Assembly (NCBI GenBank): GCA_024281175.1 | Contig: JAMJTW010000022.1 | Location: 1-64,000 of the forward strand | Source: Candidatus Thiovulum imperiosus | GTDB taxonomy: Bacteria; Campylobacterota; Campylobacteria; Campylobacterales; Thiovulaceae | Reading direction: 5' to 3' | Length of the DNA: 64,000 bases | Part shown: in pieces, positions 1 through 64,000 of the stretch | Numbering within the stretch: the stretch's first letter is position 1 | Layout: every line of letters begins with the position of its first letter | The notes under the pieces: generated by a model | Database searches by the model: none | The model's input: the letters and a program-made list of their open reading frames with translations, nothing else | What the model was told of the DNA's origin: nothing | Program-made: the position numbers and the translations under genes

Positions 1-2
1 TA

Positions 3-80
3 TGGAAACAGATGAAAGAACATTGGCTTAGTATATCTGCATATACTTCTTTTGAAACTCTATTTGCCAATATAGAATAA
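3..80 (+). CDS. Possible C-terminal remnant of a transposase (partial at window edge)
   Basis: An open frame enters from the left edge and stops at TAA (78-80), giving 25 residues that begin WKQMKEHW and end LFANIE. A Trp-Lys-x-(Met/Leu)-Lys stretch followed by a short amphipathic tail resembles the end of IS630-type transposases, which close with a similar segment after the catalytic Glu. No catalytic residues are inside the window, so this is only a suggestion. Its position next to a broken acnB copy fits an insertion or recombination scar. Confidence 0.3.
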   Translation, partial: WKQMKEHWLSISAYTSFETLFANIE

Positions 81-134
81 ATACTTATACATTATGGTAC
101 TAATTTTATGCTGTGTTAATTATTTGCAAGTGCT

Positions 135-850
135 TATTTATAAATATCTGCCTCTTTTCCAGCAATTTTCTGAGGAACAATTTTCATATACTCCTCTTTT
201 GTAGGAATTCTTCCAAGCATTGCAGTAACAGCAGCAAGTTCAGCAGAACCTAGCTTTAAGAACTTCACCTAAAGCTCGGTAGTGTCCAATATTAGTCATA
301 CAAGAACCAACAAAAACCTCATCGATATTTTTTGGTCGTTTCTCATCAGCAAGAATTTCAGAGAGAGTAGTAATATCATCTGGGTCGTTTGGACAAGCAA
401 GAATTGGTTCAGTAACTTCATTCAAGTCGATTTCAATAACCGCAGCATATTCAGCATCAGCTTCCATAAGTTCAGGATTTGCCAATCACTCTTTGAATTT
501 ATCAACTCTTCTCTGAATAGTTCTCTTATCTTCATAACCATCTTCAATCATCGCCTTAAGAAGTTTTATATTACTATTCACATACTCGATTACAGGCTCT
601 TTATCCAATTTCACCGTACAAGCTGCTGCACTTCTCTCTGCTGAAGCATCAAAAAGTTCAAAAGTCTGTTCTGCTTTAAGAGTTGGTAGCCCCTCAATTT
701 CAAGAATTCGACCAGCGAAGATATTTTTCTTACCTTTCTTCTCAACTGTAAGAAGACCATCTTGAATAGCTTGGTAAGGAATTGCATTTACTAAATCTCT
801 TAGTGTAATTCCAGGTTACATTTCACCAAAAATACAACTTTAGACTATAT
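135..850 (-). pseudogene. Truncated, decayed copy of the 3' part of acnB
   Basis: This segment aligns at high identity with the 3' third of the intact acnB (about 5186-6130), in the same orientation. It lacks an internal block equal to about 5302-5536 (the junction is near 250), which removes the two clustered Fe-S cysteines of the GCSLCMG motif. It also carries a Trp-to-TGA stop near 489 and a Gln-to-TAA stop near 815, and it diverges from acnB beyond about 845. It has neither a start nor the native stop codon. It cannot encode a working aconitase and is best read as a duplication scar bordering the adjoining island. Confidence 0.92.
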
Positions 851-928
851 TAAATATATTGTTTTCGTCATACATGTATTTTTTAAATATGTTAAAATAA
901 CAAAATTAAAATTTTATAAAGGCTGAAT

Positions 929-1693
929 TTGGAGAAGTATTCTGAAACGGCAAAATCCATAGAAACAATACATTTAAAAACCAAGCTATTAGAAATAGAG
1001 ACTATTAATGGAGAATTAGTTGTAGATGTTCAAACACTTTTAAAAGCTCCAGTTGGTTCTGAAGAGGCTTATTTTAAAGCAACTACTATTGCAAAAAAAT
1101 TTGGAAAAGATGCTAGAAAATTTTTGGATAACACAAATACAAAAGAGTATATTGAGGCTCTTGATGAATATTTTTTAAATAGCCAAAATTTTGGCGGTTT
1201 AAAAAATGGGTGGTTTTATACCAAGAGAGGAAAATATCAAGGTGGAACTTGGTTTCATAAAGAACTATTTTTAAAATTCGCTTCTTGGGTATCTCCAAAG
1301 TTTGAAGTTCAAATGCATCAAGTTGTAAAACAGCTAATTATCTATTCTGACCAATTAAAAATTGATAGGCTAGATACGAAATTTCTTTATAAAGAACTTG
1401 GCAAAACTGTCAAAGAAATCTATTTGCCAAAACAGTCTCAAAATAGTCAAAGATTTACTTTTGTAAATTTAGCAAATCTAATAAATCTTAAGGTTTTGGG
1501 ATATACAGCAAAACAGTATCGGGAATTACACAATGTAGACCCAAATATTGCTATTCGAGACACTTTGCCTGATGAAACTTTAGAAGAAATTATTGAAGTT
1601 GAAAAAGATATGAATGGCTATATTAAATATGGTGAAATTTATGATTACGATACTTTAAAAAAGAAGATTTTAGGAAATAAAAATGTCAAATAG
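929..1693 (+). CDS. KilA-N domain protein
   Basis: 254 residues from a TTG start with AAAGG eight bases upstream. Residues about 45-135 look like a KilA-N domain (the DNA-binding fold of phage KilA and large DNA virus proteins): an ARKFLDN segment, then GTWFHKELFLKFASWVSP, the usual G-T-W-x-H...A-x-W-(L/V)-S-P signature, followed by an amphipathic helix. The C-terminal half is charged and unrecognised. It overlaps the next gene by 11 nt, so the two are probably co-translated. KilA-N proteins are mostly phage or mobile-element regulators, which fits the setting between an acnB scar and CBASS. A role in controlling the island is inferred only. Confidence 0.8.
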   Translation: MEKYSETAKSIETIHLKTKLLEIETINGELVVDVQTLLKAPVGSEEAYFKATTIAKKFGKDARKFLDNTNTKEYIEALDEYFLNSQNFGGLKNGWFYTKRGKYQGGTWFHKELFLKFASWVSPKFEVQMHQVVKQLIIYSDQLKIDRLDTKFLYKELGKTVKEIYLPKQSQNSQRFTFVNLANLINLKVLGYTAKQYRELHNVDPNIAIRDTLPDETLEEIIEVEKDMNGYIKYGEIYDYDTLKKKILGNKNVK

Positions 1694-2408
1694 AGAAATA
1701 TCAGAAAAGATTGCTCAACTTGAAAAAGAGTTGGCAGAGCTTAAAAACTTACAAAATAGTGTTCCCTCTTTTTCATATTCAAAAATTAGCAAAGATGATT
1801 TAAAAGAACTTTTTCAAATAGAGAGAAATTTTGACAAATCTGTATTTGAGAATTGGTTTAATTCAGATTTAGAGTTATCAAATGAGGATAATATTTTCTT
1901 GAAAACTCTCTTAGAAAAAGAATCTGATTTTATTCAAATTTATAAAGAGGAAGATTTAAAGATCAAGTTCTTAAGCCCTATTCTTAATAGAATTGATTTT
2001 AAGATTGACCATAAAATCCGTGATTTTTATGAAGAGCCTCTGGTTTATGAAACTGAAGAATTCCGTTTTAAAGGAACTACTGATTTTTTAGTCTCTTATG
2101 GTTTTGAAAAAGCTGAAAAACCCTTTTTCTTTATTCAGGAATTCAAAAAAGGTTTAGAATATTCAAATCCAGAGCCACAACTACTTGCTGAACTTATAGC
2201 TGGTTTAGAAATCTCAAATTCAAAACAAATTCGAGGAGCTTATATCATTGGTGCAATTTGGAACTTTGTGGTTTTAGAGAAAGTTGGAGAGGAGAGTTAT
2301 CGATATTTTGTTTCGCAAAACTTTGATAGTACAGATTTTGAGAAATTAAAGTTGATTTATAAGAATTTACTATTTGTGAAAAAAGAAATTTTGGAGATGG
2401 TTAAATAA
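1683..2408 (+). CDS. PD-(D/E)XK-like protein of unknown function
   Basis: 241 residues. The first about 20 residues form a Leu/Lys/Glu heptad-like coiled coil. The middle has TTDFLVSYG followed about 20 residues later by FFFIQEFKKG, the order and spacing of a PD-(D/E)XK nuclease core (Asp, then Glu-x-Lys). I know similar uncharacterised proteins beside restriction and defence genes, but I cannot name the family. The ATG lies inside the end of the KilA-N gene, so the two form a unit. Nuclease activity is an inference from the motif; it could equally be an inactive PD-(D/E)XK-fold adaptor. Confidence 0.6.
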   Translation: MSNREISEKIAQLEKELAELKNLQNSVPSFSYSKISKDDLKELFQIERNFDKSVFENWFNSDLELSNEDNIFLKTLLEKESDFIQIYKEEDLKIKFLSPILNRIDFKIDHKIRDFYEEPLVYETEEFRFKGTTDFLVSYGFEKAEKPFFFIQEFKKGLEYSNPEPQLLAELIAGLEISNSKQIRGAYIIGAIWNFVVLEKVGEESYRYFVSQNFDSTDFEKLKLIYKNLLFVKKEILEMVK

Positions 2409-2525
2409 ATGACAAGACTTGTTGTCGTTAAATTTGAAATGCTGTTCCACTAGAAATAGCATACTATTTGGGAAATAGATTTAGTTGTTTTATTTAATAA
2501 AAATTAAAACATAACTATATTTAAG

Positions 2526-2576
2526 TTGATACTGATTGACTAAGGTTTGCTATAATACTGACCTGCATATAGCAGG
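2526..2576 (+). promoter_or_regulatory. Promoter and small inverted repeat ahead of the CBASS operon
   Basis: TTGATA (2526-2531) and TATAAT (2551-2556) are 19 bp apart, with TG one base before the -10 box (extended -10). Just downstream, CCTGC-ATATA-GCAGG (2562-2576) is a perfect 5-bp inverted repeat ending right at the ribosome-binding AAAGGA of the patatin gene. It could be an operator or a leader hairpin. The CBASS genes therefore seem to be transcribed separately from the two upstream genes. Confidence 0.55.
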
Positions 2577-2587
2577 AAAGGATTATT

Positions 2588-3535
2588 ATGGAAGATAATA
2601 AGTTTAAAATTTTAAGTCTCGATGGTGGTGGAGTTAGAGGCTATTTAACAGCAAAAATTCTTGAGAATGTAGAGAGTTATTTAAATAGAGTTAATGATGA
2701 AAATATCAATATTGGTCAGAGATTTGATTTAATCGCAGGAACTTCAACAGGAGCAATTATTGCTGGACTATTAGCAATAGGGAAAAGTGCAAAAGAGGTT
2801 CGAGAGTTTTATGATGATTATACAGTTGAGATATTTGGTAAGAAAAGAAACTGGCTTCAACAACTCTATAAACCAAAATATGATAACTCTTTTTTAGAAA
2901 TGAAGGCAAAAGAGTTATTTGGAGAAAAGAGTCTTAAAGATGTTGAAACTGATATTTTAATAACTTCTGTTGCTTTATCAACTGCAAAAGCACGATTTCA
3001 TAAATCTGGGTACTTTGATAGAAATGGAGAAAGACTTGATGAAAAACTTTCAGATATTGTTTTAGCTTCAACATCAGCACCAACATATTTTAAAGCTAAA
3101 GAGAAGTTAGAACATTCAAGCAACCTTATTGATGGTGGAATAGTTGCGAACAACCCATCTTTAGTTGCATTAATCGATGCTTTTCAATTTAAAGATGAAA
3201 GTCTAAGAAAACATAAAAAACCAGAAAAATTCGAAGATGTAACTCTTCTCTCAATTGGAACAGGTGAAATTTGTTGTGTCCCTTATAAATATGAAAAACT
3301 GAAACATGGTGGTTTATTTAATTGGGCAAAACCTATTAGTGATATTGTATTAGAGGCTCAATCTCAATTAGCTTCTTATCAGACAGGATTTGTGTTAAAA
3401 AATGGTAATTATTTAAGAATAAATCCAAAGTTAAAGATGGAAATGAAGCTTGATGATGTTTCTCAAATTGATGAATTAAAGAATATAGCAGATTTAGAAT
3501 ATACCCACGAACAGTTTTTAAAACAAAAATTTTAA
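2588..3535 (+). CDS. capV: CBASS effector: patatin-like phospholipase (CapV type)
   Basis: 315 residues. The patatin signatures are complete: the oxyanion-hole motif DGGGVRG near residue 12, the nucleophile elbow GTSTG with Ser53, and the catalytic Asp in IDGGIVANNP near residue 182. In CBASS, CapV-type patatins are activated by the cyclic nucleotide made by the neighbouring CD-NTase and degrade membrane phospholipids, causing abortive infection. The CD-NTase gene follows after 12 nt, which supports that role. There is no signal peptide, so it should be a cytoplasmic enzyme acting on the inner membrane. It starts at ATG after an AAAGGA ribosome site. Confidence 0.92.
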   Translation: MEDNKFKILSLDGGGVRGYLTAKILENVESYLNRVNDENINIGQRFDLIAGTSTGAIIAGLLAIGKSAKEVREFYDDYTVEIFGKKRNWLQQLYKPKYDNSFLEMKAKELFGEKSLKDVETDILITSVALSTAKARFHKSGYFDRNGERLDEKLSDIVLASTSAPTYFKAKEKLEHSSNLIDGGIVANNPSLVALIDAFQFKDESLRKHKKPEKFEDVTLLSIGTGEICCVPYKYEKLKHGGLFNWAKPISDIVLEAQSQLASYQTGFVLKNGNYLRINPKLKMEMKLDDVSQIDELKNIADLEYTHEQFLKQKF

Positions 3536-3547
3536 AAAGGAAAATAG

Positions 3548-4513
3548 ATGATGGATTTTGATGCAGAATTTAAAAACTTTCACGGAGAGATAGATTTAGA
3601 CTCAAAGACAAAAGAGCAACTAAGAGGCAGTAGAAACACTTTACGAGAGAAGATAAAAAAAGAGTTCAAAGAGAGAACACAACCCAAATTTTTTATGCAA
3701 GGCTCTTTTCATATGAGAACAACCATTAAGCCTATTAATGGAGAGTATGATTTAGATGATGGTATTTATTTGCAAAATATAGATACTTCTAAAGATATAA
3801 AAGATTGGATTTCTACTCAAACTGTTCATAGCTGGATTGTAAATCCTGTTGAAAATCATACATCTGTTCCAATTACAGATAAAAATCTTTGTGTAAGAGT
3901 AAATTATAAAGATGGTAAGAAGCATATAGATTTACCAATTTATGCTGAAAAAGATGGAAAATTCTATTTGGCAGTAAAAAGTAAAGGTTGGATAGAGAGT
4001 AATCCAAAAGCCATTCAAGATTGGTTTATTAAGACTAATAAAAATACAGATAATCAATTTAGAAGAGTTGTGAAGTATTTAAAGGCTTGGAAAGATTATA
4101 AGAAAAGTTCATTTGGAGGGTTTCAGCTTACTGTTTTAGCTTCAAACCATTTTGTAAGATATGATAGTGATGAAGAGAGTTTCTATCAAACAGTTAGAGG
4201 TATTTACAATAATTTAGAAAATTATAAAGAAGAGTTAAAAAATCCTACTGACTCTACAAAAAGCATTATTGACCACTATTCCGATGGAAGAAAAAATGAT
4301 TTTCAAGATGAATTTCAAAAGCTCTATGAACTATCAAAAAAAGCATTTTTTGAGAAAGAAAGCTGTTTAGATAAGATAAAAAATTGGCAAAAAGTTTTTG
4401 GAGATAGGTTTCCAACTCTAACAGAAGAAGAGTGTAAGAAGAAAGAAAATAAAACTCAAGCTATTTATAATACTACAAAGCCTTTCTGCAAAGTTGCAAA
4501 TGGAACTTTTTAA
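3548..4513 (+). CDS. CBASS CD-NTase (DncV-like cyclic nucleotide synthase)
   Basis: 321 residues. The nucleotidyltransferase signature is intact: QGSF at 51-54, then YDLDD with the metal-binding Asp68/Asp70, and a third Asp in HIDLPIYA near residue 130. The sequence around GSFxMxTxIxP and YDLDDGxY is like the DncV-related clade of cGAS/DncV-like enzymes, which join two NTPs into a cyclic dinucleotide on phage infection. An ATG-ATG start follows AAAGGA. The downstream E2-like gene overlaps its end by 14 nt. In type II systems the C-terminus of the CD-NTase is the site joined to targets by the E2; here it ends VANGTF. Which nucleotide it makes cannot be read from sequence. Confidence 0.92.
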   Translation: MMDFDAEFKNFHGEIDLDSKTKEQLRGSRNTLREKIKKEFKERTQPKFFMQGSFHMRTTIKPINGEYDLDDGIYLQNIDTSKDIKDWISTQTVHSWIVNPVENHTSVPITDKNLCVRVNYKDGKKHIDLPIYAEKDGKFYLAVKSKGWIESNPKAIQDWFIKTNKNTDNQFRRVVKYLKAWKDYKKSSFGGFQLTVLASNHFVRYDSDEESFYQTVRGIYNNLENYKEELKNPTDSTKSIIDHYSDGRKNDFQDEFQKLYELSKKAFFEKESCLDKIKNWQKVFGDRFPTLTEEECKKKENKTQAIYNTTKPFCKVANGTF

Positions 4514-5154
4514 ATTATCAGATAGTGAAATTGACTGGATAGAGGGGTTCTATCCAGCTCTTAAAATAGATAAAAGTAGCATTGATGGTGAAATTAGTTT
4601 TAAAAGGAATTATCAAGGTGTAGAAATAGAAGATAGTTATTTAATTTCTATCGATTTAAAAAAACATCAGAATTCGATACTTCCAAAAGTCAGAGAGATA
4701 GGAAATAGGCTCAGTCAATTTTCAGAAGAGAGTAACTTACCATTAGCTGATTTACATATAAATCCAGATGATAGTTTCTGTTTAACTATTCCTCCAGAAG
4801 AACAAAAGTTTTTTATAGATGAAGAGTTTAATTGGCAAGAATTCTTCACAAATGCTTTAGAACCATTTCTATTTCAACAGCTATTTTCAGAAATATAGAA
4901 AATTTCCTTGGGGTGAACATGCCCACGGTGAGTTAGGATATTTAGAGTTTTTATTAGAAGAAGATAGTCAGTTTATGCCTCTCTTTTTCACAAAAGAAAA
5001 AGTTACAGAGCTATTAAATCGTAAAACTTGTATTTGTGGCAGTAAAAAGAAGTTTTCAAAATGCCACTCAAAAGTTTATCGAGGATTAAAAAACTTAAGA
5101 AAAAACTATAACTCCCCCCCTCTCAGAGAGGGAAAGAAAACTCTAGTTACTTAA
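4500..5154 (+). pseudogene. Solo E2-like CBASS protein with SEC-C tail, interrupted by a frameshift
   Basis: The first frame runs from ATG 4500 to TAG 4896-4898 (132 residues; a TTG at 4494 is an alternative start). It shows an E2-type active site: His86 in DLHINPDD followed by Cys94 in SFCLTIPP, the H...C-L-x-x-P pattern of prokaryotic E2s. A +1 frame picks up at about 4882 and runs without stops to TAA 5152-5154. It encodes FPWGEHAHGELG and a Cys-x-Cys-x8-Cys-His SEC-C motif. One extra base near 4880-4884 would explain the break. An E2 without E1 or JAB partners fits 'short' type II CBASS. Whether the shortened E2 still works, or the shift is programmed or an assembly error, is open. Its second frame ends inside the convergent acnB. 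Confidence 0.8.
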
Positions 5155-7692
5155 ACTATAGTTCTCAATCTCATGGAAGTTGAGATATTTATAAATATCC
5201 GCCTCTTTTCCAGCAATTTTAGAAGGAACAATTTTCATATACTCCTCTTTTGATGGAAGTCTTCCAAGCATTGCAGCAACAGCAGCAAGTTCAGCAGAAC
5301 CAAGATAAACTTGAGCACCTTTTCCAAGTCTGTTATCAAAGTTTCTTGTAGAAGTTGAGAAAACAATAGCATTGTCAGCAACTCTTGCTTGGTTACCCAT
5401 GCAAAGTGAACAACCTGGAGTCTCTGTTCTGGCTCCAGCAAGTCCAAATAGTGAGTAGTAACCCTCTTGAATAAGCTGTTTTTCGTCCATTCTTGTTGGA
5501 GGAACAACCCAAAGTCTAACAGGAGCTTGACCCTCACCTTTAAGAACTTCACCTAAAGCTCGGTAGTGTCCAATATTTGTCATACAAGAACCAACAAATA
5601 CCTCATCGATATTGTGTGGTCTCTTTTCATCAGCAAGAATTTCAGAGAGAGTAGCAACATCATCTGGGTCGTTTGGACAAGCAAGAATTGGTTCAGTAAT
5701 TTCGTTCAAGTCGATTTCAATTACTGCTGCATACTCTGCATCAGCATCAGCTTCCATAAGTTCAGGATTTGCTAACCACTCTTTGAATTTATCAACTCTT
5801 CTTTGAATAGTTCTCTTATCTTCGTAACCATCTTCAATCATCGCTTCAAGTAACTTTATATTACTATTCACATACTCAATTACAGGCTCTTTATCCAGTT
5901 TCACCGTACAAGCCGCTGCACTTCTCTCTGCTGAAGCATCAGAAAGTTCAAAAGCCTGTTCTGCTTTAAGAGTTGGTAGACCCTCAATTTCAAGAATTCG
6001 ACCAGCAAAGATATTCTTTTTACCTTTCTTTTCAACTGTAAGAAGACCATCTTGAATTGCTTGGTAAGGAATTGCATTTACTAAATCTCTTAGTGTAATT
6101 CCTGGTTGCATTTCACCTTTGAAAACAACTTTTACACTTTCAGGCATATTTAGAGGCATTGAACCTGTAACACCAGCAAATGCAACAATTCCAGAACCAC
6201 CAGGGAAAGAGATACCTACTGGAAATCTTGTGTGAGAGTCAGCACCAGTTCCAACTGTATCAGGTAGAACCATTCGATTTAGCCAAGAGTGGATTACACC
6301 ATCATCTGGTCGTAGGGAGATACCGCTTCGAGAGGAAATGAAGTCTGGAAGAGTGTTGTGTAATTTTATATCAGCAGGTTTTGGATAAGCAGCTGTATGA
6401 CAGAAAGATTGCATTACAAGGTCGGCACTAAATCCTAACGCAGCAAGTTCTTTAATTTCATCTCTTGTCATTGGTCCAGTTGTATCTTGAGAACCTACTG
6501 TAAGAGTTGTTGGTTCAACATACATTCCAGGTCGAACTCCCGCCATTCCAGTAGCTTTTCCTACCATCTTTTGAGCAAGAGTAAATCCTTTTCCAGTGTC
6601 AGCTGGTTGGTCAGGTCTTAAGAAAATCTCCTCTTCACCCATTCCTAAAACAGCTCTAGCTTTTTTAGTAAGTCCTCTACCAATAATAAGTGGAATTCTT
6701 CCTCCAGCTCGAACCTCATCAGTAATTGTGTTTGGTTTTAGTGAGAAAGTGGAAATCTCAGAACCGTTCTTTTCAGCTCTACCTTCATAAGGGAAAATAT
6801 CTACGACATCACCAGTTTCAAGAGCTGTTACATCTAATTCGATTGGTAATGCACCAGAGTCTTCACTAGTTGCAAAGAAGATTGGAGCGATGATACCACC
6901 AAGAACAACACCACCTGTTCTTTTGTTTGGAACACCATCAATATCTTCTCCCATATGCCACTGAACAGAATTGATACCAGATTTTCTACTACTTCCTGTT
7001 CCAACAACATCACCAACATAAGCTACTGGATTTCCCTTTTTCTTAAGTTCCGCAATAGTTTCAAGTGGATTTTCCATCTTAGCTACAAGCATAGAGTTTG
7101 CATGAAGTGGAATATCACTTCTTGTAAAAGCCTCACTTGCTGGAGATAAATCATCTGTATTTGTCTCACCCGCAACTTTGAAAACCGTAACAGTAATTTT
7201 CTCTGGAATTGCATCTCTATTTAAGAACCACTCAGCATTTGCCCAAGATGTAATTACCTCTGTTGCATATTTGTTTCCAGCTTTGTGAAGTTCTTCAACA
7301 TCATTGAATGCGTCATAAACAAGAAGAGTCTTTTTTAGAGCTTCAGCAGCAACTGCTGCAACTTCTTCGATTTTTAGAGCATTTACAAGTGGAGCAACAT
7401 TGAAACCACCAAGCATTTTTCCAAGAGTCTCAATTGCATCACTTTTAGAGATAGTTGAAACTTCTACTTCTCCAATCACAATCGCATTTAGAAAATCAGC
7501 CTTAACATAAGCAGCGTCGTCCACACCTGGAGCAACTCTATTTTTGATGAGGTCTGTATAGATTTCAAGATTTTCACCAGCTTTAATTCCCTCGATTACC
7601 TGAGCTGTCTGCTCTTTTGTAAGTGGAAGTGGTGGAACACCGAGAGCCTTTCGCTCTTCAACATGTCTATTATAGCTTTCTAAAAATGCCAT
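5143..7692 (-). CDS. acnB: Aconitate hydratase B
   Basis: 849 residues, full length for AcnB (about 850-865). It interconverts citrate and isocitrate in the TCA cycle, here likely the oxidative/reductive cycle of a Campylobacterota. The Fe-S ligands are present: Cys in FVGSCMTN and the Cys pair in GCSLCMGN. The N-terminal HEAT-like and swivel domains precede the catalytic core, the AcnB domain order. The start is ATG. The 3' end overlaps the end of the convergent E2-like gene by 12 bp. A broken second copy of its 3' part lies at 135-850. Confidence 0.97.
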
Positions 7693-7763
7693 ATATTCTC
7701 CTATGGATTTCTTTTCAAAAATGTTATCAAAAAAATATTTAGATTGAAGTTAGTTAAAAATAA

Positions 7764-7875
7764 GGGAGTGGCTAAATAGCTTTTTCAGGTTAAAAAACTC
7801 TGAGGGAGGTTCTTCCAGAACTGACCGAAGAGTCTGCAACTACGCTCAGAGAGGAAATCCTTTTTAGCTAGTCCC
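7764..7875. repeat. MITE-like element, subtype 2
   Basis: The left end GGGAGTGGCTAAATAGC and the right end TTTTTAGCTAGTCCC form an imperfect terminal inverted repeat. The interior differs from the main family and contains CTCTGAGGGAGGTTCTTCC. A diverged reverse copy lies at 34618-34698 and a half copy at 35350-35381. No coding capacity is seen; it occupies the gap between pdxA and acnB. Confidence 0.55.
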
Positions 7876-7885
7876 AAAAATAATA

Positions 7886-8785
7886 CTATAAAAGATACTT
7901 TATACTGTTTAGATAGCTTTTAGAATTTAGAGTTCTATCTTTTTTGTAAGCGATATCAAAAGCTGTACCATGTCCAACAGAAACTCTCTGAATTGGAAGA
8001 TTTAGAGAGATATTTATCACCTCATCAAAGTAGAGAGCTTTTAAAGGAGCTAAGCCTTGGTCATGGTAGATTGCAACAAAATAGTTATACTCTTTTCTCA
8101 TTGCAGGAGTAAATGCAACATCGGGAACAAGAGGTTTTGAGAAGAGTTCTTTTCCAACTTCAAGGTTTACTTTCTCAATAGCTATTTCTAAAATATTCTC
8201 TTCATTTCCAAGAACTCCACCATCTCCAGCATGTGGATTTACTCCTAAAACCCCAACTTTTGATGAGGTGTACTTTGAGAAGTTTCTTAAAAAAGAGACC
8301 AATTTCTCTATTGAAACAGACTCTATAACTTTTGAAAGAGGAATATGTTCTGTAAAAAGTGCAACATACATTTCAGGAACTCCCATCATCATAATTGCAT
8401 CTTTTTTGAAAATATCTCGAAGAGCGTCTGTGTGTCCTTTATAAGGTATTCCAGCTAAATTCCAAGCCATCTTATTTACAGGTAAAGTTAATAGAGAATA
8501 ACCATCTTTTGCAAGTTCAACTCCATATCGAAAAGAGTCAAAAGAGTATTTTCCGCTCTCTTTTGAAACTTCTCCAGCATCAATTCTGAAATTTCCAGAA
8601 ACTTCATCACAAACTTGAAATCCTTTTGGAATTTCCAAATTCAGAAGTTCAGAACCCTGTTTCAACATCTCTAAGTTTAGAAGATAAGTTGGTTCTACAA
8701 ATTTAGAAATCTTTTTATGATTTCGAATTGCTAATTCAAGACCGATACCATTCAAATCTCCAATTGAAATTGCCACTTTTTTCAA
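7886..8785 (-). CDS. pdxA: 4-hydroxythreonine-4-phosphate dehydrogenase
   Basis: 299 residues from a TTG start. PdxA oxidises 4-phosphohydroxy-L-threonine in the DXP-dependent route to pyridoxal phosphate. Recognisable stretches are the N-terminal SIGDLNGIG, GHTDAL, VNPHAGDGG and IYHDQGLAPLK; the His residues in the last three blocks are the divalent-metal ligands of the family. The start overlaps the end of the upstream VWA gene (TTGA, 4 nt), so it is read from the same transcript. Its usual partner pdxJ is not in the window. Confidence 0.93.
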   Translation of the reverse strand: MKKVAISIGDLNGIGLELAIRNHKKISKFVEPTYLLNLEMLKQGSELLNLEIPKGFQVCDEVSGNFRIDAGEVSKESGKYSFDSFRYGVELAKDGYSLLTLPVNKMAWNLAGIPYKGHTDALRDIFKKDAIMMMGVPEMYVALFTEHIPLSKVIESVSIEKLVSFLRNFSKYTSSKVGVLGVNPHAGDGGVLGNEENILEIAIEKVNLEVGKELFSKPLVPDVAFTPAMRKEYNYFVAIYHDQGLAPLKALYFDEVINISLNLPIQRVSVGHGTAFDIAYKKDRTLNSKSYLNSIKYLL

Positions 8786-9708
8786 AAAAGCTCCCTTCTA
8801 TTTCGAACTGTAATATAGAGTGTTAGACTTAAAATTGCAATTAGAAGTGGATAGAAATAGAAATACTCTTTAAGTTCATACTCTATACTTTTTATCTCTC
8901 TCTTTTCCAATCTATCAATTTCAGAATATATCTTTTCTAACTCATTACCATCTTTTGCTAAAAAGAACTCTCCACCTGTCTGTTCAGCTATGTCATTTAA
9001 ATCGAGTGGATTTATTTCACCCTGTCTACCAATTCCAACTGTGTAAATTTTGATATTGTGATTTTTCGCCAACTCCAATGCTTTATCTCTCGGAATTACC
9101 CCTTCAGTGTTGATACCATCAGTAATTAGGATTGCAATATTTGAAGAGTTCTCTTCATTTTTTAATAGAGATACAGTCTGTCCAATTGCGTCATAAATTG
9201 CCGTAGCCTTTCCCGCTATTCCAATATGAACATTTTCTAACATCGTATTTAAAATTCTCTTATCGTAAGTTAGTGGTGAGGAGATAAAAGCGTACTCTCC
9301 AAAAACAACAAGACCCAAATTATCTTTTTCCCGTTTTAAGATGAAATCTGAAACAACCCTTTTCACAACTTGAAATCTATTGAGTCTTCTATTTTCAGAA
9401 GAGAAACCGATAGAACGCATCGAGTCGCTAGTATCTAAAATTAGAGCTATATTCAAACCATGTTTTGGGTCTACTTCTTCAACAAGAGTTTTATATGGTG
9501 AAGCTAATGCTGTTAATAGAGCGAGAATTGTTATCCATTTCAGATATTTTGCATAATGAACTCTGATAGAATTCATATTTCCAAACATAGCTACTCTTGG
9601 AAAGAGAATAGAGTTGCTTTTTGGTTGGCAGAAATAGGAGCAGAGAATGAAAAGAGCTAAAATTATAAAGAGTTCTGGATACTCAAATCTTATATCAATC
9701 ACTTTCAA
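8782..9708 (-). CDS. BatA-like membrane protein with von Willebrand factor A domain
   Basis: 308 residues. Two N-terminal hydrophobic segments (about 12-30 and 57-75), a VWA domain (about 87-265) with the metal-site motif DTSDS, and one C-terminal membrane helix: the BatA layout. Bat proteins typically pair with a MoxR ATPase and a DUF58 protein, and neither is here. The TTG start has GGAGGT close upstream, and a GTG two codons downstream is an alternative. It overlaps the preceding gene by 14 nt and pdxA by 4 nt. A role in envelope stress or protein assembly is family-level inference. Confidence 0.85.
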   Translation of the reverse strand: MKVIDIRFEYPELFIILALFILCSYFCQPKSNSILFPRVAMFGNMNSIRVHYAKYLKWITILALLTALASPYKTLVEEVDPKHGLNIALILDTSDSMRSIGFSSENRRLNRFQVVKRVVSDFILKREKDNLGLVVFGEYAFISSPLTYDKRILNTMLENVHIGIAGKATAIYDAIGQTVSLLKNEENSSNIAILITDGINTEGVIPRDKALELAKNHNIKIYTVGIGRQGEINPLDLNDIAEQTGGEFFLAKDGNELEKIYSEIDRLEKREIKSIEYELKEYFYFYPLLIAILSLTLYITVRNRRELF

Positions 9709-10069
9709 CTACCTCCAGAAATATTTGTAACTTTTGAAGAACCTCATCGGAAAAAGGCTCTACCTCTTTACGATATTTAAAGTTTTCTAAAAGAGTTTCC
9801 AAATCTTCAAAAACTCTAAGTTCTCTGTCACTTTCAATAATTTCTCTACCAAGTTCAGATATTCTATAAGCAGACTTTTTAGAATTTTCCAAATTCAAAT
9901 TTTGCAACTCTTTTAAATATATCTCTCTAAGATTTTCTCTCTTCTTAAATTTCTTAAAAAGAAGCCAAATTAGAAATAGAAGTAATAGAGTTCCTAAAAA
10001 TAGTAGAGATGAGAAAAGGTAGAGTGAAATAGTCTCTATCTCTACAACTGGTTCGATATCATGAGGCAA
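9695..10069 (-). CDS. Small membrane protein of the Bat gene cluster, unknown
   Basis: 124 residues from a TTG start preceded by GGAG. One strong membrane helix (about residues 14-40) is followed by a basic, charged cytoplasmic region predicted to be helical. It sits where DUF4381-like small proteins occur in Bat/MoxR operons, immediately upstream of and overlapping the VWA gene by 14 nt, so it is probably a partner of that protein. I do not recognise specific residues. Confidence 0.7.
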   Translation of the reverse strand: MPHDIEPVVEIETISLYLFSSLLFLGTLLLLFLIWLLFKKFKKRENLREIYLKELQNLNLENSKKSAYRISELGREIIESDRELRVFEDLETLLENFKYRKEVEPFSDEVLQKLQIFLEVVESD

Positions 10070-10080
10070 CTTGCAATCTC

Positions 10081-10878
10081 CTATCTTATAAGTTCATCAA
10101 TTTTCTTAAAAATATTTTCTAAACTATTTTTTGTGTATAGTTCACAATCTCCTTTAAGAGCTTTTTTGAAACTGAGCATCTTTATCTCCTGTTTATCTCT
10201 CTTCTCTTTGATTGCTTCCCTAAGTTGTCCTGTTAAATCTCTATCTAAATTTGCAAGTTCCCAAACAGTAGTTCCAAAACTTCTACAATATTTGATTGTA
10301 TCACTATCTGTCAGTGTCACATAGTTTCTATCTTGTGCACCAATATTCTCAATTAGACCTTGAGTGTCAAAAAAGCCTCTTTTATCTCCAAGAAAGATAT
10401 CAAATTGTGAATGAATATTCCTCAATTCGTTGTATCTATTTAGTACAAAAAGAATTTTAACTTCACTTTGAGACTCTTTAATTTTATAATATAGCTCAAC
10501 AGCATTAATTGCATCAAGCTCACCATCAGCAAGAGGAATGATGATGAGGTCAATCGCATCAACCATACCACTATCTATAAGTGAAGATACAAAATAGTTT
10601 GTAGTCTTATTTGCTCCAACATCAATACACATTGACTCATCTTTTAATACTATATCTGCTATCACTTCTCGCAAATTTGACTCAACAACTTTTACTTGAG
10701 TTGAGTTTACAAGTTTAGAGTTTATAAAACTTTTACTATCTTCATTCTCATCATCAAATTCATAATAATTTACAATATTATTTTGACTTCTTGTATAGAG
10801 ATATGGAACAACAACCTGCATTGATATTGTAGATTTCCCCACTCCCCCTTTTGCATTTAAAACAACTATTTTACTCAC
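10081..10878 (-). CDS. ParA/MinD-like P-loop ATPase
   Basis: 265 residues from a GTG start. The deviant Walker A motif KGGVGKST is at residues 10-17, and a MinD/ParA-style IDVGANKT segment and IIIPLADGELDA follow. The family dimerises on ATP and moves or positions cargo. No parB, parS or replication gene adjoins it, so a chromosomal partition role is not supported. It is 11 bp upstream of the Bat-like genes and likely shares their transcript. Such orphan ParA proteins can be plasmid- or phage-derived. Confidence 0.8.
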   Translation of the reverse strand: MSKIVVLNAKGGVGKSTISMQVVVPYLYTRSQNNIVNYYEFDDENEDSKSFINSKLVNSTQVKVVESNLREVIADIVLKDESMCIDVGANKTTNYFVSSLIDSGMVDAIDLIIIPLADGELDAINAVELYYKIKESQSEVKILFVLNRYNELRNIHSQFDIFLGDKRGFFDTQGLIENIGAQDRNYVTLTDSDTIKYCRSFGTTVWELANLDRDLTGQLREAIKEKRDKQEIKMLSFKKALKGDCELYTKNSLENIFKKIDELIR

Positions 10879-10931
10879 TATTATCTCTTTATAATTTTTT
10901 AAAAGTGTAGCAAAAAGAGGGGTTAGAATTT

Positions 10932-11107
10932 GGGACTGACCAAATAGAGTATTTTATGCTTTAACAACCTATATGTCATTTCGAACCCTTTATGGTGAGA
11001 AATCTTTTTTATATTACTTCGATTTAAACGATAAGTTCCTAAGATTTCTCAATCGCTATGCTCATATCGAAATGACAAGAGAGGCAGAAGCCTATTTGGT
11101 CACCCCC
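10932..11107. mobile_element. MITE-like element, copy A
   Basis: The left end GGGACTGACCAAATAGAG and the right end CCTATTTGGTCACCCCC are terminal inverted repeats. Inside is a second inverted pair: GTCATTTCGAACCC...GAGAAATCTT against AAGATTTCTC...ATCGAAATGAC. It has no ORF. Related full copies lie at 15205, 22099 and 26652. Non-coding, with a strong cruciform/hairpin potential. Confidence 0.75.
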
Positions 11108-11176
11108 TAGAATTTAGCTTCATGAGTTGCAAATTTTGAAACTGTAAAATTAGAGAAATCTAATTGGAGTTTTTAA

Positions 11177-12061
11177 ATGGAGTTTAAAGAGATTGCAATT
11201 ATCGGTGCAACGGCTTCTGGAAAGAGTAGATATGCCATAGAAATTGCAAAAAAGGAGAACGCAAACATATTGTCAATGGACTCTTTAGCAATATATAGAG
11301 ATATAGATATTGTTTCAGCAAAACCTTCAAAAGAGGAGTTGAAAAGAGTAAAGCATTTTGGAGTTGATGTTGTTTTTCCAGACCAGAAGTTTTCTGCTAC
11401 TTCTTTCGTAAAAGTTTATAAAAGTGCAAAAGAAGAGAGTATTAGAGAGGGTAAAAATCTTGTTTTAGCTGGAGGGACGAGTTTCTATTTAAAATCTCTT
11501 CTTGATGGTCTTTCTCCACTACCTGAAATTTCTGAAAGTGTAAAATTAGAGACTGAAAAGAGGTTAGAAGATATTGAAAGAAGCTATAAAATTTTGAAGC
11601 AACTTGACCCAAAGTGGGCTGAGAAAGTTCCTCCAAATGATATTTATAGAGTTGAAAAGGCTCTTCACATCTATCTTCAAACAGGAAAAACACCAACTCA
11701 ATTTTTTAGAGAAAATCCAAAAATAGCAATTTTAAATTCAGAGATAGAGATTTTAAATATCTTTGTAGAACCTGAAATTTTAAGAAAAAGAATAGCAAAG
11801 AGAACAGAAAATATGTGGAAAATAGGACTTTTAGATGAGGTTAGAAATCTCTGGAACAGATATAGAGAAAAATTAGTACCAAAAAATAGTATTGGAATTG
11901 AAGAGACATTGCAATATTTAAAAGGTGAAATATCAAGCCAGTTTGACTTACTTCAACTAATTTCTACTCATACGGCACAACTTGCAAAGAGACAGAGAAC
12001 TTTTAATAGAACACAATTTCGAAATTACAATATGAGAGAAGTGAAAATTGATACTATCTGA
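11177..12061 (+). CDS. miaA: tRNA dimethylallyltransferase
   Basis: 294 residues. It transfers a dimethylallyl group to N6 of A37 in tRNAs reading UNN codons. The P-loop GATASGKS is at residues 10-17, the substrate-recognition stretch SMDSLAIYRD follows, and LAGGTSFYLKSL lies near residue 97. The length is normal. recJ overlaps its end by 14 nt, giving a miaA-recJ pair. Confidence 0.95.
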   Translation: MEFKEIAIIGATASGKSRYAIEIAKKENANILSMDSLAIYRDIDIVSAKPSKEELKRVKHFGVDVVFPDQKFSATSFVKVYKSAKEESIREGKNLVLAGGTSFYLKSLLDGLSPLPEISESVKLETEKRLEDIERSYKILKQLDPKWAEKVPPNDIYRVEKALHIYLQTGKTPTQFFRENPKIAILNSEIEILNIFVEPEILRKRIAKRTENMWKIGLLDEVRNLWNRYREKLVPKNSIGIEETLQYLKGEISSQFDLLQLISTHTAQLAKRQRTFNRTQFRNYNMREVKIDTI

Positions 12062-13604
12062 AATAGTAGAAAAACTCTCTAATAGATTTCCAGACGGTTT
12101 TCAAACTCTAGCAGATATTCCACCACCAACACTATTGAAAGATATGGATATTGCTACAAAAAGAGTTGTTAAAGCGATAAGAGAGAGTGAAAGAGTAACG
12201 ATAATAGGGGATTATGATGTTGATGGAGTTGTTAGTTCTGCTATTACTTATCTCTTTTTTCAAGAAGTAGGTTTTGATATTGAGATTGTAATTCCAAATC
12301 GATTTAAAGATGGGTATGGTATTACTCCTGAACTTTTAAAACGGGTTGAAGCTGACCTTGTTATAACTGTTGATAATGGAATTCACGCGTTTAAATCAGC
12401 AGAGATTTTAAAAAAGAGAGGAACAGACCTCATCATCACAGACCATCATAGCTCATCAGACTCTCTACCAGATGCGTTTGCAATTATAAATCCAAAAAGA
12501 GAAGATGATGAATACCCTTTCAAAAATATATGTGGAGCAATGGTAACTTGGCTCTTTCTTGCAAATATAAAGAGAGAGATGAAATTAGAAATTTCTATGT
12601 CTCAATATTTAGATTTAGTAGCTATTGCAACAGTTGCTGATGTTATGCCAATTTTAGGAGTAAATCACTCTATTGTAAAAGCTGGTTTACAAATTTTACA
12701 AATCTCTAAAAGAGCATCTTCAGAAGTTTTAAGAGATAGAGTTGGAAGCAAAATCTCTTCTGAAGATATAGCTTTTCAGATAGCTCCTAGACTCAATAGT
12801 TCTGGCAGAATGAGTGATGCAATACTCTCTTTCCAATTTCTTATTTCTGAAGATTACTTTGAAGCATCTCAACTCTTTGAAGAGCTTGAGAATTTGAATT
12901 TAGAGAGAAAGTTAATTGAAAAAGAGATTGTTGATGAGGTCAAAAGTAGTGTAGACACCTCTCTTCCCATTCTCCTCTTTTATAGTGAAAATCTTCATGA
13001 AGGAGTTATTGGAATTGTTGCAAGTCGAATTGTAGATATTTTTAAAAAACCAGCTTTCATCTTTTCACAAACTGGAAATATCTTAAAAGGTAGTGGTAGG
13101 AGTTTAGGAAATATCGATATATTCTATCTTCTCTCTGAAGTTCAAGATATCCTCTTAAAATGGGGTGGTCACAAAATGGCTGGTGGTCTTAGTTTGGAGC
13201 TAGAAAAGTTCCCAGAATTCCAAAATAGAGTCATTGAAGCTATGAATATCTATTCTGAAAAAGATTTTTCTCAAGAATTAGCTGTTTTTGGAGAGTTAAA
13301 ACTTTCCGAAATCTCAAAAGAGCTTCTTTTTAAAATAGATGAGTTCCAACCTTTTGGACATGAAAATCGAAAACCTATTTTTAAATTTCAAAATGTTGAG
13401 ATTAGACAAATTAGAAATATTGGAAAAGAGAAAGAGTATAAAAAAGTTTTAGTTCAACAGCACAACTCAGAATTGGAAGTTCTCTTTTTTAAAAAAATTC
13501 GTCAGATTCTAGTTGGTGAAAAAATCTCATTTTTAGCCTCTCTTCACATATCTACTTTCAAAAATGTTGAAACTATAAATTGCCATTTTGAAAGTTGGAG
13601 TTAA
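12048..13604 (+). CDS. recJ: Single-stranded-DNA exonuclease RecJ
   Basis: 518 residues, TTG start inside the miaA end. A DHH-family 5'-3' single-strand exonuclease of recombination and repair. Metal-binding motifs GDYDVDGV, VDNGIH and TDHHSS are present in the N-terminal half, and the DHHA1 nucleic-acid motif GGHKMAGGL lies near residue 375. The short C-terminal OB-like domain is present. Translation is probably coupled to miaA. Confidence 0.95.
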   Translation: MILSEIVEKLSNRFPDGFQTLADIPPPTLLKDMDIATKRVVKAIRESERVTIIGDYDVDGVVSSAITYLFFQEVGFDIEIVIPNRFKDGYGITPELLKRVEADLVITVDNGIHAFKSAEILKKRGTDLIITDHHSSSDSLPDAFAIINPKREDDEYPFKNICGAMVTWLFLANIKREMKLEISMSQYLDLVAIATVADVMPILGVNHSIVKAGLQILQISKRASSEVLRDRVGSKISSEDIAFQIAPRLNSSGRMSDAILSFQFLISEDYFEASQLFEELENLNLERKLIEKEIVDEVKSSVDTSLPILLFYSENLHEGVIGIVASRIVDIFKKPAFIFSQTGNILKGSGRSLGNIDIFYLLSEVQDILLKWGGHKMAGGLSLELEKFPEFQNRVIEAMNIYSEKDFSQELAVFGELKLSEISKELLFKIDEFQPFGHENRKPIFKFQNVEIRQIRNIGKEKEYKKVLVQQHNSELEVLFFKKIRQILVGEKISFLASLHISTFKNVETINCHFESWS

Positions 13605-13610
13605 ATTTGA

Positions 13611-13646
13611 AATCAGAGCTTTTTGCAGAACAGAAGTTCTGATTTT
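13611..13646 (+). terminator. Probable terminator after recJ
   Basis: AATCAGA (13611-13617) pairs with TCTGATT (13638-13644), with extra internal pairing (CAGAA/TTCTG) and a short T run. It lies just past the recJ stop and before the tRNA promoter. Confidence 0.5.
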
Positions 13647-13699
13647 AAACTTGAAATTTTTCCTATTTTGGTTTAAGCGTATTTTAAGAAACTTCTCCC

Positions 13700-13705
13700 T
13701 ATAAT
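13700..13705 (+). promoter_or_regulatory. -10 box for the tRNA-Glu / gltX transcript
   Basis: A perfect TATAAT 52 bp upstream of the tRNA 5' end, with no clear -35 hexamer but AT-rich upstream DNA, as is common for Campylobacterota sigma-70 promoters. Confidence 0.45.
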
Positions 13706-13756
13706 TTCGTCACCAAAACGGAAAAGGGTTAAAAAGACCTTGAGTTTCGGTTCACT

Positions 13757-13831
13757 GGCCCCATCGTCTAGCGGTTAGGATCCCAGGTTTTCATCCTGGT
13801 TACAGGGGTTCGAATCCCCTTGGGGTCACCA
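13757..13831 (+). tRNA. tRNA-Glu (anticodon TTC)
   Basis: 75 nt including an encoded CCA. The acceptor stem GGCCCCA pairs with TGGGGTC (one G-T pair). The anticodon arm CCAGG-TTTTCAT-CCTGG carries TTC at the anticodon, and the T arm has GGTTCGAATCC. The gltX gene starts 69 bp downstream with no terminator between, so they may be cotranscribed. Confidence 0.96.
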
Positions 13832-13900
13832 CTTCCAGATAAGAAACCATCTTTTTACTCCTTTTTGGATGGTTTTTTCCAAAAGCAGGATTTAATCATA

Positions 13901-15169
13901 ATGTTTCGTTTTGCACCTAGTCCAACTGGCGATATGCACATAGGAAATCTCCGAGTTGCAATTTTTAATTACATCGTCTCAAAACAGAAAAACTCCAAAC
14001 TAACTATTAGAATTGAAGATACAGACTCTGAAAGAAATTTAGAGGGAAAAGATAGAGAGATTTTAGAAATTCTCCAAAATTTCGGTATCCAGTTTTCAGA
14101 TGTTTTATATCAATCTCACAATTTAAAATTTCACCAACAGTTTGCGTCAAATCTTTTGCAAACAAAGAGAGCTTTTCTCTGCTTCTGTACAGCTGAAGAG
14201 TTAGAAAAAAGTCGAAAAGAGAATCTAAAGTCTGGAAAGCCTCCAAGATATAGTGGAGTTTGTGAAACTCTCTCAGATTCTGAAGTTTTAAATATGGAAA
14301 AGCCTTCTGTTGTTCGAATTCAAAAACCAGATTTTTCTGTAAAGTTTCGAGATACTCTGCGAGGAGATTTTGAGTTTCAGCCTGAAGATATAGACAATTT
14401 TGTTTTACTTCGCCATGATAAAACTCCAACTTACAATTTTGCTTGTGCAATTGATGATATGTTGAGTGATATAAGTTTTATAATTCGAGGTGAAGACCAC
14501 CTTTCAAACACTCCAAAACAGATAGCAGTTCAACACGCTCTAGGGTATAGTAAAGAGATAGAATTTGTTCATCTACCAATCATCTTAAATTCTGATGGAA
14601 AGAAGATGAGCAAAAGAGAAAATACCTCATCAGTAAAATGGCTTTTAGAAGAGGGATTTACTCAAGAAGCGATTGCAAACTACCTAATTCTTTTAGGGAA
14701 TAAAACTCCAAAAGAGGTTTTCACTTTAGAAGAGGCTTTAGAGTGGTTTACTATTTCAACTCTCTCAAAATCTCCAGCCAAATTTGATATAGAAAAGTTG
14801 CGATTTATAAATCGAGAACATTTGAAACTACTCTCTCCTGAAGAGCTTTCTAAAAGAGTTGGATATTTAGATGGAAATATTGCAAAGATATATCTTGAAG
14901 AGGCTTCCACATTAAAAGAGCTAAAAGAGAAAGTTGGAAAAATCTTTAAGAAAAGAGAAGTTGATGAGGTTTTAGGTAAAGCTATTTCTGAAATGGAAAT
15001 TCCTGAAGATTTTGGAGAATTTAAAAAGAGTCTTATGACAAGAACAGGACTTAAAGGAAAGAACTTTTTCAAACCTTTACGACTTCTACTTACAGGAGCT
15101 GAAAATGGTCCAGAACTCTCCAAACTCTACCCATATTTGAAGATATATATTAAAGATATTGTAAAATAG
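13901..15169 (+). CDS. gltX: Glutamyl-tRNA synthetase, GltX2 type
   Basis: 422 residues from ATG 13901 with AGGA upstream. An in-frame extension back to 13820 would run into the tRNA and lacks homology, so I reject it. Class I motifs: [11 protein letters not shown] (HIGH) at the N-terminus and KMSKR near residue 233. The sequence resembles the second GltX of Campylobacterota, whose Helicobacter relative charges tRNA-Gln with glutamate for GatCAB. Assignment to the GltX2 branch is from remembered residue patterns, and substrate preference is inference. A terminator follows directly. Confidence 0.93.
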
Positions 15170-15175
15170 AAATTA

Positions 15176-15204
15176 GGAATCAGAAATTTCTGATTCCAGT
15201 TTTT
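15176..15204 (+). terminator. Rho-independent terminator after gltX
   Basis: A perfect 11-bp palindromic stem, GGAATCAGAAA/TTTCTGATTCC (15176-15197), followed by a short T run ending at 15204. Confidence 0.75.
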
Positions 15205-15357
15205 GGGAGTGACAAAATAGACTTTTGCCTCTCTTGTCATTTCGATATGAACAAAGTGATTGAGAAATCTTGGAAACTTATCGTTTTACTTTACTAAATC
15301 GAAAGGGTTCAAAATGACAAATATAGTGTAAAAATATACTCTATTTGGTCACCCCCC
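15205..15357. mobile_element. MITE-like element, copy B (reverse core)
   Basis: Ends GGGAGTGACAAAATAGA and CTCTATTTGGTCACCCCCC. The internal REP-like core is inverted relative to copy A (GTCATTTCGATATGAAC... first, AAGGGTTCAAAATGACA last). It separates the converging gltX and GAF-protein genes. Confidence 0.75.
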
Positions 15358-15358
15358 A

Positions 15359-16420
15359 TTAACAAAAGTTACCTAATTGGGAACTAACTTTTTGTAGAGC
15401 ATTCTCAACTCTACGAACTGTTTCTCGTGCATCTTCACCTTGAAACCACTCTGTAACTCCAAACGAAACTTTCTGTTTTCCGACATCTTCAAAACAGAAT
15501 TTAGATAGAAATTCTCGGACTCTTTCGGCAAAGTTGAATGCTTCATGTATCTCTCTATGTTTTAGAATTACAATAAATTGGGCATCTTCCCATTTTCCAA
15601 GAGTGTAGTGAGGGTTAGCAGATTGTTGAAGGATATTAGAAAATTGAACAAGGACGCTCTCTCTATGAAGAGGGGCGATATTAAGGAAATCATCTAGTCG
15701 AATTAGGACAAGAGAGAAATAGATGTGTCTCTCAACAAAACGGAAAATTAGAGTCTCCATCTTTTGGCGATTATAAAGTTGTGTAACTTTATCTCTTTCA
15801 GCAAGATAGGTAACCTCTTCACCGCCTCTATTTAAATCCTCGATGAGGTTCTCTATGTTTAGAAAAGTTTTTGTGTAAGCTGTAAGATATTGAAAATTCT
15901 CTAAATCTCTTTCTGAAAAGCCATCTTTTTTCAACTTATTCACAGCTTGAAAAACACCTATAATATCTCCATTATCATCTTCTATGGGAATTGCTAAAAT
16001 AGAGTCTGTTTTATACCCACTCTCCCTATCTACCTCATCTGAAAAGTGTGGATTTAAATATGGGTTGTTTTCAAGAATAGGCTCTTTTGTAATAAATACT
16101 TCTCCAAGAATTCCATCAGCTAAATCGAGTTCATGAACTCTATCAAGACCGTGAGCAAATTTTGTCCAGAAACGCCCTTTTTCTCTATCCACAAGCCAGA
16201 GCGTACATCTATCACTCTGAACTATATATCGAGTAAAGTCTGCAAGAACATTGAGCAGATTTGAAGGTGCGTCCTCTTTTGAGAACTCTGAAAAATAGTG
16301 TGCAATAGTATCAAAGCTATTTTTATACTGCTGTTCAACTCGGTTTTGAGTCTCTTTTAATTTCTTGTTTTCTCTCTGTAACTCTCTGCACTCTTTGGGT
16401 GAAAGTTCTGTATCAATCAT
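15359..16420 (-). CDS. GAF domain protein with degenerate GGDEF domain
   Basis: 353 residues. An N-terminal helix (1-35) precedes a GAF domain (about 50-190; [30 protein letters not shown]) and a GGDEF-like domain (about 205-353) that keeps [11 protein letters not shown]. Its active-site loop reads GKWEDAQF where GG(D/E)EF is expected, so diguanylate cyclase activity is unlikely. The ATG overlaps the hisF stop (ATGA). The domain could act as a GTP- or c-di-GMP-binding sensor; the ligand is unknown. Confidence 0.85.
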
Positions 16421-17181
16421 TTCTCTAGCCTGACCGCTATTCCTCTTTTATCTAAATACTCTTTCAGTTCCATAATCTCAATCTCTCTAAAGTGGAAAAT
16501 TGAAGCTGCAAGAGCTGCATCAGCACCAGATTGAAAAGCATCAAAAATATGCTCCACATTTCCAGCTCCACCAGATGCAATAATAGGAATATCAACAAGT
16601 TCTGAAGCCATTTTTGTAATTTCTAAATCGAAACCGTTTTTTGTTCCATCGCTATCCATAGAAGTTAAAAGTATCTCTCCAGCACCTCTATCTCTAACCT
16701 CTTTTATCCACTCTACGGCATCTTTTCCTGTATCAACTCTACCACCATTTATAAAAACATGATGTCTATCTCCAACTCTTTTAACATCAACAGCAACAAC
16801 AACTGTTGAACTTCCAAATCTTTTTGAAGCCTCATTGACAAAATTTGGATTTTTGACAGCACTACTATTTATAGATACTTTGTCACAGCCAACATTTAAG
16901 AGATTGTAGATATCATCTAATTTTCGAATACCACCACCAACTGTTAAAGGAATAAAAACCTCTTTTGCAACAGATTTAACAACTTCAACTATTGTATCTC
17001 TATTCTCATTTGAAGCTGTAATGTCAAGAAAAGTTATCTCATCAGCACCTTCGATATTGTATCTTTTAGCAACTTCAACTGGGTCTCCAGCATCTTGAAG
17101 CCCAACAAAATTTACACCTTTTACAACTCTGCCATCTTTAACATCTAAACAGGGAATTATCCTCTTTGCAAAGTGGTTCAT
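16417..17181 (-). CDS. hisF: Imidazole glycerol phosphate synthase cyclase subunit
   Basis: 254 residues from ATG 17181 (one codon inside the longest frame, which starts at a TTG). A TIM-barrel enzyme of histidine synthesis that takes ammonia from His[17 protein letters not shown] carries the catalytic Asp, VVVAVDVK the second, and ASGGAGN and ALAASIFHF the phosphate-binding loops. The canonical HisF is separate from the sugar-modifying HisF2 at 48043. No other his gene adjoins it. Confidence 0.95.
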
Positions 17182-17278
17182 CAAATCTCTTTTCTCACTA
17201 TTTTACCACTTTGAAAAACCTTCCACTATTTCTACATTTGCTAAAATGTGTCGATATTCGAAAAAAAGGATTTGAAAT

Positions 17279-18106
17279 ATGAGAAATTCTATAAAACTCT
17301 TTTCAAGCATAGCAATTCTTAGCTCTTCTCTTTTTGCAGTGGAAAATGCAAAAAGTGTTCATCTCGGCGAAATGACATGGCAACTCTATGGATTTAACGA
17401 AGAAGTTGATTTAGTAGAAACTTTAAAAGGTTCTCCAATAAATATCCTCTGGAGTTGGAACAACGATAGTGGTGAGTGGAATGGATACTCTCCAGAATAT
17501 ACAACAAGAAAGAAACTTTCTGAGCAGAATATTACAGTTGTTGAGACTCTGCCTTCAAATCAAGGCTTCTGGATTAGAAGTTATGAAGAGATAGATTTGG
17601 AAATTCAGAGTGTTTACTACCCACTTTACGATATGTGTGTAAATGTAAACTCAGAAGAGTTTTGGGAAAATCATACAGACGAAAATAATACAGATATGGT
17701 TTCTGTATATCCAGCTTGTGAAAATTACTTAGAGACACTAGCAGATTTTACAGCAGACTCAGAAAGAGCAAATATCGCTTATGATAGTGAAACAAACTCT
17801 ATCTATGGAGACTTTACAACAAATCTTCCTGTTGTATTTTTTGGAGACTATTCAACTGAAACAGCAACAGCATTAAGCAGTATTTCAACTTGGGAAGATT
17901 TTATTGAGACAAATGGAACTATCTCATCAGCAACAGTTTCTATTTTAGCAGATGGTAATGGAGATGGTGACATTGTAGATTTCTCTTTCAGTTTAGATGA
18001 TGATAATAACTCTTTTTATCCAGCTGTTACTATCTCTGTTGGAAATGACTCAAACTTCTCAAAATTATTTCAACTATCAATTTCAACAGACGGAATTTTT
18101 GAGTAG
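17279..18106 (+). CDS. Secreted acidic protein of unknown function
   Basis: 275 residues with a clear signal peptide (basic N-terminus, hydrophobic core, cleavage near LFAVEN, residue 21). The mature part is rich in Asp, Glu, Asn, Ser and Thr. It contains an ILWSWNNDSGEWNGYSP stretch and SNQGFWIR, a Trp-rich pattern I associate with uncharacterised Campylobacterota secreted proteins. There are two Cys in the middle region (DMCVNV, YPACEN). The C-terminal half has calcium-loop-like DGNGDGDIVD and DDDNNS. Function unknown; an extracellular or periplasmic binding protein is a guess. Confidence 0.7.
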   Translation: MRNSIKLFSSIAILSSSLFAVENAKSVHLGEMTWQLYGFNEEVDLVETLKGSPINILWSWNNDSGEWNGYSPEYTTRKKLSEQNITVVETLPSNQGFWIRSYEEIDLEIQSVYYPLYDMCVNVNSEEFWENHTDENNTDMVSVYPACENYLETLADFTADSERANIAYDSETNSIYGDFTTNLPVVFFGDYSTETATALSSISTWEDFIETNGTISSATVSILADGNGDGDIVDFSFSLDDDNNSFYPAVTISVGNDSNFSKLFQLSISTDGIFE

Positions 18107-18198
18107 AAATAGTTTAGAGATTTGCCAAATCGCTACTCCTATCACCTCGATGGAGCATGGAGAGGTCTTAAGAAGAGATTTCTCAATAAACTCAAAAT

Positions 18199-18228
18199 GA
18201 TGGTATTTAAAGAAATGCCATCTTCTTC
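18199..18228 (+). terminator. Terminator after the secreted protein gene
   Basis: GATGGTATTT (18199-18208) pairs with AAATGCCATC (18213-18222) around a 4-nt loop, followed by T-rich TTCTTCT. Just upstream (18135-18198) is a degraded repeat remnant (CACCTCGATGGAGC, GATTTCTCAATAAACTC). Confidence 0.65.
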
Positions 18229-18240
18229 TATAAGGTAAAC

Positions 18241-19998
18241 ATGTTACTCAAAACAATTTTTCTACTCATTCTAGCTTATGTTCTAATAAGTTTTGAAAAT
18301 ATTCAAATGATTGTGGCTGGAGTTTCAGTCTTTATTGTTGGAATGATTTTCATGGAAGACGGCTTTAAAAGTTTTACAGGTGGAACTCTTAAAGATATTT
18401 TAAGAAGTTGGACGAACAGTACCCCAAAAGCGATATTTAGCGGTTTTCTAACAACTGCTATTGTTCAAAGCTCTTCTCTTGTAAGTCTTATTACAATCTC
18501 TTTTCTTTCAGCTGAACTCATCGTACTTTCTCAAGGTGTCGGTATCATCTTCGGTTCTAATATTGGAACAACTGCCACAGCTTGGATAGTTTCCACTTTT
18601 GGAGTGAAAATCAAAATAGCACACTATGCTATGTTTATCATCATTTTTGGTGTGATTTTCAAATTTATGAATTCAAAAACTCTAAAAGGAGTTGGAGATG
18701 TTCTTTTAGGTTTAGGCTTTATCTTTCTTGGTATCGACTTTATGAAAGAGGGATTTGAGACTCTTAAAGAGGGAATTGATTTAGCAAAATTCCACATCGA
18801 CGGTTTCTTAGGAGTTCTCACATATATTTTTGTTGGGGCTTTAGCTACTGTAATTGTTCAAAGCTCTTCAGCAACAATGGCTATAATCATCGTAGCTCTT
18901 GCTGGAAACCAAATCCTCTATATAGATGCAATTGCTCTTGCAATTGGTTCAAATATTGGAACAACTATTACCGCTATTATTGGTTCTTTAACTTCAAATT
19001 CCAATGGAAAGAGATTGGCGGTTGCTCACCTTGTTTTCAACTTTACAACAGGTCTCATTGCAATAGTTTTCATCTACCAACTTATGGATTTGATAGAAGT
19101 TTTAGCTCCTATTGTTGGAATTTCTGAAACTGATTACGCTATGAAACTCACTCTCTTTCATACAATTTTCAACTTAATTGGTGTTCTTGTTCTCTCTCCA
19201 TTTATTCCTATGCTTGTAAACTATTTAGAAAAACTTTTTAAAGAGCAGAGACTAAAAAGTGGCGAACCCAAATATCTTGATAGTGGTTCATTAGATACTC
19301 CTATATCAGCACTTACTTCAATTGTAAAAGAGAGTGAACACCTTTATAAAAACTCACTTGAAATCATAGTTCATGGTCTCTCTCTTCATCGAAAAGATGT
19401 CTTTTCTGAAAAAGAGATGGAGAAGATTTTAAGAGAGTCCACAAAATCTTTTGATATAGATATTGATAGAATGTATTCTGTTACTGTTAAGACACTTTAT
19501 GGAGATATAATCAAATACTCTTCATTGGCTCAAGAGAAGATGGGTATGGAAGACTCGAAATATATCTACTCTTTAAAGATAGTAAATAGGGGCATGGTTA
19601 GAGCAATTAAGAGTATTGAGAAAGTTCAGAAAAATGTAAATACTTTTATAAATCATGACAATATAGCGATACGAAATGAGTATAACTTTTTAAGAGGGAA
19701 AATCATCACTATTCTTCGAGAACTTCAAAAAGTTAGAGATTTACAAGATAACTTTTCAGAAGCAATTCTACTTATCGAAATTCTAAAAGAGAGTGCAAAA
19801 GATATTGATAGTATCAACAATGGTAGGATTGATGACCTCATTAGAAAAGACCTCATCGATACAAAGATGGCGACTTCACTAATAAATGATAGTATCTATA
19901 TCTACAATGTTGCTAACAGACTTATAGAGTTTGCTGAAACTGTTTGGGCAGACAACGAAATTCTTCGAGAATATGACAATGAAGAGAAAAGATATTAG
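18241..19998 (+). CDS. Na/Pi cotransporter family protein with PhoU-like tail
   Basis: 585 residues. About eight membrane segments in the first 345 residues form two repeats, each with the QSSS signature (IVQSSSLVSL and VIVQSSSATMA) and a GSNIGTT motif, typical of NptA/SLC34-like sodium-phosphate symporters. Residues about 355-560 are a helical PhoU-like domain on the cytoplasmic side. It is the likely phosphate importer or homeostasis component. The next small gene starts 9 bp downstream in the same direction. Confidence 0.9.
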   Translation: MLLKTIFLLILAYVLISFENIQMIVAGVSVFIVGMIFMEDGFKSFTGGTLKDILRSWTNSTPKAIFSGFLTTAIVQSSSLVSLITISFLSAELIVLSQGVGIIFGSNIGTTATAWIVSTFGVKIKIAHYAMFIIIFGVIFKFMNSKTLKGVGDVLLGLGFIFLGIDFMKEGFETLKEGIDLAKFHIDGFLGVLTYIFVGALATVIVQSSSATMAIIIVALAGNQILYIDAIALAIGSNIGTTITAIIGSLTSNSNGKRLAVAHLVFNFTTGLIAIVFIYQLMDLIEVLAPIVGISETDYAMKLTLFHTIFNLIGVLVLSPFIPMLVNYLEKLFKEQRLKSGEPKYLDSGSLDTPISALTSIVKESEHLYKNSLEIIVHGLSLHRKDVFSEKEMEKILRESTKSFDIDIDRMYSVTVKTLYGDIIKYSSLAQEKMGMEDSKYIYSLKIVNRGMVRAIKSIEKVQKNVNTFINHDNIAIRNEYNFLRGKIITILRELQKVRDLQDNFSEAILLIEILKESAKDIDSINNGRIDDLIRKDLIDTKMATSLINDSIYIYNVANRLIEFAETVWADNEILREYDNEEKRY

Positions 19999-20007
19999 GA
20001 GTATAGA

Positions 20008-20238
20008 ATGAAAACTAAAAAACTTATTGAAGCTGTTTATGACTTCTTCGAATTGAAACCACAAAAAAGAGAAGTTGAAAAACTTGAAGAGCTTAAAAAT
20101 GATTTGAAAGAGAAGAGAAAAAGGCTCTCTAAAAAATTGAAAGAGGCTAAAGGTAGTGATAAAAAAGAGATATTGTCAAAATTGCAAACTATTGACAAAC
20201 TCCGTAAAAAGACAAAGAGTGCCTTAGCTTCCAACTAA
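20008..20238 (+). CDS. Small basic coiled-coil protein
   Basis: 76 residues, almost wholly Lys/Glu/Leu-rich, with heptad-like repeats from residue 20 to 70 that predict a long coiled coil. ATG nine bases after the Na/Pi symporter stop, with a GGAG ribosome site, so it is co-expressed with it. A partner or regulator of the symporter is inferred only from position. Confidence 0.7.
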   Translation: MKTKKLIEAVYDFFELKPQKREVEKLEELKNDLKEKRKRLSKKLKEAKGSDKKEILSKLQTIDKLRKKTKSALASN

Positions 20239-20279
20239 GGAAAGAGGATACAATTTGAAGAAAATCGTAGGATTTAGAG

Positions 20280-22091
20280 ATGTGTGGAATAGTTGGATAT
20301 TTAGGTAGAGAGAATTGTAAAGATATTCTTTTAGATGGTCTAAAAGAGTTAGAGTATAGAGGTTACGACTCAGCAGGAGTTACAATTCTTCAAGAGGAGT
20401 TTGCAAACTTTCGTTCAGTAGGAAAGTTAGATGGTCTTGTAAATAAGATGGAAGATTTTCAAGTTGAAGGCTTTTCTACTGGAATTGGACATACTCGCTG
20501 GGCAACTCACGGAAAACCAACAGAAGATAATGCACATCCTCATTACGGTAGTTTCACTCACATTGTTCACAATGGAATTATTGAAAATTATATAGAAATT
20601 AAAAGAGAGCTTCTTCAAAAAGGGTACTCTTTTACTAGTCAAACTGATACAGAAGTTATAGTTCACCTTTTTGAAGAGAAGTTGAAAAGTAGTGAAACAA
20701 ATTTCGAAGCATTTCAGAAAACTATTTCAGAGTTAGATGGTGCTTATGCTCTACTTCTTATTACAAAAGATGAACCTCATCGAATATATTTTGCAAAAGA
20801 GGGGAGTCCTCTAATTTTAGGTACAGATTTTGAAAATGGCGAACAGTTTTTTGCCTCTTCTGATGCACCTCTAATTGGAAAAGTGAAAAGTGTTATCTAC
20901 TTTGTAGATGGTGAGTTTGGTTTTGTAGAGGGTGAAAGAGTAACACTTTACAACTCTACTGGAGAAATAGAGAAGATATATTCTCAACTTCCAAAAGATA
21001 GAGAAGTTGCTCAAAAAGAGGGTTTCAGATATTTTATGGAGAAAGAGATTTATGAACAGTTTCAAGTTGTATCAGATACTTTAATGGGTAGAGTTCTCGA
21101 CTCTAAAATCGATTTTGATGAATTTCCACCCGAACTTTTTGATGGGATAAATGAGATAAAACTTTGTGCTTGTGGAACAAGTTATCACACTGCACTCGCT
21201 TCCAGTTACCTTTTTGAAAGAGTTGGAAAATTTCGAGTCTCTGTTGAGTTTGGTAGTGAATTCCGATATAAAAATCCTCTACTTACAAAAGATACTCTTT
21301 TTGTAGCAATCTCTCAAAGTGGAGAGACGGCAGACACTTTGGCCTCTTTAAAAATGGCAAAGAACTCTGGACTACGAACTCTTGCAATTTGCAATGTTGA
21401 TAACTCTTCAATAGTTCGACTTGCTGACCACTCTCTTTTAACTCGAGCTGGTATTGAGAAAGGTGTTGCTTCAACAAAAGCATTTGCTACTCAGATGGTT
21501 GTTCTCTATATGCTCTCTATCTATGTTGGAAAGTTACGAGGAAATTTAAATGTTGATGAGGTTCTGAAAGAGATACAGACTCTACGAGAAATTCCAAATA
21601 CGCTACAAGTTACAGATGACTTACATGAGAAGATAAAGAGACTCTCTAAAAGATATCTTCATGGTCACGGCTTCTTTTTTATCGGCAGAGACATATTTTA
21701 CCCTCTTGCACTGGAAGGTGCTTTGAAACTGAAAGAGATAAGTTATCTACATGCTGAAGGATATCCTGCTGGAGAGATGAAACATGGACCTATCGCTCTT
21801 GCCGACCCTGAACTCTTTACAATTGCACTGCTTCCAAAAACTATTTTATATGAGAAAACAAAAAGTAATATAGAAGAACTTGGGGCAAGAGACTCTACAA
21901 TTTGTGTTATCTCTCCAGAAAATTTTGATTTGGCAGACGATTTTATTCGAACTAAACCTCATAATCACTATATGTTGGAATTTTTTGAGATGATGTTAGT
22001 TGTTCAACTTCTCTCAATGGAAGTTGCAATTCGTCTCCAAAATGATGTTGATATGCCAAGAAATCTAGCTAAAAGCGTTACAGTAGAATAG
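20280..22091 (+). CDS. glmS: Glutamine-fructose-6-phosphate aminotransferase
   Basis: 603 residues, normal length. It makes glucosamine-6-phosphate, the first step of UDP-GlcNAc synthesis for peptidoglycan and the glycan operon further on. The N-terminal Cys2 nucleophile begins MCGIVGYLG, GHTRWATHG follows, two SIS sugar-isomerase domains come next (SQSGETADT), and it ends in KSVTVE as usual for GlmS. No glmS ribozyme-like leader is visible in the 41 bp upstream. Confidence 0.97.
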   Translation: MCGIVGYLGRENCKDILLDGLKELEYRGYDSAGVTILQEEFANFRSVGKLDGLVNKMEDFQVEGFSTGIGHTRWATHGKPTEDNAHPHYGSFTHIVHNGIIENYIEIKRELLQKGYSFTSQTDTEVIVHLFEEKLKSSETNFEAFQKTISELDGAYALLLITKDEPHRIYFAKEGSPLILGTDFENGEQFFASSDAPLIGKVKSVIYFVDGEFGFVEGERVTLYNSTGEIEKIYSQLPKDREVAQKEGFRYFMEKEIYEQFQVVSDTLMGRVLDSKIDFDEFPPELFDGINEIKLCACGTSYHTALASSYLFERVGKFRVSVEFGSEFRYKNPLLTKDTLFVAISQSGETADTLASLKMAKNSGLRTLAICNVDNSSIVRLADHSLLTRAGIEKGVASTKAFATQMVVLYMLSIYVGKLRGNLNVDEVLKEIQTLREIPNTLQVTDDLHEKIKRLSKRYLHGHGFFFIGRDIFYPLALEGALKLKEISYLHAEGYPAGEMKHGPIALADPELFTIALLPKTILYEKTKSNIEELGARDSTICVISPENFDLADDFIRTKPHNHYMLEFFEMMLVVQLLSMEVAIRLQNDVDMPRNLAKSVTVE

Positions 22092-22098
22092 AAAAGTT

Positions 22099-22253
22099 GG
22101 GAGTGACCAAATAGAGTACAACCTACATGTCATTTCGAACCCCTTTGGGTGAGAAATCTTTTATTTAGTAAAATGATAAGTTTCCAAGATTTCTCAATCA
22201 CTTCGTTCATATCGAAATGACAAGAGAGGAAAAAAGTCTATTTGGTCGGTCCC
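22099..22253. mobile_element. MITE-like element, copy C
   Basis: Ends GGGAGTGACCAAATAGAG and CTATTTGGTCGGTCCC, with the same internal inverted core as copy A. It begins 7 bp after the glmS stop and may double as its terminator. The remaining 110 bp before the next gene contain nothing recognisable. Confidence 0.75.
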
Positions 22254-22366
22254 GAAAATTTATATGTTATTTCAAAAGAGGTAAAACCCTCTTTTGTCAT
22301 TCCCTATTTAGCAAGTCCCTTGAAATCATTTTTGTTATTATTGTTATATTTAAAATAAGAGATTGA

Positions 22367-25204
22367 ATGAAGAAAGAGATTAGTTTTATAGTAGCAATAG
22401 CTCTATTATCAATTTTATATATCTATTCCAGAGACTCCCAATGGGTAGGTAGCACAGAGCTACATACAATGATGGAATTGGTTGCCACGATATTAGCACT
22501 TATGATAGGCGTCTTAGGACTTATTCGTTTTTACGCAAAATCAGATGAGACTATTTTTCTATTTATTGGAGCAGGGTTTCTTGGAACAGGCTTTTTAGAT
22601 GGTTACCACACGGTCGTAACATCATCATATTTTGCTGAACTCTATCCATCACCTCCAGAAAATCTAATTCCTTGGAGTTGGATTGCATCAAGACTCTATC
22701 TTTCGATATTTCTCTTTTGGGCATATTTTGAGTCTAAAGATATAAAAGCGGAGTATGTGTATAGAATTACACTTTTGACAACAACCTCATCATTCCTCTT
22801 TTTTGCATTTGTTCCATTGCCACAAGCCTACTATCCTGAACTATTTTTTCATCGTCCTGAAGAACTTTTACCTGCTCTATTTTTTGGATTGGCACTACAT
22901 GGTTTTTATAAAAAAGGAGAGTGGAAAGAGAATAGTTTTCACTATTGGTTGGTTTTATCTCTTATCGTAAATTTCCTATCTCAAACTATCTTTATGTCAT
23001 TTTCAGAACATCTCTTTGATTACAATTTTGATATGGCACATTTGCTTAAAAAAGTTAGCTATATCACTGTTCTCATTGGTGTTTTTGTCTCCATGCTAAA
23101 GACATTTCAGAGAGAAGAAGAGATGTCTAAAATTAGTAAAAAGCAGAAAGAGAAACTTGCAATAAGTGAAAATCTCAAAAGACATATTTTAGTAACAATA
23201 CCAGATATGGTTTGGCTTAAAGATATAGATGGTGTTTATATCTCTTGCAATCCAGAGTTTGAAAAGTTCTTTGGAGCAAAAGAGGAAGATATCGTTGGAA
23301 AAACAGATTACGATTTTGTAGATAGGGAGTTAGCAGACTTCTTTAGAGAGCATGATAAAAATGCAATGAACAATGATAGACCAACAATCAATGAAGAGTG
23401 GGTTACATATGCAGACCATTCCAAAACTGTATTGTTGGAAACTACAAAAACTCCACTTAAAGATGCTTATGGAAATACCATAGGTGTTTTAGGAATAGGT
23501 CATGATATTACAAAAAATAAAGAGCTAATAAATGAGTTGAATGAAGAGAGAAATAGGTATTTGACTATTATCAGGAACTCTTCAGATGCAATTTTCCTTG
23601 TTGATGAAAATGGTTTTGTTGTTGAATATTCTCAAAAGTTTGAAGAGTCTCTTGGTTATAGTGGTGATGAGGTTCTAAATCTACATGTTTCAGATTTTGA
23701 AGCTATTCATACAAAAGAGATGGTAAAGCAGAATATTAAAAATATGATGGAGGGAACTCAGCACATGAGTTTTGAAACTGTATATCGTAAAAAAGATGGT
23801 TCTCAAATTAATGTATTTGTTCGAGTTGTCAAAATTGTAATTAGTGGCAAACCTTATGGATACTCCTCTTTTAATGATATTACAGAATTTATTGAAATTC
23901 AGCAAAAACTGGCTTGGCATCAAAATTATGACTCTTTAACAAATTTACCAAACAAGAAGATGTTTAAAGAGCAGTTATACAAGTTGGCGAAACAGAATAG
24001 AAAGTTTGCAGTCATACTACTTGATATCGACTATTTAAAAAATATAAATGAGTCTTTTGGGCATCGAGCAGGTGATATCGTTTTGAAAACATTTGCTAGT
24101 TGGCTTACTGAGACTATTTCAGATATAGAAAATCTATCGAGATACCAAGGAAATAGCTTTGGAATAATTTTAAATGAAATTGAAAATGATTTAGAACCTG
24201 TAAATACTATTGAAAATCTCAAAAATCTATCTGACAATCAAAAAATTAGAATTGCCCAACACTCTGTAAATATCACATTTAGTAGTGGAATAATCATATT
24301 TCCAAATGATGCAACTGATGTTGATACTCTACTTCAAAATTTAGATGCAGCACTCTATTCAGCAAAAGAGGCTGGAAGAAATACTTACGCCTACTACAAA
24401 CATGAATTGACAGACAGAGCTATTGAACAGGTTTTAATGACAAATAGATTGAGAGATGCTATTAAAAAAGAGCAATTTCGACTCTATTATCAGCCTCAAT
24501 ATTGTGCTAAAGATGATAAGCTCGTAGGATTTGAAGCTCTAATTAGATGGTATTCTGATAAAGGGATTATTCCACCTTTTAAATTTATTCCAATTTTGGA
24601 GTCTAGCAACCTCATCATAGATGTTGGTGAGTGGATTATTAAAACTGCTTTTGAAAAGGCGGTTCAGTGGAATAGAAATGGTTTGGAGTTTGGTGTTCTC
24701 TCTATAAATTTATCGATGGTGCAACTCAAGTCATCAAATCATCTTGTGGAAACAGTAGAAAAACTATTAGCAGAAACAAGTTGTAAAGCAGAGTGGATTG
24801 GAATTGAAGTTACAGAGAGTATGGCAATAGATATAGAGACAGTTCAAATTTTAAATAGATTTAAAGAGCTTGGTTTTACAATTTCACTTGACGACTTTGG
24901 AACAGGTTACTCTTCACTCTCTTACCTTAAGAAGTTACCTATTCACAAATTGAAAATAGATAAATCATTTGTTGATGAAATTCCAAAGAATGAAGATGAC
25001 TCTATACTAGCAAAGACAATTATATCAATGGCTAAAAGTCTGAAATTACAAGTAATCGCGGAAGGTGTAGAAAACATAGAGCAGAAAGAGTTTCTGCTTC
25101 AAAATGGGTGTAGTGAGATACAAGGCTATCTATATAGCAAACCCCTACCTGAAACTGATGCTGATAAGTTGCTAAAGAGAAACTCTACTTCACTCCTTTG
25201 CTGA
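22367..25204 (+). CDS. Membrane-bound PAS-PAS-GGDEF-EAL protein (likely c-di-GMP phosphodiesterase)
   Basis: 945 residues. The N-terminal about 245 residues have seven hydrophobic segments and resemble a MASE3-type sensor (LHTMMELVATI, GTGFLDGYHT). Two PAS domains follow (about 270-385 and 395-515), then a GGDEF domain (about 520-690) whose active-site loop is RYQGNSFGI instead of GGDEF. Last is an EAL domain (about 700-940) with an intact GFEALIRW, EVTESMA and DDFGTGYSS. The cyclase is therefore predicted dead and the phosphodiesterase live. It would lower c-di-GMP in response to a membrane or PAS signal, affecting motility or attachment. Confidence 0.88.
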   Translation: MKKEISFIVAIALLSILYIYSRDSQWVGSTELHTMMELVATILALMIGVLGLIRFYAKSDETIFLFIGAGFLGTGFLDGYHTVVTSSYFAELYPSPPENLIPWSWIASRLYLSIFLFWAYFESKDIKAEYVYRITLLTTTSSFLFFAFVPLPQAYYPELFFHRPEELLPALFFGLALHGFYKKGEWKENSFHYWLVLSLIVNFLSQTIFMSFSEHLFDYNFDMAHLLKKVSYITVLIGVFVSMLKTFQREEEMSKISKKQKEKLAISENLKRHILVTIPDMVWLKDIDGVYISCNPEFEKFFGAKEEDIVGKTDYDFVDRELADFFREHDKNAMNNDRPTINEEWVTYADHSKTVLLETTKTPLKDAYGNTIGVLGIGHDITKNKELINELNEERNRYLTIIRNSSDAIFLVDENGFVVEYSQKFEESLGYSGDEVLNLHVSDFEAIHTKEMVKQNIKNMMEGTQHMSFETVYRKKDGSQINVFVRVVKIVISGKPYGYSSFNDITEFIEIQQKLAWHQNYDSLTNLPNKKMFKEQLYKLAKQNRKFAVILLDIDYLKNINESFGHRAGDIVLKTFASWLTETISDIENLSRYQGNSFGIILNEIENDLEPVNTIENLKNLSDNQKIRIAQHSVNITFSSGIIIFPNDATDVDTLLQNLDAALYSAKEAGRNTYAYYKHELTDRAIEQVLMTNRLRDAIKKEQFRLYYQPQYCAKDDKLVGFEALIRWYSDKGIIPPFKFIPILESSNLIIDVGEWIIKTAFEKAVQWNRNGLEFGVLSINLSMVQLKSSNHLVETVEKLLAETSCKAEWIGIEVTESMAIDIETVQILNRFKELGFTISLDDFGTGYSSLSYLKKLPIHKLKIDKSFVDEIPKNEDDSILAKTIISMAKSLKLQVIAEGVENIEQKEFLLQNGCSEIQGYLYSKPLPETDADKLLKRNSTSLLC

Positions 25205-25227
25205 TGAGTTGAATTTCTTCTTTAAGT

Positions 25228-25247
25228 GAAGAGTCGAAAGACTCTTC
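25228..25247 (+). terminator. Hairpin after the EAL gene
   Basis: A perfect 8-bp stem GAAGAGTC/GACTCTTC closed by a GAAA tetraloop, 24 bp past the stop codon. There is no good T run, so it may be a terminator or an mRNA-stabilising hairpin. Confidence 0.5.
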
Positions 25248-25265
25248 AGTCACTCTTAGTTATGA

Positions 25266-25271
25266 TATAAT
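25266..25271 (+). promoter_or_regulatory. -10 box for the chitin-binding peptide gene
   Basis: TATAAT 19 bp upstream of the GTG start, with an AAGG ribosome site between. No convincing -35 box. Confidence 0.4.
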
Positions 25272-25290
25272 TTTTAAAAAAGGTTGTAAG

Positions 25291-25536
25291 GTGAAATTTT
25301 TAATTTTATTTTCTCTTTTTTCTATTTTCTTAAATGCTTCATCTAAAGTTGAATGTCCTATTGCAGAAGAGGGTTTAGCTATTTTTGTCCCACATCAAAA
25401 TGATTGTACTAAGTTTTATATGTGTCAAGGAGATATTCCAATTCTTATGAGTTGTCCAGATGGTCTCTATTTTAATGATAAAAAAAATATTTGTAACTTT
25501 CCAAGTGCAGTTCAATGTAAAACTGAGACTGACTAA
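25291..25536 (+). CDS. Secreted chitin-binding type-2 (peritrophin-A, CBM14) peptide
   Basis: 81 residues from a GTG start. A signal peptide (about 1-18) leaves a single small domain with six cysteines in the CBM14 order: C near the start, then DCTKFYMC, MSCPDGLYFN, ICNFP and QC at the end. The aromatic positions (FY between Cys 2 and 3, LYFN after Cys 4) match the chitin-binding face. The family is typical of insect and other animal matrix proteins and viruses, and is rare in bacteria. A free secreted chitin- or GlcNAc-binding role is the straightforward reading; eukaryotic or viral origin is possible but unproven. Confidence 0.8.
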   Translation: MKFLILFSLFSIFLNASSKVECPIAEEGLAIFVPHQNDCTKFYMCQGDIPILMSCPDGLYFNDKKNICNFPSAVQCKTETD

Positions 25537-25550
25537 GGCTAGAAAGCCTT
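25535..25550 (+). terminator. Short hairpin after the CBM14 gene
   Basis: AAGGCT (25535-25540), AGAA loop, AGCCTT (25545-25550), overlapping the stop codon. Weak T content follows. Confidence 0.45.
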
Positions 25551-25648
25551 TCCAAGTGTGGAAGTTCAAAAGCAGAACTCACCACACTCTATTTAAGGAG
25601 GACTATTTTGTTACAGAAAAAATCCTTCCAGCCATGGCTTGTCAAAAT

Positions 25649-25798
25649 CTATGAAAGTCTCTTTTCAAGCTCTTCGACTTTTTGCCCAAGCTCCTTAACT
25701 TGCTCTTTTGTTTTATCGTAATCAATAATCAGCCATATTGCATAAATAGAAGCTCCTATTTGTGCAATAGTAATAAAAATCTCATAGAACTGTTCCAT
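25649..25798 (-). CDS. 49-residue membrane peptide with coiled-coil tail
   Basis: A short gene with an excellent AGGAGG site six bases before ATG 25798. Residues 1-25 are hydrophobic (one membrane span), and residues 28-49 are a charged Lys/Glu/Leu helix. It lies downstream of a second small hydrophobic gene, probably on one transcript from the promoter at 26036-26064. I do not recognise it; holin-like, toxin-like or membrane-regulator roles are all possible. Confidence 0.65.
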   Translation of the reverse strand: MEQFYEIFITIAQIGASIYAIWLIIDYDKTKEQVKELGQKVEELEKRLS

Positions 25799-25868
25799 TA
25801 AAACCTCCTTTCAGATAAAAAGGTTCCAACAATTAAGTGGCAGGGCGATTTCCCACCCCTTGCTTCCC

Positions 25869-25970
25869 CTATTTAAGATTTGTTAAAATACTTAATAGGT
25901 AAATTGATAGCTTAATGATAATGTCTACAAGAGCTACTATCGAAGCAACTTTTAAAAGCCACTTAATCAT
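25869..25970 (-). CDS. 33-residue hydrophobic peptide
   Basis: ATG 25970 preceded by a perfect AAAGGAGG. The peptide is MIKWLLKVAS followed by an almost unbroken hydrophobic run to residue 29, a single membrane span with a basic start. A strong promoter and a leader with a 9-bp hairpin precede it. Size, composition and structured leader resemble type I toxin peptides, but no antisense RNA can be proved from sequence. The 70 bp between it and the 49-residue gene hold no ORF. Confidence 0.6.
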   Translation of the reverse strand: MIKWLLKVASIVALVDIIIKLSIYLLSILTNLK

Positions 25971-25990
25971 TTTTCCTCCTTTCGTGGATT

Positions 25991-26028
25991 TCAAAAGAGT
26001 GAAAAGTTCGAGGCTTTCCCTCTTTTGA
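25991..26028 (-). promoter_or_regulatory. Leader hairpin of the small-peptide transcript
   Basis: TCAAAAGAG (25991-25999) and CTCTTTTGA (26020-26028) form a perfect 9-bp stem with a 20-nt loop. The stem begins about at the expected transcription start and ends 20 nt before the first ATG. It could control translation or RNA stability. Confidence 0.6.
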
Positions 26029-26035
26029 TACTGTA

Positions 26036-26064
26036 ATTATAGGCAAATTTTCACCTAAAGTCAA
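26036..26064 (-). promoter_or_regulatory. Near-consensus sigma-70 promoter for the small hydrophobic peptides
   Basis: On the minus strand, TTGACT (26059-26064) and TATAAT (26036-26041) are separated by exactly 17 bp. This is one of the best promoters in the window. It stands back-to-back with the promoter of the 75-residue HTH-like gene, the two -35 boxes being about 10 bp apart. Confidence 0.75.
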
Positions 26065-26074
26065 GTTTTATAAG

Positions 26075-26102
26075 TTGTATTTTGCTGTTAAGTTGATATA
26101 AT
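26075..26102 (+). promoter_or_regulatory. Promoter of the 75-residue gene
   Basis: TTGTAT (26075-26080), 16 bp spacer, TATAAT (26097-26102), 29 bp before the ATG. Confidence 0.55.
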
Positions 26103-26131
26103 AAGTATGGAATTGCTTATTAAGGAATAAT

Positions 26132-26359
26132 ATGAAAACAGCAAAAGAATATGCAAATGAATTTGACATGACAGTTGAAGAGTGGGCTGAAAGTTTGGGA
26201 ATGAAAAGAAGAAACCTGAACACAATTGTCTCAAGCAGTGGCGAAAAATTAAACAACATTCTTTTCTTAACAACTATAAGAAAATATGGAATTTCGGACT
26301 ATCAAGAGCTATTAAAAATTCTCGAAATCCACAAACTTCAAAAAGAGTTGTCGAAATGA
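26132..26359 (+). CDS. Small putative HTH protein
   Basis: 75 residues, ATG after AAGGAA. The stretch EEWAESLGMKRRNLNTIVSS looks like a helix-turn-helix with an 'A-x-x-L-G-(M)-(K/R)' core, as in small phage or toxin-antitoxin regulators. It is transcribed divergently from the two hydrophobic peptides, the usual layout for a repressor and its target. The assignment rests on pattern and layout only. Confidence 0.6.
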   Translation: MKTAKEYANEFDMTVEEWAESLGMKRRNLNTIVSSSGEKLNNILFLTTIRKYGISDYQELLKILEIHKLQKELSK

Positions 26360-26385
26360 CAAAAAAATAAATTTTTGTCTTCTTT
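26358..26385 (+). terminator. Terminator after the HTH-like gene
   Basis: GACAAAAA and TTTTTGTC (to 26379) form a stem that includes the stop codon; TTCTTT follows. Confidence 0.55.
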
Positions 26386-26414
26386 CTGCTTTAAAAATTT
26401 TTTAAAGGAAGAAA

Positions 26415-26531
26415 ATGGTTGGACTTATTGAGACAGAAATTAGAGATAGTGGCTACGGTTTTTCTATAACAGATATGAAATTAGCACAAAAGCTAGATGA
26501 AATGCAGATTACATTATTAAAAAAGTTATAA
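26415..26531 (+). CDS. 38-residue ORF, unknown
   Basis: ATG with AAAGGAAG five bases upstream. It encodes MVGLIETEIRD...LLKKL, an amphipathic, mixed-charge peptide. The strong ribosome site and position between two non-coding stretches argue that it is translated, but no family is recognised. Confidence 0.4.
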   Translation: MVGLIETEIRDSGYGFSITDMKLAQKLDEMQITLLKKL

Positions 26532-26651
26532 AGTTCAAACATGATGAAATTACTTGTAAAAAAAGTTTATGTTAAAAAATACTTAATCAATGCAAAATTT
26601 AAAATTAAAAGTTTTGAGTGAAATAACAATATTCTCCGCTATTTATATAGC

Positions 26652-26828
26652 GGGGAGTGACCAAATAGAGCATTTTTGTATTTCAACAATTTATATGTCA
26701 TTTCGAACCCTTTTGGGTGAGAAATCTTTGTGCATTACTTTGAGTAAAACGATAAGTTTCCAAGATTTCTCAATTGCTACGCTCATATCGAAATGACAAG
26801 AGTGGCAGAAGCCTATTTGGTCACCCCC
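26652..26828. mobile_element. MITE-like element, copy D
   Basis: Ends GGGAGTGACCAAATAGAG and CCTATTTGGTCACCCCC, with a core very close to copy A, including the AGGCAGAAGCC-like right shoulder (GTGGCAGAAGCC here). A separate perfect hairpin CCGCTAT/ATAGCGG (26636-26653) abuts its left end, and ATAGCGG recurs just past its right end (26832-26838). Confidence 0.75.
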
Positions 26829-26848
26829 AAATAGCGGATATTTTAAAA

Positions 26849-28651
26849 CTAAAAATAGTGTTGATATTGAAGAGAGATAGTATAAAAACTCTTTTCTCTA
26901 TCTTCAAAACTCAAATCTAAAAGAATAGAGTTGTCTACATTTAAAAAGAAGTTATTTTGAAAAGAGAGTGAATTTCTATTTTCAGTTTCAGAACTTTTAA
27001 AATCTCCAACAAGTAGAGTTCTCCAATTCTCATTTACAGTAGAGAAAACTCCAATTTTAGCACCAACTAGAAACATATTCTCTTTTGAGTAGTTTTTGCT
27101 ATGTTCAAAATCTAAAGTGGCTAAAGAAAAGAGTTTTACTCTATCTCCAAAAGTCAAACCAGCACCACCATTTATATAGTAGATAGGTTTTTGAAGTTCA
27201 AATTGGTTTTGAATTCCTGTTGAAAATTCCCAAGATTTAGGTTTAAAGAACTCTCCATAAGATGAGTAGGACTTGATTTTCAAAAAGTCCATCTGATACT
27301 GAACCTCATCACCAATATCAAGTTCTAAATCAAAGAAAGAGATTTCAGCACCATCAATATAGCCGATTTGGTTGTCGAGAATTTGATGATAAGATGGTTT
27401 TATTCCTAAAGATGAAATGTTTTCACCATCTCTATTTGAATATCCAATTTTAACTCTACTAACTTTATGTCCATCTTCTGTGTTGTACTTAGGTTTTTTT
27501 GGAGATGGAAGTTTAGTATCTCGATTTCCAATTTTGCTTCTTGCAATTAGAGTTTTCATCTGCTGTTTTTGAGGATTTTCAAAATCGTAATCTTTTTTAA
27601 GTCTAAGATAGTCGATATAACTATATGCTAATTCTAAAGTATCCATCTTTTCAACTTTTGAGATATTCATCTCCAAAATCTCTTTCGGCTCTAACTCCTG
27701 ATAAGAAATTTCTTTTGCGAACTCTTTCGCTTTTTCAGAGGAGTTTTCCAGAAGATTGACAATTTCACTCTTTTTAGATGGACGATAAACAACTTCCGAA
27801 ACCAAGTTGTTTTCTGAAAGAACTCGAACTGTATCTGATGGAATTGCAAAGGCTGAAAAGTGCTGAGTTAGATTTAAAGATGGTCTTGCATACTCCAATA
27901 GAGTTAAGATATTGTATGAGCAATTCTCTTTGAAGAAGAAGTAGTCGCTATGAAAAAAGTGAAGTTCCCAAGTGTGATAAAGTATCTTCTCAACTTCCTC
28001 TTCTGTAAGATTTAGACTATATTCATATAAATCTCTATTTTCTAAATCATTATATTGTCTTATCTTTTCAAAATAGGGAGCAACAGAAAAATATGCTGGG
28101 TATCCTCCAAAAATTCCTCTAAAAGCAAATGCAAATCCACCATCATTTCCAGTAGAAGCTGAGTAGTTTAAAGCATAAGAGAGTTGTAAAGGTTTATCTT
28201 TTTTATCTACTCTCAAAAATGTGTGTCCAAACATAGAAGAGGGATTGTTCATATATGAAGATGCAAAAATTAGAGACATCTTTTCTCCTTGAACCTCATC
28301 AAACCAAGTCTCAAACCTTTCACACTTCTCTTTAATGCCTAAATTCAATTTGCTATCCAGCCATCGAAATCTCTCTACAAAAATACATCTTGCAGAAAGA
28401 TTTCCATCTTCATAACTATCTTGAAAAAAAGCATCTATTGTCGCTTCTAATTCGCTTTTTGGGTCATGCTTTCCATTTTCTGAAATGAAGAAGAGTTCAT
28501 CATCAATTAGAGACTCACCATTTTTGTAGTGGAGAAGAAGATGCCACTCTCTACTCTCATAGAGTTTTAAATCTATCGCTTTTTTTTGTAGCTCTTTTAC
28601 ACCATTTGCAAAAAGAGAGTTTGCAATAAGTAAAAATAGTAGATATTTCAA
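26849..28651 (-). CDS. DUF4105 outer/periplasmic protein
   Basis: 600 residues from TTG 28651, which puts the signal peptide (KYLLFLLIANSLFA) at the very N-terminus; the longest frame begins ten codons earlier inside a hairpin. Residues about 110-330 contain the DUF4105 core: FASSYMNNPSSMFGHTFLRVD, SYALNYSA, and a Cys/Asn block near FKENCSYNILTLLEY. DUF4105 is related to the Lnb N-terminal periplasmic domain, thought to be a Cys/His hydrolase fold. The last about 200 residues alternate polar/hydrophobic strands and end with an aromatic residue (QHYF), like an outer-membrane beta-barrel. It follows the DUF3015 gene on the same strand. Confidence 0.8.
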   Translation of the reverse strand: MKYLLFLLIANSLFANGVKELQKKAIDLKLYESREWHLLLHYKNGESLIDDELFFISENGKHDPKSELEATIDAFFQDSYEDGNLSARCIFVERFRWLDSKLNLGIKEKCERFETWFDEVQGEKMSLIFASSYMNNPSSMFGHTFLRVDKKDKPLQLSYALNYSASTGNDGGFAFAFRGIFGGYPAYFSVAPYFEKIRQYNDLENRDLYEYSLNLTEEEVEKILYHTWELHFFHSDYFFFKENCSYNILTLLEYARPSLNLTQHFSAFAIPSDTVRVLSENNLVSEVVYRPSKKSEIVNLLENSSEKAKEFAKEISYQELEPKEILEMNISKVEKMDTLELAYSYIDYLRLKKDYDFENPQKQQMKTLIARSKIGNRDTKLPSPKKPKYNTEDGHKVSRVKIGYSNRDGENISSLGIKPSYHQILDNQIGYIDGAEISFFDLELDIGDEVQYQMDFLKIKSYSSYGEFFKPKSWEFSTGIQNQFELQKPIYYINGGAGLTFGDRVKLFSLATLDFEHSKNYSKENMFLVGAKIGVFSTVNENWRTLLVGDFKSSETENRNSLSFQNNFFLNVDNSILLDLSFEDREKSFYTISLQYQHYF

Positions 28652-28663
28652 GTTTTTGAAAGT

Positions 28664-28679
28664 GGGGAGGAATCTCCCC
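28664..28679 (-). other. Perfect hairpin between the DUF3015 and DUF4105 genes
   Basis: GGGGAG-GAAT-CTCCCC, a 6-bp all-GC-rich stem, 6 nt past the DUF3015 stop codon. In the transcript it could stabilise the upstream mRNA or attenuate read-through into DUF4105. It also bears on the start choice of the DUF4105 gene. Confidence 0.55.
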
Positions 28680-28685
28680 AAAAAT

Positions 28686-29120
28686 TTAGATATTTTGAAT
28701 ATTTGCTAAAACTTCTCCAGCCGTTACATTTTCACTTGTGAAAATCTTTGAGAAGTTGCTTTGAAGTTTGAAAACAAACTCAGCCTTATTTTGAACACCA
28801 CTCAACTCTATAAAAGTATCAAGAGTTTCACCTTCTCCTTTTGCAATATCAAGAGCTAATTTGTCCAAGTTTTCACCTGTAAAGATATTTAATTTTTCAG
28901 CACTAGCCATTGCACCGTCAGGAGTACAGCCAGAAGTTCCTGAAGAGATACCAAAAGTCTGATTTCCAGAAGTACCATTTGTTGTACCAGCTAGAATTTG
29001 AGAAACTTGGTCATTCTCTTTAAAAACTTGAGAGCCTAATCCACATCCAGCCATATTATGACCAGCAAAAAGTGAAGAGCTAAGAACTAAAGTTGATACT
29101 GTAAGTGCTATTTTTTTCAT
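28686..29120 (-). CDS. DUF3015 family secreted protein
   Basis: 144 residues with a signal peptide ending SLFAG (residue 20). The mature protein starts HNMAGCGLGSQVF and has a Gly/Thr/Ser-rich middle with a second Cys (SGTSGCTPD), the DUF3015 hallmarks. Family function is unknown; small periplasmic proteins of this type are common in Gammaproteobacteria and Campylobacterota. It lies between the MCP and DUF4105 genes on the same strand. Confidence 0.8.
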   Translation of the reverse strand: MKKIALTVSTLVLSSSLFAGHNMAGCGLGSQVFKENDQVSQILAGTTNGTSGNQTFGISSGTSGCTPDGAMASAEKLNIFTGENLDKLALDIAKGEGETLDTFIELSGVQNKAEFVFKLQSNFSKIFTSENVTAGEVLANIQNI

Positions 29121-29154
29121 GATAAAACCTTAAAATTTCTACAATTATATATTT

Positions 29155-30768
29155 TCATAGTTGAAATTTTCTTAACTCTCTATTCTGCTCTTCTAATTTT
29201 TTGGAAAGTTCAGCTGTAAAACTTGATATCTTTTCTATAGTTTTACTATTATCTTGAGAGACCTTTGAAATAAGTTCAGAATTCTCGATAATACCTTGAT
29301 TTCTACTACCTATCTCTTTTATATTTTGGAAAGTTCTTTGAGAGGAAGAGATAGTGGAACTCATTTTGGCGTGAGCAACGGAAACACTATTGTTAAGTTT
29401 TCCAACAACTACTGTTAAATCTTTGATGTTAGTAGCATTGCTTTTTATCTGTTTTGAGAGTTGATTTATAGAGAAGATAAAATTTTCTATCTCTGTATCA
29501 ACTTTTGTAATTATCTCATCAGTTCTCTCTGCTAACTTATTTATCTCATCAGAAACCACGGCAAACCCTTTACCATACTCTCCAGCTTGAGAAGCCTCAA
29601 TTGCAGCATTTAGCGCTAAAAGATTTGTCTGTTCAGAAATATCTCCTATTTGACTTAAAACTTCTGAAACTTTCTGAATTCCTCTATTGAGACTATTGAG
29701 TTCCAGAGCTATGGTCTCTTGAGTTTTTGAATTTTCTGAAATATCTTTATCAATTCTTATCATCTCTAATGAAATTTCAGAAAGAATTTTTCCAGTATCC
29801 ATAGAGTTTTCCATTCTATCTTCTGAAGAGAGTCTCTCTTGTTCAACAGAGTTTTGAACTCTACCAACACCACCTATAAGATTTTTGACAACTGTTATCT
29901 GCTCTTTAGAACCAGTTGAAATATCATTAACTATGGAAACAAGTTTACCACTATCTGAAACTATTGTTTTATTCAATTTTAGTGTAATTTCTAAGAAGTC
30001 TTTGATATTTGAAATCATCTTATTTAAATTTGAAGATATGTGAGATACCTCATTGTTACCAATAACAGATACTTCTTCTCTAAAATCTAACTTTCCATAC
30101 TTCTCCATAATTTCTGTAATTGAAGAGATTAGACCAACAACTTTAAATATGTAGAAGAAGACTGACAAGACAAGAAGTAGAAGTAGAGTTGAGAGAATAA
30201 GAGAAACTGTTTTCATCGTATGTAACTCTCTAAAAACATCTTTACTTGCTTCCATGACCTCATTATGATGCTTTTCAACTATATCATTTATATTTTCTTG
30301 AAGTCTCTCTGAAAATGGATCTAATTCAGCCATTACCTTGTTTCCAGCTTCTGGACCATAATCGATATAAGCTCGAGCCATTTTAAGACCAATTTTATAA
30401 TACTCAGCTAAATCTGCTTTAAACTTTTCCAACTTCTCAACCATATCAGGTTCTCGATACTCTCGATGAACTTGTATCATAAAATTCACCATTTCAGTAG
30501 CTTTTAAATAGTACTTTTCCGCTTCGGCAAAACCGTCATCATAACCTTCAGCTGCCCTAGTTGCAGATATATCAGTAAGCCACTGCTGAATTTGAATAAT
30601 ATCGATTTTTAAATCGATAAATCTAAATGTGTGAGGAAGAATTTCCTCTTTTAAATCATAAAAATCATCTTGAACACTATTAGAGTTTTTATAAGTTATA
30701 AATATATTTGCTAAAAGTGTAACTGTTACTACAACAGAAGAGATGGAAACTACTTTTTTGATTGTCAT
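29155..30768 (-). CDS. Methyl-accepting chemotaxis protein
   Basis: 537 residues. A membrane span near 8-25, a helical periplasmic sensor of about 160 residues, a second span (about 190-212), a HAMP-like linker and a signalling domain. The conserved hairpin tip reads [20 protein letters not shown] followed by [10 protein letters not shown]. The sensor is all-helical (four-helix bundle type). It would signal to CheA/CheW; its ligand is unknown. Confidence 0.93.
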
Positions 30769-30820
30769 AAAAAACCTTTTGAAAAATCATATAATTGTAT
30801 CTTAATAGAAAGGATTAGAT

Positions 30821-32236
30821 TTGAGAGCAGAGATATATTTTGGTAGTAAAAAAGTTATTCGGGAAGATAGAAGAGAGATAATTTCTCCTTATAGTGGAGA
30901 GGTTGTCTCCTCTTTTCCAATTTGCAGTGCAGAAGACTCAAGAGAGGCTCTACGAATTGCTGAAGAGAGTAGAAAAGAGATTGGAAAAGTATCTCTTTCC
31001 AAAAGATGTGATTGGCTTCTTGATGTTGCAAAAAGTTTAGAAGAGAGTAGAGATGAGGTAGCAAAAACTATTACTGATGAGGTTGGAAAACCTATCTCTT
31101 TTGCAAAAGTAGAAGTAGATAGATGTGTTGAGACGATACGACTCTCAGCTGAAACCATGAGAACTATGAGTGGAGAAACTATAAATACAGATGCAGTTTC
31201 TAGCGGAAGAAAAGCTATCTCCTATTTTAATAGAGTTCCTGCTGGAGTTGTAGTTGCAATTACACCTTTCAATTTCCCTCTAAATCTTGTTGCTCATAAA
31301 ATTGCTCCAGCTTTAGTTTCTGGAAATGCGGTGGTTTTAAAGCCAACACCAGAAGCACCATTGTCAGCTTACAAACTAGTAGAACTTTTTCAAAACTCTC
31401 CTTTTGCAACTCCAAATGCAATTTCTATTGTTTATGGAGATGCTGAAGTTGGCTCTGCTCTTGTGAGTAGTGATATTCCAAGAGTGATAAGCTTTACAGG
31501 TTCTGTTCCTGTTGGAAACATCATTGCAAAAAGTGCTGGAATTAAGAAAGTTGCTCTGGAGCTTGGTGGAAATGCTGGAACTTATATCGATAGTAGTGCT
31601 GATTTGGAACACTCTGCAAAAAGATGTGTTTATGGTGCATTTACAAACTCTGGACAGGTCTGTATCTCTCTACAAAGAATTTATGTAAACTCTGAAATTT
31701 ATGACGAGTTTGCAAAACTTCTTGCTGTTGAGACAGAGAACCTCATCGTCGGAAATCCTTATGAGGAAAATACTTTTATGGGACCTCTTATAAATGAGGA
31801 GTCTGTCGAGAGAGCTAAAAATTGGCTTCAGAGTGCAGTTGATGAGGGAGCAACACCTTTAACAGAAATTCGTAGCGATGGTAGAGTTCTCTATCCAGCT
31901 GTTATGGGAGATGTTACAGATGACATGGCAATTGTTTGTGAAGAGGTTTTTGCTCCAATTGTGAGTCTTGTAAAAGTTGAAAATATAGATGAGGCGATTT
32001 CTAAAATGAATGACTCTCCTTATGGTCTCCAATTCTCTATCTTTTCTAACAATTTGCGAAATGTCCAAAAAGCGATAGATGAGTTGGAAGCTGGTGGAGT
32101 TGTAATCAATGATATTCCAACTCTCCGTTTTGATATTCAACCTTATGGAGGTATCAAACTCTCTGGTGTTGGTCGAGAAGGACCACGATTTGCAATTGAA
32201 GAGTTTACAGAAATTAAAAGTGTAACTATTGTATGA
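30821..32236 (+). CDS. NAD(P)-dependent aldehyde dehydrogenase
   Basis: 471 residues from a TTG start with AAAGGA seven bases upstream. NAD-binding and catalytic motifs: TPFNFPLNL, SFTGSVPVG, the general base Glu in LELGGNAG and the nucleophile Cys in NSGQVCISLQR. The sequence is nearest in feel to lactaldehyde/glyceraldehyde-3-phosphate-type (GapN-like) members; the substrate cannot be assigned. The next gene overlaps by 4 nt (ATGA). Confidence 0.9.
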   Translation: MRAEIYFGSKKVIREDRREIISPYSGEVVSSFPICSAEDSREALRIAEESRKEIGKVSLSKRCDWLLDVAKSLEESRDEVAKTITDEVGKPISFAKVEVDRCVETIRLSAETMRTMSGETINTDAVSSGRKAISYFNRVPAGVVVAITPFNFPLNLVAHKIAPALVSGNAVVLKPTPEAPLSAYKLVELFQNSPFATPNAISIVYGDAEVGSALVSSDIPRVISFTGSVPVGNIIAKSAGIKKVALELGGNAGTYIDSSADLEHSAKRCVYGAFTNSGQVCISLQRIYVNSEIYDEFAKLLAVETENLIVGNPYEENTFMGPLINEESVERAKNWLQSAVDEGATPLTEIRSDGRVLYPAVMGDVTDDMAIVCEEVFAPIVSLVKVENIDEAISKMNDSPYGLQFSIFSNNLRNVQKAIDELEAGGVVINDIPTLRFDIQPYGGIKLSGVGREGPRFAIEEFTEIKSVTIV

Positions 32237-33156
32237 ATATAGATGCGATAGTTTCACTAGTTTCAATATATCTCTTTATTGGATTTGGTTTTCTAATAAA
32301 AAGTAGATTTAAAGAGAAGATAGATAATAAAACTTTAACTTTAATTTCAGTTTATATACTACAACCAATTCTCACATTTTGGGGACTAACTCTACGACCT
32401 TTAGATAGTTCTCTACTCTTTGCACCATTTATCCACCTCATCGCCATTGGAACAACACTATTTCTACTTCTTCTTTTTGGAAGTTGGGTTTATAAAAGTG
32501 ATAAGAAAAAAGAGGCGATTTTTGTCTCAATGTCTCTTATTGGAAATACTGGAAATCTTGGAATTCCAATCGGTATTGCCATCTTTGGAGTTGAGTCAGT
32601 ACCCTATACTTCCATCATAAATATCGCAAATCTATTTTTTGTCTACACAGTTGGAGTCTACTTTCTTGCAAAAACCGAATACTCTTTAAAGGACTCACTG
32701 AAATCTGTTTTAGCTATTCCAACAATTTGGGTAGCAATGTTTGCAATTGGTTTCTCTTTTCTTGAAATTCAAATTCCAGAGACTATTCAAAATAGTTTAG
32801 AGATGGGAGCTCACGCCTCAATTGTGATACAACTTATGATATTTGGACTCTTTATTAAAGATATTAAATTTAGTGAGATAGATTGGAAGTTGAATATATA
32901 TGTGAGTAGCTCAAAACTACTTCTATTGCCATTAGTTGGTCTAATTGTGATTTCATATTTCAACTATTTTAACTGGATTGGTGCAGTTATAATTTTAGAA
33001 CTTATGGTTCCTCTTGCTGTAAACAATGTAAACATGGCTGCACTTTACAACACCTATCCAGAAAAGGTGGCATCTATAATTGTTATTTCAAGTCTTCTCT
33101 TTATTCCAATTTTCATACTATTTTTAGGATATGTTTTTGACAGTTTTGGGAATTGA
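32233..33156 (+). CDS. AEC (auxin efflux carrier) family transporter
   Basis: 307 residues, about ten membrane segments in two five-helix halves with the NTGNLGIPIG motif in helix 4 and a matching N-x-N in the second half (VNNVNMAALY). AEC proteins export small organic acids. Coupling to the aldehyde dehydrogenase gene by an ATGA overlap suggests handling of the acid product, an inference. Its 3' end overlaps ruvC by 26 nt. Confidence 0.85.
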   Translation: MNIDAIVSLVSIYLFIGFGFLIKSRFKEKIDNKTLTLISVYILQPILTFWGLTLRPLDSSLLFAPFIHLIAIGTTLFLLLLFGSWVYKSDKKKEAIFVSMSLIGNTGNLGIPIGIAIFGVESVPYTSIINIANLFFVYTVGVYFLAKTEYSLKDSLKSVLAIPTIWVAMFAIGFSFLEIQIPETIQNSLEMGAHASIVIQLMIFGLFIKDIKFSEIDWKLNIYVSSSKLLLLPLVGLIVISYFNYFNWIGAVIILELMVPLAVNNVNMAALYNTYPEKVASIIVISSLLFIPIFILFLGYVFDSFGN

Positions 33157-33604
33157 CCCTGGAACTAGAAAGATGGGTTTTGGAGTTGTGAAATCTATTG
33201 GAAGTCGTCTACTACCTTTAGATGGTGGAGTTGTTGAATTTGAAAAAGATTTACAAACTTCTATAAAAGAGCTTTCAACTGAATTGGAAAAGATACTTCA
33301 AAATCACTCTGTTGATGAGGTAGCAATGGAGTCTCTTTTTTTCTCAAAAAATCCACAATCCATTCTGAAACTAGCACAATTTCGGGGAGCAACCCTCTCC
33401 GAGCTTTTAAGACTATTTCCAAAAGTTTCTGAATACTCCCCTCTTGAGATAAAAAAATCTCTTACTGGAAATGGAAAAGCCTCAAAAGAGCAAGTCAATT
33501 TTATGGTCAAACGGATTTTAAATATCTCTCAAGAGATAAAACCCTTAGATATTAGTGATGCTTTAGCTGTTTCAATTACTCACATTCAGAGAAGTGTAAA
33601 ATAG
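33131..33604 (+). CDS. ruvC: Holliday junction resolvase RuvC
   Basis: 157 residues, normal length. LGIDPGTRKMGFGVV carries the first catalytic Asp, AMESLFFSKNP the Glu, and the C-terminal LDISDALAVSITH the last Asp pair. It resolves Holliday junctions with RuvAB. The ATG lies within the AEC gene end; a TTG two codons in is an alternative. Confidence 0.94.
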   Translation: MFLTVLGIDPGTRKMGFGVVKSIGSRLLPLDGGVVEFEKDLQTSIKELSTELEKILQNHSVDEVAMESLFFSKNPQSILKLAQFRGATLSELLRLFPKVSEYSPLEIKKSLTGNGKASKEQVNFMVKRILNISQEIKPLDISDALAVSITHIQRSVK

Positions 33605-33653
33605 TAAGTGGAAAATTTTTTAAAGATTTCTCCAGTTTTTAGAAATGGAAATT

Positions 33654-34613
33654 ATGTTAGTAGATAGTTTTAATAGGAAAATAGATTATATACGAGTATC
33701 AGTTACAGAACGGTGCAATTTTCGATGTCAATACTGTATGCCAGAAAAACCTTTTTCTTGGGTTCCAAAAGAGAATTTACTCTCTTTTGAAGAGCTTTTT
33801 GAGTTTATAAAAATCGGTATTGATGAGGGAATTTCAAAAGTTAGAATTACAGGTGGAGAACCACTTTTACGGGAAGATTTAGATAAATTTATTTACCTTA
33901 TCCACTCTTATAAACCTGATATAGATTTAGCAATGACTACAAATGGATATCTGCTTCCAAAAGTGGCAGAAAAGTTACAAAAAGCTGGATTGAAAAGAAT
34001 AAATATATCTCTTGACTCTCTAATTCCAGAAGTTGCTCACCATATCGCTCAAAAATCTGTTTTAAGTGAAGTTTTAGAGGGAATTCAAAAAGCAAAAAGA
34101 GTTGGCTTGAAAGTGAAGATAAATTCTGTTCCAATGGCAGGAGTAAATTCAGAAGAGATTTTAGATATTTTGGAGTTTGGTATCTCAAATGATATGCCTG
34201 TTCGATTTATCGAGTATATGGAAAACTCTTTTGCAAATCGGGAACTTGTTGGACTCACAAGTTCTGAAATACTAGAAAAGATTGGAAAGAGATACAGTTT
34301 TACAGATGAAGGTGTTGAAGCTGGTTCTCCATCTCACTACTATAAGTTAGAGAGTGGATATAGATTTGGAATTATTGAACCTCATCGAGACGATTTCTGT
34401 ACTCACTGTAACAGAATTAGACTTACAGCTGAAGGACACCTAATTCCATGTCTCTACTTTGATGAAGCTATGAGTATCAAAGATAGTATTCGAGATGGGA
34501 ATTTAAAAAAAGCTGGTGAGATTCTTCGAGAAGTTGTTAAAAACAAACCTGAAAAAAATCGTTGGGATTCTCAAGAAGAGTCTAGTCGAGCTTTTTATGA
34601 AACAGGTGGATAA
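33654..34613 (+). CDS. moaA: GTP 3',8-cyclase (molybdenum cofactor synthesis)
   Basis: 319 residues from ATG 33654 (TGGAA six bases before); an ATG three codons upstream has a poorer site. A radical SAM enzyme with the N-terminal cluster CNFRCQYC and the C-terminal Cys set FCTHCNRIR plus IPCLYF that binds the second cluster. It converts GTP to the cPMP precursor. There are no other moa genes nearby. Confidence 0.94.
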
Positions 34614-34617
34614 ATTA

Positions 34618-34698
34618 GGAAGCGACCAAATAGAGTAAGATTTACTCTCTGAGTGAATGCGTTCTGCTTCCTCAGAGTGTTTTCCCCTGAAAAAGCTA
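34618..34698. repeat. MITE-like element, subtype 2 (diverged)
   Basis: It starts GGAAGCGACCAAATAGAGTAAG, and its reverse complement shares AGCTTTTTCAGG and CTCTGAGG with the element at 7764. The right end abuts the stop codon of the flavin reductase gene. Confidence 0.5.
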
Positions 34699-35265
34699 TT
34701 TTGTTACTCTCTTTTCAACATCTTTCAGTATCTTTTCCGCTTTCTCTTTAGAAGTATCAACTCCTCCAAAAGCGTAAAAACCATCAAGTTTCATACCGCA
34801 AAACTCTACTATTCCTTTTTTCCATCTCCTTTTAAGTCTACGATGACCACCCATTATATTGCAGAGAAATTTTGGAGTTCCACTTGTTGTGTATATCGTA
34901 ACAGTTCTCTTTTGAAGCATTCCTTTTGGCATTCCATTTGTATATTTGAAAGCAAAATTTGGTAGAAAATTTGAGTCAATCCAGTTATGCAGAATTGCTG
35001 GTTCACTACCCCACCAATAGGGAAATACAAATGATATATTATCAGCCCAAGAGATAAGTTCTTGGTGATATATAGTTTTTTCATCTTTCTCAATTTCTCC
35101 ACCATAAGAGTTTTCAAAAGTAAAAAAATCTTGTCTATTCTCTTTATACAAATCAAGCATTTTGACACTATATCCCTGAGCCTCTTTCTGCTCTTTTATC
35201 AAATTTGCTATTGAGTAATTTAAACTATTATGATTTGGGTGAGCTAAAACTATGAGTATATTCAT
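34696..35265 (-). CDS. Flavodoxin-fold NAD(P)H oxidoreductase
   Basis: 189 residues from ATG 35265 (AAGGTG eight bases upstream; the longer TTG start adds six residues). Family marks are LIVLAHPNHNSLNYSIA, SFVFPYWWGSEPAILHNWID and TTSGTPKFL, as in MdaB/KefF/NQO-type FMN or FAD quinone reductases. It probably reduces quinones by two electrons. Convergent with moaA. Confidence 0.87.
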   Translation of the reverse strand: MNILIVLAHPNHNSLNYSIANLIKEQKEAQGYSVKMLDLYKENRQDFFTFENSYGGEIEKDEKTIYHQELISWADNISFVFPYWWGSEPAILHNWIDSNFLPNFAFKYTNGMPKGMLQKRTVTIYTTSGTPKFLCNIMGGHRRLKRRWKKGIVEFCGMKLDGFYAFGGVDTSKEKAEKILKDVEKRVTK

Positions 35266-35349
35266 TTCCAACACCTTGGACAAAATTTGATTTTTTCGAT
35301 ATTTCTTTAAGAAAGCATCTACAAAATAGTATCAAAACTCCAGTCTAGG

Positions 35350-35381
35350 TGACAGGAAGAACCTCCCCTCAGAGTGTTTTT
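35350..35381. repeat. Half copy of the subtype-2 element
   Basis: GTGACAGGAAGAACCTCCCC TCAGAGTG matches, in reverse, the interior of the element at 7764-7875. It lies in the 5' region of the caspase-like gene. Confidence 0.4.
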
Positions 35382-35407
35382 AGTAAAATTAGAAAAAAGG
35401 AGTGCTG

Positions 35408-37243
35408 ATGAGGTATCTAATTTTAGTTTTCCTGCTTTTTGCAGGATGTGGAGAAGTTCCAAAGCCAGAAGTTTCAGGAGAGAGAAATCTTGAGAAAGAG
35501 AAGAAGCGAATTCTTACAAAGCCTACAAGTGATGAAATTCCAGAAGAGTTTCAAACTGAAAAGCGACTTGCTCTTGTAATTGGAAATGATGAGTATGAGA
35601 ATTTTACAAATCTCGATAATGCTCAAAATGATGCTAGGGATATAGGGAAAACTCTTGAGAAATTGGACTTTGAGGTCTTTCGAGTTTTCAACGGAAATCA
35701 GAAAGAGATGGGAAATAAGATAGTTTCATTTGGAAATCTTTTGAAGCAAAACGGTGGTGTTGGTCTTATCTTTTATGCTGGTCACGGTTTAGAGACTGCT
35801 GGGCAAAACTATCTTGTTCCAGTTGATGCAAATATTACAAGTGAAATTCAGATAAGTATGAATGCGATTTCTTTAGAAAGTGTTTTAAAAGTTTTGGAGG
35901 GTGCGGAAAATCGTCTAAATATCGTAATTCTTGATGCCTGTCGAAATGACCCAACCTCATCTTTCCGAAGTCTTCAAAACGGTGGGCTTGTCGCTCCTCC
36001 AACGGCATCAGGAACTTACATCGCATATTCTGCTGATGTTGGTCAAGTTGCTGAAGATGGTAGTTGGAAAAATGGAACTTTCACAAAACACCTTTTAGCT
36101 ACTCTAAAATTTGAGGGTGTGAAACTGAATGATGTTTTTAAAAATGTGAGACTGGAAGTTGAGGAGGAGACAGACGGAAAACAGAGTCCCGCAAGTTATG
36201 ATAAAACTACGGGCGATTTCTATTTCCGACTTCCAAGTAGCACCCAAACCGTCACCTCGAGCGAAACTGTCATTTCGAGCGAAACTAAGATTTCTCCTGA
36301 TGGTCGAAATGACAATACTCCAGAAGTGATTTCAATTGGAGAGAACAAAATCGGAACAAGCAGTGTTGTTTTTGAAGAGAGAAGCAAATTCTCTTTAGGG
36401 ATTTCCACTTCTCCAGCAGATGCAATTGTGAAAGTAAATGGAAAGAGTTTTAAAAGTGGTTCTCTTTTGGAGAGAGGAAAGTATCAGATTTCTATTTCTA
36501 AAAGAGGGTATGAAACCTACAAGTACAATTTGGAACTTCAGAAAGATGAGGTTTTGGATTTCACTCTTCAGAAAACCCATTTTAAACTTAAAATCGATGT
36601 TACAAATGTTTATCCAGAGGGAGTCGTTTTCGACTTTGAAAATGTGAACTTCACAAATGGAATGAAACTTAAAAGAGGAAAATATAAATTCAAAGTTTCA
36701 AAAAGAGGTTTTCACTCAAAAGAGGGCAAAATCGACTTACAGAATGATATGACTTTGAAGATGACTCTTGAGAAGATTTCTGTTCCAAAACCGAAAGTCG
36801 TTGAAACTCCAAAACCAAAAGTTGTTACTTTAAGCAGAAAAGGAGAGTGGGACAAAAGAATTTATCGAGGAGAGCGGAGCTATTCCAAATTTTCAACAAA
36901 TCTTGTAAAAGATAATTTCACAAATCTTGTTTGGCAAAAGAGTGGTAGCTCAAATTTTATGAATTGGGAAAGTGCAAAAAAGTATTGTGAAAATCTCTCT
37001 CTTGATGGATATTCAGATTTTCGACTTCCAACTGTAAAAGAACTCTACTACTTAGCTGATAGAAGTAAATATGACCCAGCAGTAGATAGTAACTATTTCA
37101 ATTTAAAAAGTAACTGGTATTGGTCGATAACAAAATATCACAATAGTAGTTCCTATCCGTGGATTGTCTATTTCTTGTATGGTGATGACAATTGGAATAA
37201 CCAGACTAACGACAATTTCGCGGTCTGTGTCCTCGACTTATGA
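35408..37243 (+). CDS. Caspase-like PEGA lipoprotein with DGR-variable DUF1566 domain (DGR target 1)
   Basis: 611 residues from ATG 35408 (AGGAG six bases upstream; a GTG two codons earlier is less likely). The lipobox is LLFAGC, with Gly after the Cys, predicting outer-membrane anchoring. Residues about 55-280: caspase/peptidase C14 domain with the catalytic His in YAGHG (about 125) and Cys in LDACRND (about 177). A Ser/Thr linker follows (about 280-320). Two PEGA repeats (about 325-385, 390-450). Residues about 480-611: a DUF1566/Lcl-type domain (LPTVKELYYL) ending in the variable repeat VR1, whose last codons read AVCVLDL. This is the usual place for a DGR variable region. It should be a surface or periplasmic protease-like receptor with a diversifiable tip; activity and ligand are unknown. 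Confidence 0.88.
   Translation: MRYLILVFLLFAGCGEVPKPEVSGERNLEKEKKRILTKPTSDEIPEEFQTEKRLALVIGNDEYENFTNLDNAQNDARDIGKTLEKLDFEVFRVFNGNQKEMGNKIVSFGNLLKQNGGVGLIFYAGHGLETAGQNYLVPVDANITSEIQISMNAISLESVLKVLEGAENRLNIVILDACRNDPTSSFRSLQNGGLVAPPTASGTYIAYSADVGQVAEDGSWKNGTFTKHLLATLKFEGVKLNDVFKNVRLEVEEETDGKQSPASYDKTTGDFYFRLPSSTQTVTSSETVISSETKISPDGRNDNTPEVISIGENKIGTSSVVFEERSKFSLGISTSPADAIVKVNGKSFKSGSLLERGKYQISISKRGYETYKYNLELQKDEVLDFTLQKTHFKLKIDVTNVYPEGVVFDFENVNFTNGMKLKRGKYKFKVSKRGFHSKEGKIDLQNDMTLKMTLEKISVPKPKVVETPKPKVVTLSRKGEWDKRIYRGERSYSKFSTNLVKDNFTNLVWQKSGSSNFMNWESAKKYCENLSLDGYSDFRLPTVKELYYLADRSKYDPAVDSNYFNLKSNWYWSITKYHNSSSYPWIVYFLYGDDNWNNQTNDNFAVCVLDL
36269..36313. repeat. REP-like inverted repeat inside the caspase-like gene
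   Basis: GTCATTTCGA (36269-36278) and TCGAAATGAC (36304-36313) are a perfect 10-bp inverted repeat around AAGATTTCTC, the same core as in the intergenic elements. GTCACCTCGAGCGAAAC precedes it. It encodes the Ser/Thr-rich linker between the protease and PEGA domains. Confidence 0.7.
37149..37243 (+). repeat. DGR variable repeat VR1
   Basis: It aligns without gaps to the TR at 37843-37937. Differences in the first 84 positions: six at template A (positions 6, 21, 27, 28, 30 and 36) and one T-to-C (position 9). From position 37 to 88 it is identical to TR, so the last mutagenic event seems to have changed only the 5' part. It ends at the gene's stop codon. Confidence 0.92.
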
Positions 37244-37320
37244 TTTTTTGTTTTTAATAATTTTTCATAAAACCAACCAATTTATTCCAGCTCACTTTCG
37301 GGGCTGGTCTTTCACTCTTT
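37244..37320 (+). promoter_or_regulatory. Conserved hairpin segment downstream of VR1
   Basis: About 77 bp (TTTTTTGTTTTTAATAATTT..., then hairpin CCAGCTCA/GGGGCTGG at 37287-37307) recur almost unchanged after VR2 (39682-39758). Nothing comparable follows the TR. In known DGRs a hairpin or cruciform just past the variable repeat promotes retrohoming. It may also serve as a terminator. Confidence 0.65.
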
Positions 37321-37367
37321 TTGAGCGAATTCGAGAAATCTTTAAAGTTATGTTTATGGAGTAAAAT

Positions 37368-37727
37368 TTGCAAAATAATTATGAAAATTTACCAATTTTT
37401 CGGGAGGCATTAAAACTGAATCTCTATCTTGAAGATGCAGTTAGAAACTTTCCAAAATATGAGAAGTATGGAATTGGCTTTGAATTACGAGAAAATGCCC
37501 GAGAGATTCTCTATTCCATCTCATTTGTCTATTTGGAAAAAGAGAATCTAGCTGAAAATATTCAAATCGTGAGAAAAGAGATAGAGAAGATGAAAACAAA
37601 AATCTATTTAGCAAAAGAGCTAAAGGCTCTCCGAGACTTCAAACAGTTTGAACTTCTCTCAAAAATGGCTTACAACTTGGGACTTCAAGCTGGAGGTTGG
37701 TATAATGCAAATCGCCAGAATTCTTAA
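37368..37727 (+). CDS. avd: Avd-like four-helix-bundle protein of the DGR
   Basis: 119 residues from a TTG start (GGAG eight bases upstream). Entirely helical in pattern and basic toward the C-terminus (KELKALRDFKQFELLSKM, then AYNLGLQAGGW). This resembles the bAvd/23S-intervening four-helix-bundle family, the accessory protein that binds the reverse transcriptase and template RNA. The position target-avd-TR-RT is the same as in the Bordetella phage element. The DNA just downstream of avd is expected to be part of the template RNA. Confidence 0.82.
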   Translation: MQNNYENLPIFREALKLNLYLEDAVRNFPKYEKYGIGFELRENAREILYSISFVYLEKENLAENIQIVRKEIEKMKTKIYLAKELKALRDFKQFELLSKMAYNLGLQAGGWYNANRQNS

Positions 37728-37842
37728 ATTTTTTTAAGAAGTGAGCTATATCATAAGTGCGTCAGAGATGGCAATGTCCATAAAGATAAGGGAAATTAGA
37801 TGGAAAACTCTCTTTTGACTCTTTTAAATTCTCTGATTTTCC

Positions 37843-37938
37843 GTTCCAATTCGTGGATTGTCAATTTCAAGAATGGTAATGACAATTGGAATAACCAGAC
37901 TAACGACAATTTCGCGGTCTGTGTCCTCGATATATGAT
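37843..37938 (+). repeat. DGR template repeat (TR)
   Basis: Non-coding 96 bp whose virtual translation is S-N-S-W-I-V-N-F-K-N-G-N-D-N-W-N-N and so on, with nine AAY codons and one AAG, the typical template design in which A-to-N changes hit codon positions 1 and 2. Both VRs align over its full length. The 3' end differs at CTCGATATATGA versus CTCGACTTATGA in the VRs, probably the IMH*/IMH distinction. Its end merges with the ATG of the reverse transcriptase (37934). Confidence 0.93.
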
Positions 37939-38989
37939 ACTCTCTTTTGAAGAACTCTATCGGGCTTATAAGAGTTGTCAAAAAAGTAAAGCCAACTCAA
38001 TTAGTGCGATAGAGTTTGAGGTAAACCTCATCGACAATCTTTGGAAACTTCATTATGAAATCAATTCCAAAACCTACACTCCAAGTAGATACATCTCCTT
38101 TCTTGCCAACTCTCCAAAAATGAGAGAGATTTTTGCTCCAAGTTTTCGAGACCGAGTAGTTCATCATCTTCTTGTCAATGATTTAGAGCCTATTTTTGAA
38201 CCAACTTTCATCTATGAAAGCTACTCTTGTAGAAAAGGGAAAGGAATTCACACCGCCGTAAAAAGAGTTCAGAAATTTGCTAGAAGAGAGAGAAACCGAT
38301 ACTACCTCCAACTCGATATAAGAAATTTCTTTCTCTCTATCAAAAAGAGATTTCTCTATGAACTTCTGGAAGATGAGATTTCTCGAAAAGTTTCTGATGA
38401 AATCTTAAAAGAGAGAACTCTATATCTCTCAAAAGAGACCATTTTTACAGACCCAACAGAGAACTATCTTTTTAAGGGAAGCCGAAAAGGATACAAGGAT
38501 TTGCCAAAACATAAATCTCTTTTCTACACCTCAAAAGAGAGAGGTTTGCCAATTGGAAATCTAACTTCCCAATTTTTTGGAAATGTCTATTTAAATCCAT
38601 TAGACCAGTATGTGAAGAGAGTTCTGAAAGGGGATTATGTTCGCTATGTCGATGATTTTATACTTTTTGGAAGTAGCAAAGAGGAGTTGGAAGAGAAGAA
38701 GAGGAGTATAGAGTTTGTGGTGGAAAATAATTTGGGTTTAAAACTTAAAGAGCAGTTTCGACTTCGCAAAGTTGAAAGCGGAATAGATTTTCTTGGATAT
38801 ATAACTTTTCCAACTCATATTTTGGTTCGGAAGAGAGTTGTAAATAACTTTAAGTATAAATTGGCTAAATTTATAGAGAGTGAAAAGAGTGGCGATGAGG
38901 TTCGGAAGTGGATAGAGCAGAAAGCCTCCTATTTTGGACACTTTAAACATGCGGATAGCTATCGATTACAAAAGAAGTATTGGAAATGA
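37934..38989 (+). CDS. DGR reverse transcriptase
   Basis: 351 residues. RT motifs in order: YLQLDIRNFFLSI (motif with the first catalytic Asp), GLPIGNLTSQFFGNVYLNPLD (the [LIV]GxxxSQ motif specific to DGR-type enzymes), RYVDDFILFG with YVDD near residue 237-240, and LGLKLKEQF/IDFLGY of the thumb-proximal region. No maturase or integrase domain is present, and its size is usual for DGR RTs. It copies the TR RNA with errors at adenines and writes the product into VR1 and VR2. The ATG lies at the end of the TR. Confidence 0.93.
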   Translation: MILSFEELYRAYKSCQKSKANSISAIEFEVNLIDNLWKLHYEINSKTYTPSRYISFLANSPKMREIFAPSFRDRVVHHLLVNDLEPIFEPTFIYESYSCRKGKGIHTAVKRVQKFARRERNRYYLQLDIRNFFLSIKKRFLYELLEDEISRKVSDEILKERTLYLSKETIFTDPTENYLFKGSRKGYKDLPKHKSLFYTSKERGLPIGNLTSQFFGNVYLNPLDQYVKRVLKGDYVRYVDDFILFGSSKEELEEKKRSIEFVVENNLGLKLKEQFRLRKVESGIDFLGYITFPTHILVRKRVVNNFKYKLAKFIESEKSGDEVRKWIEQKASYFGHFKHADSYRLQKKYWK

Positions 38990-39008
38990 CGATTTCATTC
39001 TTCTATTT

Positions 39009-39122
39009 GTCATTTCGAAATGAGCGTAGCGATTGAGAAATCTTGAAAAAGATATTTCACTCTGTTCAATACAAGGATTTCTCACCCTAAAGGGTTCGAA
39101 AACGAAGTTTCTCTAAATGACA
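39009..39122. repeat. REP-like inverted core, solo copy
   Basis: GTCATTTCGAAATGAGCGTAGC...GAGAAATCTT, then GGATTTCTCACCCTAAAGGGTTCG. The core of the MITE family without its outer ends. Confidence 0.65.
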
Positions 39123-39157
39123 TTTAAAACTAGAAGACTCTTTGGAAAGGATAGAAA

Positions 39158-39268
39158 ATGGATTGGAATAGTTTTGCTGAAGCACTATTTCCGATTGGGA
39201 TTTTAATTGCAGGTCTATTGACCTATTTTGCTCATAAAAAGAACTGGAAAATTGTGGAGTGGTTTTAA
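39158..39268 (+). CDS. 36-residue single-span membrane peptide coupled to DGR target 2
   Basis: ATG 39158 after GGAAAGGA. It encodes MDWNSFAEALF, a hydrophobic span (PIGILIAGLLTYFA) and a basic-aromatic tail (HKKNWKIVEWF). Its TAA overlaps the ATG of the next gene (TAATG), so translation is coupled. No family is known to me. A chaperone, anchor or export partner for the variable protein is possible. Confidence 0.65.
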   Translation: MDWNSFAEALFPIGILIAGLLTYFAHKKNWKIVEWF

Positions 39269-39681
39269 TGAAGAAAATTGTAATTTTGGCTCTTTTCTCT
39301 CTACCTCTTTTTGGAGAGAGATTTGAGATTGTTGGAGATACGATAAAAGATTTTGAGACAGGTCTTTTATGGCAGAGAGAGAGTAGCAGTAATACTATGA
39401 ACTGGAGTAGTGCAGTCTCATACTGTAAAAATCTAAACTTAGCTGGATACTCAAATTGGAGACTTCCACATATTGACGAACTGAAATCGATAGTAAATTA
39501 TGGTGCTTACAATCCAGCCACTTTTAATGGTTTTAAACTAAAAACAACGGATTGGCATTGGAGTTCAACAAAACATAACAAATATAGTTCCGATTCGTGG
39601 ATTGTCTATTTCAAGGATGGTGGTGACGATTGGGGTTACCAGACTAGCGACGATTTCGCGGTCTGTGTCCGTGACTTATGA
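39268..39681 (+). CDS. Small secreted DUF1566 protein, DGR target 2
   Basis: 137 residues from ATG 39268 (a GTG three codons earlier is unlikely). Signal peptide: KKIVILALFSLPLFG. The rest is one DUF1566/Lcl-type domain: FETGLLWQRES, NWSSAVSYCKNL, SNWRLPHIDEL and WHWSSTKH, ending in VR2 with AVCVRDL. It matches the C-terminal domain of the caspase-like lipoprotein, and the pair of Cys (SYCKN and AVCV) is conserved in both. It should be a free or membrane-associated diversified binding domain. Confidence 0.85.
   Translation: MKKIVILALFSLPLFGERFEIVGDTIKDFETGLLWQRESSSNTMNWSSAVSYCKNLNLAGYSNWRLPHIDELKSIVNYGAYNPATFNGFKLKTTDWHWSSTKHNKYSSDSWIVYFKDGGDDWGYQTSDDFAVCVRDL
39587..39681 (+). repeat. DGR variable repeat VR2
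   Basis: Gapless match to the TR. In positions 1-84 all 11 differences are at template adenines (6, 21, 30, 36, 37, 42, 48, 49, 51, 61, 66; nine A-to-G, two A-to-T). Past position 84 two non-A changes occur in the presumed IMH (CTC to CGT), plus the CT/TA difference shared with VR1. Confidence 0.93.
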
Positions 39682-39758
39682 TTTTTTGTTTTTAATAATT
39701 TTTCATAAAATAGACCAATTTATTCCAGCCCCATTTCGGGGCTGGTCTTTCACTCTTT
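39682..39758 (+). promoter_or_regulatory. Conserved hairpin segment downstream of VR2
   Basis: Near-identical to 37244-37320. Here the stem is perfect: CCAGCCCC (39725-39732), loop ATTTC, GGGGCTGG (39738-39745), followed by TCTTTC. Its retention after both variable repeats but not after TR points to a role in targeting. Confidence 0.65.
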
Positions 39759-39760
39759 CT

Positions 39761-39824
39761 GTCACCCTGAACTTGTTTCAGGGTCTTCCTCTTTTTGTCA
39801 TTTCGAACGAATGTGAGAAATCTT
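39761..39824. repeat. Compound palindromic repeat
   Basis: GTCACCCTGAACTTGTTTCAGGGTCTT contains the hairpin CCCTGAA/TTTCAGGG. It is joined to a REP half-core GTCATTTCGAACGAATGTGAG. The first unit resembles palindromes widespread in unrelated bacteria. Confidence 0.6.
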
Positions 39825-39859
39825 AAAAAGGTGCGATTTCAAAAGAAAAGGAGAAAAAC

Positions 39860-40155
39860 TTGAGAGAATATTTTGTCTATATCCTAACAAATTGGAACAA
39901 CAAAGTTCTTTACATCGGTGTAACAAACGACTTGGCTAGAAGATTAGAAGAGCATCAAAATAAGAGAGATAAAAACAGTTTTACAGCAAAGTATAATCTC
40001 AATAAACTTATCCATTACGAAATATTCTCAGATGTAAGTGAAGCTATATCAAGAGAGAAAGAGATAAAAAATGGAGAAGAGAGAAAAAAGATAAATTAAT
40101 TTCAGAATTTAACAATGAATGGAAAGACCTTTCTGAAATTGCTTATATGCATTAA
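39860..40155 (+). pseudogene. GIY-YIG nuclease (YhbQ type), C-terminus frameshifted
   Basis: TTG start after AAAGGAG. The first frame has FVYILTNWNN, VLYIGVTNDLARRLEEH and SREKEIKNGEE, the GIY-YIG core with Tyr, Arg and Glu, and stops at 40097-40099. A +1 frame from about 40073 continues RREKKDKLISEFNNEW and KDLSE to TAA 40153-40155, the expected end of this family. One missing base (an AATTGG read as AATGG) explains the break. Small GIY-YIG proteins act in DNA repair or are mobile. Confidence 0.75.
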
Positions 40156-40156
40156 G

Positions 40157-40297
40157 AAAAGATTTCTCACCCTAAAGGGTTCGAAATGACGAGTGGGTTT
40201 TGTCATTTCGAAATGAGCGAAGCGATTGAGAAATCTTAAAAAGATATTTCACTTTGTTCAGTACAAGGATTTCTCACCCTAAAGGGTTCGAAATGAC
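40157..40297. repeat. Tandem REP-like cores
   Basis: A half core (GATTTCTCACCCTAAAGGGT... to 40190) followed by a full inverted core (40202-40297), near-identical to 39009-39122. A CACCTCGACTGGAGC fragment follows at about 40317. Confidence 0.7.
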
Positions 40298-40373
40298 ATG
40301 TTACTCCTCTTTCCATCACCTCGACTGGAGCGAAGCAAAACGGAGAGGTCTCTCTTTGGAATTTCTCTTTTCT

Positions 40374-40553
40374 TCACATTCGTTCAGAGTGGGTTTCTCT
40401 TTTCAAAAGTTCTCTATTCTTGTCAATATATTCAGCTAACAACATATTGACAAGAGTTGTTAAAGTATTTATTCCCTTTTTCTTTGCAATTTTCAATGAA
40501 TTTGTTTTGAACTCATTTTCAATAATCAGCGTTGTTCGTTTTTTATTTTGCAT
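40374..40553 (-). CDS. Ribbon-helix-helix (CopG/Arc-like) small DNA-binding protein
   Basis: 59 residues from ATG 40553. KRTTLIIENEF is a typical N-terminal beta strand, followed by two helices (TNSLKIAKKKGI and TLTTLVNMLLAEYIDK) with the G-x-N turn, the ribbon-helix-helix pattern. No toxin gene is next to it on the same strand. It is divergent from the Rha-type gene and may be an orphan antitoxin or a phage-type regulator. The ribosome site is weak. Confidence 0.65.
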   Translation of the reverse strand: MQNKKRTTLIIENEFKTNSLKIAKKKGINTLTTLVNMLLAEYIDKNRELLKRETHSERM

Positions 40554-40674
40554 AAGTATTAAATATCCAATATGCCTTTTAAGGTTTTGTTAATAAACAT
40601 TTCTATAAGATAAAATATAAAGAGTGAGAGCTACCAACTACGCACTCTTTAGTTATTTTCTCAAAAGGAAAACT

Positions 40675-41367
40675 GTGTCGATTATACCAAATATTATAGA
40701 GATGATTGATGATGAACCTCGCGTATCTCATGTTGATATTGCAAAATATACTGACAATAAAATCAAGTCTGTTCAAGATTTAATTACCCGAAATATCGAA
40801 GATTTTAAAGAGTTTGGACACCTCGCGATTTTAAATCGTGGGGAGGTAAATGGAGGAAAAGGCGAACAGCCAAAAGCCTATTTTCTTAATGAACCTCAAG
40901 CAACTCTACTCATGACATATTTGCGAAATAGTGAAGTTGTAAGAAATTTTAAAAAAGAACTTGTTAAACAATTCTTTAAAATGCGAAATGAGTTACAAAA
41001 CCTTTCAGAAATTCCAAACTTTTCAGAACTCCTTTCCAAAAACGAAGAAGCTCTAAAACTCGTGGAACTTTTTGAGGAAACCAAACCTTTTCGCCTTTTG
41101 CTTCTCCAAAAGCTCTTAGGTGAGAAAAGTATCTCTTCTCTTTTTGGTATAGACTTTTCCCAAACCTACTTTCTTCCAACAGAACTTGGAAAGTTACATG
41201 GACTTTCAGGAAGAGAGACAAATCTAAAACTAGAGGCTTTAGGCTTTCAAGTTTCCGAAAACTCCATTTGGAAACTTACCGAAAGTGGAAAAGACTTCGG
41301 AATAGAAGTTTCTGGAAAGTTTTCCCAACTCAAATGGAAACTAGAAACACCTCTATTTGTTATTTAG
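40675..41367 (+). CDS. Rha-family phage regulatory-like protein
   Basis: 230 residues from GTG 40675 (AAAGGA four bases upstream); a GTG at 40624 would add 17 residues without support. The N-terminal half has RVSHVDIAKYTDNKIKSVQ, PKAYFLNEPQATLLMTYLRN and NFKKELVKQFFKMRNEL, the pRha layout. The C-terminal half is Leu-rich and may be an ANT-like or helical domain. Rha proteins interfere with phage growth in some prophages. No other phage structural genes are near, so it is a remnant or a domesticated gene. Confidence 0.78.
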   Translation: MSIIPNIIEMIDDEPRVSHVDIAKYTDNKIKSVQDLITRNIEDFKEFGHLAILNRGEVNGGKGEQPKAYFLNEPQATLLMTYLRNSEVVRNFKKELVKQFFKMRNELQNLSEIPNFSELLSKNEEALKLVELFEETKPFRLLLLQKLLGEKSISSLFGIDFSQTYFLPTELGKLHGLSGRETNLKLEALGFQVSENSIWKLTESGKDFGIEVSGKFSQLKWKLETPLFVI

Positions 41368-41373
41368 AGTGAA

Positions 41374-41429
41374 TGTGAGAAATCTTAAAAAGCAGAAAAG
41401 ATTTCTCACCCTAAAGGGTTCGAAATGAC
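41374..41429. repeat. REP-like half core
   Basis: GAATGTGAGAAATCTT and AAGATTTCTCACCCTAAAGG...CGAAATGAC, an inverted pair between the converging Rha and mutS2 genes. It may act as a bidirectional terminator. Confidence 0.6.
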
Positions 41430-41443
41430 ATATTACTAAATAT

Positions 41444-43633
41444 TTAAAGCCTCACGAGTTTTGCACCTTGACCACCCATGTTTGGAGGTGCATCACCAAA
41501 CCACTCAACTTTTGGGTGTTCTCTCAGAAACTCACGAACCGCTTTTGCCAAAATTCCGCCACCGATACCGTGAGTTATAAAGACTTCGTCCCAACCTTGA
41601 AGAAGAGCATTTGAGAGGAAAATATCGAGTTCTTCTAACGCCTCTTCTCTTCTTTTCCCGTGCAAATCGAGGCGAAGAGAGGCTTTACTAGGTTTTTCCA
41701 CTTTTATTTCTACCCTCTTTTTCGGTTTTCGGAATTTCAGAATTCCCTGTAACTTCTCAAGAGGAAGTTCAATTTTCATTCCATTTATTTCAACTTTAGC
41801 TTTTTTGCCTCGAATTTGGAGAATAGTTCCTTCACTCTCTTTATATCTCACCTTTTCACCAACTTTGAAATCAAATTTTCGCTCATCTTTTACAAATTCC
41901 TCTTTTGGAAATCTCTTATGAGCTTCAGTCATGTGGCGGTGAGTCTCTGGAACTGTTTTCGCTTTTACAGAACTTTTCGCCTCTGAAATTGCTCCTTTGT
42001 AGATACTCTTCAACTCCCCCTCTTGCTCTACAAGTTTTTCTCTCCACTCCTCTTGGAGTGCTACAAGTTTTCTCTTCTCTGTTTCAAGTTCTAAAAGTCT
42101 CTTTTCCGCTTCTTCCCTCTTTCGCAAAAGTTCCATTTCAAGATTTGCACTTTTCTGAATTAGGGCATTCAGATTTTCGCTCTCTTCTCCAAAAACTCTT
42201 CGAGCTTCAGAAACCATCTTTTTTGAAATTCCATATCTTTCAGCAGTTTCAAAAGCGTAACTCTTTCCAACGATACCTTGAAGAAATCGATAAGTAGGTT
42301 CTCTCTTCTCTTCATCATACAACGCAGCAACAAGTTCCACATCGTGATGAGTTCCCAAAAGAGATGCTAATCTTTTATGATGAGTTGTAATTACAATTTT
42401 TGAACCACTGGCAATCAGTTTCTCTATCAGAACTTTAAAGAGTGCCGACGCTTCATCAGAGTCTGTTCCCAACTCCACCTCATCGACACCAACTAAAATT
42501 CTCTCTTTTGAAAGTATCTTTGAAAAGGCAACCATTCTTCCTGCAAAAGTTGAGATATCGAAATTTACATTTTGAGGGTCATCGATGATAGCCTCAATCT
42601 CTTTGAAACTTCCAACTTTTGAGTGAAAAGCGTCTATCCTCATCGGAATTAGAAACTTGGAAAGATAGGCTACTGAAAGAATAGATTTCAACAACATCGT
42701 CTTTCCTCCCGCATTCACTCCCGTTACCATCAAAGCAGATTTTGAGAAATCTATATTTAGTGGTTTTGGATTGTGAATTGCTGGGTGGTAGAAACCTTGT
42801 ATTACAATTTCTCCACCCTTTTCTGGTTTTAGAAATTGCAAATCGTATGCTTTTGCAAAAAAGTGTCGAGCCTGATACCCATCGAACCTATCAAACTCCC
42901 GATTTATAAATTTCAAAAATGGAAGCAATTTCTGAAATCTACTTGAAATATCTTTTCGATACTCCAGATATATCCGTTCTCTCTCCTGTTCATAATCTCG
43001 AATTCGTCTTGTTGCATCTCCAATCTTATCAGGTGAAACATAGAAAAATCCGCCTGAACTTCTTCCAACTATGCTACCTTTCAAAACTGAATTGAAACCA
43101 CCTTTTAAAAGTAGAGTCTCCTTTTCGTCTAAGTAGTGAATTTGTCTATCGACTAGATACTCTTCCAATCTCCTATTTCCAAATAGTGAAACTAGATGTT
43201 CCCGTATCTCATTCCGCTTCTCTGAAATTCCACGAGAAATTGAGCGAAGTCGTTCATCAGCTTCATCTAAAAATTTTCCATCTTTATCAAAAAGAGAATC
43301 TATCTCTAAAAAATAGTCGGGGATTCTAATTTCAGCTATCCAACTTGAAACTGGTTCAAAAAACTTTACACTTTGCAAATATTTGAAATATCTCACAATT
43401 TTGAGAATCTCGAAGATTTCTCGAAGTGAAAGAATTCCAAATTTACGAACTATTTTAATACTTTCCCAAATCTCTTCACTTTTTTGAGGAGGTGAAAACT
43501 CTACCTCTTCCAAACTTGAAATATATTTGAGATGTCTGCTAACATCTCCCTCCATTAGAAACTCTTTTTCTCTACTAAAGAAGTTTTTAAACTTCTCTAA
43601 AAAATCCATTAAATCTAATTTCTTCTCAATCAT
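41444..43633 (-). CDS. mutS2: MutS2 DNA-structure / ribosome-rescue ATPase
   Basis: 729 residues. Walker A TGVNAGGKTM is near residue 308, followed by the MutS-type VDEVELGTDSDEAS and ITTHHKR, a long coiled coil (about 490-560), and a C-terminal Smr domain with LDLHGKRREEALEEL and HGIGGGILAKAV. MutS2 suppresses recombination in Helicobacter and splits collided ribosomes in Bacillus; no MutL accompanies it. It is the last gene of the minus-strand run, 2 bp after pglF. Confidence 0.93.
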   Translation of the reverse strand: MIEKKLDLMDFLEKFKNFFSREKEFLMEGDVSRHLKYISSLEEVEFSPPQKSEEIWESIKIVRKFGILSLREIFEILKIVRYFKYLQSVKFFEPVSSWIAEIRIPDYFLEIDSLFDKDGKFLDEADERLRSISRGISEKRNEIREHLVSLFGNRRLEEYLVDRQIHYLDEKETLLLKGGFNSVLKGSIVGRSSGGFFYVSPDKIGDATRRIRDYEQERERIYLEYRKDISSRFQKLLPFLKFINREFDRFDGYQARHFFAKAYDLQFLKPEKGGEIVIQGFYHPAIHNPKPLNIDFSKSALMVTGVNAGGKTMLLKSILSVAYLSKFLIPMRIDAFHSKVGSFKEIEAIIDDPQNVNFDISTFAGRMVAFSKILSKERILVGVDEVELGTDSDEASALFKVLIEKLIASGSKIVITTHHKRLASLLGTHHDVELVAALYDEEKREPTYRFLQGIVGKSYAFETAERYGISKKMVSEARRVFGEESENLNALIQKSANLEMELLRKREEAEKRLLELETEKRKLVALQEEWREKLVEQEGELKSIYKGAISEAKSSVKAKTVPETHRHMTEAHKRFPKEEFVKDERKFDFKVGEKVRYKESEGTILQIRGKKAKVEINGMKIELPLEKLQGILKFRKPKKRVEIKVEKPSKASLRLDLHGKRREEALEELDIFLSNALLQGWDEVFITHGIGGGILAKAVREFLREHPKVEWFGDAPPNMGGQGAKLVRL

Positions 43634-43635
43634 CT

Positions 43636-45378
43636 CTAACTCTTTCTATTATGATTGAATTCAGGAACTATCCTTTTAAGAATAGAGAGTTTCTTTTCTC
43701 CTTTTGCAGAAAGTAGATTTTCTATATCTCTTTCCAAATTTGAAATCTCATATTTTGTTGGTTCTGTAACAAAAATAGACTCATATTTAGTTTTCACTTC
43801 GGCATCAGAAATTAGAAGCTCTTCATATTTCTTTTCACCAGGTCTCAATCCGACAAATTCGATTGGCAAATCCTCTTTTCCGTAAATCCGTTTCATTTTA
43901 CTTGCTAAATCCACAATTTTTACAGGTTCACCCATATCTAAAATAAAAATTTCACCCTCTTTAGATAGAGTTCCAGCTTGAAGAACAAGCTGACACGCTT
44001 CTGAAATTAGCATGAAATATCTTGTAATGTCGGGGTGAGTTACGGTAATTGGACGATTTTGAGAAATTAGTTCTTTGAATTTTGGAATTACACTACCACT
44101 ACTACCAAGAACATTTCCAAATCTAACAGCTCCAATTTCTGTCTTTTTAGAGTCGATATTTTGGGCATAAAGCTCAACAATTCTCTTTGTAGTTCCCATA
44201 ACATTTGTAGGGCGAACAGCTTTATCAGTAGAGATGATTACAACTTTTGGAACTTCAAATTCTATTGCCAAATCTATCACATTTTTTGAACCGATGATGT
44301 TATTTTCAACAGCAGAGTCTATATTCTCTTCACAAAGAGGAACATGTTTATAAGCTGCGGAGTGAAGAATTAGGTCTATTTCATACTTCTCAAAAATATC
44401 TCTAAGTCTATCTCTTTTTGTAATATCAAGCAGAAAGTTCCTATTTCTGTCTTTTAGAGTATCATCAATTTTATATAAGTTGTATTCACTATGGTCTACT
44501 AAAAGTAGCTCTTTTGCTCCAAAGTCTTGAACTTGAATAGAGAGTTCACTACCGATACTTCCACCTGCTCCTGTAATTAGAACTCTCTTTCCTTTTATAA
44601 ATTTCTCAATCGCTTCCAAATCCAAATCTTTTGGGTGTCTCGCAAGAAGGTCTTCAATAGAGATGTTATGAATGTTGTTTGAAAGGGGTGAAGCAACTTT
44701 TACATCTGAAACTTTGTGAAACTTCAATTCATCAAAAATACGATTTAGAGAGTCTACTTCTTTTGTGATAATTGCAGATTTTATACTGTAATTTTTTATC
44801 ACTTTTCCTAAAGAGTCTCTACTATAAACTTTGATATTTGAGATATATCCCTGTTTGCTATCTGATTTTAAGTCGAGAATTGCTACTGGAGTGTAAGGAA
44901 GTTCTCCTTTTCGAGACTTCTTAATTATATAGTCTATCTGTTCATCAATTCCAATGATAAGAGTTGGATTTGTTGTAATTGTAATTCTATTCTCGATATA
45001 GAGTCTTCTTAGCATCCTAAACAGAGAAATTACTCCAATACTTAAAAAGAAATCTATGATGATTACACTTTTTGGAATTGGAAGAAGATAGTCGATATGA
45101 AGCAAAATTAGAGCCGTAAATATTCCATAACTTACAATATGAGCTTTTAAAATATTGACAATATCATGAAGAGAGGTAAGTCTCCAGATGAGGTAGTAGA
45201 CACGGTATCTGAAAAGAAAGAGGGCTTTAAGAGTGAAAATAGTTAGAAATATCTCCAAAAGATTTTTTTGAAAATTTTCTGGAATATCAAAATTGAACCG
45301 TAAAAGATAAGCGAGATATAGAGTTCCAAAAGAGAATATAAAATCGAAAAAGAAGAAAAAGAGAACTCTATTTATCAT
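43636..45378 (-). CDS. pglF: PglF-like UDP-GlcNAc 4,6-dehydratase
   Basis: 580 residues. Four N-terminal membrane spans, a CoA-binding-like Rossmann region (about 125-250), then the extended SDR dehydratase (about 270-560) with TGAGGSIGSE, DHSEYNLY, STDKAVRPTNVMG and RFGNVLGSSGSV. It converts UDP-GlcNAc to the 4-keto-6-deoxy sugar, the first step to bacillosamine and related sugars. pglE precedes it with an 11-nt overlap and acts next in the pathway. Confidence 0.9.
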   Translation of the reverse strand: MINRVLFFFFFDFIFSFGTLYLAYLLRFNFDIPENFQKNLLEIFLTIFTLKALFLFRYRVYYLIWRLTSLHDIVNILKAHIVSYGIFTALILLHIDYLLPIPKSVIIIDFFLSIGVISLFRMLRRLYIENRITITTNPTLIIGIDEQIDYIIKKSRKGELPYTPVAILDLKSDSKQGYISNIKVYSRDSLGKVIKNYSIKSAIITKEVDSLNRIFDELKFHKVSDVKVASPLSNNIHNISIEDLLARHPKDLDLEAIEKFIKGKRVLITGAGGSIGSELSIQVQDFGAKELLLVDHSEYNLYKIDDTLKDRNRNFLLDITKRDRLRDIFEKYEIDLILHSAAYKHVPLCEENIDSAVENNIIGSKNVIDLAIEFEVPKVVIISTDKAVRPTNVMGTTKRIVELYAQNIDSKKTEIGAVRFGNVLGSSGSVIPKFKELISQNRPITVTHPDITRYFMLISEACQLVLQAGTLSKEGEIFILDMGEPVKIVDLASKMKRIYGKEDLPIEFVGLRPGEKKYEELLISDAEVKTKYESIFVTEPTKYEISNLERDIENLLSAKGEKKLSILKRIVPEFNHNRKS

Positions 45379-46453
45379 TCAAAACTCCAGCTACCCTTTT
45401 TACATCTTCTCTACTCATTGCAGTTCCACTTGGAAGACATAAACCAGTTTCAAAAAGTTTTTCAGAAGTTCCATCAACTTCAGAAATTGCATCTTTGAAG
45501 AGAGGTTGAAGATGCATCGGTTTCCAAAGTGGTCGTACTTCTATACCCTCTTTTCCAAATTTCTCCACAAGAGAATTTGTATCTCTTTTAAGATTTACAG
45601 TTGTAAGCCATCTATTTCCTTTTGAGTTTGGAATTTCAGGCATAAATTCCACCTCATCGCCTAGCTCTTCTCGATACCACTGGAAGATTTGTCGTCTCTT
45701 TTCTACTCTTTCACTCAAAACTTCCATTTGAGCAACTCCAATCGAAGCTAAAACATTGCTGAGTCGGTAGTTATATCCAAACTCCTTGTGTTCGTAATGG
45801 ATAAAATCCTCTTTTGCTTGAGTTGAAAGAAACTTTGCCTTCTCTATCTTCTCTACATCTTTTCCAATTAGAATTCCTGCCCCTGAAGTTGTGAGGATTT
45901 TATTTCCATTGAATGAAAAGACTCCAAAGTCTCCAAAAGTTCCACTCTGCTTTCCATTTAAAGATGCTCCAAGAGACTCGGCAGAGTCCTCAATTAGAAC
46001 TATTTCATATTTTTTACAAATGTCTGCAATTCTTTCCATATCTGCCATCTGTCCGTAGAGATGAGTAACAATTAGAGCTTTCGGTTGTGTGTGGAACTCT
46101 TTCAGAAATTTCTCTAAAAGTTCGGGGGACAAATTCCAAGAAGAGTCAGAGTCTATGAAAATTGGAGTAGCACCAACATATAAAATTGGTGCAATAGAAC
46201 CTATGAAAGTGAAACTGGAAGCTAAAATAAAGTCTCCTGCTCCAACTCCAGAAACTCGTAAAGCTAGATGTATGGCAGAAGTTCCACTATTTAGTGCTAG
46301 AGCATTGGGTGATGAGGTGTAAGATTTGATACTCTCTTCAAATTTTGTTACAAACTCTCCAAGAGGTGCAATGTAATTACTCTCAAATACTTTCTCAATT
46401 AGTTGTAGTTCTTTCCCGCTCATGTGGGGAGGCGATAAAAATAGTTTTTGCAT
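45368..46453 (-). CDS. pglE: PglE-like nucleotide-sugar aminotransferase
   Basis: 361 residues. The sequence closely follows Campylobacter PglE (FLSPPHMSGKELQLIEKVF, SNYIAPLGEFV, ALALNSGTSAIHLALR, PLWKPMH, LPSGTAMS). The PLP lysine is in SFNGNKILTTSG. It transaminates the 4-keto sugar made by PglF. A PglD acetyltransferase is not adjacent; the GNAT protein just upstream may fill that step. Confidence 0.9.
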   Translation of the reverse strand: MQKLFLSPPHMSGKELQLIEKVFESNYIAPLGEFVTKFEESIKSYTSSPNALALNSGTSAIHLALRVSGVGAGDFILASSFTFIGSIAPILYVGATPIFIDSDSSWNLSPELLEKFLKEFHTQPKALIVTHLYGQMADMERIADICKKYEIVLIEDSAESLGASLNGKQSGTFGDFGVFSFNGNKILTTSGAGILIGKDVEKIEKAKFLSTQAKEDFIHYEHKEFGYNYRLSNVLASIGVAQMEVLSERVEKRRQIFQWYREELGDEVEFMPEIPNSKGNRWLTTVNLKRDTNSLVEKFGKEGIEVRPLWKPMHLQPLFKDAISEVDGTSEKLFETGLCLPSGTAMSREDVKRVAGVLNDK

Positions 46454-46476
46454 TTTTACTATATTTTAGCGAAAAA

Positions 46477-46908
46477 CTACCTTTTTAACTCCATACAAAC
46501 TATCTGCTTACCATCTTTAGATTTGGTCTCTATCTTCTCAAATTCAAACTTTTTATAAAGTTCTATCGCTTTATAGTTCTCTTCAAAAACTTCTAAGTAG
46601 AGATGTTTGTAGGGAAAAGAGAGAATTGCCTCCATGAGCTTCTCTCCAACTCCAAACTTTTCAGGATTGGAGTAGAGTCCAATTTCAGCAAACTCTCCAT
46701 CTATTCTTATAAAATCTATTACACCTAAATCTTCCACAAGAAAATAGGCTTTACTTCTATTCTCTTTTAGATGTTCTACAAATTTTAGATGATGCTCTTC
46801 TGAAATAGGTTTTGAGTCATACATCTGTTTTCGGACTCTTTCCGAATTTCGCCAAGATAGAACTTTTAAACTCTCCTCTTTTGAAAGGTTTGTAAAATTT
46901 TTTATCAT
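46477..46908 (-). CDS. GNAT acetyltransferase, PseH-like
   Basis: 143 residues with the order of PseH: VLSWRNSERVRKQM, EEHHLKFVEHL, VIDFIRID, the acetyl-CoA loop KFGVGEKLMEAIL and LYKKFEFEK. PseH N-acetylates the 4-amino sugar of the pseudaminic acid route. Here, next to PglE/PglF, it may do the equivalent job on a D-sugar; this is inference. It overlaps the upstream gene by 4 nt. Confidence 0.82.
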   Translation of the reverse strand: MIKNFTNLSKEESLKVLSWRNSERVRKQMYDSKPISEEHHLKFVEHLKENRSKAYFLVEDLGVIDFIRIDGEFAEIGLYSNPEKFGVGEKLMEAILSFPYKHLYLEVFEENYKAIELYKKFEFEKIETKSKDGKQIVCMELKR

Positions 46909-48056
46909 ATAGAGACTCCTTTTCCAATTGTGATAAATTCTCTCCCTGGCTTTTCGGCTTTTAGAAGCAATTTATCTATCTCTTTTGGTATTTCTATTTC
47001 TATTTCACTCTCTCCAATTAGGTCTTCAAACCCTTTTAAACGATGCATGATAAACCACTCTATTCCGCTTTTTGTAGAACCCAACCATTTCAAAAATCTT
47101 CTTACATCTACTTTAGAACTACTATATTTCTCTTCTAAAGAAATTGCCTCTTCTTTAGAAATCCTACCATGTCGTATCTCTCTAACTAAGTGGTCTCGAA
47201 CTTTTCGATATCCGACTCTTTTCAACTTCAACAAATCGTGAAATTCGTAATAGACGGAGCTACCAGCTCTTTCGTAAATATCAAAACTACTTCTATTTTC
47301 TTGAGGTTTAAATCCAAACTTCAAGGTTGAATGGTTCTGTTTTAGAGGATCCCATTTGAAATAGTTACTTAAATAGAGACCTCTTACTTTTCCTAAAGAT
47401 GAGATTTTTGGATATTTATAGTAGTTCAAATCTCTATAATCTACTTGTGCCCCATTTCCAATTAGAGTATCTATATCAGTTCTAAAGAGGTCATGCTCTT
47501 TTCGACTCCATTCACTCATTTCAACACTATCGTAGTGAGAAAATTTCCCGACCTGCTCAACAGCTTGATTTTGACCCCAGATAAGAAAAGGGATATTTCT
47601 CTCTTTTGCAATATGAACTGGAAAAGATGTGTGAAGAGTTAAAAATGGTAGAAGAATATGGTCAAATTTTCGGAGAGAAGTTCTAATAAGGTCTTTATAA
47701 ACTCTAATATCTGGATTGAACATGATGGAGTCTACATCAAAATAGGTGATGAGGTTATGAATATTATGCCAACCTATATCATTTTTAAAATAGTCATTTA
47801 CAGAAACCACAAGAGGATTAAGACCTAATTCTAAAACTTTTGAGAGAATATAGTAATCTTCAGCATCTCCAACAACTGGAACAACACAATCATATCTTTT
47901 CCCTCTTTTCTTAAGGATACTCTCTAACTTCTCTCTTCTCTTTTCCCAATCTATACTATATTTCTCTTCGTGAGTATCGCAACCAGAACAAGTTTCATTT
48001 ACAGAGAGACCAAAAGGGTGTTTGGTGTTATAAAGGCACTTTTTACACTCTGCCAT
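46905..48056 (-). CDS. N-acetyl sugar amidotransferase-like protein with altered PP-loop
   Basis: 383 residues. An N-terminal four-Cys cluster (CKKCLYN...CSGCDTH) and overall layout match the PseA/WbuX sugar amidotransferases. The ATP-pyrophosphatase loop, SGGKDS in the intact family, reads VVPVVGDAEDYY here. Like its relative at 49354 it ends with a helical region (RHGRISKEEA). It probably no longer adenylates its substrate in the usual way, or does something new. It overlaps hisF2 by 14 nt. Confidence 0.78.
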   Translation of the reverse strand: MAECKKCLYNTKHPFGLSVNETCSGCDTHEEKYSIDWEKRREKLESILKKRGKRYDCVVPVVGDAEDYYILSKVLELGLNPLVVSVNDYFKNDIGWHNIHNLITYFDVDSIMFNPDIRVYKDLIRTSLRKFDHILLPFLTLHTSFPVHIAKERNIPFLIWGQNQAVEQVGKFSHYDSVEMSEWSRKEHDLFRTDIDTLIGNGAQVDYRDLNYYKYPKISSLGKVRGLYLSNYFKWDPLKQNHSTLKFGFKPQENRSSFDIYERAGSSVYYEFHDLLKLKRVGYRKVRDHLVREIRHGRISKEEAISLEEKYSSSKVDVRRFLKWLGSTKSGIEWFIMHRLKGFEDLIGESEIEIEIPKEIDKLLLKAEKPGREFITIGKGVSI

Positions 48057-48744
48057 TTTTATAACTCCTAATTGAGAACTCTTTGTGGAGAACTCGGTTT
48101 TCGATAAGAGCTGAAGCTAAACTCTTCTCTTTTGCAAACTTTACAGTCTCCAAACCAACTCCACCAGAGATAACTATCTTCTCTTTTCCAATTTGGAACT
48201 CTTCCAAAATTTCCTTTTGAAAACTATTTGGAGTTCCCTCATTTTCAGTATCAAATAGAATTACTTCGTTTGCATATCTCTCTAAAAACTCGAAATCCAA
48301 TTTTGAAATATCTAAAAATCTATTCTCTTTTGAAAGGAAGACTTCTCTATTTCTGAAAGGAATTAAAGCCTGAATAGATTGGTGTCCAAAGAGTTTTTGA
48401 GCAAATTTGATAGGTTTCGAGTTTTTTTCAATAAAAGCAGAAGAGAAGATGAGTCTCTCAATTGGAAGTTGGTGAAGAAGTTTTATATGTTCAATACTAT
48501 TTAAACCACCTCCAAAACTGATTGGTGTCATAGAGTTTAGATTTCCGATTACATCTATATCTCTTCTGAAACTTTCCAAATTCTCCACTTCTCGAACAGG
48601 TCTTATAATCGCCACCTCATCAACTTCATACTTTTCAAGAGAGTCTATTACACCTTGAAGTTCGCCTAAAGGTCTCACTCTCTTCCAGCCATAAGACTGG
48701 TAGCAATATCCATTTAAAAATAGAATAGTAGCTCCAACTCTCAT
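48043..48744 (-). CDS. HisF2-type cyclase-like protein of glycan amidation
   Basis: 233 residues, TIM-barrel with HisF-like landmarks (SFGGGLNSIEHI, VISGGVGLETV) but a changed N-terminus (LFLNGYCYQSYGWKRVRPLG) compared with the true HisF at 16417. Such HisF2 proteins, with HisH2, deliver ammonia to PseA/WbpG sugar amidotransferases. It starts 8 bp after hisH2. Confidence 0.82.
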   Translation of the reverse strand: MRVGATILFLNGYCYQSYGWKRVRPLGELQGVIDSLEKYEVDEVAIIRPVREVENLESFRRDIDVIGNLNSMTPISFGGGLNSIEHIKLLHQLPIERLIFSSAFIEKNSKPIKFAQKLFGHQSIQALIPFRNREVFLSKENRFLDISKLDFEFLERYANEVILFDTENEGTPNSFQKEILEEFQIGKEKIVISGGVGLETVKFAKEKSLASALIENRVLHKEFSIRSYKNGRV

Positions 48745-48752
48745 TCTCTTCC

Positions 48753-49364
48753 TTATAGTATCATTGAGATAAGTTCTAAGCCACTCTTTTGGCTCTTTTC
48801 AGGGTGAAACTGCATTCCAATTATGTTTTTTCTAATTACCATAGAGCTATACTTTTCATAAGAAGTTGAGATATATTTGTTGAAAGCACTCTTATCATCT
48901 AAAACAAAACCGTATTCATGGTTGTAAAAAACTCTACCATCTACATTTCTCTTTTTTGTCAGTTTCAATTTTGACTCAAATCTATTCTCTCCTAGTTCAT
49001 CGCTTCTAAATTGTAACTTTTCCCAACCATTATGTTGAGCTAACTTTTCAACTTTGCCATTCAGAATTCCCAAAGTTTCAACTCCACCATCTTCTTCTGA
49101 AAAATTGCCCATAATTTGAAACCCTAAGCAGATACCTAAAATTTGCTTTCCGTTATCTACATGCTCTAAGACGGCTTTATCAAAATCACCTTTTCTCATT
49201 CTCTCCATATATGAACCAGCAGAGCCAACACCCGGAAGAATTAGAAAATCGGAACTTATCTTTTTGGCATCTGTAACAATATTTGTAGGAACATGTAGGC
49301 GGTGAATTAGATTTTGAATAGATTTTATATTTCCACTTCCAATATCTAAAATATCAACTCTCAA
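48753..49364 (-). CDS. HisH2-type glutaminase of glycan amidation
   Basis: 203 residues, class I glutamine amidotransferase: LPGVGSAGSYM, nucleophile Cys in GICLGFQIMG, and MQFHPEKSQ with the catalytic His/Glu. It releases ammonia from glutamine for the amidotransferase partner. It overlaps the amidotransferase gene by 11 nt and is followed by hisF2, the known wbpG-hisH2-hisF2 arrangement. Confidence 0.87.
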   Translation of the reverse strand: MRVDILDIGSGNIKSIQNLIHRLHVPTNIVTDAKKISSDFLILPGVGSAGSYMERMRKGDFDKAVLEHVDNGKQILGICLGFQIMGNFSEEDGGVETLGILNGKVEKLAQHNGWEKLQFRSDELGENRFESKLKLTKKRNVDGRVFYNHEYGFVLDDKSAFNKYISTSYEKYSSMVIRKNIIGMQFHPEKSQKSGLELISMIL

Positions 49365-50496
49365 AATCTACTCCTACTTCAAATTTTCTTCTTGGTCTCT
49401 CTCCATCTCGAATTTCAAAAATATCTTGATTTACCCATCTATTTGCAATATCCCAAAACTCATTTTCTGAAATTCCAACATATTTGCAAAAGTTTGAAAT
49501 GATGTAGTCATCACAAACGCCATCATACTTTTTGACAACTTCAATTCCCTCTTCTCTGCTAATCTTTCCTTGTCTAATTCTCTCATTGATATTGTCAGTA
49601 GTTCTTCCAAATCCAAATTTATAATATTTCAACATCATGTTTATATTTGTAAACTCTTCATCTAACATGGAAGCATTTGTAATATCACCCGTAAGGTTCT
49701 CTTCTCCAGGTCTCATTGTAAGTCCTTGAAGAGAAGCATAAGTAGAGTTACTATCATTACTCCAGTCGTCCCAAGCTGGACCTAAATAGAAAATGTCGAT
49801 TTTACTCTTTTCAAACTCTATCTGATTGGGATATATGTAGTGTTCCTGAAGATACCTCTTATCTCCTAAAACATCTTCTATCCAATCTATTCCACCCTCA
49901 GTTAAAGTATTCAGATTTCTTAAACTATTTCCATCAAACTCATCGACTCCCTCAACCGCCGAGTCTCCAACTTGAAGAGCTGGGTTTTCACCCCAAAAAA
50001 TCATATTTATTTTTAAATCTATGGCAACTCTTGGAACAGTTGCAAAAAGGGACATTTCAGTAGATTTATTAACATTTCCAAATTTCTTAAAAGATTCCAA
50101 TGCTAGTTGTGAGGCAGTTTGAGGAGCAGGTGTTACAAGCATTAAATCAAAACCCATTTCAACGAGGTTTGATAGATTGTCAGCACCTATATCTGTCATC
50201 TGTTTTGGAGGGTAAGCACCACAAATTAGAAGAGGTCTAAGTCCTAACCTATCCCTAACCCAGTGAGCCTGACGAGTACTGTCTTTTCCCCCACTTACTC
50301 CAACTATACAGTCGTAATTTCCTCTATTGCCTCTCTTTTTGATGTTCTCTTGAATTTTGTTTTGTAAAATCTTCAGCTTTATAGAAGAAGTTACACTCTT
50401 CTCTTTCTCTGAAAATTTACACGCTATACAGACACCATCTTCAAAGTGTGAATTTGGTCTTAAATCAGTAGTTAAACACTTTTTACAAAATTTCAT
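49354..50496 (-). CDS. N-acetyl sugar amidotransferase (PseA/WbpG/PtmG type)
   Basis: 380 residues. N-terminal zinc cluster (CKKCLTTDL...CIACKF) and an intact ATP-pyrophosphatase loop GVSGGKDST near residue 70. It adds an amidino (acetamidino) group to a 2-acetamido sugar, as in pseudaminic/legionaminic or LPS sugars, using ammonia from HisH2/HisF2. This is the catalytically complete one of the two copies in this operon. Confidence 0.87.
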   Translation of the reverse strand: MKFCKKCLTTDLRPNSHFEDGVCIACKFSEKEKSVTSSIKLKILQNKIQENIKKRGNRGNYDCIVGVSGGKDSTRQAHWVRDRLGLRPLLICGAYPPKQMTDIGADNLSNLVEMGFDLMLVTPAPQTASQLALESFKKFGNVNKSTEMSLFATVPRVAIDLKINMIFWGENPALQVGDSAVEGVDEFDGNSLRNLNTLTEGGIDWIEDVLGDKRYLQEHYIYPNQIEFEKSKIDIFYLGPAWDDWSNDSNSTYASLQGLTMRPGEENLTGDITNASMLDEEFTNINMMLKYYKFGFGRTTDNINERIRQGKISREEGIEVVKKYDGVCDDYIISNFCKYVGISENEFWDIANRWVNQDIFEIRDGERPRRKFEVGVDFES

Positions 50497-51989
50497 TTTA
50501 AATATGTTTTTAAAATTTTTGCTGGATTATCTTCTATATTCATATACTCTCTTTTTAGATTTTGAAAGTGTATATCTACCTCATCAGAGTCTGAAAGAAG
50601 TAAGTCTACCCTATCTCTAAAAGTTCCATATCCATTTTCTAAAAGAGTGTGTAACTCTTCTTTATCAACATCTTGCTTAAAAATAGAGCAACACTCATTA
50701 TAATTTATCCAGAGAACTCTTTTATCAAGCCCATAAGCCTCTCTACCAACACTTGAATACATATTTAAAATAAGTTTAGATTTTTGAACTAATTGGAACA
50801 TATTAGAGCCATAAGCACCAACAAATTCTATCTTTTCTCCTAATATCTCTTTTGCTGAAAGAAAAGGCTCTTTTTCTACATATCCAGGTTTTGCTACATA
50901 TATTGCTTTTATATCTCTCTCTGAAATGTATCTTTGGAAATTTTGAAGAAGTATCTCATGTTCTTCTATGAGTTTCTCTTGGTCTAAAAGAAGAGAAGCA
51001 CCCTGTTTTAAATTGTCATGAACAGTTTGATTTATAAATAGAATATCGTATTCTAATTTTGTCTTTTCTAAAAATGGTATCAGCTGAAAACTTCCAACAG
51101 AAATAAGTTTAGCTCTCCCAACTCCCTCCACTTTTGAATTTGAATCTTCAGAGTGTGTGAAATAGAAATCACAATAGATAAAAGTTCGATTGATTAAATC
51201 ATCTTTTATATTGTGTTGGATTAGAACTATATTTCTGATTCTCTTCTTGAATTGGAAATATTTAACAGGATTCCAGTAGTAGTCTCCAGCCATGATAAGG
51301 TTTTTGGCTTCTACTTTCTGAACTTGTGTTTTGTAGAGTAGAACTTTTCGGAGAAAGCGTAGGTAGATGTAAGTAAGATTTGTCTCTTTTGAGCTTTTCC
51401 AAAGTTTCCAGAAGAAGAGAGCTTCTTTCCAAAATACTTTTAAAACTTCTCTCCACTCAAAAAGAAAAGCTCCATATCTCCGATTTACACTGTCTCCACT
51501 CCAACCATTTATCTTTTCTTTCCAAAACGGTTTTGCAGGAGCAGGGTGGTCGAAAAGTATAGCTCTATTCTTTTCAGATATTTCAGAGTCTATATATTTA
51601 TAAAAACGACTAAACCAACTTCGTTCTTCCCACATCTCTTCATAGAGGACATCATATTTTCGAGATTTTAAAAAATGAGTAAAAATGAAATTGAGAAATC
51701 CTGAAAATAGAGAGATGAGAAGAAAAGATATATATTTTAAAGTCCAAAAGTTTCGCCTTTTTGAAAAGAGATTTTCCCTATGTCCTTTTCCAATATGTCC
51801 ATTTGTAATTTCATACAAAATAGAGTCTTTAGCAGTTTCAAAATCCATTCCATACTTCTTTTCAACTCTATCTATCAGAGGAACTATCTCTTCTATATGA
51901 GTTTTATAAAACTCATATACTTCTATCCAATATTCATTCTCTTTTAAAGACTCGAAATCTACTGCATATTTTTTGAACTCTTTTTTCAA
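50493..51989 (-). CDS. Putative glycan-biosynthesis protein, possibly GT-B-like
   Basis: 498 residues. Helical charged N-terminus (1-75), one or two hydrophobic segments (about 85-110), then alternating alpha/beta stretches. The C-terminal half includes LISVGSFQLIPFLE, DILFINQTV, KAIYVAKPGY and SSVGREAYGLDKRVLWINY, reminiscent of the nucleotide-binding half of GT-B or surface polysaccharide transferases. No firm family. Overlaps of 4 nt on both sides show it belongs to the glycan operon. Confidence 0.6.
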   Translation of the reverse strand: MKKEFKKYAVDFESLKENEYWIEVYEFYKTHIEEIVPLIDRVEKKYGMDFETAKDSILYEITNGHIGKGHRENLFSKRRNFWTLKYISFLLISLFSGFLNFIFTHFLKSRKYDVLYEEMWEERSWFSRFYKYIDSEISEKNRAILFDHPAPAKPFWKEKINGWSGDSVNRRYGAFLFEWREVLKVFWKEALFFWKLWKSSKETNLTYIYLRFLRKVLLYKTQVQKVEAKNLIMAGDYYWNPVKYFQFKKRIRNIVLIQHNIKDDLINRTFIYCDFYFTHSEDSNSKVEGVGRAKLISVGSFQLIPFLEKTKLEYDILFINQTVHDNLKQGASLLLDQEKLIEEHEILLQNFQRYISERDIKAIYVAKPGYVEKEPFLSAKEILGEKIEFVGAYGSNMFQLVQKSKLILNMYSSVGREAYGLDKRVLWINYNECCSIFKQDVDKEELHTLLENGYGTFRDRVDLLLSDSDEVDIHFQNLKREYMNIEDNPAKILKTYLK

Positions 51990-53641
51990 CTTATATCCTC
52001 AAATACTTCTATCCACTCTTTCACCCAATCTGATGAGGTTCGAGCATATTGAAAAACAAACTTCTTTCTAGCTTCTTGCACCTCATCGGAACTCCACCAA
52101 TTTTCTGAAAAGTTTTCTATTCCCTTTATAAGCTCTTCAACTTTTTCAAAAGCAATTTTTGAATCCAAAAGTAGTTTTAGATATGGTTTAAATTCGTCTC
52201 TGAAAGAGTAAATTTCAGGGTCTAAAAGAACTAAGGTTGGAATATTTTGTGCAAGTGTTTCAAGAAAAGTTGTTGAAGAGTGGAGGGAAATAAAAAGTTT
52301 TGTATTTTGAAGGCTTTTATCAAAAGAGACTTCTTTGGGACTTTCTATTTCTACTTCTGGGAACTCTATTCTAATTCTCTCTATGGTATCTCTACCATTA
52401 TGAGTATAGTAGTTTCTTAAAACTATATCTTTCCTGCTCTTCAAAACTTGCCAAAGAGAAGTTTCAAACTTTTGAAAAGTAGTTGAAAAGTGTTGAGTTT
52501 GAAAACGGTGGATATATCTTGGAGAGAAGTCCAAAGCTAAAAGTATCTTTTTCCCTCTTTTCTTCTTGGGAAATAGAAGTCTAGGGGTTGGTATATAGAT
52601 GGACTCTTCATCTTTCCAGCCCCAAGTGTAGAAAATATCTGAGATGCTTTTTTCATACTCCTCGTTTGGCATATTTTTTAAAAATCCATAATTTCCACCA
52701 TGCTGGTGTGTTACAACTTTTGGAGAGTTTTGAGCTATAAAGAATTTATAAACATAGTTTCCATAGAGAGAATTTGCATTGTAAAACAGTTCTGTCTTTG
52801 GAATTTCTAAATCTTCAACTTTTTTCCAAAACTCTAAAAATCCCTCTAAAAAGAGAGTTGGAATATTTTTAGGAAGAAGAGAGAAAAGTATATTTTCGAA
52901 CTCATCCTCTCCCTTTCCAAACTCTAAACTTTTTCTATTTTCCCAATTTGGCTCAGCTTCTACTTCTAACTTGTATTCAAAATCATCAAATCTAAGTTTT
53001 CCAGTTTTAGCAAGAGAAAGATAGTTTTGAAAAGATTTGTATCTAAAATATGGAGTTGTAATTGTAAAATTAAGTCTTTTTGAGAAAAGATTTAGAAATT
53101 TGAAAAGAAACTTTTTCTTTTGATTCTCAAAAACTTGAAATTTTGATTTCTGTTTCAAATCTATTTCTATTTCTGTAAACTTCACATCATCTGTCATTTT
53201 TTTCAAAATTTGAGAATAGAGATGCAAATTGTAGCTATCCTCTCTTAAAAGAGTTAAATATTCACTATATTCTGTTGGAACAAAGTTTAAATTTGAAATA
53301 TAAGTTTCTAAAATATCATAGTTTTCTAAAGCATATTTTAGATGAGTGTATTTATCGTATAATTGGTTTGTAAAAGGTTTTAGCCAGTTTCCTAAAATTA
53401 TATGATATTGCTTTTCAGAGAGTTCTATTTCATGAAATATATTTAGCTCTCTTCTAATTTTTGGAAGAGTTTTTTTATATATCTTTTCACAAAAGAGATA
53501 TGCCTCATCTACTTTTTTTGGATTGTTCCACTGGAAAGGAACAGTTTCTCCTTTTCCAGCCCAATCTCCAAGATATAGAATTTCTAAGTTCGTATTTGCT
53601 TTTACAGAAGTTGTTTGAAGAAAATATTTAGTAGTACCCAA
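51986..53641 (-). CDS. LIC12162-family surface carbohydrate transferase
   Basis: 551 residues. The opening (ILYLGDWAGKG, VPFQWNNPKKVDEAY, YHIILGNWLKPF) and later HQHGGNYGFLKN, LFISLHSSTTFLETLAQNIP and PTLVLLDPE match the LIC12162 family, putative nucleotide-sugar-using transferases of surface glycan clusters. The SLHSSTTFLETLAQNIPT segment is the usual donor-binding end of a GT-B fold. It overlaps the sulfotransferase-like gene by 14 nt. Confidence 0.82.
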   Translation of the reverse strand: MGTTKYFLQTTSVKANTNLEILYLGDWAGKGETVPFQWNNPKKVDEAYLFCEKIYKKTLPKIRRELNIFHEIELSEKQYHIILGNWLKPFTNQLYDKYTHLKYALENYDILETYISNLNFVPTEYSEYLTLLREDSYNLHLYSQILKKMTDDVKFTEIEIDLKQKSKFQVFENQKKKFLFKFLNLFSKRLNFTITTPYFRYKSFQNYLSLAKTGKLRFDDFEYKLEVEAEPNWENRKSLEFGKGEDEFENILFSLLPKNIPTLFLEGFLEFWKKVEDLEIPKTELFYNANSLYGNYVYKFFIAQNSPKVVTHQHGGNYGFLKNMPNEEYEKSISDIFYTWGWKDEESIYIPTPRLLFPKKKRGKKILLALDFSPRYIHRFQTQHFSTTFQKFETSLWQVLKSRKDIVLRNYYTHNGRDTIERIRIEFPEVEIESPKEVSFDKSLQNTKLFISLHSSTTFLETLAQNIPTLVLLDPEIYSFRDEFKPYLKLLLDSKIAFEKVEELIKGIENFSENWWSSDEVQEARKKFVFQYARTSSDWVKEWIEVFEDIS

Positions 53642-54431
53642 GAGATTTGCCTTTTAGCTTTTGAATAAGTAGTTGCATGAACTCTTCTGGAACACTTTTG
53701 TATTTCACATCTAATTTAACTTCAGTTCGGAAATTATCTTTTAGCATGTCTTCTATATTTTCTATTCTTAACTTCTCTGTCTCTCCAATTTTAGGAGAGC
53801 TGTTTACTATTTCAGTGTCTATTTTTATAGGAGTAACTTTTATAAAATCTGTGATATATTTGAGATACGAAGATTTATCTTTCTTAAAATCTTCATATCT
53901 CAAAACTAAAATATTTTCTTTTCCAAATTTTTTAAAATAAGTATCTACTATTTCAGTATAGTAGTAATCTGGAAGATAGATAGATTTTCTTTTAAAACAA
54001 GCATAAGGAGTCCTTTTAAAGTCAATGCTATTTTCAAAAGAAGTTAGAATATCCCCAGCTTTAATACTATATTTATAAAAAGATAGCATAGCATCTATCG
54101 GTTCTCGGAATGACATAATGATTTTTACATCAAAATCTTGAAATATCTCTTTAATTCTTTCAAATTGCTCATACCACCCTCCAGCAATTAGGAAAGCTTC
54201 TGAGGAGATAAGGTTCTTTGAAACACTTTTTTGATTTACAACTTCTCTAATTCTATTCTTCTCTTTTTGAAATGAAAAATCATCTAAATAGTGCAAATCT
54301 ATAAGCCACTGAGGATAATCTTTTTCACTTTTTCCTAAATAGTTTACATCTAATTTTGGAAAAAACTTTTCTTGTAAAAATGTTGTTCCTGTTCTGCCGT
54401 ATCCTATATAAAGAAAGATAGTTTTTCTCAC
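53628..54431 (-). CDS. Sulfotransferase-like protein
   Basis: 267 residues. The N-terminal YIGYGRTGTTFLQ is the 5'-phosphosulfate-binding loop of PAPS sulfotransferases. IIMSFREPIDAMLSFYK gives the 3'-phosphate motif (R-x-P...S) near residue 105, and the rest has the usual helical pattern. It would add sulfate to a glycan or other surface molecule. Alternatives within the P-loop family are possible. Overlaps its neighbours by 4 and 14 nt. Confidence 0.8.
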   Translation of the reverse strand: MRKTIFLYIGYGRTGTTFLQEKFFPKLDVNYLGKSEKDYPQWLIDLHYLDDFSFQKEKNRIREVVNQKSVSKNLISSEAFLIAGGWYEQFERIKEIFQDFDVKIIMSFREPIDAMLSFYKYSIKAGDILTSFENSIDFKRTPYACFKRKSIYLPDYYYTEIVDTYFKKFGKENILVLRYEDFKKDKSSYLKYITDFIKVTPIKIDTEIVNSSPKIGETEKLRIENIEDMLKDNFRTEVKLDVKYKSVPEEFMQLLIQKLKGKSLGYY

Positions 54432-55510
54432 TCTCCAACTTCCTGTTTCCTATTTACATAGTTCTCTATCCAAATTTCTCTACCATTGACAAAAACCATC
54501 TCATCAGGAATAGCTTTTCTAGGGTAGTAGCATAACCGACAAGCATCAATAGATTTAAATCCATCTTTTTTAGAGTGAATATCTCTAAGTCTATTTAACT
54601 TCTCACCATGCCAAATATCGTGAATGCTCTCTTTTGTTGCATCTCCAATCACTTCTCGAACCTCATCATCATTGCTACACATTGCTACTTCACCAGTAGC
54701 ACTAACTGTAACTCTTTGATAGTATTGAGGACATGAAAAGTTCTCTTCATAAACAATATCTTCATCTTTATGCAAATAGTCGATGAGAGGATTGTAAGCC
54801 ACAACATCAACAAGAGGAGAGAATAAATTATAGAACTCTTCAGCATTCTCTCGCATTGCAGGCCAAACACTCTGAATTTTAATTACAGGTTTTGAGAGAC
54901 CATTTTTAGTTTTATACTCTTTTATGTCTCGTATCTTTCTTAAAGTATCTTCAAATTTCAAAGGTTTCCGAATTGCGTTGTATCTCTCGTCTGTTCCATC
55001 AACTGAAATCGTTATCCAATCTATTCCAGCTTCTTGAAGTTTTATAAAATAGTCCAATTCTAATTTACTACCATTTGTTAAGAAAGAGGTCTCTCTAATT
55101 CCCTTATCTTTTGCATATTTTATAATTTCAACTAAATCTCTATGTAGTGTAGGCTCTCCAACCCAACTTAGACGAAGAGCATTCACTTTTCCAGCAATCT
55201 CATCTATCACTTTTTTAGCCAAATCTGTATCGATATTAGTTTTTTTTGTATGACTTCTAAACTCATCTGTAATTGTTGGACACATTGGACAGAGCAAATT
55301 GCATTTTGAAGAGAGTTCTAAATCTACTAAAATTGGATATTCTAAAACCTCTTTTCTTTTTGGAGCTTCTGACCAATTCTCTCTATATATCTTGTATTCA
55401 TCTTCCCAACCTTCTCCAAGTTTTCTTGAAAACTCAGCCATTCTTTCAGGTGTCTCTAAATCGTCAAAGTGTCCCTTATTTATTGGAACATACTTCTCTT
55501 CCTCTTCCAA
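54428..55510 (-). CDS. Radical SAM protein with SPASM domain
   Basis: 360 residues. The radical SAM cluster LSSKCNLLCPMC is near residue 75. A C-terminal SPASM-type Cys set follows (CSNDDE and ACRLCYYPRK, plus FSCPQYY). The family modifies peptides, sugars or other small substrates with auxiliary Fe-S clusters. Inside a sugar operon it may carry out a radical step on a nucleotide sugar, which is inference. Confidence 0.85.
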   Translation of the reverse strand: MEEEEKYVPINKGHFDDLETPERMAEFSRKLGEGWEDEYKIYRENWSEAPKRKEVLEYPILVDLELSSKCNLLCPMCPTITDEFRSHTKKTNIDTDLAKKVIDEIAGKVNALRLSWVGEPTLHRDLVEIIKYAKDKGIRETSFLTNGSKLELDYFIKLQEAGIDWITISVDGTDERYNAIRKPLKFEDTLRKIRDIKEYKTKNGLSKPVIKIQSVWPAMRENAEEFYNLFSPLVDVVAYNPLIDYLHKDEDIVYEENFSCPQYYQRVTVSATGEVAMCSNDDEVREVIGDATKESIHDIWHGEKLNRLRDIHSKKDGFKSIDACRLCYYPRKAIPDEMVFVNGREIWIENYVNRKQEVGE

Positions 55511-55513
55511 ACT

Positions 55514-56536
55514 CTACTCCTTTATCTCTTTTGTAATATTGTCTATGTAACTTTTATCTATATCTTCATTTGTCCAGATATTTAAAATCGTATCTGAAAC
55601 CTTATCGCTATTTAGAAATTCTCTATTTCTCTTTTGAAAAAGAATATCGACAGAGTGATACCAGCTACTAATTTTGTATCTCTTTTTTAAAATTCTTTGA
55701 AAAACATCATCACGATTCTCTAAAAAGATATTGTATCTCCAAAAAGTGGAAACCATTTCTGGGTTTTGAAGAACTATTCCAGAATTTTCCAGTTTTTCAA
55801 AGATGTATTTTGCATTTGAGATTCTATTTTGAACTTTAGAATCTAGTTTTAAAAGCTCTTCTGAAATCTTTGGAATTAGATTTTTGTCGAATTTGTAGAG
55901 AAAATTTTTTGCACCATTTTTTAAAAAACTTTGGAAATAGTTTCTATGTTCGCCTAAACTCTTTCCAAAATCTATATTGTAAAGTTTGGTATGAGTTTTA
56001 CTAAAAAGTTCTAGTTCCTCTTCTTTAAAAGAGTTAGAAAGTTCTATTTTTGAAATTTCCTCAATTAGATTTCTATCTCTACTAAAAACAGCTCCACCGT
56101 TTCCGACATCGATAACTTTTCCACTTCCAAAACTAACAATTGAGGCATCACCCCAACTTCCAACATTTTCTAAACCTTGAGCTATGGCAAAATCTTCAAT
56201 TAGAAAAACATCTTTACAAATTTCAGAAATCTCCTCTATTTTACAAAGATTTCCGTAATTGTGAACTGCAATTACAACAGCTACCTCATCGATATATTTT
56301 TCTAGCTCTCTTGGGTCTATTCCAAGAGTCTCCATTTCAATATCTAAGTAGAGAGGTTCATTTCCAGAAAGATAAATTGCAATTGGAACATTCATACAAA
56401 CATTATTTGGAATTGCTACTTTTTGGTTTTCAATTCCAAGAGCTTTAAGAATTAGATGGATAGCAGTTGTTCCATTTCCAGTTAGGGAAACATATGGAAT
56501 TCCATGGATTTTAGATAATCGATTTTCTAAATTCAT
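55514..56536 (-). CDS. DegT/DnrJ/EryC1 family aminotransferase
   Basis: 340 residues, somewhat short for the family. SLTGNGTTAIHLILKALGI and IEDFAIAQGL fit the PLP-binding core, and the lysine is in SFGSGKVIDVGNGG. The sequence is distant from PglE in the same operon, so a different sugar or intermediate is likely. It overlaps the FemAB-like gene by 26 nt. Confidence 0.83.
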   Translation of the reverse strand: MNLENRLSKIHGIPYVSLTGNGTTAIHLILKALGIENQKVAIPNNVCMNVPIAIYLSGNEPLYLDIEMETLGIDPRELEKYIDEVAVVIAVHNYGNLCKIEEISEICKDVFLIEDFAIAQGLENVGSWGDASIVSFGSGKVIDVGNGGAVFSRDRNLIEEISKIELSNSFKEEELELFSKTHTKLYNIDFGKSLGEHRNYFQSFLKNGAKNFLYKFDKNLIPKISEELLKLDSKVQNRISNAKYIFEKLENSGIVLQNPEMVSTFWRYNIFLENRDDVFQRILKKRYKISSWYHSVDILFQKRNREFLNSDKVSDTILNIWTNEDIDKSYIDNITKEIKE

Positions 56537-57482
56537 AATATGTTCTTATATCTCCACCAAAACTAGATTTAAACCAGCCTCGATGAGGTGAGTTTATTCC
56601 CTCTAAATCTACTTCAGAGATACCAAGTTCTGCAAGAGCTTCAAATCCACTCCAAAGAACCGCAGTTCCTGTATGCTTATTTCGTAACCTTGGTTCATTT
56701 GCCCCAAAAAGATAGTAGGCTCTTTTATTATCTACTCCAAAAAAGGCTGAGCTTCCCAACTCTCCATCTGCTGTTTTTGAAAAAAACATCTTTCCCATTC
56801 CATTTTCTAAAAGGGCTTTTACAAGATTTTCAAGATGTTCTATCTTTTCGCCCTTTTCCAAAACTTCATCTTCTGAAATAGTGTTTTTATAGAAATCTAC
56901 GAAAAGTTTAGTATCTGAGCTTTCAAAAGTTTGAACACCTTTTTTAATTCCATATCGTATCTCTTGCCGTCTTGCAGTTGAAGAGTTTTGAAAGGCGTCT
57001 CTCTCTTCTAATTTTTTATGAAAATCTGAAATATCTAAATAGGAGGTGTATCTTATATCTGGAACATATTTCGGCAAATTCTCTTTTCCATAATTTACCC
57101 AGAGAAAACTTCGTATATCTAAAATAGTTGGGTGCAAGGCAACTTCTAAATTTCTATATTTTTCAATTAGCTCTTCAGCTACAAATTCAGAAAGCCGAAA
57201 CTGTTCAGAGATTTGCTGAGATCGATTTTGTCTATTTGTAGGTTTGTTAAAAAGGATACCGTTATAAACGATAAAATTATCTAAAACAGCATCTTCTCCT
57301 TTGACAACAGTAGCAAATCCACCTCGAAGCTCTTCACCTTTAAATACAAAATAGATATGGTATTCACCACCAAAAGATTTTAGATAGATAGATTTGCTAA
57401 AAATAGTTCCTTGGGGAGAGTCATCTACTAATGTGTCCCATCTCTCAAAATCTAAAGTATTTTTTAATCTATATTTACTCAA
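56511..57482 (-). CDS. FemAB/GNAT-fold acyltransferase-like protein
   Basis: 323 residues. The C-terminal half (about 160-320) has the FemAB/BioF2-type acetyltransferase pattern (FVDFYKNTI, KMFFSKTADGELGSSAFFG, AYYLFGANE, GTAVLWSGFEALAELG, VDLEGI). In glycan clusters these proteins transfer amino acids or acyl groups to sugars. First gene of the 14-gene minus-strand run ending with mutS2. Confidence 0.78.
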   Translation of the reverse strand: MSKYRLKNTLDFERWDTLVDDSPQGTIFSKSIYLKSFGGEYHIYFVFKGEELRGGFATVVKGEDAVLDNFIVYNGILFNKPTNRQNRSQQISEQFRLSEFVAEELIEKYRNLEVALHPTILDIRSFLWVNYGKENLPKYVPDIRYTSYLDISDFHKKLEERDAFQNSSTARRQEIRYGIKKGVQTFESSDTKLFVDFYKNTISEDEVLEKGEKIEHLENLVKALLENGMGKMFFSKTADGELGSSAFFGVDNKRAYYLFGANEPRLRNKHTGTAVLWSGFEALAELGISEVDLEGINSPHRGWFKSSFGGDIRTYYEFRKSII

Positions 57483-57755
57483 TTCTCTCTAAAATTCCTT
57501 TTTTTAAATATTTAGTCAAATTGTAACAAAGAGGATTTTATATCCATTCTCATTTTGCAAACAATCGCTATCTCTCTATATTCTGAAGTCTTAAAACCTC
57601 ATCAACAATTAGGTATTTCATGTACATCGACAAAAAGTTTTAAAATAGCAATTTTGAGAAGAATGTCTCTTTCAATACTAAACTCTTTCTAACTTTTCTT
57701 TAAACCAACTTACTCTAAATTTTAAGATACGATACAATTTTTAGCAGAAGAGTAT
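57483..57755. promoter_or_regulatory. Divergent intergenic region between the glycan operon and the CBS-PAS kinase
   Basis: 273 bp, very AT-rich, no ORF of note. It should contain the promoters of the 14-gene minus-strand operon and of the kinase, but no clear -35/-10 pair can be picked. One ACCTCATC copy (57596-57603) lies here, the only fully intergenic one. Confidence 0.5.
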
Positions 57756-60700
57756 TTGAGAGATAGTAGAGTGGAAAGAAGATTGGATATACAGATAAAA
57801 GAGCTAATTCAACGACCTGCAATTGAAGTTAATGAAGATATTTATGTTGCTGAAGTTCTTCAGCTTTTTGAAGAGAGTGATAATACATCTGTAATTGTTT
57901 TAGAGAAAGGAGTTCCAACAGGAATTATAACTTATCATGATGTAGTATACCACTCTGCTCATTGGGGAGACTTCCTGAATATGAGAACTATTGATATCTC
58001 TTCAAAACCACTAATTATTATCTCTGGAAACACTCCTTTTTATGAAGCATTCTGGTTAATGAATGAGAAAGGTGTTCGTCATATAGCTATTGTTGAAGAG
58101 AACAGAGTAATAGGTGTAATAGATGATAGAGATATTTTGCAGACTCTTACAGAAGTTGAGTTTCTCTCTATAAAACCTGTTATTGATATTATGAGAGCAG
58201 AGATAATTACAACTAAAATAGATACAGATATTTCAAATGCTATGAGGCTTATGGTTGAGAATAGTGTAAGTTCCATTGTTGTTGAAGAGGATATGAAACC
58301 TATTGGTATCCTAACTGAGAAAGATGCTGTCTCTTTAGCAAAGATGGGGGATTTAGCACTCCAAGAGCCTTTGGAAAAATATATGCACTCTCCAGTTATA
58401 ACAATTCACTATAAAAGAAGTGCAATTGATGCTGAAAAATTGATGATAAAAGAGAGAATTCGAAGAGTTGTTGTTGTAGATGATTTAGGAAAGATAGCTG
58501 GAATTGTATCTCAACATGATTTAATGGACGGAGTTTCTGGAGTTTATGTAGCACTACTTAAACAGACTATTGAGTCGCTCTCTTCAAATTTGGAAAAAGA
58601 GTTAAAGAGAAGCTCTTTTTTATCAATGAACCAACACATGGTAGAGAACTTAGGACACATGGTTTACTTTGTCAATAGAGATGGAGAGTTTGTTTATGCG
58701 AATGAGAAGACAAAATCTATACTTAAATATTCAAAAGCTGAAATTGAGAACAGATGCATCTGGCATGTTGATAGCTCTATCTTTAAAGAGAACTGGAACT
58801 CTATTTGGGAGTATAAGAAAAGAGTTGGGAATTCTATTTCAGATAGCAAGTTTATCTCTAAATATGGTGATGAGGTGGAAGTTCAAACAAACTCTAGTTA
58901 TGTCTATTATGAGGGAAAAGAGTTCCTTTTTGGAATAGCTATTGATGTTAGAGAACATAAAAGAAAACTTCAAACTCTCCAAGAGAATCAGAAGATGTCT
59001 GAAATATATCTTGAGATTTCAAAAACCCTATTTCTAATAGTAGATAGAAAAGGTGAAGTGCTACTTGTAAATAGAAGAATATCTGAAATTCTATCCCTGC
59101 CAAAACATGAAATAATTGGAAAAATTTGGTTTGATAATTTTATTCCAGATTTTGATAAAAAAAGTGTTCGAGATTCTTTCTGGAAGTTAGCAAGAAAAAG
59201 AGAAGTTGATGGATTTGAACATTTTATTAAAAGTAGTAGAGGAGAGTTGCGAAAAATTCGTTGGACATACTCTTGCACATATAGAGATAAAAAAATAGAG
59301 AGGATAATTCTATCTGGAGTTGATATTTCTGAAATTAGAGAGATGGAAGAGAAATTAAGAGTTAGTGAAAATAAGTATCACTCTCTCTTTAGAAAAAGTA
59401 GAGCAAATATGCTACTTATCGATGCTAAAACTGGAGAAATAGTAGATGCAAATGATAAAGCCTTAGAGTATTATGGCTACTCTTTAAAGGAGATAACAGA
59501 TATGAATATCTCTGAAATAAATACACTTTCAGCAACAGAAATATTTTTAGAAATTGAAGGTGCAAAACAGAAAGAGAGAGACCACCTCTATTTTAAGCAC
59601 AGACTAAAATCTGGAGAGATTAGAGATGTTGAAGTTCATACAGGTCCAATATACCACAATCATAAAAACTATCTCTACTCAATAATTCATGATATTACTG
59701 AGAGAAAAAATCTTGAAAAGAGAAATGATGAGTATCGAAAAAAACTTGTTGAGATAAATAGAAATTTAGAAAAGAGAGTTACAGAAGAGTTAGCAAAGAG
59801 AATAAATAAGGAGATAGCTTATAAAAATCTTTTTGAGAATGCAGGTGATGCTTTTTTAGTAATCAGAAATGGCCTATTTATAGATTGTAATGAAGAGGCT
59901 CTAAATATCTTAGGATATAAAATAAAGAGTGATATTTGCGGTCTCTCTCTTGTTGATATATCTCCAAAAACTCAGCCAGATGGAGAGACCTCATCAGCAC
60001 TTTTCAGAAAAATATTAAAAAAAGCTCTTAGTAGAAATAGTAGTGTTGAGTTTGAGTGGACTATAAAAAGAGAGAGACTTTTGAATGTAAAATTCACTCC
60101 CATAGAGTCTGATGAAGAGATACTTATTTATGCTGTATGGCACGATATAACAGAAACTAGAGCTTTAGAGATTAGAGAGAAAAAGCAAGAGAAAATGCTT
60201 ATTCAACAATCTAAACTTGCTTCAATGGGAGAGATGATGGGTGCAATTGCTCACCAATGGAGACAGCCTTTAAACTCTATCGCTATCATGCTTGGAAACC
60301 TTGAAGATTTAGTTGAGATAGATGGTTCTGTGTCTAATGAACTCCTCCTTCAAACTGTGGAAAATAGTATGCAAAAGATAGAGAGCTTAAGTAAAACCAT
60401 AGATGATTTTAGGCACTTTTTTAAACCATCTAAAAATAGAGAGAAGTTTCAAACTCGACAAGCAGTTGATGAAGCTATAAAAGTCTTTTCAGCACAATTC
60501 TACAATTGTGGTATCAGAATAGAAACAGATGGTGATGATTTCCAGATAGATGGTTATCGAAGTGACTTTCTTCAAGTTATTACAAATATTCTCTCGAACT
60601 CTTTTGATGCTTTGCAAAAATCAGAAAAGAGAGAAGTAAAGATATCTATTTCAGATAAAACTGTATCTATTTTAGATAGTGGTGGTGGAGTGTCTGAAGA

Positions 60701-60860
60701 TATTATTGATAGAATTTTTGAACCTTACTTTTCTACAAAAGAGGAGGGTAAAGGTAGTGGTATTGGACTCTATATGAGTAGGTCTATAATTGAAAATATG
60801 AGAGGTAAAATTTATGCTGAAAACAGAGATAGTGGTTTAATTGTCAAAATAGAGTTTTAA
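57756..60860 (+). CDS. Cytoplasmic sensor histidine kinase with four CBS and several PAS domains
   Basis: 1034 residues from a TTG start. Residues about 10-265 hold two CBS pairs (VPTGIITYHDV, VIGVIDDRDI, PIGILTEKDA, IAGIVSQHDL). PAS domains follow at about 300-395, 405-515, 525-640 and 675-795. The dimerisation helix carries the phospho-His in AHQWRQPLN (about 833), the form common in Campylobacterota. ATPase motifs are NILSNSFDAL, ILDSGGGV and GSGIGLYMS. It has no membrane span, so it senses an internal signal; the CBS domains suggest adenine nucleotides. No response regulator is adjacent. Confidence 0.92.
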   Translation: MRDSRVERRLDIQIKELIQRPAIEVNEDIYVAEVLQLFEESDNTSVIVLEKGVPTGIITYHDVVYHSAHWGDFLNMRTIDISSKPLIIISGNTPFYEAFWLMNEKGVRHIAIVEENRVIGVIDDRDILQTLTEVEFLSIKPVIDIMRAEIITTKIDTDISNAMRLMVENSVSSIVVEEDMKPIGILTEKDAVSLAKMGDLALQEPLEKYMHSPVITIHYKRSAIDAEKLMIKERIRRVVVVDDLGKIAGIVSQHDLMDGVSGVYVALLKQTIESLSSNLEKELKRSSFLSMNQHMVENLGHMVYFVNRDGEFVYANEKTKSILKYSKAEIENRCIWHVDSSIFKENWNSIWEYKKRVGNSISDSKFISKYGDEVEVQTNSSYVYYEGKEFLFGIAIDVREHKRKLQTLQENQKMSEIYLEISKTLFLIVDRKGEVLLVNRRISEILSLPKHEIIGKIWFDNFIPDFDKKSVRDSFWKLARKREVDGFEHFIKSSRGELRKIRWTYSCTYRDKKIERIILSGVDISEIREMEEKLRVSENKYHSLFRKSRANMLLIDAKTGEIVDANDKALEYYGYSLKEITDMNISEINTLSATEIFLEIEGAKQKERDHLYFKHRLKSGEIRDVEVHTGPIYHNHKNYLYSIIHDITERKNLEKRNDEYRKKLVEINRNLEKRVTEELAKRINKEIAYKNLFENAGDAFLVIRNGLFIDCNEEALNILGYKIKSDICGLSLVDISPKTQPDGETSSALFRKILKKALSRNSSVEFEWTIKRERLLNVKFTPIESDEEILIYAVWHDITETRALEIREKKQEKMLIQQSKLASMGEMMGAIAHQWRQPLNSIAIMLGNLEDLVEIDGSVSNELLLQTVENSMQKIESLSKTIDDFRHFFKPSKNREKFQTRQAVDEAIKVFSAQFYNCGIRIETDGDDFQIDGYRSDFLQVITNILSNSFDALQKSEKREVKISISDKTVSILDSGGGVSEDIIDRIFEPYFSTKEEGKGSGIGLYMSRSIIENMRGKIYAENRDSGLIVKIEF

Positions 60861-61996
60861 ATTAGTTGTACTTCTGCTGGAGCTTCAATCCTATTTACAA
60901 TTTTTTTCGCATATTTCAAATCACTAACTTTTCCAATTAGAAGGAGATTTGACTCAGCAGTAATTAAAACATCACCTTTTGGCATTGGTGTAAACTCACC
61001 TTCAAAATTTCTAATTCCAACAATAGATACATTAAATATCTCTTGCATTTTTACCTCTTTTATTCTTTGGAGAACTAACCAGCTATATTTTGGAACAAAA
61101 ATCTCTTCCATATCAAGAGCTGTCTTATTTGCATAGAGAAATGCTTCAAGAAGATTTTCTAAATCTGGAGAAATAGCCATTGTACTAATTCTTTGAGCTG
61201 TAAGTTTTGTTGGAACAACAACACTATCAGCACCAAGTTTTCGTAATTTCTCAGCACTACTAGAGCTTTTAGAACTTGTAATAATTTGAAATGGTCTTCG
61301 TTTTCGATGCTCTTGTTCAAAAAGACGAACTGAAACTATTAGTGCAATATTGTCTGCCTCTTTTTCAGAAAGAGTAATTACACCTTTAGCCATTCCAAGA
61401 TTTGCTCTCTTTATTGCAATTTCTGTATGAGGTTCAGCTTGGAAATAGTATGGAAATTTCAGTTTTTTTGCTCTCTCTTCAAGTTCAGGACTTGGGTCTA
61501 CAACAACAAAAGGTATATGATTTTTTCTTAAATTATTGGCAATTTCTATTGTATAGTCATTAAGATAGTAGATAACAAAATGTTTTTTTATTCTTGCAAT
61601 TTGGTGAAGCATTCGTCGCACCTTAATAATATTAGTTACCTCGCCGTTTGTTACAACATTTATAGATGTACCGACAGCAAGAGTAAATACGGCAAACCCA
61701 ACAATAATTAGGGTAATTGTAAATATTCTTCCAAGAAGAGATATTGGAGCTGTTTCACCAAAACCTACGGTTGTAAAAGTAATTCCTGTTTGATAAATTG
61801 CGTCCATAAGAGAAAAACCATCAATTATCATATATCCCAATGTACCAAACAACATTGTTAAAACAATCATTAAAATTGGAAGTCGGAAATGCCTTAACTC
61901 ATAATAGATGGCTTGGTCTAAAAAGATATCCTCTTTTTTTTGTCTATTCTCACCACTCTTCTCAAGGAATTCTAAGAAACTCTTAGAGATTTTCAC
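60857..61996 (-). CDS. Two-span K+ channel with TrkA-like RCK domain
   Basis: 379 residues. Two membrane helices (about 38-56 and 90-112) flank a pore loop with the selectivity filter TTVGFGE. A Rossmann-like RCK domain (about 135-260) and a TrkA-C domain (about 290-375; MQEIFNVSIVGI, NLLLIGKVSDL) follow. The nucleotide-binding GxGxxG is absent: the first strand reads HFVIYYLNDYTIE. NAD/ATP gating by the usual loop is therefore doubtful. Its stop overlaps the end of the converging kinase by 4 bp. Confidence 0.88.
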   Translation of the reverse strand: MKISKSFLEFLEKSGENRQKKEDIFLDQAIYYELRHFRLPILMIVLTMLFGTLGYMIIDGFSLMDAIYQTGITFTTVGFGETAPISLLGRIFTITLIIVGFAVFTLAVGTSINVVTNGEVTNIIKVRRMLHQIARIKKHFVIYYLNDYTIEIANNLRKNHIPFVVVDPSPELEERAKKLKFPYYFQAEPHTEIAIKRANLGMAKGVITLSEKEADNIALIVSVRLFEQEHRKRRPFQIITSSKSSSSAEKLRKLGADSVVVPTKLTAQRISTMAISPDLENLLEAFLYANKTALDMEEIFVPKYSWLVLQRIKEVKMQEIFNVSIVGIRNFEGEFTPMPKGDVLITAESNLLLIGKVSDLKYAKKIVNRIEAPAEVQLI

Positions 61997-62002
61997 GAAA
62001 TA

Positions 62003-62197
62003 TTAGATTTTTCCCTTTTTCTTAAGAGTTCTTAACTCTTTTGCAGAAACTCTAACTCTCTTAACAGAACCATCTTCTAAAGTGATTTTTGCACTTCTTA
62101 AGTTGGGAAGAAATCTTCTTTTTGTTTTGTTGTTGGCATGACTAACATTATTACCAACCATTGGACCTTTTCCACTAACACTACATCTTCTTGCCAT
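62003..62197 (-). CDS. rpmB: Ribosomal protein bL28
   Basis: 64 residues: [32 protein letters not shown] and a basic C-terminus, the full bL28 length. A single Cys shows it is the zinc-independent form. Six bp upstream of the K+ channel gene, so the two may be co-transcribed. Confidence 0.96.
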
Positions 62198-62269
62198 TTT
62201 AGAAAAACCTCATTTTTGAAAATTTAGAGTGGAATTCTACCATACTAAAAGCAAGAAATAGAATTTTGT

Positions 62270-62340
62270 GGGAGTGACCACGGGGCTATTCATTCCACTT
62301 CGTTCCAATCACCTCGATTGGAACAGAGATATAGAAATGT
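62270..62340. repeat. Degraded MITE-like element
   Basis: GGGAGTGACCACGGGGCTATT is a left end. Inside, CCAATCACCTCGATTGG is a small palindrome also seen near 18136 and 40317. No right end is visible. The rest of the gap up to 62469 shows nothing but AT-rich DNA. Confidence 0.45.
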
Positions 62341-62469
62341 ATCCAAAAACTCGCTAAAATTACTTGTAAATTAAGTAAAACTAATCTTAGTTATTACTTA
62401 CATGATTAAAGTTTCTTAATTTTTTTTTAAAAATTTAAAGAAAAATCGATATATTGTACATAGATAACT

Positions 62470-62475
62470 TATAAT
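62470..62475 (+). promoter_or_regulatory. -10 box before the 107-residue gene
   Basis: TATAAT 26 bp upstream of the ATG, preceded by AT-rich DNA with no clear -35. Confidence 0.35.
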
Positions 62476-62501
62476 TTATATTTTTTTAATAAAGGAAAAA
62501 G

Positions 62502-62825
62502 ATGTTTAACCATTTAAAATTAGTAGAAATGAATTGCAGAGACAATGCAGAAAAAGTTTTTTCTTTTAGAGAAAGAAAGATTTTAAATCTTATAGACCTC
62601 TATTTAAGTAATAAAAATCCTTATGTAATTTTTGAAATATCGTGTTCAATACACGGTTCTTATAAATTTAAGTTCTTTAATGGAATTGTTGAAGTGGATA
62701 AACATTTTCTGGAAAAAGATGATTTCTTTAAAGGGTTGGAGAGTTTTCGACAATCTCTAAAATATCTGGAGTGTGATTTGAGAGAGACTTCTATTTTAGA
62801 AGAGTTAAAAGATGTATTAAAGTAA
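62502..62825 (+). CDS. Hypothetical protein, 107 residues
   Basis: ATG after AAAGGAAA. Mixed alpha/beta, slightly charged, with no signal peptide or membrane span. There are three Cys (MNCRDN, ISCSIH, LECDLR). An own promoter and isolation between repeats mark it as an independent gene. No family recognised. Confidence 0.55.
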   Translation: MFNHLKLVEMNCRDNAEKVFSFRERKILNLIDLYLSNKNPYVIFEISCSIHGSYKFKFFNGIVEVDKHFLEKDDFFKGLESFRQSLKYLECDLRETSILEELKDVLK

Positions 62826-62854
62826 TCTAATACAAAGAGTCTTTTACCATTCTT

Positions 62855-62954
62855 GTCATTTCGACATGAACGAAGTGATTGAGAAATCTTAGAAACTTAT
62901 CGTTTTACTCGAAGTAATGGAAAAGATTTCTCACCCGAAAGGGTTCGAAATGAC
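62855..62954. repeat. REP-like inverted core
   Basis: GTCATTTCGACATGAACGAAG...GAGAAATCTT then AAGATTTCTCACCCGAAAGG...CGAAATGAC. It lies between converging genes and may be a bidirectional terminator. Confidence 0.65.
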
Positions 62955-62967
62955 ATATAGAGTCTTT

Positions 62968-63813
62968 TTAGACTCTTTGAAATTTAAAAAGTGTAGCTAT
63001 CTCTTCTGCCCAGATAGATGGGTCGATAGTCTCTAAAACAAGGGGTATCTCATCTATTCTGCTATCGTTCATAATAAATTTGAAAGCGTCTAGTCCAATT
63101 TCACCTTTTCCAAGAGAGTGGTGTCTATCAACTTTACTTCCAAGTTTAGCTTTTGAGTCATTGATGTGCATTCCTTGAAGATATTGAAAGCCAACTACTT
63201 TTTCAAATTCAGACATTGTTTTTTCATAGCTCTCTTTAGTTCTAATATCATAACCAGAAGAGAAGAGGTGACAAGTATCGATACAGACTCCAACTCTACT
63301 TTTATCTTCAACTTTATCTATTAGGTAAGCGAGATGTTCAAATTTATATCCTAAATTGCTACCTTGTCCAGCAGTATTTTCAATGATAAGAGAAACAGAA
63401 TTTGTCTGCTCCAGAGTTCTATTCATATTTTCAGCAATAAGATTTAGAGACTCCTCTTCAGAAATTTTTTTGAGATGACTTCCAGGGTGAAAGTTTAATC
63501 TATCAAGACCAAGAGTTTTACATCTCTCAACCTCATCAACAAAAGCATTTAAAGATTTCTCTCTCTTCTCTTTTTCAGGATTTCCCAAATTTATAAGATA
63601 GCTATCATGTGGTAAAACTTGATGAGGTTTGAAACCAAACTTTTCCATATTTTCATGAAACTTATCCACTGTTTCCACATCAAGCGGTTTTGCTTTCCAC
63701 TGTCTCTGATTTTTTGTAAAGAGTGCGAATGCAGTTGCTCCAATTTCTGAAGCTCTAACAGGAGAGTTGAAAACCCCCCCGCTACTGCTAACATGAGCTC
63801 CTACATACTTCAT
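62968..63813 (-). CDS. nfo: Deoxyribonuclease IV (AP endonuclease)
   Basis: 281 residues. [13 protein letters not shown] opens the TIM barrel. [51 protein letters not shown] and [10 protein letters not shown] supply the His/Glu/Asp ligands of the three zinc ions. It cleaves abasic sites in base-excision repair. The ATG overlaps the dnaN stop (ATGA). Confidence 0.95.
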
Positions 63814-64000
63814 AGATTTATTGGCATCACAATAGTTTTAAAATTTTCACCAACAATTACAAATGGTCTATTTGCTTCATTAAATTGTAAAGTGAAATCA
63901 TCTTCATCTAAAACATTTAAGGCGTCAAGAACAAACTTAGAGTTAAATCCAAACTCTATCTTTTCAGGAAAACTCTCTGGAACATAAAACTCTGTTTCTC
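63810..64000 (-). CDS. dnaN: DNA polymerase III beta clamp, 3' end (partial)
   Basis: The last 62 codons are inside the window. [20 protein letters not shown] and the closing [11 protein letters not shown] match the C-terminal domain of DnaN, where the final M-P-(I/M) strand is diagnostic. The rest lies beyond the right edge. The coupling with nfo is unusual for dnaN, which often sits by dnaA. Confidence 0.85.

Follow-up and report, generated by a model that had tools for sequence, protein, structure and literature searches.

The question raised by positions 35,408 to 39,758 of the window (the whole 64,000-nt stretch of Candidatus Thiovulum imperiosus DNA that was analysed) is whether they hold a diversity-generating retroelement (DGR) belonging to the cell, and which genes such an element would serve. 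We read the locus as a cellular DGR that acts both in cis and in trans, with a probability of roughly 0.9. Its parts, all of which are present, lie in the order target 1, Avd, template (TR), reverse transcriptase (RT) and target 2:

35408..37243, + strand: target 1, with lipobox (FAGC), caspase, PEGA and Lcl_C/DUF1566 lectin
~35561-36223, + strand: caspase domain of target 1, with YAGHG and DACR present (Pfam PF00656, E 4.7e-34)
~36395-36571, + strand: PEGA domain of target 1 (PF08308, E 1.2e-10)
~36902-37231, + strand: Lcl_C/DUF1566 lectin domain of target 1 (PF07603, E 7e-24)
37149..37232, + strand: variable repeat VR1 in target 1, gapless against TR, 6/7 differences on template A
37236..37263, + strand: post-VR IMH-like 28-mer ACTTATGATTTTTTGTTTTTAATAATTT, spanning the target 1 stop codon
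37287..37307, + strand: GC hairpin behind target 1, an imperfect copy (genome-wide hairpin pattern)
37368..37727, + strand: Avd accessory protein, 119 aa, TTG start (phrog_3206 match, predicted fold)
37762..37768, + strand: leader stem 5' arm TCAGAGA, 6 nt past the start of the AGTGCG motif
37830..37836, + strand: leader stem 3' arm TCTCTGA, ending 6 nt upstream of TR
37843..37938, + strand: TR, its 3' end overlapping the RT start codon
37934..38989, + strand: DGR RT, 351 aa, motifs GLPIGNLTSQ and YVDD
39268..39681, + strand: target 2, signal peptide and Lcl_C/DUF1566 lectin (PF07603, E 1.5e-28)
39587..39670, + strand: VR2 in target 2, 11/11 differences on template A
39674..39701, + strand: post-VR IMH-like 28-mer after VR2 (genome-wide motif search)
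39725..39745, + strand: GC hairpin CCAGCCCC-ATTTC-GGGGCTGG behind target 2 (genome-wide hairpin pattern)

The initial annotation had described a complete DGR with two targets. Completeness held when every part was tested, but the number of targets did not, as at least four fresh-looking VRs and three older ones are present in the genome; the caspase domain of target 1 and all targets on other contigs (C5, C30, C36, C31 and C25) had been overlooked. Promoter and terminator scans gave scores little above those of shuffles, and an Rfam search of the locus returned no credible family.

Adenine-directed differences between TR and VRs

Both VR1 and VR2 align to TR without gaps. Over the first 84 nt, VR1 differs from TR at seven positions, six of them on template A, and VR2 at 11, all on template A, so that template adenines account for 17 of the 18 differences (binomial p = 1.5e-8). 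Of the 25 template adenines, 13 have changed in VR1, VR2 or both, every one at codon position 1 or 2 of an AAT, AAC or AAG codon. These counts agree with those made at first reading, as does the identity of VR1 to TR from position 37 on, which we could follow without a difference through positions 37-88: changed adenines number 0 of 15 from position 37 on vs 6 of 10 before it (Fisher p = 0.001). The boundary fits a partial conversion of VR1 and is absent from the other fresh VRs. One detail needed correction, in that the VRs had been said to end at the stop codon; the TR/VR match stops about 10 nt upstream of it.

When the whole window was scanned for repeats with mismatches confined to a single template base, the DGR pairs came up for template A, nothing came up for C or T, and template G gave just the mirror image of the DGR pairs. 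The same scan also returned an extra template-A repeat pair (782-834 / 6072-6124), which we read and for which we found no explanation. The 15 template-A codons correspond to a calculated ~10^14.7 possible protein variants, and the changed residues sit in strands and loops toward the C terminus of the lectin domain.

Similar 3' ends could also arise among ordinary paralogues through diversifying selection and gene conversion, with no reverse transcription. The Lcl_C/DUF1566 family is indeed large in this genome (34 domains), and targets 1 and 2 stay similar past the VR at their 3' ends. The changes, however, fall on the adenines of one template and almost nowhere else, silent sites included, and this template is not part of any target gene but sits between Avd and RT. 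Moreover, in a sister genome (the ES-like genome, below) the third-position difference among codons for the same residue is lower inside the VR (0.10) than upstream (0.28). We therefore disfavor this explanation and regard it as very improbable.

Identity of the RT and Avd

The best match of the RT among solved structures was the BPP-1 RT (8ub7, E = 1.7e-44), and its match to phrog_1423 had an E of 3e-105. The protein carries the GxxxSQ motif of the DGR clade, and in a 20-row tree it joined the DGR RTs (100/100), separate from group II and other RTs, and sat among Campylobacterota relatives. The assignment as a DGR-type RT, which a position outside that clade had been named as able to overturn, is thus confirmed. 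The Avd-like protein was likewise correctly recognized: it matches phrog_3206 ("Avd protein of DGR") at E = 3e-11, and its AF2 model (pLDDT 91.3) superposes on BPP-1 Avd (4dwl) with a TM of 0.73-0.84. Its match to NCBIfam NF033474 (E 5.8e-7) was under the model cut-off, as was that to the Pfam Avd model.

Adenine-error chemistry is known from BPP-1. By analogy, the RT and Avd would together reverse-transcribe a TR-containing RNA, making mistakes at adenines, and the resulting cDNA would overwrite the VR in each target whose sequence combines the TR skeleton with the post-VR motif and hairpin behind it.

Dispersed VRs and their 3' signals

The T. imperiosus genome (2,199,814 bases in 36 contigs), searched for further VRs with patterns and individually retrieved loci, encodes one DGR RT. 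Fresh remote VRs were found on contigs C5 and C30, each with no more than two non-A differences over its first 84 nt. Pooled with VR1 and VR2, these four fresh VRs have 33 differences on A and 4 on other bases (p = 7e-14). Drifted, older VRs were found on C36, C31 and C25, with non-A changes chiefly at third codon positions, as would be expected of VRs ageing under purifying selection. Two targets on C25 were counted once; the copies lie on a 13.9-kb, 99.94% inverted duplication that is probably an amplification or an assembly artefact. A decayed target interrupted by an inserted stretch was seen on C8.

A genome-wide search for the 28-nt post-VR motif returned five sites, each of them behind a VR, and none in the reversed control. 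Seven of the eight genome sites of the GC hairpin lie behind targets or the C8 relic, and the remaining one is a three-mismatch site on C5. An IMH that differs from TR and an inverted repeat are thus present downstream of the VRs with a putative role in homing, and the hairpin may serve as a terminator as well.

An RNA leader stem upstream of TR

The leader, which is the interval between Avd and TR, contains a (T/A)GTGCG motif and, at a fixed register behind it, a 7-nt arm complementary to a second 7-nt arm right before TR. Across eight distinct loci, 56 of 56 cells of this 7-bp stem were paired, which was matched by 1 of 20,000 shuffles, a somewhat flattering figure because the arms were picked by complementarity search in six of the eight loci. 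Loci L302-L304 and L309, added later, fit the stem. It was found by anchoring the leaders on (T/A)GTGCG; a MAFFT alignment of the leaders scattered it. The DGR RTs on viral contigs were just ~35-49% identical, and the motif was not clearly present in their leaders.

Downstream of TR there is no spacer at this locus, as the RT start overlaps the TR end (-5 nt); in four relatives the spacer measures -2 to 24 nt. The structured spacer that in BPP-1 recruits RT-Avd and primes cDNA (PMC12875486) has no obvious counterpart 3' of TR at the T. imperiosus locus. We infer that the leader or the start of the RT coding sequence substitutes for it. The leader stem offers a concrete candidate RNA element for DGRs that lack a TR-RT spacer.

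Domains and topology of the target proteins

Target 1 and the five remote targets (C5, C30, C36, C31 and C25) are fusions of Peptidase_C14 (PF00656) and Lcl_C (PF07603), while target 2 and several ES targets are without a caspase domain. The caspase His and Cys motifs are kept in target 1, in the C5, C30, C36 and C25 proteins and in three ES targets, for which proteolysis is predicted; in the C31 target, Ser replaces the catalytic Cys. The lectin domain of target 2 (AF2 pLDDT 93.8) has its closest PDB fold in the C-terminal domain of Legionella Lcl (8q4e), followed by C-type lectins. From hydropathy and lipobox, target 1 and the C5, C36 and C25 proteins are lipoprotein-like; hydropathy gives target 2 a signal peptide, and in the C30 and C31 proteins it indicates one likely membrane helix in addition to the N-terminal caspase and the C-terminal lectin. 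The diversified tips have the C-type-lectin fold, and the proteins that carry them are secreted, lipoproteins or membrane-spanning, in most cases with a caspase domain as well.

The role that we consider most probable, at somewhat less than even odds, is an envelope sensor repertoire for phages, predators or neighboring cells, in which binding would lead to caspase proteolysis. The lipoprotein caspases would sit outside the cytoplasm and would be a poor fit to a classical abortive-infection effector. The same DGR might instead diversify adhesins or kin-recognition proteins for veil formation, with the caspase helping surface proteins to mature or be shed, a possible but rather unlikely function. 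Signal peptides and lipoboxes place several targets outside the cytoplasm, the closest fold is that of the Legionella protein, and Thiovulum makes veils of connected cells; in the cave lineage, where the DGR is dead (below), agglomeration was described as not strongly cohesive (PMC9938260). This veil correlation is, however, a single case, the predicted layout of the C30 and C31 proteins is receptor-like, with a cytosolic caspase and the lectin outside, and an ES target that joins a helicase to the lectin has no export signal.

Sister genomes: spread of targets and loss of the core

The ES-like genome carries 13 dispersed VRs with one common skeleton, whose variable columns fall on T. imperiosus TR adenines in 20 of 25 cases (p = 8e-11). 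Its targets include three caspase and Lcl_C proteins and one UvrD helicase and Lcl_C protein, the latter being the one in which no export signal was found. RT, profile and TR-permissive pattern searches of the assembly returned no TR or RT. The ES orthologue of target 2 is near the end of contig C6, beside which the core may sit in an assembly gap; the first 280 nt at that contig end contained no RT remnant.

In the closed cave-Thiovulum genome, at least ten VR-like tails were found (ten places match that genome's own skeleton, with none in the reversed control, and more tails were seen by eye). Its core is a relic: Avd is frameshifted, TR is absent, and just the last ~90 residues of the RT remain, in frame with target 2. 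An intact DGR RT is absent from four other Thiovulum assemblies, one of them a relic, which indicates that the system is lost at times. The two of these four that are neither the ES-like nor the cave genome gave no DGR RT and no match to the cave-type skeleton. Some tails in one of these two look related.

Such losses bear on whether the T. imperiosus DGR itself was recently silenced, its parts intact in sequence and its VRs frozen records of past activity. The cave tails are still clean (mean minor frequency 0.042 outside hypervariable columns vs 0.031 in ES) despite a dead core, so that clean VRs alone are no proof of present activity, and the VRs on C36, C31 and C25 have drifted. Against silencing, RT, Avd, TR and leader are all sequence-intact in T. 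imperiosus, and its four fresh VRs combine abundant changes on A with just four elsewhere. We consider silencing unlikely, and infer that the element is running at present.

Wider relatives and known systems

Related RTs in Campylobacterota MAGs are accompanied by A-specific TR/VR pairs of their own, and the layout is often the same. Of 399 genomes of the order, 23 contained DGR-type RTs at E <= 1e-40, a count that probably includes some other kinds of RT. A genome of another family has a second type of caspase target, with caspase, PEGA and FGE-sulfatase domains, and its RT groups with a Nostoc plasmid DGR RT (91/94), suggesting more than one origin of caspase-lectin targets.

The Thiovulum element resembles the BPP-1 DGR (mtd-avd-TR-brt; PMC3240598) in its order of target, Avd, TR and RT, in RT and Avd homology, in adenine-specific TR/VR differences, and in having the VR at the 3' end of a C-type-lectin-fold gene with an inverted repeat downstream. 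Unlike that phage system it is cellular, and its targets, which are not phage tail genes, are spread over several contigs; TR reaches the RT start codon, whereas 144 nt separate TR and brt in BPP-1, and the hairpin loop is not GRNA and lies ~50-95 nt past the VR rather than 4-34 nt.

Among cellular systems, the Treponema denticola DGR (PMC4891356) also has one TR/RT with dispersed, often lipoprotein targets, and some strains have targets but no core. Its reported targets number two to seven per isolate (eight target proteins are named for SP23), compared with 13 VRs in one ES-like genome, and Thiovulum targets differ in being caspase-fused. Cyanobacterial orthocaspase-CLec variable proteins (PMC7517822) share the caspase-like domain, the DGR-diversified C-type-lectin domain and remote variable proteins, but belong to another phylum; here the lectin is of the DUF1566/Lcl_C type, and a signal peptide, a lipobox or a single membrane helix is present in several members. 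The DGR antigen sensors of Thiohalocapsa PB-PSB1 (PMC10907252), another aggregate-forming sulfur bacterium, likewise have conflict-type effectors near or on CLec targets and one TR in trans, but with nine DGR loci and STAND/MoxR partners, whereas Thiovulum has one core and joins caspase and lectin in a single chain.

Remote DGR targets, DUF1566 targets and orthocaspase-CLec targets have been published (PMC4891356, PMC6642488, PMC7517822, PMC10907252). Text searches, for which subscription literature was mostly out of reach, found no paper on DGRs in Thiovulum, and the text of the cave Thiovulum paper does not mention DUF1566 (PMC9938260).

At its broadest, and as a speculative reading that we hold to be doubtful, the genus would share an ancient set of DGR-diversified receptors whose lectin tips act on caspase (and helicase) effectors, some of them death-receptor-like at the membrane; the giant veil-forming cells would use this set for adaptive sensing of phages or of self and non-self, and in the RNA a covarying leader stem and RT coding sequence would take the place of the BPP-1 3' spacer. 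Thiovulum combines an intact core that has targets in trans, a sister genome in which 13 VRs are dispersed, and a second, closed sister genome with a naturally dead core, a set that bears on what cellular DGRs do and makes target gain, spread and loss, and the link to caspases, directly testable in wild veils and single cells.

Genomic context of the retroelement and related elements

Two genes lie immediately past the DGR, and interspersed repeats of the form TGTCATTTCGA...GAGAAATCTT occupy intergenic positions in the window:

39006-39101, interspersed repeat
39860-40099, GIY-YIG domain protein
40199-40293, interspersed repeat
40624-41367, Phage_pRha protein

Repeats resembling TGTCATTTCGA...GAGAAATCTT also separate the VR from the downstream GC hairpin at the remote targets on contigs C5, C30, C36 and C31. 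The two target copies on contig C25 (L030/L031) belong to an inverted duplication of 13.9 kb (99.94% identity), which is probably either an amplification or an assembly artefact, and further counts from this contig may be doubled. Across the whole 2.2-Mb genome, 34 Lcl_C/DUF1566 domains were found, several of them in tandem within one protein; the majority have no visible connection to the TR.

A 53-nt repeat pair in the window (782-834 and 6072-6124), unrelated to the DGR repeats, has mismatches mainly at adenines of one copy. A distinct DGR was observed in a genome from another Campylobacterales family (locus L126, contig C145 of G015), where the target architecture combines caspase, PEGA and FGE-sulfatase.

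What the first reader, a model, noticed from the sequence alone, without database searches (positions are those of the whole stretch)
35408..37243. The retroelement diversifies a caspase-like outer-membrane lipoprotein
One polypeptide joins a lipobox (LLFAGC), an intact His/Cys caspase-type protease, two PEGA repeats and a DGR-variable DUF1566 tip. A variable recognition domain tethered to a death-type protease on the cell surface suggests a sensor that recognises phages, predators or kin and fires a protease, or a diversified adhesin with self-processing. Caspase-DGR links are known in bacterial conflict systems, usually cytoplasmic; a lipoprotein form would be unusual.
Basis: partly seen in the sequence, partly recalled or inferred. 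Interest (0 to 1): 0.85.

Follow-up and report, generated by a model that had tools for sequence, protein, structure and literature searches.

The report
Retroelement-diversified caspase receptor family
A mutation-making genetic element in a Campylobacterales bacterium carries one template whose randomised copies sit in the recognition tips of a whole set of caspase-like proteases placed in or across the cell envelope, which looks like a bacterial receptor repertoire with a death-type protease as its output.

Summary
Window 35408-37243 encodes a 611-aa protein with a lipoprotein signal, an intact paracaspase-type C14 domain (His126/Cys178), two PEGA repeats and a C-type-lectin (Lcl_C/DUF1566) tip ending in a diversity-generating retroelement (DGR) variable repeat. 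The cassette is complete: Avd-like gene, template, reverse transcriptase, second target. The important facts lie outside the given coordinates. The single template has six variable-repeat copies in the genome; five end caspase genes, on five contigs. In two of those the caspase is predicted cytosolic with a transmembrane helix before the tip, so all intact tips here are predicted to lie outside the cytoplasm. A sister species has 13 tips of the same family; the ten compared vary at the template's Asn/Lys codons, and no reverse transcriptase was found there. Two further DGRs also diversify exported caspase-lectin proteins. Caspase genes are expanded only in these lineages among 299 genomes of the order. 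Best reading: a DGR-run repertoire of envelope sensors with protease output, possibly anti-invader. Ligand, substrate, activity and surface exposure are inferred. Caspase-DGR and lipoprotein-DGR links are each known; a dispersed exported and membrane-spanning caspase family is a new variant.

The parts
35408..37243 (+). Target 1: lipoprotein signal, paracaspase-type C14, PEGA x2, Lcl_C tip, 611 aa
   Evidence: Pfam, PDB sequence and fold search, sequence
35408..35449 (+). Lipoprotein signal MRYLILVFLLFAG|C (lipobox LLFAGC; Cys14, Gly at +2)
   Evidence: Sequence; same signal block in paralogs C5 and C25, with a 1-base loss in C36
35561..36223 (+). Peptidase_C14 domain; His126 codon 35783-35785, Cys178 codon 35939-35941, Asp176
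36395..36769 (+). Two PEGA repeats, probable stalk
   Evidence: two stretches; beta-rich in the model
36902..37231 (+). Lcl_C (DUF1566) C-type-lectin-fold tip
   Evidence: best PDB match of the model is the Legionella Lcl C-terminal domain, 8q4e
37149..37244 (+). Variable repeat VR1
   Evidence: 91% to TR; 7 A-site and 2 other differences
37368..37727 (+). Avd-like accessory gene
   Evidence: NCBIfam DivGenRetAVD 6e-7 and Pfam bAvd 8e-5, both below cut-off; 38% to the Avd-like gene of DGR G015:C182
37843..37938 (+). Template repeat TR (28 A in its 93-base coding frame; about 1e16 possible protein variants)
37934..38989 (+). DGR reverse transcriptase, 351 aa (YVDD, IGNLTSQ)
   Evidence: Pfam RVT_1 1e-18; 45-50% to RTs of DGR cassettes with A-specific TR/VR pairs
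39268..39681 (+). Target 2: signal peptide plus Lcl_C only
   Evidence: Pfam 1.5e-28; hydrophobic N-terminus
39587..39682 (+). Variable repeat VR2
   Evidence: 12 A-site and 3 other differences from TR
40624..41367 (+). Rha-family gene beside the cassette; Bro-N/Rha-type genes recur next to caspase and VR loci, relevance unknown

Best explanation
A chromosomal DGR maintains a repertoire of envelope sensors. Shown by sequence: one TR and reverse transcriptase with six VR copies in the genome, each at the 3' end of an Lcl_C domain; five belong to caspase (paracaspase-type) genes and one to an exported tip-only protein. Predicted: the tips lie outside the cytoplasm. In target 1 and the C5 protein the protease is outside too, held by a lipid anchor and, in target 1, PEGA repeats; in the C30 and C31 proteins the protease is in the cytosol and joined to the tip by one transmembrane helix. 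Inferred mechanism: A-targeted mutagenic retrohoming changes the ligand-binding face of the tips; ligand binding (an invader, or a neighbour's surface or envelope molecule) clusters the proteins; clustering activates the caspase domains, which cut substrates after basic residues and cause an envelope response or cell death. A role against invaders is the likeliest use.
For: Six VRs of one TR, five in C14 genes on C22, C5, C30, C31 and C36. Differences concentrate at template A sites (57/150 vs 17/336, p=4e-19). Intact dyad in all but one (C31, Cys to Ser) of 11 aligned domains. Caspase core matches MALT1 by sequence (E 5e-18) and fold (E 2e-12). TM helix between caspase and tip, positive residues on the caspase side, in C30 and C31. 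Sister species G001 has 13 tips; the ten compared with the TR vary at its Asn/Lys codons. Other DGRs with A-specific VRs also target exported caspase-lectin proteins: G015:C145 caspase-PEGA-FGE (20 A, 0 other) and L135 caspase-PKD-Lcl_C (16 A, 0 other). C14 domains occur in 29 of 299 genomes of the order; nine or more are shown only for G000, G001 and G015. DGR tips joined to effectors as sensors: PMC10907252, PMC7517822.
Against: No ligand, substrate, activity, expression or population-variation data. Surface exposure untested. C31 has lost its catalytic Cys, and C36 lacks a base in its signal sequence. In G001 several tips belong to proteins with no caspase, signal or TM (coiled-coil, UvrD helicase), so neither caspase nor export is obligatory. 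No NACHT, MoxR or vWA partner was seen near the window cassette (ORFs read by eye). Topology rests on hydropathy alone.
Confidence: 0.5

Rival explanations
1. Diversified adhesins: the tips bind surfaces or neighbouring cells, and the exported caspase trims or releases the adhesin or its partner rather than signalling.
For: Lcl_C is the C-terminal domain of the Legionella Lcl adhesin (8q4e). Tip-only exported target 2 exists. In L124 and G015:C182 related tips end large exported proteins, and in L127 a lipoprotein with PKD and cadherin-like domains. Treponema DGR targets are largely lipoproteins (PMC4891356).
Against: Does not explain cytosolic caspases joined through a membrane to the tip (C30, C31), the cytosolic non-caspase targets of G001, or repeated joining to caspases.
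Confidence: 0.2
2. The variable tip is the substrate-selecting part: the DGR retargets the protease to different envelope or foreign proteins, with no activation switch.
For: One polypeptide joins protease and variable binder. The same alternative was proposed for DGR kinases in cyanobacteria (PMC7517822, read).
Against: In C30 and C31 tip and protease are predicted on opposite sides of the membrane, so a tip-bound protein could not be the substrate there.
Confidence: 0.15
3. The 3' Lcl_C tip is a promiscuous module passed among paralogs by recombination; the caspase link reflects ancestry of one expanded family and the protease has no sensing role.
For: C25 and other caspase-Lcl_C paralogs carry tips that the TR no longer matches. 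The promoter-signal block is shared at DNA level. G001 tips are on unrelated proteins including a UvrD helicase. C31 and C36 are damaged.
Against: Dyad retained in 10 of 11 domains compared. Caspase targets recur with two other reverse transcriptases and with a different lectin subtype, FGE.
Confidence: 0.15

Closest known systems
Orthocaspase-CLec DGR targets of cyanobacteria (Vallota-Eastman 2020, PMC7517822)
   Same: C14-type protease N-terminal to a DGR-diversified C-type-lectin domain; paralogs and remote targets
   Different: Mostly predicted cytosolic there; here lipoprotein and TM forms, PEGA stalk, DUF1566 tip, Campylobacterales
DGR antigen sensors of multicellular bacteria (Dore 2024, PMC10907252)
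   Same: Variable lectin-fold domain joined or linked to death-type effectors; targets in several compartments
   Different: Those use NACHT/STAND or MoxR-vWA hubs with cassette-linked targets; none seen here, and one template serves targets on five contigs
Treponema denticola TvpA-type lipoprotein DGR targets (PMC4891356); Legionella LdtA (from its title and general knowledge; text not held)
   Same: Lipoprotein DGR targets; in Treponema several remote targets per template
   Different: No protease domain described for those lipoproteins, as far as I read
C14-FGE-sulfatase proteins (Asplund-Samuelsson 2012, PMC3501461)
   Same: Caspase homolog fused to a C-type-lectin-fold domain; 33 of 671 sequences
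   Different: DGR link not examined there; metacaspases were nearly absent in Epsilonproteobacteria (0.01 per 1000 proteins)
MALT1 paracaspase
   Same: Closest solved structure to the protease domain by sequence and fold
   Different: Cytosolic animal signalling protein; the likeness covers the protease domain only

Membership tests
Diversity-generating retroelement | RT with DGR motifs next to a template repeat | tested here: met
   RVT_1; YVDD and IGNLTSQ; nearest relatives are RTs of cassettes with A-specific TR/VR pairs
Diversity-generating retroelement | VR at the 3' end of a target, differing from TR at adenines | tested here: met
   57/150 A sites vs 17/336 others over six VRs, p=4e-19
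Diversity-generating retroelement | Accessory Avd protein | tested here: inconclusive
   Right place and size; below curated cut-offs; 38% to the Avd-like gene of another DGR
Diversity-generating retroelement | Ongoing mutagenic retrohoming in populations | not testable with these tools
   Needs reads or serial isolates; near-identity of VR1 to TR over its 3' half suggests a recent event
Peptidase C14, paracaspase-like | Caspase fold with His/Cys dyad and Asp two residues before Cys | tested here: met
Peptidase C14, paracaspase-like | Proteolytic activity after basic residues | not testable with these tools
   Inferred from motif and nearest homologs
Bacterial lipoprotein | Lipobox with invariant Cys behind a short signal | tested here: met
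   MRYLILVFLLFAGC by pattern; no trained predictor was available
Outer-membrane surface lipoprotein (LdtA-like) | Surface exposure | not testable with these tools
   Gly at +2 is compatible with the outer membrane by the E. coli rule only
Lcl_C/DUF1566 C-type-lectin domain | Profile match and lectin-like fold | tested here: met
   E 7e-24; model nearest to 8q4e, E 0.003, TM about 0.5
NACHT/MoxR DGR conflict systems (PMC10907252) | STAND NTPase or MoxR-vWA partner | tested here: not met
   None among ORFs of 28-46 kb, read by eye; remote loci not searched

The most novel reading that the evidence does not exclude
A single retroelement template randomises the outer tips of a dispersed set of caspase receptors, some lipid-anchored with the protease outside and some membrane-spanning with the caspase inside: a bacterial receptor repertoire, renewable by targeted hypermutation, that turns recognition at the envelope into caspase proteolysis.
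Probability: 0.35. Interest if true: 0.92.

Novelty: new variant of a known kind. Interest (0 to 1): 0.7.

Why it matters
What DGR-diversified cellular proteins do is an open question (stated in PMC10907252). Here the diversified tip is joined to a defined enzyme with a simple assay, in a family where tip, membrane placement and protease state vary naturally, including Cys-to-Ser and signal-broken members. That makes the sensor-effector hypothesis directly testable, and it would put caspase-type receptors under programmed hypermutation in a lineage where caspase homologs are rare.

Tried and rejected
Phage or plasmid origin: target 1 has no phage match; the best plasmid matches cover only the caspase domain at about 41%; phage RTs are about 36% identical against 45-50% for chromosomal DGRs. 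A second DGR in the genome: the only other RVT_1 match (C10) gave a 475-aa RT whose neighbourhood showed no target ORF. Template or RT in G001: none found in that draft, which may be an assembly gap. Papers: no text found on DGR with 'peptidase C14'; with 'orthocaspase' or 'metacaspase' only PMC7517822 and PMC8195603. The Legionella LdtA paper is not held.

Full report
OBSERVATION. The ORF at 35408-37243 is real, with an ATG start behind an AAAAAAGGAG site. Pfam finds Peptidase_C14 (residues 52-272, E 5e-34), PEGA in two stretches, and Lcl_C, the renamed DUF1566 (residues 499-608, E 7e-24). The dyad is His126 in YAGHG and Cys178 in LDACR; Asp176 is kept. Among 11 aligned domains His is invariant and Cys is lost once (C31, Ser). 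The nearest solved sequences are MALT1 paracaspase chains (E 5e-18), and MALT1 heads the fold search. The N-terminus MRYLILVFLLFAGC fits the lipoprotein pattern. Phe at -3 is unusual in general but recurs in other lipoprotein signals of this genome.

RETROELEMENT. The order is target 1, Avd-like gene, TR, RT, target 2. The RT (YVDD, IGNLTSQ) is 45-50% identical to RTs of cassettes with clear TR/VR pairs from Campylobacterales, Patescibacteria and others. My scan, which scores mismatches at template A lightly, found a candidate A-specific repeat pair in 71 of 80 loci; a few of these are weak. VR1 differs from TR at 7 of 29 A sites and 2 of 67 others; VR2 at 12 and 3. Most variable TR codons are AAC or AAT, which cannot become stops by changes at A; only one codon (AAG) can. 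About 1e16 protein variants are possible.

ONE TEMPLATE, SIX VARIABLE REPEATS. A search of the window's own genome with the TR finds VR copies on C22 (two), C30, C5, C31 and C36. Five of the six end C14-Lcl_C genes. C5 and VR2 are close to TR outside A sites (3 non-A differences each) and C30 has five; C31 and C36 carry more (10 and 9) and look older. C31 has lost the catalytic Cys, and C36 lacks one base in its signal sequence compared with its paralogs. The two C25 genes (449-aa open frames, identical in all that was compared) are caspase-Lcl_C lipoproteins whose tips the TR did not match. The genome has 13 C14 and 34 Lcl_C matches.

TOPOLOGY. Target 1 and C5 have lipoprotein signals. C30 and C31 start directly with the caspase and have a 19-residue hydrophobic segment before the tip, with basic residues on the caspase side, which predicts caspase inside and tip outside. 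Target 2 is an exported tip. So every intact tip in this genome is predicted outside the cytoplasm, while the caspase may lie on either side. This is hydropathy only.

SISTER SPECIES. G001 (same genus) has 13 tips related to this VR. The ten that I compared with the TR vary at its Asn and Lys codons and keep the scaffold SW(I/V)VxFxxGxDxWxxQTxxxFAVCV, with minor exceptions such as the Ile and Asp codons at positions 5 and 21. The A-site excess against the G000 template is weaker there (105/250 vs 133/560, p=3e-7), as expected if G001 used its own template. No RT was found in that draft. Its tips end a caspase lipoprotein (C89), caspases with signal peptides (C6, C45), a non-caspase lipoprotein (C29), and proteins with neither signal nor TM: coiled-coil proteins and a UvrD helicase. 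Some of these frames run off contig ends, so an unseen N-terminal signal is possible for them. The tip module is therefore not restricted to caspases, and probably not to the envelope, in the genus.

OTHER CASES. In G015 (another family of the order) a DGR diversifies a caspase-PEGA-FGE protein (20 A, 0 other); its N-terminus lies at the contig edge and resembles the signal peptides of paralogs. In L135, from an uncultured proteobacterium, the target is signal peptide-caspase-PKD-Lcl_C (16 A, 0 other). L135 is the only caspase target among the 80 nearest RT loci, so the architecture is rare but recurrent. In 299 genomes of the order only 29 have any C14 domain; nine or more are shown only for G000, G001 and G015 (at most nine were scored per genome there, the own-genome search showed 13). 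An earlier survey gives 0.01 metacaspases per 1000 proteins in Epsilonproteobacteria (PMC3501461).

MECHANISM. Shown: the diversification machinery, its targets, and an intact protease dyad. Predicted: compartments. Inferred: ligand-driven clustering, cleavage after basic residues, and a role against invaders. The membrane-spanning forms argue against a pure adhesin and against the tip merely presenting substrates. The cytosolic, non-caspase targets of G001 argue that the tip is a general recognition module, so the caspase is one output among several.

COMPARISON. Caspase-lectin DGR targets are known in cyanobacteria and are mostly predicted cytosolic (PMC7517822). DGR sensors attached to conflict systems are known and lie in several compartments (PMC10907252). 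Lipoprotein DGR targets with several remote copies are known in Treponema (PMC4891356). I found no report of exported or membrane-spanning caspase targets forming a multi-contig family under one template, but the paper library is partial. Hence a new variant of a known kind.

Noticed in passing
G000:C25:28983-29633 and 42400-43050: Two caspase-Lcl_C lipoprotein genes with identical 449-aa open frames and identical compared protein sequence, in opposite orientation about 13 kb apart; their tips are not matched by the TR.
   Followed up: partly
Window 40624-41367; G000 C30, C31, C36, C25, C8, C14; several G001 contigs: Bro-N or Rha-type genes recur beside caspase and VR loci: 9 of 26 Bro-N matches lie within 4 kb of a C14 domain, 1.2 expected (some loci are clustered or duplicated, so the p-value of 4e-6 is optimistic).
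   Followed up: partly
L209:2054-4144 (G001:C40): A UvrD-type helicase fused to a DGR-type Lcl_C variable tip.
   Followed up: partly
L240:1497-3051 (G001:C25): A short membrane protein with a MotA/ExbB-like look (by eye) directly upstream of a coiled-coil protein ending in a variable tip; resembles a split ZorA-like arrangement.
   Followed up: no
L103 (G015:C145): A separate DGR with a caspase-PEGA-FGE-sulfatase target; several paralogous caspases with the same signal peptide elsewhere in G015.
   Followed up: partly
L056:6900-8417 (G000:C36): One base fewer in the lipoprotein signal than in paralogs, which puts the start out of frame with the caspase.
   Followed up: yes
L055:5174-6466 (G000:C31): Membrane-spanning caspase-Lcl_C gene with catalytic Cys replaced by Ser and an ageing VR.
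   Followed up: yes
Window 39078, 40163, 40270, 41402: A repeated element TTTCTCACCCTAAAGGGTTCGAAA clusters just downstream of the DGR cassette.
   Followed up: no
L123: The nearest RT in the genome collection (50%) is in a Candidatus Gracilibacteria MAG with two DUF1566-type targets; horizontal transfer or mis-binning.
   Followed up: no
L066:3018-4445 (G000:C10): A second reverse transcriptase, 475 aa, not DGR-like by eye; perhaps a defence RT.
   Followed up: no
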